Source: a virus
Length of the DNA: 26,317 bases
IMG/VR virus record: IMGVR_UViG_3300007363_000086
Coordinates: 1-26,317 of that record
Reading direction: 5' to 3' (one strand)
The notes beneath the pieces are model-generated. The model was not told the DNA's origin. It ran no database searches and saw only the letters and a program-made list of their open reading frames with translations. Each line of letters begins with the position of its first letter. The stretch's first letter is position 1. Of the stretch, positions 1-26,317 are shown piece by piece. Both the position numbers and the translations under genes were made by a program.

Positions 1-48
1 GAGGAGCTTGCTAAGAAGTATTTGGAGACCAGCTATAAGTTCACCTAG
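1..48 (+). CDS. 3' end of an upstream gene (partial)
   Basis: The first frame is open from base 1 and stops with TAG at 46-48. It encodes the C-terminus EELAKKYLETSYKFT. The piece is hydrophilic and looks like the end of a real protein, but it is too short for a family call. It belongs to the same strand as all downstream genes and is followed directly by a structured non-coding stretch and a terminator, so it is probably the last gene of the preceding transcription unit. An open frame of 15 codons could also occur by chance. Confidence 0.5.
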   Translation, partial: EELAKKYLETSYKFT

Positions 49-211
49 AGCGTTTTACGACTTATCGGTCAAGCCCTGCCGCCAAATAGCCGAAAGGCGG
101 ATGTTGCGGAACTACTGGTGAGCCGGACAACAACGCCGGACGTAAGCCCAGGTCGCCGCAAACGCAGTCCAGTAGGCACCTATTCTCAACCCGCTTAATT
201 GCGGGTTTTTT
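49..211 (+). ncRNA. Candidate structured RNA upstream of the packaging genes
   Basis: This stretch has no convincing ORF but dense pairing potential. CCGCC at 79-83 pairs with GGCGG at 96-100, enclosing a GCC-GAAA-GGC hairpin (89-98) that offers an alternative pairing. CTACTGG at 112-118 pairs perfectly with CCAGTAG at 169-175. TTGCGG at 104-109 pairs with CCGCAA at 156-161 and crosses the previous helix, giving a possible H-type pseudoknot. CCGGAC is repeated at 123-128 and 136-141. The unit ends in a clear intrinsic terminator. I could not match it to a known ribozyme, riboswitch or tRNA. It could be a stable phage RNA or just the structured 3' UTR of the upstream gene. Confidence 0.4.
188..211 (+). 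terminator. Rho-independent terminator
   Basis: AACCCGC at 188-194 pairs with GCGGGTT at 201-207 around a TTAATT loop, and the T-run continues to 211. It closes the structured RNA / upstream transcription unit and lies immediately before the TTG of the next small ORF. Confidence 0.85.
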
Positions 212-212
212 A

Positions 213-392
213 TTGGTTCCACATGATAAGAAAGACAAAGCTGGTTTTCTTTATGGTGTTTGTAAGTCAAATCCAGTTAATCACCCTTACTCAAAAACGA
301 AAGAGATCATGTTCCCTCCTGATGATTGGATGGGGATGGAGTGTTACGAGAGCAGATACGACATAGGAAACCACCCAAGACCAAATGCTTAG
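213..392 (+). CDS. Small hypothetical protein, 59 aa, TTG start (candidate)
   Basis: A 60-codon frame runs from TTG at 213 to TAG at 390-392 and overlaps the downstream glycosyltransferase start (385) by 8 nt. The product is hydrophilic and rich in Pro, Tyr, Asp and Met (segments KSNPVNHPYSKTKEIMFPP and DDWMGMECYESRYDIGN), which looks far more protein-like than the competing ATG frame 223-366. There is no good Shine-Dalgarno sequence before the TTG, because the terminator T-run is directly upstream. The start is therefore uncertain, and an internal ATG near 307 is an alternative. I do not recognise a family. The overlap suggests translational coupling to the glycosyltransferase, and it may act with it. 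Confidence 0.5.
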   Translation: MVPHDKKDKAGFLYGVCKSNPVNHPYSKTKEIMFPPDDWMGMECYESRYDIGNHPRPNA

Positions 393-1086
393 TATTTTCG
401 TCGGCTACGACCCAAGAGAATCCGTCGCCTATCACACGTTCTGTAATTCCGTAATAAGACATGCATCAAAGCCGGTTCAGTTCATTCCTTTGGCTAAGAA
501 TTTAATTAACTTTGATGGCCGAAGGGACGGGTCTAATGATTTCATTTACTCAAGGTTCCTGGTTCCTTACTTAAATAGATACAACGGATGGGCCTTGTTC
601 TGTGACGGGGATATGGTTGTCACGGATGACATTGTTAAGTTATTCGATCTTGCTGACCCTTTTGGTAAGGCTGTGATGGTAGTTAAACATAACTACAAGA
701 CAAGGCAGAAGTTTAAGTATTTGGGAAATAAGAACGAGGACTACGAAAGGAAGAATTGGTCTAGCGTCATCCTCTGGAACTGTAAGCACTTTTCAAATCT
801 TAAATTAACCCCTGAGTTTGTAAGTAAGAAGGATGGCTCTTACTTACACAGATTCCAGTGGTTAGATGATGAAGAAATAGGGGAGATTCCTAAAGAGTGG
901 AATTGGTTGGCTATTGAATATCCTGAAAACAAGGATGCCAAGTTAATCCATTACACATTAGGAACGCCTTGTTTTAAAGAATACTCAAATTGTTCTCAGT
1001 CCATAGACTGGCACAGGGAAAGAATATCCATGATGGAGCCTATAAAGGTTCTGGATATTTGTTCCTCACAAAAACAACAAATATGA
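385..1086 (+). CDS. DxD glycosyltransferase (GT-A fold, GT8-like)
   Basis: This 233-aa protein probably transfers a sugar from a nucleotide-sugar donor. The N-terminus (LSIFVGYDPRES) is a typical GT-A donor-binding beta strand. FCDGDMVV at about 72-79 contains the DGD metal-binding motif. IHYTLGTPCF near 188-197 resembles the C-terminal His that completes the metal site in GT8-type enzymes. Neither a signal peptide nor a membrane segment is seen, so it should act in the cytoplasm. It starts inside the end of the 59-aa ORF and ends with an ATGA overlap into an 18-codon ORF leading to terS. It is a second sugar-modifying gene, separate from the cassette at 9133-13771. The acceptor (virion protein, phage DNA or host polysaccharide) cannot be read from sequence. 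Confidence 0.8.
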   Translation: MLSIFVGYDPRESVAYHTFCNSVIRHASKPVQFIPLAKNLINFDGRRDGSNDFIYSRFLVPYLNRYNGWALFCDGDMVVTDDIVKLFDLADPFGKAVMVVKHNYKTRQKFKYLGNKNEDYERKNWSSVILWNCKHFSNLKLTPEFVSKKDGSYLHRFQWLDDEEIGEIPKEWNWLAIEYPENKDAKLIHYTLGTPCFKEYSNCSQSIDWHRERISMMEPIKVLDICSSQKQQI

Positions 1087-1139
1087 AACTTAATAACAAT
1101 CAAAAGTTTAGCTTTCACCTTAACTATGGCCGCGCCTGA
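1083..1139 (+). other. 18-codon mini-ORF bridging to terS
   Basis: ATG at 1083 overlaps the glycosyltransferase stop in an ATGA, and the frame stops at TGA 1137-1139, 14 nt inside terS. The encoded peptide (MKLNNNQKFSFHLNYGRA) has no recognisable function. terS has no good ribosome-binding site, so this ORF may carry ribosomes across the 39-nt gap for reinitiation. Chance occurrence is quite possible. Confidence 0.25.
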
Positions 1140-1398
1140 AGGAAATCATAACTACGTCAAGGGTAAGCGATGGAAGAAAGCCCTTGAGAAAGCCCTAGCT
1201 AGAATCGGTGAGGGGGATATAGACGTAGGTCTTTCCAAAGTCGCGGATAAAGTCATAAGTGCTGCTGCTGAAGGTGACAGGGATGCCTGGAAAGAGGTCA
1301 GCGAGAGGATGGACGGTAAGACTGCGACGGTAATTGCTGGTGATGAGGAAAACCCGCTGCAAGCGAAGGTAACGGTTGAGTTCATTAAAGCTGCCTGA
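1126..1398 (+). CDS. Putative terminase small subunit
   Basis: This 90-aa basic/helical protein lies directly upstream of, and overlaps by 23 nt, the terminase large subunit. The N-terminus MAAPEGNHNYVKGKRW resembles the start of small phage terminase-associated proteins that begin MAAPEGN.NA..G. The middle is helical with repeated Lys/Glu/Ala and could bind DNA. Its expected role is recognition of the packaging site and regulation of the TerL ATPase. It is shorter than classical TerS proteins (about 140-180 aa), and no clear HTH motif can be read, so the name rests on position and the N-terminal similarity. The ATG at 1126 has no strong Shine-Dalgarno sequence and may depend on coupling. Confidence 0.6.
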   Translation: MAAPEGNHNYVKGKRWKKALEKALARIGEGDIDVGLSKVADKVISAAAEGDRDAWKEVSERMDGKTATVIAGDEENPLQAKVTVEFIKAA

Positions 1399-2602
1399 AG
1401 CGTTCCAGTTTTTGTTTGATGAGAAAGCCGAGGATGGCGGGCCTGTAAGGTATCGGGCTGCTTATGGTGGTCGAGGGTCGGCTAAGTCTCATTCATTTGC
1501 TGCTGCGTTGTTAATTAAGGCAATGCAAGAGCCTTTGAGGATTGGCTGCTTTCGGGAGATACAGAAGTCCATAAGGGACTCTGTTAAGAGACTTCTTGAT
1601 GACAAGATCAGGGAGTTACCCAAAGGCTTTTACGAAAGCACGGACACGGAAATTCGGGGGATAAACGGTAGTCTGTTTATATTTAACGGATTGAGGACAA
1701 ACCCTGACGCGGTGAAGTCCACTGAGGGTTTGGATATAGCCGCAGTCTTTGAGGCGAATAAAGTCTCGCAGAGAAGTTGGGATTTACTAATCCCCACGGT
1801 CAGGAAGCCGGGTTCTGAGATATGGGCTGAGTGGAATCCTGAGAGTCCTGATGATCCTGTGGATAAGTTATTTCGAGGGCCGCATGGCTCTCCTCCTGGC
1901 GCGATAGTCCGAAAAGTTAATTGGGATTTAAACCCGTTCTTTCCTGAAGTCTTGAAGAAAGAGCTTGAGTGGGATCGTAAGCGGGACAGCGATAAATACC
2001 TTCATATCTGGGAGGGCGAGTATCAGACCCATTCCGAGGCGAGAGTCTTTAAGAACTGGGTCGTGGAGGAGTTTGAATCTCCCAAGACAGCGACTTACAG
2101 ACTAGGCGCGGATTGGGGATTCAGTGTTGATCCTTCTGTATTAGTCCGGTGTTACATCGACGGCAAGCGTTTGTATGTGGATTACGAGGCTTACTTGGTA
2201 GGTTGTGAGATAGATAACCTGCCAAACCTCTTTGACCGTGTTCCCGATTCAAGGAAGTGGTTTATCACCGCAGACTCAGCCCGGCCTGAAACGATTGACT
2301 ACTTACAGAGGCATGGGTTCCCGAAGATCAACCCCGCGATTAAGGGGCCGAAGTCTCTCGAGGAAGGCGTGGCCTTCTTGCAGACGTTTGACATCGTGGT
2401 GCATCCACGGTGCAGGCATGTCATAGATGAATTAACGCTTTATCGGTATAAGACCGACGAACTTACCGGGAAGGTCTTGCCGATTTTGGAAGATAAAAAC
2501 AACCACTGTATTGACAGTCTCCGATATGCCTGTGAGGGCGCTAGGCTGGCGACTGCTCAAGCGTGGAAGCCGATCAACTATCAGAATGCTGGAATCGTAT
2601 GA
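1376..2602 (+). CDS. terL: Terminase large subunit (PBSX-type)
   Basis: This 408-aa ATP-driven DNA packaging motor and headful/unit-length nuclease docks on the portal. The Walker A motif GGRGSAKS is at 31-38. The Walker B region is LDIAAVFEA around 119-127, with one acidic residue before the Ala where many homologues have two. The RNase-H-like nuclease has its metal ligands at D246 (GADWGF), D300 (ITADSA) and D380 (CIDSLRY). The start is TTG at 1376, with AAGG at 1366-1369 six bases upstream. No in-frame ATG occurs until residue 50, after Walker A, so TTG must be used. Length is normal for the family. It overlaps terS and ends in an ATGA overlap with the portal gene. Confidence 0.95.
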   Translation: MSSLKLPEAFQFLFDEKAEDGGPVRYRAAYGGRGSAKSHSFAAALLIKAMQEPLRIGCFREIQKSIRDSVKRLLDDKIRELPKGFYESTDTEIRGINGSLFIFNGLRTNPDAVKSTEGLDIAAVFEANKVSQRSWDLLIPTVRKPGSEIWAEWNPESPDDPVDKLFRGPHGSPPGAIVRKVNWDLNPFFPEVLKKELEWDRKRDSDKYLHIWEGEYQTHSEARVFKNWVVEEFESPKTATYRLGADWGFSVDPSVLVRCYIDGKRLYVDYEAYLVGCEIDNLPNLFDRVPDSRKWFITADSARPETIDYLQRHGFPKINPAIKGPKSLEEGVAFLQTFDIVVHPRCRHVIDELTLYRYKTDELTGKVLPILEDKNNHCIDSLRYACEGARLATAQAWKPINYQNAGIV

Positions 2603-4839
2603 CCCCTGAAGAACTTATTGCAAAGATAGAGCAGGAGGAAGGTCAGGCTTACGGGATTAACGATTCCCAACTGACCGGGGAGAGGGCTGAAGCTCTTAAT
2701 CTATACGTTGGCGGGAAGCTCGGCACAGAGGTCGAGGGTCGTTCGCAGGTTGTCTCCTATGATGTTCAGGACACGATAGAAACGGCTTTGCCTCAACTTA
2801 TTAAGATATTCGTATCCGGTGATGAAGTCGTAAGGTTTGACCCAAAGGGCAGGGAAGATGAGCCTGGTGCCAAGCAGGAAACCGAATACATTAATCACGT
2901 TGTCATGGAGAAGAACAACGGATATGCGATCTTTTACACTTGGATCAAGGATGCGCTGCTCTCGAAGAACGGTTATGTAAAAGTCTGGTATGAGGAGGAG
3001 GAGAACTGCGAGACTGAATCGTATCGCGGTCTTTCTGATGAGCAGTTGTCGATGATCGTCAATGATTCTGGCGTTGAGGTCTTGGAGCATACCGAGTATC
3101 CAGACCCGATGGCCCAGAGTCTTATCAACCAGCACATGCAACAGCAGCAGGCTATGGGCGGGCCGATGATGGTGCAGCCCCAAGTCCCGAATCTGCATGA
3201 CGTTAAGATCAAATGCACCAAGAATTACGGATGTATCAAGATTGATAACGTGGCTCCAGAGGCGATTATGGTTTCTGTGGACACCAAGACCGTAAGCCTA
3301 CAGAACGCTCGTTTTGTGCAGCATCGTGAACAGATGTCGAGGGCGGACATAGAGGCGAATGGGTGGGAAGTCCCCGAGGGCGCGGCTGAAGAAACAGACC
3401 GGTTCATGGAGGAGTCGAGCAACCGCGACCTGTACTCCGAGAGCAATTACGAGGAGCAAAACGGATATCTCGTAAAAGACACTTACTACCGTATAGACGG
3501 GGAACTTAAAAGGTATGTTGTCATCGGTAACAAGATTGTCCATGAGGAAGAAGCGGAGATTATTCCTTTTGCGTGTATTACGCCGATGGTCATGCCGCAT
3601 AGACATATCGGGCGGTCTTACTCGGACTTAACCAAAGATATACAGGTTATTAAGTCCACGATGCTCCGGGGTCAGTTGGACAACATGTACCTGTCCAACA
3701 ACGGACGCTATGCCATATCTGACAGGGTGAACCTTGAGGACATGCTGACCTCACGTCCGGGCGGTGTGGTTCGGGTTCAGGGTGGAGACTTGGCGGGGGC
3801 TTTGATGCCTTTGTCTCACACGCCTTTCCCGCCTACTTCGTTTTCGATGATCGAATACCTGGACGCGATGAAAGAGAAGCGCACGGGTGTTATGGCGCAG
3901 TCTCAGGTCTTGGATGCCAATTCACTCCACAAGACCGCTACCGGGGTTCAGTTGTTAATGACTGCTTCACAGGCCCGACTTGAGCTTGTGGCAAGGACTA
4001 TCGCGGAAACCGGCGTTAAAGAGTTGTTCATGCTGGTTCATCGTCTGGTGAGGAAGTATTACACCAAGCCCGATATTGTAAGACTGAGGAATGAGTGGGT
4101 TGAGGTCGATCCGAGGGAATGGAAAGACCGCAAGGACATGACTGTAAGTGTAGGTCTTGGAACGGGTAACAAAGACCAGCAGTTAGCCCATATCGTTACG
4201 ATCCTTCAAGCCCAGAAGGAGGCTATTCAGATCGGTGTTGCGACACCCTCTAACATTTACAACGCACTGGTTAAGCTCACTCAGAACGCAGGATTTAAGA
4301 ATCCAGAGGAATTCTGGACTGACCCGGCAAAGGCTCCCCCTCAGGAACCCCGTCCAGACCCGGAGATGATTAAGGCTCAGGGTCAGATGCAAGTTGAGCA
4401 GATGAAGATTCAGGCCGAGCAGGACAGGGTCAGGTTCCAGTCGGAGGCTGACGCTCAGAAGGCACAGATGCAGCTACAGCATGAGCAGGTCAGGTCACAG
4501 AATGACGTTGCCATAGAACAGGCGAAGATTCAGGCTCAGATGGAACTTGAGAGGTGGAAGGCTCAACTTGCGGCCGAGACTACCTTACAAAAGGTTCAGT
4601 TGGAGCTTCAGGCTAAGAAAGAGATTGAGGCGATGAAGGCCCAGAACGACGCTGCAATGCAGATGAAGCAGCACAGTGTCGAGTTAAGCGGGATTCTTGA
4701 GAAGGCTAAAGGCTCTCAGGGCGCGGATCAATCCAATGCTGTAATGCAGGGACTTCAAGCGGTGATTCAGTCTTTAAACTCCCCCAAACAGATTGTCAGG
4801 GATGAGAATGGGCGGGCTGTTGGTGTTGCTCCTGCTTAA
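2599..4839 (+). CDS. Portal protein (P22-type)
   Basis: This 746-aa subunit should form the dodecameric portal at one capsid vertex, where it engages TerL and later the tail adaptor. The N-terminal half carries wing and stem sequence typical of large podovirus portals, and residues around 440-500 (SLHKTATGVQLLMTASQARL region) are the conserved helical core. Residues about 590-695 are a long Gln/Glu/Lys/Met-rich helix that repeatedly reads QMKIQAEQ or QAKIQAQ, which matches the extended C-terminal barrel/coiled coil of P22-like portals. The ATG at 2599 overlaps the terL stop (ATGA). A GTG 36 nt upstream is in frame, but the ATG with its 4-nt coupling is preferred. Confidence 0.9.
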   Translation: MTPEELIAKIEQEEGQAYGINDSQLTGERAEALNLYVGGKLGTEVEGRSQVVSYDVQDTIETALPQLIKIFVSGDEVVRFDPKGREDEPGAKQETEYINHVVMEKNNGYAIFYTWIKDALLSKNGYVKVWYEEEENCETESYRGLSDEQLSMIVNDSGVEVLEHTEYPDPMAQSLINQHMQQQQAMGGPMMVQPQVPNLHDVKIKCTKNYGCIKIDNVAPEAIMVSVDTKTVSLQNARFVQHREQMSRADIEANGWEVPEGAAEETDRFMEESSNRDLYSESNYEEQNGYLVKDTYYRIDGELKRYVVIGNKIVHEEEAEIIPFACITPMVMPHRHIGRSYSDLTKDIQVIKSTMLRGQLDNMYLSNNGRYAISDRVNLEDMLTSRPGGVVRVQGGDLAGALMPLSHTPFPPTSFSMIEYLDAMKEKRTGVMAQSQVLDANSLHKTATGVQLLMTASQARLELVARTIAETGVKELFMLVHRLVRKYYTKPDIVRLRNEWVEVDPREWKDRKDMTVSVGLGTGNKDQQLAHIVTILQAQKEAIQIGVATPSNIYNALVKLTQNAGFKNPEEFWTDPAKAPPQEPRPDPEMIKAQGQMQVEQMKIQAEQDRVRFQSEADAQKAQMQLQHEQVRSQNDVAIEQAKIQAQMELERWKAQLAAETTLQKVQLELQAKKEIEAMKAQNDAAMQMKQHSVELSGILEKAKGSQGADQSNAVMQGLQAVIQSLNSPKQIVRDENGRAVGVAPA

Positions 4840-6050
4840 TGAGTAATAACACGCAGTTAAACCCCGGCAACCACGGGGATGTAATCCACACGATAGACGA
4901 GAGTGGTGTTAAGACTCAGGTTGTTTATATCGGCGGTGGCCTGAGTGGTGGTAACTCAACAACGACAGCACTTGGTGCTGATGAAACCTACACCGGCACA
5001 TCGGAGTTGAATGTTCACCCCGACGTAATGGTGTCTTGTTTCTCCAATGTTGCAGGGACGTTGTATTTTGATTTCTCTGTCAACGGAACGGATTGGCGGA
5101 CGTTCCCGTCGTCGGGTTTTGCTGTGGCGGCGAACATCCACGAGTTCCATACGGCTGTTAAGGGGCCGCGCTACTTCAGGGTGAGGTTTGTAAACGGGTC
5201 ATCCATTCAGACCACGTTTCAATTATCGACCTATTACGGGCAGTTCGGGCAGCCGTCAGCGCCGATGAATCAAAACCTCGGTCTGGATAATGACGCGATT
5301 GCAGTTAGACCCACCCTGCCACAAGATGAGATCAGGTTAGGCCTAAGGTCTGGTGTCACTGGTTGGAATAAGTTTGGATACAGGACGGGCTTAACCGCTG
5401 CTGGTGGCGAGGAATCAATATGGGACGCGTCTGGTAACTTCACGATACTGACATCTGCCAGCACGTTCACCATCACGTATAACAATACTACTGACGGGCT
5501 AGGAACCACTGGTGCGACTCAGTTGTATTTCTACTACATCGACTCTAACGGGCTACCGGCTATCACGCCGCATACGCTCGGAAACACGGGAACGGATGTA
5601 ACGTCTTTTAGCGGATTGGGCATCAACCGCTGTGTGGTTGCGGCTAATGGTGGCGCGACGTATAACACCAATGCAATCACGGTAACTGCGACAACGGGCG
5701 GGTCTACTCAGGCGATCATCCCTGCATTGCAGTCGGTGACTCAACAAGCGATATTCTTTAACGGATCGAATCATACTGCAATAGCGAAGTTTCTTTTTCT
5801 GTCCGTTCAGGCGTCGACCAAAACAGCGACGATTCTGGTTAAGGGCTACATATACAACAGGGAGTTTAATACCCGTTACGAGATTTTCAGGACGACGGTA
5901 GACACAGCAGTCGCGCTGGACGCTACCTTTACTGATCCCATTGGGTTCGCCATGAACCCTACGGACGTTCTGTATTTCGTTGCGGATAGTGACTCAAACA
6001 GCGTGGGCATTAGCTGTAGATTCTCACTGAATCAATATCAGGCGACGTAA
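4839..6050 (+). CDS. Beta-rich virion protein, unassigned
   Basis: This 403-aa Ser/Thr/Gly/Asn-rich protein is coupled to the portal by a TAATG overlap. Residues about 45-135 form alternating beta segments (LYFDFSVNGTDWRTF; RYFRVRFVNGSS), like a jelly-roll or galactose-binding/discoidin-type sandwich. The second half (about 190-403) is also beta-rich with few Lys residues and no coiled coil. There are no catalytic motifs and no membrane segments. Composition and position between portal and scaffold point to a structural component such as a head decoration or a tail appendage. I do not recognise a named family, and the carbohydrate-binding look of the first domain is an inference from sequence pattern only. 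Confidence 0.65.
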   Translation: MSNNTQLNPGNHGDVIHTIDESGVKTQVVYIGGGLSGGNSTTTALGADETYTGTSELNVHPDVMVSCFSNVAGTLYFDFSVNGTDWRTFPSSGFAVAANIHEFHTAVKGPRYFRVRFVNGSSIQTTFQLSTYYGQFGQPSAPMNQNLGLDNDAIAVRPTLPQDEIRLGLRSGVTGWNKFGYRTGLTAAGGEESIWDASGNFTILTSASTFTITYNNTTDGLGTTGATQLYFYYIDSNGLPAITPHTLGNTGTDVTSFSGLGINRCVVAANGGATYNTNAITVTATTGGSTQAIIPALQSVTQQAIFFNGSNHTAIAKFLFLSVQASTKTATILVKGYIYNREFNTRYEIFRTTVDTAVALDATFTDPIGFAMNPTDVLYFVADSDSNSVGISCRFSLNQYQAT

Positions 6051-6463
6051 TGCTCCTGCCGTTGTTGATGAACCTGGGGATGTTTGGTCAAGCCCCAGGC
6101 GGATTAGGTGGCAGCAAGAAAAGAAAAAAGGCAGGAACTAGGCTTTATCTGGAACGCGATGGACAGATATTGCTGTTTAGCAGCAAGCAACAGGTCGAGG
6201 CTTATCTTGAGGCAGAGGCACAGGTTGATTACGCTGACGGGTTTAAGCCTAAAAAGCGCAGATTCAAGCCGAAGGTATTAGATGCTGAAGTTCTGAAGTC
6301 TGGGCTTCCAGAAGAATCTAGGCGTATTGATTACCTGTTTGAAATTAAGGCGGTTGATGAGTTGTTACTGATTCAATCGAAGATATTAGACATGGGGATC
6401 AAGCGTTATTTAAGAATGATTGAGGATGAAAACGACATTGAAATCCTTTTACTGAGTATGTAA
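6050..6463 (+). CDS. Hypothetical protein, 137 aa
   Basis: This unknown protein starts at the ATG overlapping the previous stop by one base. A short hydrophobic N-terminus (MLLPLLMNLGMFG) and a Gly-rich linker are followed by a very basic patch (SKKRKKAG), then a mixed helical region with a second basic run (KPKKRRFKPK) near 66-75 and an acidic C-terminus. The hydrophobic start is too short for a confident membrane helix. It lies between structural genes in a continuous coupled series, so a virion or assembly role is likely, but no family is recognised. Confidence 0.6.
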   Translation: MLLPLLMNLGMFGQAPGGLGGSKKRKKAGTRLYLERDGQILLFSSKQQVEAYLEAEAQVDYADGFKPKKRRFKPKVLDAEVLKSGLPEESRRIDYLFEIKAVDELLLIQSKILDMGIKRYLRMIEDENDIEILLLSM

Positions 6464-6744
6464 TGGAAGATAAGTCTTACCAGGAAATCATCAAAGGCGA
6501 CGAAGCGGACAGGATTCTTAACTCCGAGGTCTATAAACACGCCATAGAAAGCGTCAGGAAGGGCGTGGTTGACGCGATGGGGCAGAGTCCGATGGGTGAT
6601 GACAAAACCCATAACCGGCTTGTCATAGCCTTGCAGTTGATTAACCAGATTGAGAAAAACCTTACCACCGTGATGCAGACGGGGAAGATGGCAAGGATTC
6701 AGATTGAAGGCAATGTCGTTCATAAACTGAGAGGCATTGCTTAA
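6463..6744 (+). CDS. Hypothetical protein upstream of scaffold, 93 aa
   Basis: This small helical protein (MEDKSYQEIIKGDEADRIL...) starts at the ATG sharing one base with the preceding TAA. It has no signal peptide or membrane segment. Small proteins of this kind with the pattern NRLVIALQLINQIEKNL commonly sit just before scaffold/capsid genes in short-tailed phages, and their function is not established. It ends the coupled run from terL, because an 84-nt gap with hairpins follows. Confidence 0.65.
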   Translation: MEDKSYQEIIKGDEADRILNSEVYKHAIESVRKGVVDAMGQSPMGDDKTHNRLVIALQLINQIEKNLTTVMQTGKMARIQIEGNVVHKLRGIA

Positions 6745-6828
6745 TACCCTTCTGCAAGGGTTCTAGCCCTCTGTCGTGAGACATGGCAACCGGCGGACGC
6801 AGATTAAGCCGGTAAGACTGAGGTATTT
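6745..6828 (+). promoter_or_regulatory. Structured leader before the scaffold gene
   Basis: This is one of the few real gaps in the head operon. CCCTT at 6747-6751 pairs with AAGGG at 6756-6760. ACCGGC at 6789-6794 pairs perfectly with GCCGGT at 6808-6813. No T-run follows either hairpin, so these are not standard terminators. An 11-codon ORF (ATG 6783 to TAA 6815, MATGGRRLSR) lies across the second inverted repeat and ends 13 nt before the scaffold ATG, where GAGG at about 6820-6823 is the ribosome-binding site. It could be an mRNA processing or translation-control site that raises scaffold/capsid output. Confidence 0.35.
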
Positions 6829-7764
6829 ATGACCGACCAAGCCGAAGGGCAGTCGCCAGAAGAACGCATGATGGCGCTGCTTGACAGAGAAGAACAGGAA
6901 AGCGCCGAAGCTACCGATGAGCCTCAGCTTGAGGCCCAAGAGGAGCAGCCCCAGGAAGAAGAAGTCGAGCCGGAGCAGGAGGCTGAAGAAGCCCAACCCG
7001 CGAAGGTAAGACTTAAATGGAATGGGGAAGAAATAGAGAAGAATCTTGATGAGGTCGTGGAACTGGCTCAACAGGGCTATGACTACACCAAGAAAACTCA
7101 AAGTCTCGCAGATGAGCGCAAGCAGATTGAGGCGCAGGCTCAAGCTATTAAGGCTCAAGAGTCGATGCTTCAGGAGCGAGCCGCCCTGCAATCGGCTTTG
7201 ATTAAAGATTTTGCGAAAATCACATCCGTGGATGAATCCATAGAGCAATTCAACTCTGTGGATTGGAACGCACTAACGGACAGTGACCCGGTTCAGGCTC
7301 AGAAACTTTTTTATCAGTTTTCGCAACTGACAAACCAGCGCAATAAGCTGGTGGCCGAATTGAACCAAAAACAAGAGTTTATGGCTCAACAGCAACAAGC
7401 CCAACATCGGGAATTGCTTGAAAAGGGCGTTGAACAACTCAAGCGGGACATACCCGATTGGAGCGCAGAACGGGCGAAGGAACTCCGCGACACAGGCAAG
7501 GCAATCGGCTTTACCGAGCAGGAATTGTCCTCTGTTGTCGATCCCCGAATGGTTCGGGTGCTTTGGGAGGCTTCGCAGTTTCGGAAACTTCAGTCCAGTA
7601 AACCGCAGACGCAGAACAAGGTTGCCGGGAAGCCCCCGGTTGTAAAACCCGGTTCTAAGGACAGCAACGCAGCGAGTAAATCCGAGATCAGGCAGCTTAA
7701 AGAGAATTTAAGCAAACGAGGCCGACTTGAGGACGCTGCAAGGCTGATTGAAAAAACACTTTAA
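6829..7764 (+). CDS. Scaffolding protein
   Basis: This 311-aa protein has the classic scaffold make-up. A strongly acidic Glu/Gln-rich N-terminus (about 1-60) precedes a long charged, Gln-rich coiled-coil region (about 80-200). The C-terminus is basic (KSEIRQLKENLSKRGRLED), as expected for the capsid-binding end. It should guide assembly of the procapsid and then leave. It lies directly upstream of the capsid gene (9-nt gap), the usual order. GAGG lies a few bases before the ATG. There is no protease motif, so exit is probably by release rather than self-cleavage. Confidence 0.88.
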   Translation: MTDQAEGQSPEERMMALLDREEQESAEATDEPQLEAQEEQPQEEEVEPEQEAEEAQPAKVRLKWNGEEIEKNLDEVVELAQQGYDYTKKTQSLADERKQIEAQAQAIKAQESMLQERAALQSALIKDFAKITSVDESIEQFNSVDWNALTDSDPVQAQKLFYQFSQLTNQRNKLVAELNQKQEFMAQQQQAQHRELLEKGVEQLKRDIPDWSAERAKELRDTGKAIGFTEQELSSVVDPRMVRVLWEASQFRKLQSSKPQTQNKVAGKPPVVKPGSKDSNAASKSEIRQLKENLSKRGRLEDAARLIEKTL

Positions 7765-7773
7765 GGAACAATC

Positions 7774-8745
7774 ATGGCTATTGCCGCAACCAACACATAC
7801 TCCGGTCTGACCGGACTTGCAGAAGATTTCCAAGATACCATTTTCGACATCTCGCCCGAAGAAACCCCGCTGATTTCGATGGCAAAGAAGTTCAAGGCTA
7901 ATGCGACCCTGCATCAGTGGCAGATCGACACGCTGGCCGCACAAGGCTCTAACCGTCAGCTTGAGGGTCTTGATGCGACTTACGCGACTGCTGCGCCGAC
8001 GACTGTCAACAGCAACTACTGTCAGATTTCCAGCAAAACCGTGAAAATCTCCAAGACTGCTGATGCCATTCGCAAGTATGGCCGTAAGTCGGAGATTGCC
8101 TACCAACTGACCAAGCGCGGTAAGGAACTGCGGCTCGACATGGAATACGCCGCGATTCGTAACCAAGCGTCGTCTGCTGGTGGCACGGGTGCTGCGCGTA
8201 GTTCCGCAGGTCTTGAGTCTTGGATCGGTGGGAACCGTATCCTTGCCAAGCTCGGCGGCGCGGCGAACACCACCGGCACGACTCCGGGCTTTGCTTCGGG
8301 TGCGTGTGCTGCTCCGACTGACGGAACTCAAGCGACGTTCATTGAGTCCGACCTTCAGAGCGCACTTCAAGCCGCGTGGACTGACGGTGGCGACCCCTCC
8401 GTTGTTCTGATGTCTGCGACCAACAAGGCCCGTTTCTCGGCCTTCACTGGTATTGCCACGAAATACAACGAAGTTAAGGGCGTTACTCAAGCCCGTATCG
8501 TTGGCGCTGCGGACGTTTATACCTCTGACTTCGGGAATCACATGGTCAAACTGTCGCGTCAATGCCGCGATCAGGCTGTGCTGTGCGTTGATCCTGAATA
8601 CGTCGGTATCGCTACCCTGCGCCCGATGCAGAAGGAAGAACTGGCGAAGATCGGTGATAGCACCAACTACCAAATCGTGTGCGAGTGGACGCTGGTTGTT
8701 CAAAACAGCAACGCCCATGCGAAGGTTCAGGACGTTGGCCTGTAA
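7774..8745 (+). CDS. Major capsid protein (SU10-type, HK97 fold)
   Basis: This 323-aa shell protein is recognised by the N-terminal arm pattern FQDTIFDISPEETPLISM followed by LHQWQIDTLA, characteristic of the SU10-like/DUF5309 capsid family. The central part includes a conserved RGKELRLDMEYAAIRNQ helix (about 112-130). AAGGAA lies just upstream of ATG 7774. Codon use differs from its neighbours: the arginines I traced are all CGN, mostly CGT/CGC, with no AGA/AGG, whereas most nearby genes use AGG/AGA freely. This fits a gene tuned for very high expression. A terminator follows 19 nt after the stop. The long antisense frame over this gene is a by-product of its composition. Confidence 0.93.
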   Translation: MAIAATNTYSGLTGLAEDFQDTIFDISPEETPLISMAKKFKANATLHQWQIDTLAAQGSNRQLEGLDATYATAAPTTVNSNYCQISSKTVKISKTADAIRKYGRKSEIAYQLTKRGKELRLDMEYAAIRNQASSAGGTGAARSSAGLESWIGGNRILAKLGGAANTTGTTPGFASGACAAPTDGTQATFIESDLQSALQAAWTDGGDPSVVLMSATNKARFSAFTGIATKYNEVKGVTQARIVGAADVYTSDFGNHMVKLSRQCRDQAVLCVDPEYVGIATLRPMQKEELAKIGDSTNYQIVCEWTLVVQNSNAHAKVQDVGL

Positions 8746-8763
8746 TACTAACTAACCAACATT

Positions 8764-8792
8764 GGGGCTGGCTTCGGTCAGCCCCTTTTTTT
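8764..8792 (+). terminator. Rho-independent terminator after the capsid gene
   Basis: GGGGCTG at 8764-8770 pairs with CAGCCCC at 8779-8785 around a GC-rich loop containing TTCGG, followed by seven T (8786-8792). The next start codon begins at 8793, directly after the T-run, so any downstream message must come from readthrough. Confidence 0.9.
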
Positions 8793-9146
8793 ATGCCACT
8801 ACTTTTCGACCATAACCCGGATACAGGGGTTACGCAGTATTTTGACTATGACGAACTGACCGACACGATGGCGATTACATCGGTTCAGGACGTTAGCGAA
8901 ATTCTGGACGATCTTCAAAAAAAGAAGAACGACCCGGAGGCATGGAAAAAGGGGGTTAAACAGTCATTCGCGCATTTTGCCTCTATACCCCCCATTGTTG
9001 AGCTTGAGCTAAGAAAAAAAGGCATCAACATTTACGACAAGAACTGCACAAAGAGGCTCATTCAGGAGATCGAGCAGAACTACCCGTATTTGAAGGCAAC
9101 TGACGCAAAACTCTGGAGACCCAAAGTCAAGCATGACAAAAAATGA
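8793..9146 (+). CDS. Conserved phage protein downstream of the capsid gene, 117 aa
   Basis: The ATG at 8793 follows the last T of the capsid terminator and has no Shine-Dalgarno sequence. The N-terminus MPLLFDHNPDTGVTQYFDYD matches the usual beginning of a small conserved protein (pattern FDHDP.TG....FDYDE... then VQDV..IL) that accompanies capsid genes in SU10-like phages, which supports this start over longer in-frame extensions. The remainder (IPPIVELELRKKGINIYDKN) is also characteristic. Its function is not established. A virion or head-completion role is inferred from synteny. It overlaps the next gene by 14 nt, which ties the glycosyltransferase cassette to this unit. Confidence 0.75.
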   Translation: MPLLFDHNPDTGVTQYFDYDELTDTMAITSVQDVSEILDDLQKKKNDPEAWKKGVKQSFAHFASIPPIVELELRKKGINIYDKNCTKRLIQEIEQNYPYLKATDAKLWRPKVKHDKK

Positions 9147-10479
9147 GTTGTTGGAGTGCCAGCTTGCTATAAAAAAACTAACAGAAGAAAGCAATTTTGA
9201 CGAAGCCCTGCCGTTAATTTACGCGGCATTGGAGCATTACCCTGATGATGCGGCGACTCTGCATTACATGGGATATATCTACTTAATGTCTGAGCAACCG
9301 GCGTTTGCTTTTCAGTATTTCAGGCGGGCGCTTCAGGAATCTCCGAATAAGACTGTCTGGTGTTCTCTTGGTAGATCGTCGCATGAGTTGGGAAGGTATA
9401 AGGAAGCGATTAACTGTTACCTGAAGTCTGCGGAATTAGACCCTTCATACGCTCACGCTTACACAAACGCTGCGGCCACGTTCGCACAGACCTCTAATTG
9501 GGATGATTGTGAGAAGTCCGCGAAGCTGGCCCTAGAGTGCGACCCGAAGGAACTCAGCGCAGAGTTAAACCTCGCTCACGCTCTGTTAGCTAAAGGCGAT
9601 TGGGAAAACGGGTGGAGTCATTGGGGCAAGTCTTTAGGGTGTAAGTATCGGAAGGAATGGGTTTACGGAGAGGAAAAGCGATGGGATGGCTCTCCTGATA
9701 AACGGGTGGTTGTTTACGGTGAGCAGGGTTTAGGGGATGAGATTTTCTACGGGTCTTGTGTTCCCGATCTGATAGAAACCTCTCAAAAGGTCTGGATTGA
9801 CTGCGATCCTAAACTAACGGGTCTGTTTAAAAGGTCTTTCCCTAAAGCAGAGGTTCACGGAACAAGGCTTGATCCCTCTCCACCGTGGGTTGCCGGTGCC
9901 TCAATAGAGGCTAGGGTGGCGATTGGGGGATTACCGGAGTTTTTCAGGAAGAAAGACAAAGACTTTCCTGGCACACCTTATCTCGTTCCCTGCCCTGACA
10001 GAAAACTGATGTGGCAAGCCCTGTTTAAGTCATGGGGCAAGAAAGTCGTGGGGATCACAACCCACGGTGGCGGGAGGCATACGAACGAGAAGGGCCGGAA
10101 GATCGAATTAGAGGATTGGCTTCCTGTTCTACAAACAAAGGGTTACGAGTTTGTTTCTCTGGATTACAAGCCTAACCCTGATTTAGAGATGTTCTGTGAG
10201 CTGAACGATGTCCATGTGCATCAGTTCAACACGATCACTCAAAGTAAAGACTACGACGACACGGCAGGGCTGATTTCCGCCCTTGATCTTGTAATCGGGG
10301 TGAACACAACGGCTTTGCATTGTTCCGCTGCGATTGGCGTTAAGACGATTGCCCTTATCCCTACTTACCATCAGTGGCGATACGCAAGGCCTTTTATGCC
10401 GTGGTATCGAAGCATGAGGCTGATTACCCAAGAGGACAAGACTTGGGGTGAAGTGATAGCGAAACTCGTATGGGATTAG
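9133..10479 (+). CDS. TPR-glycosyltransferase fusion (GT-B, heptosyltransferase-like)
   Basis: This 448-aa protein has two parts. Residues about 1-175 are tetratricopeptide repeats (for example LHYMGYIYLMSEQPAFAFQY, SLGRSSHELGRYKEAINCYL, SAELNLAHALLAKGDWENGW). Residues about 190-448 are a GT-B domain with an EQGLGDEIFYGS loop near 197 and SALDLVIGVNTTALHCSAAIG near 380-400, the signature found in GT9/heptosyltransferase-like and TPR-linked enzymes. The TPR part probably binds a protein or acceptor partner. It has no membrane segments. It is first in a five-gene cassette, starts 14 nt inside the preceding gene and overlaps the next by 10 nt. The fusion resembles protein-modifying glycosyltransferases in layout, so a protein acceptor is possible but unproven. 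Confidence 0.82.
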   Translation: MTKNELLECQLAIKKLTEESNFDEALPLIYAALEHYPDDAATLHYMGYIYLMSEQPAFAFQYFRRALQESPNKTVWCSLGRSSHELGRYKEAINCYLKSAELDPSYAHAYTNAAATFAQTSNWDDCEKSAKLALECDPKELSAELNLAHALLAKGDWENGWSHWGKSLGCKYRKEWVYGEEKRWDGSPDKRVVVYGEQGLGDEIFYGSCVPDLIETSQKVWIDCDPKLTGLFKRSFPKAEVHGTRLDPSPPWVAGASIEARVAIGGLPEFFRKKDKDFPGTPYLVPCPDRKLMWQALFKSWGKKVVGITTHGGGRHTNEKGRKIELEDWLPVLQTKGYEFVSLDYKPNPDLEMFCELNDVHVHQFNTITQSKDYDDTAGLISALDLVIGVNTTALHCSAAIGVKTIALIPTYHQWRYARPFMPWYRSMRLITQEDKTWGEVIAKLVWD

Positions 10480-11195
10480 GGGATTGGATTCTCGCCACAG
10501 GCGAGGCAAGAGAGTTAAACATACAGACCGGCAAGAAATGTATTTTTGGGGATGGTAAAAAAAGGTTTTACGAGCCTGAAATTCTAAAGGACAACCCCAG
10601 AATCGCGGGAGAGGATGAGGGCGGGGTTTGGGTTCATAACTTCCCCGGTTATCGACCGTATATCAGTCAGGTTAAAAATGGCCGTTTATATTTCAACGAC
10701 CATTACCGACCTTTAGCCGGTGAGTTGTTTGGGTTAAGGAAGTCCGACCGTCTGTCTGGGAAGATTCTGGTTGAGACTCGGACTAAAAAAGACCCGAATA
10801 TGCCTTTTACCATTAACAAGGCGTATCCGTATTGGGATGACCTTCTCTCAAGGGATTTGCCGATTGTCAAGGTTCAACAGATCGAAACGAACAGGTTTAG
10901 AGATGCGCTCCAATTTCTTTCTGGCGCTGCCCTGCTTGTTACTACGGATGGCGCTTTGCATCATGCTGCTGCCGCTATTGGGGTTCCTGCTGTTGTTATA
11001 TGGGGTGGTTATTCTTCTCCTAGACACTTGGGGTATGACACGCAGGTAAACATACATGACGGGTCTGAGCCTTGCGGGACGTTTGCAAAGAAATGCCCTC
11101 ACTGTGAGAAAAAGGCAAAAGCGATAGACCCTGAGATGGTTTACAGGATTGTTAAGTCTGAGTTTGATAAATGCACATCCAAGTCCTGTACGTAA
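10470..11195 (+). CDS. GT9-like glycosyltransferase
   Basis: This 241-aa protein carries GLGDWILATGEA at its very N-terminus (2-13), the glycine-rich first loop of heptosyltransferase-type GT-B enzymes. It also carries LLVTTDGALHHAAAAIGVPAVVIWG near 155-179, the conserved C-terminal donor-site segment (TxDSGxxHxAAAxxxPxVxLFG type). A C-terminal CxxC (KKCPHCEKK) could bind metal. It is shorter than full-length GT9 enzymes (about 320-350 aa), and the region between the two motifs appears compressed. The ATG lies within the TPR-glycosyltransferase stop region and the gene overlaps the next by 25 nt. Confidence 0.75.
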   Translation: MGLGDWILATGEARELNIQTGKKCIFGDGKKRFYEPEILKDNPRIAGEDEGGVWVHNFPGYRPYISQVKNGRLYFNDHYRPLAGELFGLRKSDRLSGKILVETRTKKDPNMPFTINKAYPYWDDLLSRDLPIVKVQQIETNRFRDALQFLSGAALLVTTDGALHHAAAAIGVPAVVIWGGYSSPRHLGYDTQVNIHDGSEPCGTFAKKCPHCEKKAKAIDPEMVYRIVKSEFDKCTSKSCT

Positions 11196-12001
11196 ATCGT
11201 GATTACAGTTACGACAAGGACTGGCTCGACGCTTTTTCTGATGTTGGGGCCGAGTTAATAGATAAACCCCAAAAGCTGGATGCTGATTTAATTGTTGTTC
11301 AGCACTCAGTAGGGGCGCATGACGGTATTTTCCCGAAGTGGATGATAGACAACATTCTTTCCAGGCGGGGAAAGGTTGTTCTTTTCTTCACGAATGAATT
11401 TAAGCACGTAACAGAAAGAAAAGAGCTTGCTGAAATGCTGAATGCGGACTTTATCTGCACTCAGTTACCGGATGGGAGGTTGTATGACTACCCTACAATT
11501 TCCTTGCCTCATGCTCTGAACCCTAAAGTCTTTTACAACAAAAAAACTGAAAGGGATATTTCTTTCGGGTTCAGGGGGAATCTATACCGCAAAGGGATTT
11601 ATGACGCTAGGAACGAGATTATTAAATCGTTCCATAGGGTAAGCGGATCGGACATCAAGTTTGATGCCGACTTTAAAAAAAGAGGGCATTGGGCCGCATT
11701 TCTTAATCGGTGCAAAGCAATGCCTGGTGCGGAGGCTGGCGACAAGAGGGGCCGGATTGTAAGCCCTAGACACCTAGAGGCTATCGGTTGCGGTTGCCTT
11801 AATGTTCTCCTGCCCGGTGAGTATTGCGGGGTTTTGAGTCCAGACCATTATTTGACGTTTACAACCATTGAAGAAGCGATAGATGTTGTTCTTGATGAAA
11901 AAAGAAGGTCTGAGATCACTGAAAGGGCTTTGGCTCATGTGCTTGAGAATCACACATACAGGCACAGGGTTGATTTACTAATGAAGAAAATCAATGCTTG
12001 A
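11171..12001 (+). CDS. CgeB-like glycosyltransferase
   Basis: This 276-aa protein contains SPRHLEAIGCGCLNVL near 198-213 and a following EYCGVLSPDHYLTF segment, with the ending RALAHVLENHTYRHRVDLLM. This combination is the hallmark of the glycosyltransferase group-1 C-terminal domain found in CgeB-type (spore-maturation-like) proteins. The N-terminal half (DLIVVQHSVGAHDGIFPKW) fits the acceptor-binding Rossmann-like domain. It is predicted cytoplasmic. It lies third in the cassette, with 25-nt and 8-nt overlaps to its neighbours. Donor and acceptor are unknown. Confidence 0.75.
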   Translation: MHIQVLYVNRDYSYDKDWLDAFSDVGAELIDKPQKLDADLIVVQHSVGAHDGIFPKWMIDNILSRRGKVVLFFTNEFKHVTERKELAEMLNADFICTQLPDGRLYDYPTISLPHALNPKVFYNKKTERDISFGFRGNLYRKGIYDARNEIIKSFHRVSGSDIKFDADFKKRGHWAAFLNRCKAMPGAEAGDKRGRIVSPRHLEAIGCGCLNVLLPGEYCGVLSPDHYLTFTTIEEAIDVVLDEKRRSEITERALAHVLENHTYRHRVDLLMKKINA

Positions 12002-13034
12002 GTTGTCTGAGTTAAAAGCTGCTTGGCACATTGAGAAAATAGGTGATTTAAGGCGGGGTAAGGATGTTGTTCCCTCGCATGTGCAAATCATCCTTTCAGA
12101 CCTTTGCAACCAAGATTGTCATTTCTGCGCTTATCGCATGGAGGGCGGGTTCTCAACGGAGAAGTTTGGTGTTGATGGAAACAAAAACCCAAACCGCCGC
12201 ATCCCAACTGAGAAGGTTTTTGAGATTCTTTCGGATTGTGCGAGTTTGGGTGTTGAGGCCATAGAGTTTACGGGTGGCGGGGAGCCTACTGTTCATCCTG
12301 ATTGGGAAAAGATCATTACATACGCCCAAAGTCTTGGGCTATCAACCGGATTGGTAACAAATGCGGTTCGATTAAAGGATTGTCCTGCTGTAGATGGTTT
12401 GACTTGGCTCAGAGTGAGCCTTGATGCTGGAAAAAAAGAAACCTACCAGAGGATTAGAAAGAGCCTTGCTTGGGACAAGGTGATGAAAAACCTCGATATG
12501 TTGGGGAAAAAGAAAGGCCCGCTTATCGGCGTTGGGTTTGTTCTTACAAGAGAGAATTACAAGGAATTAGAGGATTGCGCGAAGATCGTTAAGGGTTTCG
12601 GAATACCTTATATACGTGTATCTGCGATGTTCTCAACAGGCGGGGCTGATTACTACGATGGCCTTATAGATGAAATAAACGCACAACGTATTTTAGCCAA
12701 AAACCTTGAGGACGATAATTTTAAGGTTGTTGATTTTTTTGATGACCGTGTTTTAGACCTTAAAAAAGAGTCTCCTGATTATTCTTTTTGCGGGTATCAA
12801 CAGTTTGTTTTGTATATCGGCGGGGATCAAAAGGTTTACACATGTTGCACTAACGCATATACAACCGCCGGTGAGATAGGAGACCTGAGTAATATGAGTT
12901 TTGCGTCATGGCTCAAGTCTCACCGAAGATATGAGTTTGATGCAAGAAAGTGTCATCATTGCCAATTTAACAATAAGAACAAGATTATTGATTACTTGAT
13001 TAACCCAAGCCCCGCCCATATAGGTTTTGTCTGA
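11994..13034 (+). CDS. Radical SAM enzyme with SPASM/twitch-like C-terminus
   Basis: This 346-aa enzyme uses a [4Fe-4S] cluster to cleave S-adenosylmethionine and start radical chemistry. The cluster motif CxxxCxxC is at C38, C42 and C45. GGGEP at 94-98 is the SAM-binding segment. A second group of cysteines, C266, C284/C285, C320 and C323, fits an auxiliary cluster of the SPASM/twitch type used by peptide- and sugar-modifying members. It sits fourth in the glycosyltransferase cassette with an 8-nt overlap upstream and a 1-nt overlap downstream. No precursor peptide or RiPP leader gene is visible nearby, which favours sugar or protein modification over classical RiPP maturation, but that is inference. 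Confidence 0.88.
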   Translation: MLELSELKAAWHIEKIGDLRRGKDVVPSHVQIILSDLCNQDCHFCAYRMEGGFSTEKFGVDGNKNPNRRIPTEKVFEILSDCASLGVEAIEFTGGGEPTVHPDWEKIITYAQSLGLSTGLVTNAVRLKDCPAVDGLTWLRVSLDAGKKETYQRIRKSLAWDKVMKNLDMLGKKKGPLIGVGFVLTRENYKELEDCAKIVKGFGIPYIRVSAMFSTGGADYYDGLIDEINAQRILAKNLEDDNFKVVDFFDDRVLDLKKESPDYSFCGYQQFVLYIGGDQKVYTCCTNAYTTAGEIGDLSNMSFASWLKSHRRYEFDARKCHHCQFNNKNKIIDYLINPSPAHIGFV

Positions 13035-13771
13035 TGCAATTTGTTTTAAGCGGCGTTGAAAGAAGGGATAACTGCTTAAAAAGGCTTCATGCTGTATCCG
13101 GTGGTCAGATTGTTAAGAATTGGGATGGTGAGTCAATTCCGGTAATCGTCGGGAATTTAAACGGTGCTGATGAGATACAGACTGAGTGCCGGGATAAGAA
13201 AATCCCTTACGTCTATATCGACCACGGGTATTTTCGGAGGGATTTGGGCCTTAAATACGCTCGGTTCTGTGTGAGCAATTTCCACAACACCGATTGGCGA
13301 GACTACGAGGAGACTCCAAAAACGCCGGTATTCGATTGGAAGGACTACGGCGGGCATATTGTCATCCTCCCACCCGCTGAGTATGTGAGCAGGGTTTACC
13401 GTGCTTCTAATTGGCTGGCAGACACAATCGACCTGGTAAGGAAAAACACAGACCGGGTGATTATGGTCAAGAGAAAGCATGACGGTGATTTATTTTCCGT
13501 CATTAAAGACTGTTGGGCTGTTGTGAGTTTCGGGTCTGTTGCTGATGTAGAGAGTGCGCTTTATGGAAAGCCGCTTTTTACCTCTGAATTTAGCCCCGCA
13601 AGTCCGATTTCTGAAAAAGATTTTACGAAAATTGAGTCTCCCATTTATCCAGACCGTGAGAAGTGGATCAGGTCTCTTTACGGTTGTGAGTGGGAGTCAT
13701 CCGAGATGGAACTTTGTTGGGAAAGACTTAAATGGCAATTACCACTTACGCAGAACTCCAAACCGCTGTAG
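13034..13771 (+). CDS. Capsule-glycosyltransferase-like protein
   Basis: In this 245-aa protein the segment WAVVSFGSVADVESALYGKPLF near 160-181 matches the SNxxxEALLxGKPV-type nucleotide-sugar site of KpsS/KpsC-like capsule polysaccharide proteins and similar phage GT-B enzymes. The N-terminal IPYVYIDHGYFRR segment also fits that family, where an HG.. motif binds the donor. It is short for KpsS, so it is probably a minimal phage version. It is last in the cassette and its final 40 nt overlap the head-tail adaptor gene in another frame, so the cassette is locked into the structural operon. Activity and substrate are unknown. Confidence 0.65.
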   Translation: MQFVLSGVERRDNCLKRLHAVSGGQIVKNWDGESIPVIVGNLNGADEIQTECRDKKIPYVYIDHGYFRRDLGLKYARFCVSNFHNTDWRDYEETPKTPVFDWKDYGGHIVILPPAEYVSRVYRASNWLADTIDLVRKNTDRVIMVKRKHDGDLFSVIKDCWAVVSFGSVADVESALYGKPLFTSEFSPASPISEKDFTKIESPIYPDREKWIRSLYGCEWESSEMELCWERLKWQLPLTQNSKPL

Positions 13772-14337
13772 GGAACTGGCTGCACAGGGCAGACCTTTCC
13801 TCGCAGATACCGGACTTTATTGTTTTCGGTGAAAAACGGATTTTCAGGGAAACCCGCGTCCGTGTCATGGAGGCTGCTTTCAGCGACACAATGTCATCTG
13901 GAGTGATAGCGGTTCCTTCGGATTACCTTGAGTTTAAGTCTGTTTATCTGGACACCTCCCCGACGATTAAACTAGGACGGGTTGAGGCTTCACAGATTTA
14001 CGACAAATACCCCACAAGAGCAACGGACGGGTATCCGCAATTCATCGCAAGGGAGGGCAGTAACTTCATTTTCGGGCCTTATCCTTCAAGTGACTTTACC
14101 GTTAAGGGCATTTACTACGCCCAACCGACTTCTATACAGTCGAGCGCGAATGCGTTGTTTTTGGCAAACCCAGACCTTTATTTATACGCCGCACTTCTCG
14201 CTGCGACACCTTACCTTGCGAATGACGCTCGGATTCAGGTATGGGAAAACGAATACTTGAAGATTCAAGAACAACTCAGAAGGCAAGATAAGGCTGAAGA
14301 TGCCTCCGGTGGCGGGTTGATGGTAAGGGCGGCATGA
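13732..14337 (+). CDS. Head-tail adaptor (P22 gp4 / SU10 adaptor type)
   Basis: This 201-aa protein has the typical opening of this family (TYAELQTAVGNWLHRADLSSQIPDFIVFGEKRI), a four-helix core with a central beta insertion (IAVPSDYLEFKSVYLD; GYPQFIAREGSNFIFGPYP), and the late helix NPDLYLYAALLAATPYL. It should form a ring beneath the portal to extend the channel and accept the tail hub. GGGAAAGA lies upstream of ATG 13732, inside the previous gene. The ATGA-type junction to the next gene (4-nt overlap) keeps the usual adaptor to tail-hub order. Confidence 0.88.
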   Translation: MAITTYAELQTAVGNWLHRADLSSQIPDFIVFGEKRIFRETRVRVMEAAFSDTMSSGVIAVPSDYLEFKSVYLDTSPTIKLGRVEASQIYDKYPTRATDGYPQFIAREGSNFIFGPYPSSDFTVKGIYYAQPTSIQSSANALFLANPDLYLYAALLAATPYLANDARIQVWENEYLKIQEQLRRQDKAEDASGGGLMVRAA

Positions 14338-15794
14338 TTACTAAAACGCCGATTGTCGGTTATGCCCCGGACGCAGACCCCGCGACTCCGGGCGTTTTAA
14401 CTGATTGCATTTCAATCGTTCCCACATTAAACGGTGTGGCCGGTGCGCCCTCTGCTGTATCGGCGGGTCTTTCTGCTCTGGCTGCTGCTTGCACGGGGGC
14501 GGCTTCTTTGTTGAAACTGGACGCGACATCAAGGCTTTTTGCCGGAACATCTACAAAACTTTACGAGGATGTGAGTGGGACATGGACGGACAGGACTAGG
14601 GCATCCGGTGGTGATTATTCCGCTGCGGTCCGATGGTCTTTCGGCCAGTTCGGGAATGTGTCTCTTGCGGTTACAAAGTCAGACAACCCTCAATACAGCA
14701 TAACCGGGGCTTTTGCTGATTTATCGGGTGCGCCAAAAGCGAGTTATGTCGAGACGGCGGCGAACTTCGTAATCCTCGCAGATTACAACGATGGAACAGA
14801 TACACCCAATGGAGTTTATTGGTCTGCGATTGGTGATTACACCGATTGGACTCCGAGCATTGCTACTCAATGCGGTTTTGTGAGTCTGAATGACACTTCA
14901 GGCAGGAACATAGGCATTAAGAGATTTGGCCGTAACGTCATTATTTACAAACAACGGTCAATGTATCTGGGTGTTTACGTTGGCGCTCCGACTGTTTGGG
15001 ATTTCTCCCTGATCTCCGGAGAAACCGGTGCGGCTTCAAATTACTGCATTGTTGATGTAGGAACCTCTGACGACCCAAGACATATATTCATGGGGTATGA
15101 GGACTTCTACAGTTTCGACGGTTCAAGGCCGATTCCTTTGGGAACGAACGTCATCAAAGAGACTGTATTTGGAGAACTGAACAAGACATACGCTAACGCG
15201 ACTTTTGCAATGCACGATAGGATCAATTCAAGGGTTTATTTCTTCTATCCGACGAGTGCTTCTGTAACGCCGAATAAATGCGTTGTTTATAACTACAGGT
15301 CGAATAAATGGGGCAGGGATGACCGTTCTGTTGAGGCTGTTTTGGAATACATCTCAGCGGGAACGACTTACGACGATTTAGGGACTCTGTATTCGACTTA
15401 CGCTGATTTGCCAAGTGTCTCTTATGACTCAGGGATTTGGTCGGGTGGGTATCCGATACCGGCTTATTTCGATACCTCTCATGTTTTGCAGACTTTGACC
15501 GGGGCATCGACTACAAGTCAGATCACCACGGGGGATATAGGCGATGACTCCACTCAAATGCTGATTTCGAGGGTTAAGCCAAGATTCCAGACTGCCCCGA
15601 CTTCAGCGACGATGACCAATTATTACAGGTATAACTTGGGGGATTCCCTAACCACGGACACAACGGTAAATATGTCCAGTTCCCGTTTTGATGTTTTGAG
15701 GGAAGCCCGTTGGCACAGGTTTAACCTCGCTTTTTCCGGCCCTGTTGAATTGACGGGACTTGTATTCGACGCACAGGCAAGCGGAAGTGAGTAA
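14334..15794 (+). CDS. Tail hub/nozzle protein (P22 gp10-type)
   Basis: This 486-aa beta-rich protein has repeated blade-like segments (ANFVILADYNDGTDTPNGVYWSA, FGRNVIIYKQRSMYLGVYVG, RHIFMGYEDFYSFDGSRPIPLG, NSRVYFFYPTSAS...NKCVVYNYRSNKWGRDD). Such sequence is typical of the phage stabilisation / gp10 nozzle family, which builds a beta-propeller ring closing the short tail. It follows the adaptor directly. No enzyme motif is seen. Its last bases overlap the start of the next small gene by 8 nt. Confidence 0.85.
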   Translation: MITKTPIVGYAPDADPATPGVLTDCISIVPTLNGVAGAPSAVSAGLSALAAACTGAASLLKLDATSRLFAGTSTKLYEDVSGTWTDRTRASGGDYSAAVRWSFGQFGNVSLAVTKSDNPQYSITGAFADLSGAPKASYVETAANFVILADYNDGTDTPNGVYWSAIGDYTDWTPSIATQCGFVSLNDTSGRNIGIKRFGRNVIIYKQRSMYLGVYVGAPTVWDFSLISGETGAASNYCIVDVGTSDDPRHIFMGYEDFYSFDGSRPIPLGTNVIKETVFGELNKTYANATFAMHDRINSRVYFFYPTSASVTPNKCVVYNYRSNKWGRDDRSVEAVLEYISAGTTYDDLGTLYSTYADLPSVSYDSGIWSGGYPIPAYFDTSHVLQTLTGASTTSQITTGDIGDDSTQMLISRVKPRFQTAPTSATMTNYYRYNLGDSLTTDTTVNMSSSRFDVLREARWHRFNLAFSGPVELTGLVFDAQASGSE

Positions 15795-16065
15795 GTTAAG
15801 CGGATCGGTCAGGATTTCGCAGGATTACAACCGTCAAACTTTGTTTGATGTAATCCGCAAAATTGAAGAACAGGTCAACATGCTCTCCGAGGGCGGGCAG
15901 TCGGCTTATTACGGGTCTTTAACTGCTGCTCCTACCACGGGGGATCACGTTGCGGGGGATTGGGTGAAGAACTCAGCACCCTCTGCCGGTGGTTATTTCG
16001 GGTGGATTTGTGTGACCTCTGGAACTCCTGGGACTTGGAAGGGATTTGGTGTCATTCAGACTTAA
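15787..16065 (+). CDS. Small tail protein, 92 aa, GTG start
   Basis: The frame can be extended upstream, but the GTG at 15787 inside the tail-hub stop region gives the natural start (MSKLSGSVRISQDYN). The protein has a short helical part (LFDVIRKIEEQVNML), then a beta segment ending GWICVTSGTPGTWKGFGVIQ. That GW.C...GTPGTW.G.G motif recurs at ends of tail-fibre and tail-spike domains. It may be a small tail component attached to the hub. I do not recognise a named family. Confidence 0.65.
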   Translation: MSKLSGSVRISQDYNRQTLFDVIRKIEEQVNMLSEGGQSAYYGSLTAAPTTGDHVAGDWVKNSAPSAGGYFGWICVTSGTPGTWKGFGVIQT

Positions 16066-16459
16066 TCAAATAAATCCGGTTGATATTCACTCCTGCTGGC
16101 CCCTTGTAAAAGAGGGGCTTTTTGTTGTCAAGAAACGCGCCGACTCGGATAAATGGATTCCTGAGGACGTTTATCACCACATAAAGGCAGGGATTTCGTT
16201 TCTGTATTTAGGTTTCGATGAAAACGAATACGCGGGTTTTCTGGTTTTGACTCCGAAAAGAGACCAATACACGAATGAGTTGTTTTTGCATGTTTGGATT
16301 GCTTATTCAAAGAATAAAAGCATTTACGAATACGCAGAAGAACAGGTGAAAAGGATAGCGCGGGACATAGGTGCCAGTTGCATTAGTTTCGGCTCCCCGC
16401 GTCTTGGATGGAAAAAACGATACAAAGTTAAATCTGTTAATTACGAGGTTCCATTATGA
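16049..16459 (+). CDS. GNAT-like (N-acetyltransferase fold) phage protein
   Basis: This protein of about 136 aa begins at GTG 16049 with GGAAGGGA ending about 5 nt upstream. A TTG one codon earlier is also possible but too close to that site. The order of elements fits a small GNAT fold: EDVYHHIKAGISFLYLGFDEN, then AGFLVLTPKR, then ELFLHVWIAYSKN, a helix with EEQVKRIARDIGA, and the final CISFGSPRLGWKKRYKVKSVNYEV. The usual Q/RxxGxG/A acetyl-CoA loop is not obvious, so activity is uncertain. Related small proteins are common between tail and ejection genes of podoviruses. A terminator-shaped hairpin lies inside its 5' end. Confidence 0.65.
   Translation: MSFRLNQINPVDIHSCWPLVKEGLFVVKKRADSDKWIPEDVYHHIKAGISFLYLGFDENEYAGFLVLTPKRDQYTNELFLHVWIAYSKNKSIYEYAEEQVKRIARDIGASCISFGSPRLGWKKRYKVKSVNYEVPL
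16099..16126 (+). terminator. Terminator-like hairpin inside a coding region
   Basis: GCCCCTT at 16099-16105 pairs with GAGGGGC at 16112-16118 (one G-T pair) around a GTAAAA loop, followed by TTTTTGTT. It lies 34 nt after the stop of the 92-aa gene but about 50 nt inside the GNAT-like gene. It may attenuate transcription into the ejection genes, or it may be a coding coincidence. Confidence 0.5.
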
Positions 16460-17298
16460 GTTCAGGCGGCGGATCAAGCGCACCACCAGCGAACACCACA
16501 ACGACCAGCACTGTAAAACTACCTGATTACGCGCAACCTGCGGCAGAGAGTTTATTGGCGAGGTCAACAGAACTTTCTAACGCCCCGTTTAACCCTTATC
16601 CCGGTCAACGGCTTGCACCCGTCACCGGAGAGCAGGAAATGGGGCTGAACATGACCACAAACCGGGCTTTGGCCGGTTCTCCGGTTATGAACGCTGCGAG
16701 TCAAAACGCCGTTCAGACGCTTAACGGTGATTTTCTAAGGCCAGAATCAAACCCGTATCTGAAGTCAACAGTAGATGATGCGATGGGGCAGGTTCAGTCA
16801 AGGGTTAATTCCCAATTCAACCGGCCCGGTGCCTTTGGTGGGTCTGCCCATCAAGAGTTGTTGACCCGTAGTCTGGGGCAGGTCGCCAATGACGCTTATG
16901 GTCAAAATTACGCAGCAGAAAGGGCGGCACAGCAGAGGATGTCTGCTCTGGCCCCTCAGTTTGCACAACAAGACTACACCGACGCACAAGCCCTGCTCGG
17001 TGTTGGTGATGTGAGAAGGCAAGCGAATCAAGATGTCCTCAACATGCAATACGAGGACTTTATGAACCAGCAAAACCAGCCCTACAAGAATTTGGACGTA
17101 TTGGCGAACGCTCTAAGGGCTTCTGTGGGTGGTGGGGGTCAAACAATCACCTCTGCCCCGAATCCGTATCAACCTAACCGTTTTGCTAATGCAATCGGCG
17201 GTGGTCTTGCCGGTGCCGGTATCGGGTCGATGTATGGAAATGGTCAGTATGCGCCTGTGGGTGCTGCTGCGGGTGGTCTACTTGGACTTTGGGGGTAA
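16456..17298 (+). CDS. Ejection/internal virion protein 1, Gln/Gly-rich
   Basis: This 280-aa protein begins with a Ser/Gly/Thr-rich stretch, then LPDYAQPAAESLLARSTELSNAPFNPYPGQRLAP, a pattern often seen in phage proteins annotated as internal virion or tail-needle-associated. The middle (about 90-210) is helical and Gln/Asn-rich. The C-terminus (about 235-280) is Gly/Ala-rich and hydrophobic with GxxxG-like spacing, compatible with membrane insertion. It starts by ATGA overlap with the GNAT-like gene. Its expected role is ejection into the cell envelope at infection, inferred from composition and position. Confidence 0.65.
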   Translation: MSSGGGSSAPPANTTTTSTVKLPDYAQPAAESLLARSTELSNAPFNPYPGQRLAPVTGEQEMGLNMTTNRALAGSPVMNAASQNAVQTLNGDFLRPESNPYLKSTVDDAMGQVQSRVNSQFNRPGAFGGSAHQELLTRSLGQVANDAYGQNYAAERAAQQRMSALAPQFAQQDYTDAQALLGVGDVRRQANQDVLNMQYEDFMNQQNQPYKNLDVLANALRASVGGGGQTITSAPNPYQPNRFANAIGGGLAGAGIGSMYGNGQYAPVGAAAGGLLGLWG

Positions 17299-17300
17299 TT

Positions 17301-17903
17301 ATGGCTGATGGCGGCGTAGTTTCAGGGCCAGCTCTTTATGCAATGCTAGGGGCTGGTGCGGGCGCGATGTTGGATAAAAAAGACCCTCTCCGTGGGGCTG
17401 CGCTCGGTGGTATGGGCGGGTATTTCGGTGGCCCTCTGTTGGCTGGTGGTGCTGGTGAGGCCGCAGGGACAGGGCTGACTGCTGGTGCCGGTGAGGGCGC
17501 TCTTTTAGGGGCTGGCGGGACAAGCTCTGGAGCTGGTCTTGGTCTTAAAGCAACCACTGACGCAGCGATGCTCGGCGCTGGCCCCGGTTCAGGATTTACG
17601 GGGGGTCTGTCTGGGATGGCTTCGGCTGTTCCTAGTTCTCTCCCCGCAGCGGGGAATAGTTGGGGGCTTCTTGGGGGCGCTTCTGCTGCCCCTGGTATGG
17701 GGTTTAAAGACGCGATGCAAATGGGCGGGATGGGCGTGAATTTTATGAAACCCAAACAAGGGCAACCCATGATGTCGCCACCTCCTGCGATGCCTGTTTA
17801 TCCGCAACAGGGCCAATCTCAGAGTTTCGCATCACTCTCCCCCTATGGTCTGGGGTCTGGATACATTGATCCTTCGACGTTAAGGAAAATGAGGGGCTAC
17901 TAA
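17301..17903 (+). CDS. Ejection protein 2, Gly/Ala-rich
   Basis: This 200-aa protein has ATG 17301 as its start, with GGGGGT a few bases upstream. A frame extension to 17289 exists but is less likely. The first 150 residues are almost entirely Gly, Ala, Leu, Met and Ser with few charges (for example ALYAMLGAGAGAMLDKK, AALGGMGGYFGGPLLAGG), like small membrane-active ejection proteins. The C-terminal 50 residues are Pro/Gln-rich. No named family is recognised. The G/C-rich coding strand produces several long spurious frames on the other strand. Confidence 0.65.
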   Translation: MADGGVVSGPALYAMLGAGAGAMLDKKDPLRGAALGGMGGYFGGPLLAGGAGEAAGTGLTAGAGEGALLGAGGTSSGAGLGLKATTDAAMLGAGPGSGFTGGLSGMASAVPSSLPAAGNSWGLLGGASAAPGMGFKDAMQMGGMGVNFMKPKQGQPMMSPPPAMPVYPQQGQSQSFASLSPYGLGSGYIDPSTLRKMRGY

Positions 17904-19096
17904 TGGACTTGAGCCAACTTCAGGGGCTTTTAAGCCCTTCAGCCGACGACAAAAAACAAGCTCAGATGATGGGCCTGTTGGGTGCCGGTCTTGGGATTCT
18001 CTCCAATAACACGGGTAACTACGGACGCTTTGGCCCCGCGTTTGGCGCGGGCGGGATGCAAGGTCTTGCCATGCAACAACAAGCCTTACAACAGGCGAGG
18101 GCGGAAAAGAGCAACCAGCTTCAAAATGCAATGCTCATTGACCGGCTTAAAAAGCAAGGCACCCAAGAGGAAAGGGTTAATACCTTTGCCAATAGTATTT
18201 CTGACCCGATAGAGAAGCAGAGATTTTTAGTCGATCCAGGCGCGTGGCTTAAAGACAGTGGGATAAAGTATCAGGACTTGGGTGGGTCAATAGGAATTAT
18301 GCGCGGCGGTCAGTTAATCGGAACAATGGCTAAGACCGCGACCCCTGATGCTGCTCTACGAGAGCAGGGGGAAAATTCCAGATATGACCGAGTATCGGCT
18401 AACACCAACGCGACCAATCAGACTTCACGCGCAAACAACGCGGCGACTGTGGGGGCGAGTATCTACGGGACAAACGTGGGCGCTCAAACCGCAAGGGATC
18501 GGCTGGCGTTTGACGCAAATCCGAATATCCAAGCTGGTCTAGCTGGCGCAAGAACGGCGGCAACAGAAACGGCGAAAAATACTGTTGGCGCACAAGAAGC
18601 GTTACCAGACGCACAAGCGAAGGCCGCGCAGGTCAACAAGTTGGTGTCGGAGATGATCGGCTCTCAGCAGGTCGTAAATGGTAAAGTTGTTCCTTCTGTT
18701 CCCGGTCAGCCTGTCGTTAAGCCTCATCCGGGCTTTCAGTCTTTTGTTGGTTCTGCGGTTCCAGGTATTGATGGTATGGCTGTTCCGGGGCTTAAATACA
18801 TCCCAGGCACTTCAACGGCAGACTTTAAGCGCAGACACGAACAGTTGTCCGGCACTGTGTTCCTTGACGCTTACCAAATGCTTAAAGGCGGCGGTCAGAT
18901 TACGGAAATTGAAGGCAAAAAAGCTGAATCCGCAAAGGCTCGGATGGATTCATCTCAATCTGAGGCTGAATACATCTCCGCTGCGAGGGAGTTTAACCAA
19001 GCCGTTCAAGATGGTCTAAAGAAGCTCCAACAAAGAGCCTCCGGTGGATATAACCGCCGATCCACAGATAACAACGATCCTCTCGGAATCCGTTAA
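17903..19096 (+). CDS. Ejection protein 3 / DNA transfer-like, 397 aa
   Basis: This 397-aa protein is coupled to the previous gene by a TAATG overlap. A Gly/Met/Gln-rich N-terminus (MMGLLGAGLGIL; AMQQQALQQARAEKSNQ) leads into a helical Ala/Asn/Thr-rich body. The C-terminal part has AYQMLKGGGQITEIEGKKA followed by a helix with SSQSEAEYISAAREF, a pattern that recurs in phage DNA-transfer/internal virion proteins. There is no peptidase or transglycosylase motif. It probably joins its neighbours in forming the trans-envelope conduit, which is inferred from location and composition. Confidence 0.65.
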   Translation: MDLSQLQGLLSPSADDKKQAQMMGLLGAGLGILSNNTGNYGRFGPAFGAGGMQGLAMQQQALQQARAEKSNQLQNAMLIDRLKKQGTQEERVNTFANSISDPIEKQRFLVDPGAWLKDSGIKYQDLGGSIGIMRGGQLIGTMAKTATPDAALREQGENSRYDRVSANTNATNQTSRANNAATVGASIYGTNVGAQTARDRLAFDANPNIQAGLAGARTAATETAKNTVGAQEALPDAQAKAAQVNKLVSEMIGSQQVVNGKVVPSVPGQPVVKPHPGFQSFVGSAVPGIDGMAVPGLKYIPGTSTADFKRRHEQLSGTVFLDAYQMLKGGGQITEIEGKKAESAKARMDSSQSEAEYISAAREFNQAVQDGLKKLQQRASGGYNRRSTDNNDPLGIR

Positions 19097-20931
19097 TGAA
19101 AACACTGGCAGAAATACGTCAGCAATATCCTCAATATCAGGACATCCCAGACGTGCAGCTTGCCAAAGCATTGCACAGTAAATTTTATTCAGATGTTCCT
19201 TATTCTGAATTTACAAAAAAGCTCGGATTCCGTGAGGTTATTGATAACACGCCCCAACAGGAGCCAATGACCGTCATGGAGGGCATCGGCGAAACCGCTA
19301 TGGGCGCTTTGCGTGGCGCGTCAAGGTTTGGGACGACATTTATGCGTCCCATAGACGCGGCAACCGATTACATCAAGGGAGACCGTGGGCCTACGGTTTC
19401 TGGGCTTATTACTGGAGATCAACCTTTAAGCAGGAATCAGGAGCGAATCGCAGCCATTGAACAATTCATGAGGGATCATGCCGACACCAATTCAATGCTC
19501 TACAAGGGCGGTGATTTGGGCGCTCAGATCGCGGGAACTGCCGGGATACCTGGCGCTATGGCAAAGGCTTTTATGGGTGCGGCGAAGTTTATCCCCGGAG
19601 TTTCAAACATCGCCCCCAAAGTTGCAAGTGCCATTGAGTCGGGCGGTCTAAGACTTAACCCCGCTGGCATGGTCGGCCCTATGGCTAAGACAAGCCTCGC
19701 ACAAAGCGCAGGTAACGCCGCAATCCGGGTCGGCGGCGGCGGTCTTGGTGGTTATGTTATGGCTGGCATGGTTGACCCTGAATCCGCGCCCGTTGGAGCT
19801 TTAATCGGTGGCGGGCTTCCTGTCGCGGTCAAATTGGCTGGTGCCGCTGGTCAAGCAACGAGGGCCGCATTGGGGCAGAAACAGTTAAACCCTGTGCTGT
19901 CTAAAACGCTTGAAGATTCTCTTGCTGCCGGTTATGTGGCCCCCCCGTCACTTGCTGGTGGTGGAGTTGGGAGCAGGATTCTTGAGGGCGTTTCAGGGAA
20001 ATACAAAACAAACCAGCTTGCAACTATAAAAAATCAGGCTGTAACTGACAATCTTGCACGTAAGGCGTTGGGCCTTTCTGCTGACGCGCCACTCACATCC
20101 GAGACAACCGCAGCCGTTAGGAGTGCGGCGTTTGATGCTGGTTATAAACCTGTGACGCAAAGCAGCGCCCCAATGCTGACGGGGAAGGCATACGAAAACG
20201 CTCTTGACCAGATCGCCAACAAATACCGTGGCCCCGCAAAATCTTTCCCTGCCGCAGAAAAAGAGGCTGTAACGAGTTTGGTTGATGGTTACAAGGTAAA
20301 GATGTTTTCAGCAGATGACGCAATTAAGACAATCCAAAACCTGAGAGATGATGCTGCTGGTTCCTTCCAAAAGGGGGATAAGGCTTTAGGTCGCGCTCAA
20401 AGGGAGATTGCAAAAGCTCTTGAGGATCAAATTGAGAGACAACTAAAAGTGATGGGGAAAAATGGCAAAGAGCTTCTAAAGGGTTTCAGGGACGCAAGAA
20501 CGCTCATGGCAAAAGCCCACACGGTTGAGGATGCGATCAGGGAGGGCGGTGGCGTTGTAGACGCGAAGGTTCTAGGCAGGGCCTTGCAGAAAGGGAAACC
20601 CCTCTCAGGGGAACTTGCGACGATTGGTAGGTTTGCAAACAACTTCGGAGATGTTGCTGGTATTGCAAAATCAGGTAACGCAAACCCATTAACAATTTTG
20701 GATATGTTTACCGCTGGCGCTGGTGCCGGTGCTGGTGCGCCACTATTAACTGCGCTACCTGCGGCTAGGGTTGCATCAAGATACGGGATTTTATCAAAGC
20801 CGTATCAACAGGCTTTTTTAAACCCCGCCAATTATGGGAAAGGATCAATGCAGGGTCTTTTATCGGCACTTGAAAACGACCCTACAAGAGCATTGTTGAT
20901 TAACGCAGCCAGCCAAGCAGTCCGGCAATAA
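19096..20931 (+). CDS. Large internal virion (ejection) protein, 611 aa
   Basis: The N-terminus (YPQYQDIPDVQLAKALHSKF then YSDVPYSEFTKKLGF, residues about 9-45) is a short helical motif found at the start of many large phage internal virion proteins. Residues about 60-250 are Gly/Ala-rich with amphipathic segments (LGGYVMAGMVDPESAPVGALIGGG). Residues about 340-500 are charged and helical (KYRGPAKSFPAAEK; LKGFRDARTLMAKAHTVEDAI). The C-terminus again has a Gly/Ala hydrophobic stretch. Many homologous proteins carry a lytic transglycosylase or other muramidase domain. I see none here, so peptidoglycan opening on entry would need another virion enzyme. It is the last gene of the coupled ejection run. 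Confidence 0.75.
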   Translation: MKTLAEIRQQYPQYQDIPDVQLAKALHSKFYSDVPYSEFTKKLGFREVIDNTPQQEPMTVMEGIGETAMGALRGASRFGTTFMRPIDAATDYIKGDRGPTVSGLITGDQPLSRNQERIAAIEQFMRDHADTNSMLYKGGDLGAQIAGTAGIPGAMAKAFMGAAKFIPGVSNIAPKVASAIESGGLRLNPAGMVGPMAKTSLAQSAGNAAIRVGGGGLGGYVMAGMVDPESAPVGALIGGGLPVAVKLAGAAGQATRAALGQKQLNPVLSKTLEDSLAAGYVAPPSLAGGGVGSRILEGVSGKYKTNQLATIKNQAVTDNLARKALGLSADAPLTSETTAAVRSAAFDAGYKPVTQSSAPMLTGKAYENALDQIANKYRGPAKSFPAAEKEAVTSLVDGYKVKMFSADDAIKTIQNLRDDAAGSFQKGDKALGRAQREIAKALEDQIERQLKVMGKNGKELLKGFRDARTLMAKAHTVEDAIREGGGVVDAKVLGRALQKGKPLSGELATIGRFANNFGDVAGIAKSGNANPLTILDMFTAGAGAGAGAPLLTALPAARVASRYGILSKPYQQAFLNPANYGKGSMQGLLSALENDPTRALLINAASQAVRQ

Positions 20932-20986
20932 AAGCGATTACCGCGACGATTATCAGCTTTAAAAGCATGTAATCCGTCAGTTCCAT
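20900..20986 (-). CDS. Possible antisense micro-protein, 28 aa, one membrane helix
   Basis: On the minus strand ATG at 20986 begins a 28-codon ORF that ends at TAA 20900. It reads MELTDYMLLK followed by a continuous hydrophobic stretch (LIIVAVIAFIAGLLGWL), and ends in Arg. This is the pattern of a single-pass micro-protein. GGG lies next to the ATG, but spacing is too short for a good Shine-Dalgarno site, and no clear promoter is seen. It occupies the only clear stretch without + strand coding between the ejection and fibre modules and overlaps the 3' end of the 611-aa gene by 32 nt. It would be the only minus-strand gene in the window. Confidence 0.4.
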   Translation of the reverse strand: MELTDYMLLKLIIVAVIAFIAGLLGWLR

Positions 20987-21004
20987 CCCAAAACTATAAC
21001 ACAG

Positions 21005-21023
21005 CCCCGAAAGGGGTTTTTTT
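21005..21023 (+). terminator. Rho-independent terminator before the tail fibre
   Basis: CCCC GAAA GGGG (21005-21016) is followed by seven T (21017-21023). The fibre ribosome-binding site TTGGAG begins two bases later. The stem is short, but the GNRA-type loop makes it stable. Confidence 0.85.
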
Positions 21024-21036
21024 ATTGGAGTAAACA

Positions 21037-22353
21037 ATGGCAGATGTAGCAGCCACATTAGCCGGTTGGTCATCGACAACTGGGTCAAACGCCCCCTCTG
21101 GCGCAACCAGCATCGGAACGGGTTTAGACGACAATCTCAGGGAAATTCAAGGGGTTATCGTCAGGGGTTTGTCTCATAAAGGGGCTGATATTGCCTCTGC
21201 GACCACTACAGATATAGGTGCCGTTGAGGGTTTAGCCCACGACATTACCGGAACCACGACGATTACAGGTTTGGGAACTGTAAGGGCTGGTATCTGGAAA
21301 GTCCTGAAGTTTGAGGGAGCCTTAACTTTTACTCATAACGCAACCTCTTTGATCCTTCCGGGTGGTGCAAATATCACCACGGCAGACGGTGACATTGCGG
21401 TGATGATTTCTGAGGGTTCTGGTAATTGGCGGTGCGTGGCCTATCAAAAGGCCACAGGGAAAACTGTTATTGGCCCCGCTGTCGGTGACATCACTGGTCT
21501 AGGCACCGGAGTTTCTACCGCCCTAGCGATTGCGGCCAATTCTGCTGGTGGTTTTCTTACCAACGGCTCAGAAGGAACTAGCGGGCAGGGCAATCAGTCT
21601 TTCCGAAGGCTGGTTGCATACCCGCAGTCATCAACCACCTTCACCGTAACCGCGCAAGAATGCGTTACACGCAACCCGACATCAGGAATCACGCGCAGAC
21701 TTGGAAGCGTAAGCGTTACATCCAGCGATCTGTCTGCCGCGCAGGGCGCTTCTGCGGCGAACGGACGGGATCAGTCAGGGACATTCAGCGCGGGCGTGAT
21801 TTTCTGCTATGTCATAAGCGGAGAGGGGCAGACTGATGCGCTGCTGTTTTCCACATCGGAAACCGCGCCGACGCTGCCAACGGACTACACAGAATGGGCG
21901 ATTGTCGGGCCGTTTCGGTGGGGCGGATCGTCGATTGATGAAAACTACCGCTATCGTGGAAGTGTTTGCAGGATTGACGGCGGCTATAACGCTCTTACTG
22001 GTGGAACTGCAACTACTGAGACAAGTGTAAGTTTGTCAGGGTATGCAGGAGCAAACACAGAGGAATTTCTGATTTCAGGCACCGGCACTTGCACCGCAGA
22101 CGGTTCCGCCAACTACGACATCGCCCTGTCATTGCGATCTGCATCGGGAATCAATGCAACGGTTTGGGGAACACCTTACAAAGCGGCCTCTGCTGGTGCC
22201 GGAAGTATGCCGACATGGATGGGCAGAGAGGCTTGGATAACCAACATCAACGGTTCTGCAAGTATTTATTACCAACACACTGTCACAGTAGGAAGTTCTC
22301 CTTCCACAAACCTAGTATTGCGTGCCTTTAGATACCCGAATGGAGCAAACTAA
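21037..22353 (+). CDS. Tail fibre / receptor-binding protein
   Basis: In this 438-aa protein the N-terminal segment (SSTTGSNAPSGATSIGTGLDDNLREIQGV, about 13-41) is the usual virion-anchoring start of many phage fibres. Residues about 55-170 are Thr/Gly-rich beta (GTTTITGLGTVRAGIWKVLKF; GDIAVMISEGSGNWRCV). The distal part (about 190-438) is beta-rich without a recognisable enzyme motif. TTGGAG lies 6 nt before the ATG. Arginine codons change along the gene: AGG dominates early, CGC/CGG/CGT/CGA dominate around 21,660-21,960, and mixed use returns. This suggests a mosaic of different origins in the receptor-binding end. Confidence 0.82.
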   Translation: MADVAATLAGWSSTTGSNAPSGATSIGTGLDDNLREIQGVIVRGLSHKGADIASATTTDIGAVEGLAHDITGTTTITGLGTVRAGIWKVLKFEGALTFTHNATSLILPGGANITTADGDIAVMISEGSGNWRCVAYQKATGKTVIGPAVGDITGLGTGVSTALAIAANSAGGFLTNGSEGTSGQGNQSFRRLVAYPQSSTTFTVTAQECVTRNPTSGITRRLGSVSVTSSDLSAAQGASAANGRDQSGTFSAGVIFCYVISGEGQTDALLFSTSETAPTLPTDYTEWAIVGPFRWGGSSIDENYRYRGSVCRIDGGYNALTGGTATTETSVSLSGYAGANTEEFLISGTGTCTADGSANYDIALSLRSASGINATVWGTPYKAASAGAGSMPTWMGREAWITNINGSASIYYQHTVTVGSSPSTNLVLRAFRYPNGAN

Positions 22354-22354
22354 T

Positions 22355-22675
22355 ATGAAATTTGCATACAAAAAAATTAGCTGGCTTGCAACGGACATTC
22401 GTGGCGTTGAGGATGATTACAAACCTGGTGAAGGTGAATTTATTTTGGATCAAGACTTCCCGCCGACGCAGGAAAGTCTGAGCGATCCGAAGCCAGAATC
22501 GGTTGTCGCGCTAGAGCAGATCGTCGAGGAAGAAAGCAAACGACAGATCACGCAACGCGAACTGCGCGAGTTTATTCTTGCCGCCGGTGACAGCCTCGGG
22601 ATTCAAGCGCAAGCCGCATACGTCAAAGCATCGGCAGCAGAAGCAGCCATAGCACCGAAGCGGGCGAAGCTGTGA
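22355..22675 (+). CDS. Small fibre-associated protein (possible fibre assembly factor)
   Basis: This 106-aa protein starts at ATG 22355, two bases after the fibre stop, with TGGAG about 9 nt upstream. An in-frame ATG inside the fibre gene (22322) is less likely. Residues 1-45 are beta-like (FAYKKISWLATDIRG; GEGEFILDQDFPPTQ). The rest is a charged helix (LEQIVEEESKRQITQRELREFI). Position just behind the fibre fits a chaperone or assembly role, but no family is recognised. All arginines are CGN, unlike most of the window. Confidence 0.6.
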   Translation: MKFAYKKISWLATDIRGVEDDYKPGEGEFILDQDFPPTQESLSDPKPESVVALEQIVEEESKRQITQRELREFILAAGDSLGIQAQAAYVKASAAEAAIAPKRAKL

Positions 22676-23076
22676 CCAACGACGAACTCGACGCAAAGGC
22701 GCATCCGTGGCCCGAAGGCAAAGGAATCAATTTCCGATTTCGCCGTGCGGTGTGGGCTGAGATTGCCCCTATGTATAACCAATATGGTGAGTCGTGGAGT
22801 CTGCTCGACTTGCAGCGAGTGATACTGATGCGCGGTCGGTATCCGTTCCTGACATGGAACTTTGGGGAAGTCTTTGGGCGTGAGTTCAAGGGCTATGTCG
22901 GATGGAAGCCGATCAACCCGAAAGATGATCCTGCGTTCTGGTGGCGTGATCTCAAGTATGTGCAGGCGCGAATTGCAGAAGGTGCGCTGTTCGTTCAGTT
23001 GTCCGTGCGCGGTGCGACTGCGGCGGTTTTGCTGGCGCTGGCGGTTTGCTCTGCCGTGGCGTTTTTATTTGTTTAG
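22672..23076 (+). CDS. Membrane-anchored hypothetical protein, 134 aa
   Basis: The start is GTG 22672, overlapping the previous stop (GTGA). The soluble part (about 1-108) is Trp/Arg/Tyr-rich (FRFRRAVWAEIAPMYNQYG, YVGWKPINPKDDPAFWWRD). The last 25 residues are a membrane helix (GATAAVLLALAVCSAVAFLFV), which places the bulk of the protein on one side of the inner membrane. I do not recognise the family. A tail-anchored phage protein beside the fibre could be a superinfection-exclusion or lysis accessory. That is speculation. Every arginine codon I traced is CGN. Confidence 0.6.
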   Translation: MTNDELDAKAHPWPEGKGINFRFRRAVWAEIAPMYNQYGESWSLLDLQRVILMRGRYPFLTWNFGEVFGREFKGYVGWKPINPKDDPAFWWRDLKYVQARIAEGALFVQLSVRGATAAVLLALAVCSAVAFLFV

Positions 23077-23100
23077 ATATCCGACATAAACGACTAACCG

Positions 23101-23120
23101 GCCCCGAAAGGGGCTTTTTT
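23101..23120 (+). terminator. Rho-independent terminator before the lysis module
   Basis: GCCCC GAAA GGGGC (23101-23114) is followed by six T, then ATTGGGG, which provides the ribosome-binding site of the next gene. The design is almost identical to the terminator at 21005-21023. Confidence 0.88.
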
Positions 23121-23134
23121 ATTGGGGAAACGAA

Positions 23135-23425
23135 ATGGCATCAGGAGCCGAGGACGGGAGTTTTCTAAGTCAAGTATTGGCGTGGGTTGCTGCCGCCATT
23201 GCTGCTGTAGGTGCTTGGCTCTGGACAACGACGATGGGAAGGATTGCTAAGTTGGAGGAAGGGAAGGTCTCTAATTCAACTTTTGATTCCTATGTTACCC
23301 GCGCAGACAAGGACAGAGACGAACGAAGGCAAACGGAAATCTCCCTGTTTACCGAGATAAAGAACCAGCGCGACCACTTTGACGCGAAGCTGGACAAGAT
23401 TGTTGAAATGTTGAGGGGCAAATAA
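23135..23425 (+). CDS. Single-TM coiled-coil protein (holin/lysis-associated candidate)
   Basis: This 96-aa protein has a membrane helix at about 11-32 (VLAWVAAAIAAVGAWLWTT) followed by a charged coiled-coil-like tail (SYVTRADKDRDERRQTEISL...KLDKIVEMLRGK). GGGG lies upstream of ATG 23135. Small proteins with this plan are common at the head of phage lysis modules, and some act as holins or regulate them, but family assignment is not possible by eye. It overlaps the next gene by one base (TAATG). Confidence 0.6.
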   Translation: MASGAEDGSFLSQVLAWVAAAIAAVGAWLWTTTMGRIAKLEEGKVSNSTFDSYVTRADKDRDERRQTEISLFTEIKNQRDHFDAKLDKIVEMLRGK

Positions 23426-23727
23426 TGAGATACCTAATCCTTCTTCTGATTTCCCTCTCCCTTTCTGTCCACGCTGAGAAAGTCTGGTTCCGAAACCCTC
23501 AGATAACAATCTCACTCGACACTGATAAATCCTGCACGAATAAAACTGTTCTAAACATGATTCAAGAACAGTATCACTCGCAGTTTAAAAGTGCTGCGGT
23601 CGTGTGGCAGGGGAAGGCTTTGGAGGCTTGCTGGATGCCTCTTAACGGAAACGTGCTTTTGATTGATGAGACAGGAGACAGGGGAGAGATGTCCTCAAGG
23701 GCGTTTAAGCGAGACCCAGAGGTTTAG
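23425..23727 (+). CDS. Secreted hypothetical protein, 100 aa
   Basis: The N-terminus MRYLILLLISLSLSVHA is a textbook Sec signal peptide with a probable cut after VHA-EK. There is no lipobox Cys at the cut site, so it is not an outer spanin of the lipoprotein type. The mature part has two cysteines (C in DKSCTNK and EACWMPL) that could form a disulphide in the periplasm. The C-terminus (NGNVLLIDETGDRGEMSSRAF) is charged. No family is recognised. Location in the lysis module suggests an envelope role. It is coupled to its neighbours on both sides. Confidence 0.65.
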   Translation: MRYLILLLISLSLSVHAEKVWFRNPQITISLDTDKSCTNKTVLNMIQEQYHSQFKSAAVVWQGKALEACWMPLNGNVLLIDETGDRGEMSSRAFKRDPEV

Positions 23728-23901
23728 ATGGAACTCTCCACCGTTGAGGATGTGATGGAGCATCTAAGCGGTTCAGTTATATCCCACGGAGAAAGAACAG
23801 ACGAAGGGATGCACGTTTATTTAGAAGATGGTCGGGTTCTAGTATTTGCTGGAGATTTTGTAATGGCTGTCTTGGTAATTGATAAGAAGAATCTCCAATG
23901 A
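23728..23901 (+). CDS. Small hypothetical protein, 57 aa
   Basis: ATG 23728 follows the previous TAG with no gap, and TGA at 23899-23901 overlaps the next ATG (ATGA). The 57-aa product is acidic (MELSTVEDVMEHLSGSVIS...), with a beta-like tail (GRVLVFAGDFVMAVLVIDKKN). The tight junctions on both sides and a balanced amino-acid make-up support a real gene. Function unknown. Confidence 0.7.
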   Translation: MELSTVEDVMEHLSGSVISHGERTDEGMHVYLEDGRVLVFAGDFVMAVLVIDKKNLQ

Positions 23902-24332
23902 CCGTCATTGCTTGCAACCTTGAAATGATGGCCGCTGACTCCCTCTGCCATGAAGATGACTCAAGCCATTACTACGCAGACAAGATGATCCGCTTACTTG
24001 ACGGTTCGATTCTCGGCGGGGCAGGGAATCATCCTGAGTTAGTCATGGACTGGATAGCCAGAGGGAAACCGGCCAATGACAGACCTGTTTTCGATTACGA
24101 AAAAGACAATTTCTCAATCCTTCATCTGAGGGATGACGGGATATTTCTTTATAACAATTCCCTAAACGGCTTTAAGTTGAAAGAGAAAAACTACGCAGTA
24201 GGCTGTGGGGCTGACGTAGCGTTGTATTGCATGAGAATCCAGAAAATGCCTCCTGATTTAGCTTGTAAAGAGGCGACAAGAATAAACATGTTCTGCGGTG
24301 GAGACATTGACGTTCTGAAGCTAAAAGAATGA
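23898..24332 (+). CDS. HslV-like Ntn-hydrolase (proteasome-fold) protein
   Basis: This 144-aa protein begins MTVIACNLEMMAADS. Removal of Met exposes Thr2 as the N-terminal nucleophile. D14 (AADS) and K29 (DKMIRL) occupy the places of HslV/proteasome Asp17 and Lys33 (KVRRL in HslV). Later segments LGGAGNHPELVMDW, AVGCGADVALYCMRI and the final FCGGDIDVLKL also match the family. It probably cleaves peptides or an amide. No HslU-type ATPase partner is in the window, so it may work alone, or with the host unfoldase. It starts with an ATGA overlap. It is shorter than HslV (about 175 aa). Confidence 0.75.
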   Translation: MTVIACNLEMMAADSLCHEDDSSHYYADKMIRLLDGSILGGAGNHPELVMDWIARGKPANDRPVFDYEKDNFSILHLRDDGIFLYNNSLNGFKLKEKNYAVGCGADVALYCMRIQKMPPDLACKEATRINMFCGGDIDVLKLKE

Positions 24333-24378
24333 CCTTGTTCAATCCCTGATGGGTAACGAAAGGAAAAGTGACATTTAA
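24329..24378 (+). other. Two linked mini-ORFs bridging to the metallophosphoesterase gene
   Basis: ATG 24329 overlaps the HslV-like stop (ATGA) and reads six codons to TGA 24347-24349. That stop overlaps a second ATG at 24349 (TGATG), which reads nine codons to TAA 24376-24378, past the GTG start at 24368. The chain could hand ribosomes across the 35-nt gap. AGGAAAA before the GTG could equally suffice alone. Confidence 0.2.
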
Positions 24379-25306
24379 GAGACTGCCTGACTCTGTTTTG
24401 GTTCAAGCACTTGACATCATCGAAGAATACGGATCGGCGCACTTGGCAATATTAGCCGGTGCTACGGACATCCCAAGAAACACATTGGAGCGCAGGGCGG
24501 CGGCAGGAAAACTCAGGGGGCTAAGACCTACATTCAAAAAAGAAGCCCCACGGATTTACCAGAAGCAACGATTAGGCCGGATGCACATGGTCATACCTGA
24601 TACTCAGGTTAAACCAGGGGTGAACACAGATCACCTTGAATGGGCTGGTAACTACGCCTCCGAGAAAAGACCCGACGTAATAGTAATGATCGGTGATTGG
24701 TTTGATATGCCCTCCCTATCCTCTTACGACAAGGGGAAGCTGGCCTTTGAAGGTAGAAGGTATGTCGATGACATCAAAGCCGGTCGCAAGGCTATGGAGC
24801 GATTCTTAAAGCCTATACAAGAGACTAAAGATTACAAGCCTAGACTGGTATTCACTCTAGGAAACCATGAACACAGAGTCATTAGGGTGGCAGATAACAA
24901 CCCAGAGTTTTCAGGAAAGTTCTCGTTTGATGATCTCGGGCTTAAAGATTACGGATGGGAAGTCCACGACTTTCTCAAGCCCGTTCTCATTGATGGCATC
25001 GAATACTGCCACTACTTCACAAGTGGTGTTATGGGCCGACCAGTTGCCTCTGCCGCGACCCTCCTTCGAGAGCGCCAACGTTCCTGCACTCAAGGCCATG
25101 TCCAACACACAGATATAGCGATCCACAAAAAGACTCAGAACATCGCTTTATTCTCAGGCACGTTCTACCAGCACGACGAAGATTATCTAGGTTATCAGGG
25201 CAACAACCAAAGAAGGCAGATTGTGATTAAGCATGAGGTAGACGGTGAAGGACATTACGACCCAATGTTTGTGAGTCTGAAATTCCTTGAAAAAGCCTAC
25301 TCGTGA
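24368..25306 (+). CDS. HTH-metallophosphoesterase
   Basis: This 312-aa protein has an N-terminal helical/HTH-like part (about 8-50: YGSAHLAILAGATDIPRNTL...). Calcineurin-like phosphoesterase motifs follow: PDTQ (77-80), GDWFD (109-113), GNHEHR (165-170) and GHVQH (243-247). The usual first motif is DxH; here it is DTQ, as in a set of phage members. The C-terminus is beta-rich (FSGTFYQHDEDYLGYQGNN). The start is GTG 24368 with AGGAAAA upstream. It likely hydrolyses a phosphodiester or phosphomonoester in the cytoplasm. The HTH suggests a DNA-associated substrate or regulation, but this is inference. GTGA overlap to the next gene. Confidence 0.8.
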   Translation: MTFKRLPDSVLVQALDIIEEYGSAHLAILAGATDIPRNTLERRAAAGKLRGLRPTFKKEAPRIYQKQRLGRMHMVIPDTQVKPGVNTDHLEWAGNYASEKRPDVIVMIGDWFDMPSLSSYDKGKLAFEGRRYVDDIKAGRKAMERFLKPIQETKDYKPRLVFTLGNHEHRVIRVADNNPEFSGKFSFDDLGLKDYGWEVHDFLKPVLIDGIEYCHYFTSGVMGRPVASAATLLRERQRSCTQGHVQHTDIAIHKKTQNIALFSGTFYQHDEDYLGYQGNNQRRQIVIKHEVDGEGHYDPMFVSLKFLEKAYS

Positions 25307-25446
25307 GCGCACCCCTGCTTTTAATTACCTCACTCCTATACGCGGGGGCAGCGGTAAGCCTGTTCGCGGAAGGAAAGCATTGGATGGCGTTAGTTCTGGT
25401 GGCATACGCCCTAGCGAATGTTTTTCTGGTGATGGCGACGAAATGA
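25303..25446 (+). CDS. Two-TM micro-protein, 47 aa
   Basis: GTG 25303 overlaps the metallophosphoesterase stop (GTGA) and the ORF ends at TGA 25444-25446. The product has two hydrophobic helices separated by a short charged turn: PLLLITSLLYAGAAVSLF, then AEGKHW, then MALVLVAYALANVFLVM. This is a small hairpin membrane protein. Such proteins sit in lysis modules of many phages and may be holin-like or antiholin-like, but no family can be assigned. Confidence 0.7.
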   Translation: MSAPLLLITSLLYAGAAVSLFAEGKHWMALVLVAYALANVFLVMATK

Positions 25447-25490
25447 ACGATCTACCTTGCACACTTTACGAACGGGGATACATGGTTTGA
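25443..25490 (+). other. 15-codon mini-ORF bridging to the lysozyme gene
   Basis: ATG 25443 overlaps the previous stop (ATGA), and TGA 25488-25490 overlaps the lysozyme TTG (TTGA). The peptide is MNDLPCTLYERGYMV. Both junctions are the 4-nt overlaps used throughout this genome, and lysozyme uses a weak TTG, so coupled reinitiation is plausible. The peptide itself may have no function. Confidence 0.35.
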
Positions 25491-25921
25491 AAATCAGCGA
25501 CAAAGGTTTGGAACTCATTAAATCGTTTGAAGGACTCTCACTAAAGGCTTATCCCGATCCTGGCACTGGTGGAGAGCCGATTACTATCGGTTACGGCCAT
25601 ACCGGAGGGGTTAAGTTAGGTGACGAAATCACCCAAGAGGAAGCCGACGAATTGCTCAGGTTAGACGTTCACAGATTTGAGGAATGCGTTAACGAGTCTG
25701 TAGAAGTGGAAATGACTCAAGGGATGTTCGATGCTCTTGTTTCGTTTTCTTATAACTGTGGCTGTGCGTCTTTGAAAGCCTCGACTTTGCTTAAACTTTT
25801 GAATCAAGGAAACAAGGAAGCGGCGGCTCAACAGTTTGGAAGATGGAACAAATCTGTAGGTAAGGTCTTGCCCGGATTGACTCGTAGGCGCGAGGCTGAG
25901 AAAAAACTATTCATGGAATAA
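25487..25921 (+). CDS. Endolysin, GH24 lysozyme
   Basis: This 144-aa muramidase cleaves the MurNAc-GlcNAc bond of peptidoglycan at lysis. The start is TTG 25487, giving MKISDKGLELIKSFEGLSLK, the usual beginning of the family. A longer frame from TTG 25457 adds residues not seen in it. The catalytic residues line up as E15 (SFEG), D24 (YPDPG) and T33 (ITIGYGHT). The C-terminal half carries the typical DALVSFSYNCGCASLKASTL and LPGLTRRREAEKKLF segments. There is no signal peptide or signal-anchor-release sequence, so it needs a holin to reach the wall. GGGGA lies about 11 nt upstream of the TTG. Confidence 0.93.
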   Translation: MKISDKGLELIKSFEGLSLKAYPDPGTGGEPITIGYGHTGGVKLGDEITQEEADELLRLDVHRFEECVNESVEVEMTQGMFDALVSFSYNCGCASLKASTLLKLLNQGNKEAAAQQFGRWNKSVGKVLPGLTRRREAEKKLFME

Positions 25922-25923
25922 CT

Positions 25924-26317
25924 ATGTCTTGGACTAACGCACTCCCCGCAATCGCTCAATTCATAACCGGCCCCGCAGGAGGTATCGCAGCGGCAGGGAT
26001 TCAGTTCCTAGCCGATAAGTTAGGAGCGAAGGAAGCCACTGTTGACGCGATTAAATCTACCTTACAAGGCTGGACTCCTGAACAATTATTGAAAGCAAAG
26101 GAGATAGATACCGAGTTCCAGAAGTTCGCAATGGACAACGGGATTAAAATCCAGCTTGCACAGATCGCGGTGAATGTAGAGGAAGCCAAGTCTAGTAACT
26201 GGTTTATAGCCGGGGCTAGGCCGTTCATCATGTGGGTATGCGGTATCGCGTTTTCATACGCGGCGGTTATTGAACCAATGATGCGTTTTGTTGCCAAAGT
26301 ATTGTTCGATTATTCAG
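25924..26317 (+). CDS. 3-TM holin superfamily protein (partial at window end)
   Basis: The frame from ATG 25924 stays open to the window end (131 codons). The N-terminus is Ala/Ile/Gly-rich, residues about 40-75 are helical and charged (WTPEQLLKAKEIDTEFQKFA), and the segment SSNWFIAGARPFIMWVCGIAF... with EPMMRF is the signature of the 3TM holin family first described from gene transfer agents. It directly follows the lysozyme gene and would provide the membrane lesion that releases it. The C-terminal part is outside the window. Confidence 0.8.
   Translation, partial: MSWTNALPAIAQFITGPAGGIAAAGIQFLADKLGAKEATVDAIKSTLQGWTPEQLLKAKEIDTEFQKFAMDNGIKIQLAQIAVNVEEAKSSNWFIAGARPFIMWVCGIAFSYAAVIEPMMRFVAKVLFDYS

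What the first reader, a model, noticed from the sequence alone, without database searches (positions are those of the whole stretch)
9133..13771. Five-gene glycosylation plus radical SAM cassette locked inside the structural operon
Seen: a TPR-glycosyltransferase, GT9-like, CgeB-like, radical SAM and capsule-GT-like genes are joined by overlaps of 10, 25, 8 and 1 nt. The cassette is tied to flanking structural genes by 14- and 40-nt overlaps. Known: capsid and adaptor genes normally lie close together in short-tailed phages. Inference: it is a co-expressed late modification system, for instance building and radical-tailoring a glycan on a virion protein, or remodelling the host envelope. I know of no described phage system with this exact set.
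Basis: partly seen in the sequence, partly recalled or inferred. Interest (0 to 1): 0.8.

Follow-up and report, generated by a model that had tools for sequence, protein, structure and literature searches.

The report
Phage sugar-decorating cassette behind capsid gene
Next to its shell-protein gene this short-tailed phage carries a set of sugar-attaching enzymes plus a radical enzyme that probably edits a sugar; the slot and core enzymes are common in related phages, but this exact set was found only here, and what gets decorated (most likely the virus particle) is still unproven.

Summary
The five overlapping genes at 9133-13771 are real. They occupy a fixed slot of SU10-type podoviruses, between a small post-capsid gene (X) and the adaptor gene. 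In 79/79 retrieved relatives the TPR-GT9-like enzyme (GTa) follows X directly. What comes next varies: GTb-GTe, a methyltransferase, FkbM genes, or nothing. Other SU10-MCP phages have the slot empty. So GTa-GTb-GTe is a common core, and GTc plus the radical SAM (rSAM) gene are an insertion seen only in this genome. The rSAM belongs to a phage family without close cellular relatives here. 56 of 66 non-redundant family loci carry glycosyltransferase or methyltransferase partners nearby, against 0 of 39 control loci. The closest solved folds are the sugar-acting enzymes DesII and BlsE. A sixth, GT8-like gene lies at 385-1086; its relatives sit inside the slot elsewhere. A terminator-like hairpin (8764-8785) separates capsid gene from cassette, so equal co-expression with capsid is unlikely. 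No membrane segments, GtrA or integrase: against serotype conversion. Thymidylate synthase is mostly absent: weakly against DNA hypermodification. Best reading: late glycosylation of a virion protein with rSAM sugar editing. The acceptor is unproven.

The parts
385..1086 (+). GT8-like glycosyltransferase (233 aa), a detached sixth member upstream of the terminase gene
   Evidence: PF01501 23.7 bits against cut-off 24.3; 45-54% identical homologues lie inside the MCP-adaptor slot in L034, L029, L030, L031 and L079, and next to GTe homologues in phages Mosig and CcrColossus
7774..8745 (+). SU10-type major capsid protein (left flank)
   Evidence: PF17236 298.8 bits; phrog_1328
8764..8785 (+). Terminator-like hairpin (GGGGCTGGC-TTCG-GTCAGCCCC, then T7) between the capsid gene and X
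   Evidence: MFE -19 kcal/mol, z -3.96; a hairpin at the same place in most relatives with different sequence
8793..9146 (+). X, small conserved post-capsid protein (117 aa) that opens the slot; start codon abuts the hairpin's T run
   Evidence: phrog_3982 6e-8; immediately upstream of GTa in 79 of 79 loci
9133..10479 (+). GTa: TPR array + GT9-like GT-B glycosyltransferase (448 aa), the constant first enzyme of the slot
   Evidence: (pLDDT 91)
10470..11195 (+). GTb: short GT9-type glycosyltransferase (241 aa)
   Evidence: PF01075 22.3 bits; invariant MGxGD and DGxxHHA motifs; shares the C-terminal site with GTa
11171..12001 (+). GTc: Glyco_trans_1_2 (CgeB-type) glycosyltransferase (276 aa), found only in this genome
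   Evidence: PF13524 45.5 bits; no relatives
11994..13034 (+). rSAM: radical SAM enzyme (346 aa) with C-terminal cysteines for a probable auxiliary Fe-S cluster
   Evidence: PF04055 70.1 bits; invariant C38/C42/C45, GGGEP, C266/C284/C285/C320/C323; fold
13034..13771 (+). GTe: putative glycosyltransferase (245 aa)
   Evidence: 43-54% identical orthologues in the same slot; sub-threshold DUF6716; homologues beside a GT8 in phages Mosig and CcrColossus
13732..14337 (+). SU10-type adaptor / tail-tube-A protein (right flank)
   Evidence: PF24175 104.6 bits

Best explanation
The cassette is a late, cytoplasmic glycosylation system of a lytic SU10-type podovirus, lodged in a slot that this phage lineage keeps for sugar-modifying genes. 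GTa, the constant member, most likely docks a phage structural protein through its TPR array and transfers the first sugar from a host nucleotide sugar (its GT9-type site suggests ADP-heptose or similar). GTb, GTc, GTe and the detached GT8 extend or branch the glycan. The rSAM enzyme edits a sugar by radical chemistry (for example epimerisation, dehydration/deamination or oxidation), either on the nucleotide sugar or on the glycan, giving an unusual residue. Shown by sequence: gene identities, fixed slot, core versus variable members, rSAM-glycan gene linkage, intact catalytic motifs. Inferred: protein acceptor, virion as target, donor sugar, order of steps, rSAM reaction.
For: Fixed slot: 79/79 GTa loci (23 clusters at 95% nt identity) read MCP-X-GTa-[variable]-adaptor wherever the contig reaches; L216 carries GTa alone, so GTa is the core. 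The GTa-bearing phages form one MCP clade (100/98), so the slot system has been kept over long divergence. GTa: high-confidence TPR + GT-B model; best full-architecture matches are the protein glycosyltransferases SPINDLY and OGT. rSAM family: glycan partners in 56/66 non-redundant loci against 0/39 controls; GT2 directly downstream in 32 of 83, methyltransferase directly beside it in 23. Further loci lie beside GDP-mannose-dehydratase-type, DegT aminotransferase and glycosyltransferase genes. Cyanophage SynMITS9220M01 has rSAM-methyltransferase-GT just after ADP-heptose genes. Top solved folds DesII and, by profile, BlsE (2e-16) act on sugars. No membrane segments in any cassette protein, no GtrA, no integrase in 15 records.
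Against: No acceptor, donor or product is shown. Fold matches of GTa to OGT/SPINDLY have low TM-scores (0.36-0.41) and may be driven by the TPR part; GT41 is not matched by sequence. SuiB and SkfB (peptide-modifying rSAMs) rank close behind DesII/BlsE. One rSAM locus (L013/L097) has no glycan genes nearby and lies among DNA-metabolism genes. The published reading for GT-rich regions in pelagimyophages is host O-chain modification (PMC7029224). The five-gene set rests on one genome.
Confidence: 0.55

Rival explanations
1. Host-envelope remodelling: the enzymes change the host's LPS or capsule during infection, blocking superinfection or virion re-binding to debris.
For: Literature interpretation for glycosyltransferases, with radical SAM cassettes, in pelagimyophage hypervariable regions (PMC7029224). 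GT9, GT8 and FkbM families are common in LPS pathways (established knowledge). Late expression fits release.
Against: No flippase-type or membrane protein; all cassette proteins soluble; no GtrA and no integrase; slot beside virion genes in every GTa relative mapped; OGT-like TPR architecture.
Confidence: 0.25
2. The rSAM is a peptide-modifying enzyme acting on a virion protein or small phage peptide, only incidentally beside glycosyltransferases.
For: SuiB, SkfB and PqqE are among the best folds; sactipeptide and PqqE models among the NCBIfam hits; C-terminal cysteines like SPASM/twitch.
Against: No precursor peptide gene seen next to it; 56/66 loci carry glycan genes, others NDP-sugar genes; SPASM match below cut-off (16 against 21.5); all NCBIfam peptide-maturase hits far below cut-offs.
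Confidence: 0.15
3. DNA hypermodification: glycosyltransferases and rSAM decorate phage DNA bases to evade restriction.
For: Phage glycosyltransferases and radical SAM enzymes are known in DNA hypermodification (established knowledge; Pyle 2024 as cited in PMC12619734).
Against: Thymidylate-synthase homologue absent in 14 of 15 rSAM-related and 14 of 15 GTa-related records; genes sit in the late structural region, with nucleotide-sugar rather than nucleotide genes. Many records are fragments, and only one marker family was tested.
Confidence: 0.05
4. A neutral hot spot: the slot accumulates random 'moron' genes with no joint function.
For: Other SU10 phages carry unrelated genes there (GDSL hydrolase and tRNA in phiM5; HNH endonuclease in a Rhizobium phage) or nothing.
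Against: In the GTa clade nearly every occupant that could be identified is a glycosyltransferase or methyltransferase; GTa is retained in 79/79 and GTb-GTe travel together; catalytic motifs are invariant.
Confidence: 0.05

Closest known systems
Virion glycosylation of mycobacteriophages (Freeman et al. 2023, cited in PMC12619734; primary paper not held)
   Same: Phage-encoded glycosyltransferases; glycans on capsid and tail-tube subunits are reported there.
   Different: Here short-tailed SU10-type phages, a fixed slot between post-capsid gene and adaptor, a TPR-GT9-like core enzyme, and an rSAM gene; no glycan demonstrated.
Glycosyltransferase-rich hypervariable host-recognition regions of pelagimyophages (PMC7029224)
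   Same: Variable glycosyltransferase genes and radical SAM cassettes in one phage region.
   Different: Those lie in the tail-fibre region of T4-like phages and were read as host O-chain modification; here a small fixed slot beside the capsid gene with a constant core enzyme.
Manatee Spring podovirus MW202801.1
   Same: rSAM gene after capsid gene and a small gene, followed by glycosyltransferases, PhyH-like, methyltransferase and NodB-like genes, then an SU10-type adaptor.
   Different: Different capsid type (phrog_1357) and rSAM only 26% identical; no GTa/GTb/GTe homologues detected there.
OGT / SPINDLY (GT41) protein glycosyltransferases
   Same: TPR array joined to a GT-B glycosyltransferase; best fold matches of GTa.
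   Different: GT domain carries GT9-type motifs, not GT41; low overall TM-score.
DesII and BlsE (sugar-modifying radical SAM enzymes)
   Same: Top Foldseek hits and top profile hit; CxxxCxxC core.
   Different: 13-20% identity; substrate unknown; phage-specific family with its own C-terminal cysteine pattern.

Membership tests
Radical SAM superfamily (PF04055) | Profile match above the curated cut-off | tested here: met
   70.1 bits against 29.5
Radical SAM superfamily (PF04055) | CxxxCxxC cluster motif and GGE motif | tested here: met
   C38/C42/C45 and G94-G96, E97 invariant in 15 sequences
Radical SAM with SPASM domain (PF13186) | SPASM profile above cut-off | tested here: not met
   16.0 bits against 21.5; five invariant C-terminal cysteines fit some kind of auxiliary cluster
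Viperin (antiviral radical SAM) | NCBIfam viperin model above cut-off | tested here: not met
   51.2 bits against 180
GT9 glycosyltransferases (GTb) | PF01075 above cut-off and GxGD / DGxxH motifs | tested here: met
   22.3 bits against 22, only just above; motifs invariant in 4 orthologues
GT9 glycosyltransferases (GTa) | PF01075 above cut-off | tested here: not met
   14.7 bits against 22; C-terminal site aligns with GTb at 93% HHalign probability
GT41 (OGT/SPINDLY) | GT41 profile match | tested here: not met
   no GT41 family among the Pfam or NCBIfam hits
GT41 (OGT/SPINDLY) | TPR array plus GT-B fold | tested here: met
   model pLDDT 91; top PDB matches, TM 0.36-0.41
Phage virion glycosylation system | Glycan on a virion protein, lost when the genes are lost | not testable with these tools
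   needs virions and MS
Gtr serotype-conversion cassette | GtrA flippase and membrane-bound transferases in a temperate phage | tested here: not met
   no GtrA, no integrase, no membrane segments; records may be incomplete
DNA hypermodification system | Thymidylate-synthase-like nucleotide hydroxymethylase | tested here: inconclusive
   PF00303 absent in 28 of 30 record searches over two record sets; records are often fragments and other hypermodification routes were not searched

The most novel reading that the evidence does not exclude
A widespread lineage of lytic short-tailed phages glycosylates its own virion with a TPR-GT9 initiating enzyme and lineage-specific elaborating genes, and this member has captured a phage-specific radical SAM enzyme that rewrites a sugar in the glycan. 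This would be a new class of viral radical enzyme acting on glycans, carried by unrelated phages with GT2 and methyltransferase partners.
Probability: 0.4. Interest if true: 0.82.

Novelty: new variant of a known kind. Interest (0 to 1): 0.6.

Why it matters
If right, virion glycosylation would be a routine, evolutionarily stable trait of an abundant phage lineage (hundreds of viral contigs encode GTa relatives), not a mycobacteriophage peculiarity. The slot gives a natural comparison: close relatives differ in which sugar genes they hold. The rSAM family offers a defined, testable enzyme whose neighbours point to sugar chemistry, and a cultured cyanophage (SynMITS9220M01) carries a relative.

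Tried and rejected
1) Viperin-like antiviral role for the rSAM: far below the curated cut-off; fold hits to viperin reflect the shared core. 2) Independent acquisition of rSAM by the window phage and L015: the tree places them apart, but one clade is not rejected (AU p = 0.249), so not claimed. 3) Foreign origin from base composition: cassette GC3 0.484 against 0.525 elsewhere, not significant (p = 0.18), although the rSAM gene has the lowest GC of the cassette (0.429). 4) Unusual overlaps as evidence of locking: overlaps are ordinary in this operon. 5) Bacterial origin of the rSAM: the scan of 84,980 genomes gave only four weak relatives (23-35%); the method finds close relatives only. 6) GTe family: no Pfam match above cut-off and no PDB match. 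7) Chimera: two contigs of metagenome 3300025635 break within GTb, but GTb aligns full length with orthologues, so the join is real. 8) Literature search for this gene combination found no description in the held library.
Full report
What is there. The window is a 26.3-kb virus record from an SU10-type short-tailed phage: terminase (PF04466/PF17288), portal (phrog_1216), scaffold, major capsid protein (PF17236), a small protein X (8793-9146, phrog_3982), the five-gene cassette, and an SU10 adaptor (PF24175). Overlaps of 1-10 nt are normal in this operon, so they are not evidence by themselves.

Gene identities. GTa has a TPR array and a GT9-like C-terminal part (TPR_1 4.9e-16; GT9 only 14.7 bits). 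Its GxGDE and H396 region is invariant in eight sequences, and its C-terminal site aligns with GTb (HHalign 93%). Its AlphaFold model is confident (pLDDT 91) and matches SPINDLY and OGT best, but at TM-scores of 0.36-0.41. GTb is a short GT9 enzyme just above the curated cut-off. GTc has the CgeB-type Glyco_trans_1_2 domain. GTe has no recognised family; three of four orthologues touch DUF6716, a putative glycosyltransferase, at a best E-value of only 0.014. The rSAM protein has all core motifs and five invariant C-terminal cysteines (C266, C284, C285, C320, C323).

The slot. A scan with the GTa alignment found at least 504 viral stretches encoding relatives, of which the best 80 were kept. 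In the 79 newly mapped loci (one of them the window's own genome) X lies immediately upstream of GTa, and the adaptor follows the cassette wherever the contig reaches. Dereplicated at 95% nucleotide identity there are 23 clusters: eight with GTb-GTe, six or seven with a methyltransferase only, two with FkbM plus a second gene, one each with methyltransferase-GTb-GTe and GTb-FkbM-GTe, one with GTa alone, and a few cut short by the contig end. None has rSAM or GTc. The phage record MW202512.1 from Manatee Spring also holds GTa after its capsid gene, followed by an endonuclease, FkbM and GalT-like genes. SU10-MCP relatives outside this clade have the slot empty: the marine-type contigs L036-L067 and records such as Methylophilales phage Venkman. 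Others hold unrelated genes there. In a capsid-protein tree the GTa-bearing phages are one clade with 100/98 support.

The sixth gene. An ORF at 385-1086, upstream of the terminase gene, is GT8-like (23.7 bits, cut-off 24.3). Its homologues lie inside the slot in L034, L029, L030, L031 and L079, beside GTe homologues in Pelagibacter phage Mosig and Caulobacter phage CcrColossus, and in rSAM loci L005 and L091. It probably belongs to the same system.

The rSAM family. Relatives at 38-69% identity occur in many viral contigs but hardly in genomes (four weak hits, 23-35%). They sit in different phage backbones: lambda-type portal and tail genes in L004, tape measure in L016, terminase in L007 and a phrog_1357 coat protein in L009, a tail protein in L010. 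The recurrent arrangement is methyltransferase-rSAM-GT2, often end to end. Dereplicated, 56 of 66 loci carry at least one of these glycosyltransferase/methyltransferase families in the stretch fetched, against 0 of 32 and 0 of 7 control loci. The controls are SU10-type phages only, so they are not matched for phage type. Of the ten loci without such partners, four that were checked have nucleotide-sugar or glycosyltransferase genes next door (L114, L115, L119, L155). L013/L097 remains a true exception. In the cyanophage SynMITS9220M01 a relative is followed by a methyltransferase and a glycosyltransferase and lies just after ADP-heptose genes. The window itself lacks the usual methyltransferase and GT2, and has GTc and GTe as neighbours instead. 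The rSAM model is moderate (pLDDT 79.5); the best solved folds are DesII and BlsE, both sugar-acting, followed by peptide maturases. The best PDB profile match is BlsE at 2e-16.

Expression. A strong terminator-like hairpin with a TTCG loop lies between the capsid stop and the X start (RNA fold -19 kcal/mol, z -3.96). Hairpins at this place recur with different sequences in most relatives examined, empty-slot phages included, usually followed closely by the X start codon. By analogy with terminators behind capsid genes in other phages (own knowledge), this probably lowers transcription of X, cassette and adaptor relative to capsid. So 'co-expressed with the structural genes' holds for the adaptor, not evidently for the capsid.

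Target. No cassette protein has a membrane segment. No GtrA and no integrase was found in 15 records. Thymidylate-synthase homologues were absent in 14 of 15 records in each of two sets; records are often incomplete. This disfavours serotype conversion and, more weakly, DNA hypermodification, and leaves virion glycosylation as the leading reading, with host-envelope change as the main rival. The published interpretation for pelagimyophage regions with glycosyltransferases and radical SAM cassettes is host O-chain modification (PMC7029224). Virion glycosylation in mycobacteriophages is cited in PMC12619734.

Verdict. Real, and a new variant of a known kind: a lineage-wide glycosylation slot with a constant TPR-GT9-like enzyme, in which this genome carries a GTc plus rSAM insertion found nowhere else here. 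The five-gene set is not a conserved unit; the three-gene core and the rSAM module are, separately.

Noticed in passing
window 8764-8800: A terminator-like hairpin plus T run ends directly at the start codon of X; the same placement, with different hairpin sequences, recurs in distant SU10-type and other podoviruses. It may act as attenuator and as leader for X at once.
   Followed up: partly
window 385-1086: GT8-like gene upstream of the terminase gene, a likely sixth member of the glycosylation system; in relatives it is inside the slot or upstream of the capsid region (L214, L220, L195, L222).
   Followed up: yes
L013 / L097: An rSAM relative (57% identical) lies among small early or DNA-metabolism genes with no glycan gene nearby (Sak4-like annealing protein downstream).
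   Followed up: partly
L018 9557-10375 and L153 3588-5498: A second radical SAM-like protein (L018, below cut-off) and a B12-binding radical SAM protein (L153) sit next to the rSAM in glycan-type regions.
   Followed up: no
L004 / L016 / L012 upstream of rSAM: An uncharacterised ~180-210 aa family ('G177') with no Pfam match recurs beside the methyltransferase-rSAM-GT2 module; possibly another glycosyltransferase.
   Followed up: partly
L078 (Sinorhizobium phage phiM5) 7352-9038: The same slot position holds a tRNA-Met and a GDSL/SGNH hydrolase annotated as found in the virion.
   Followed up: no
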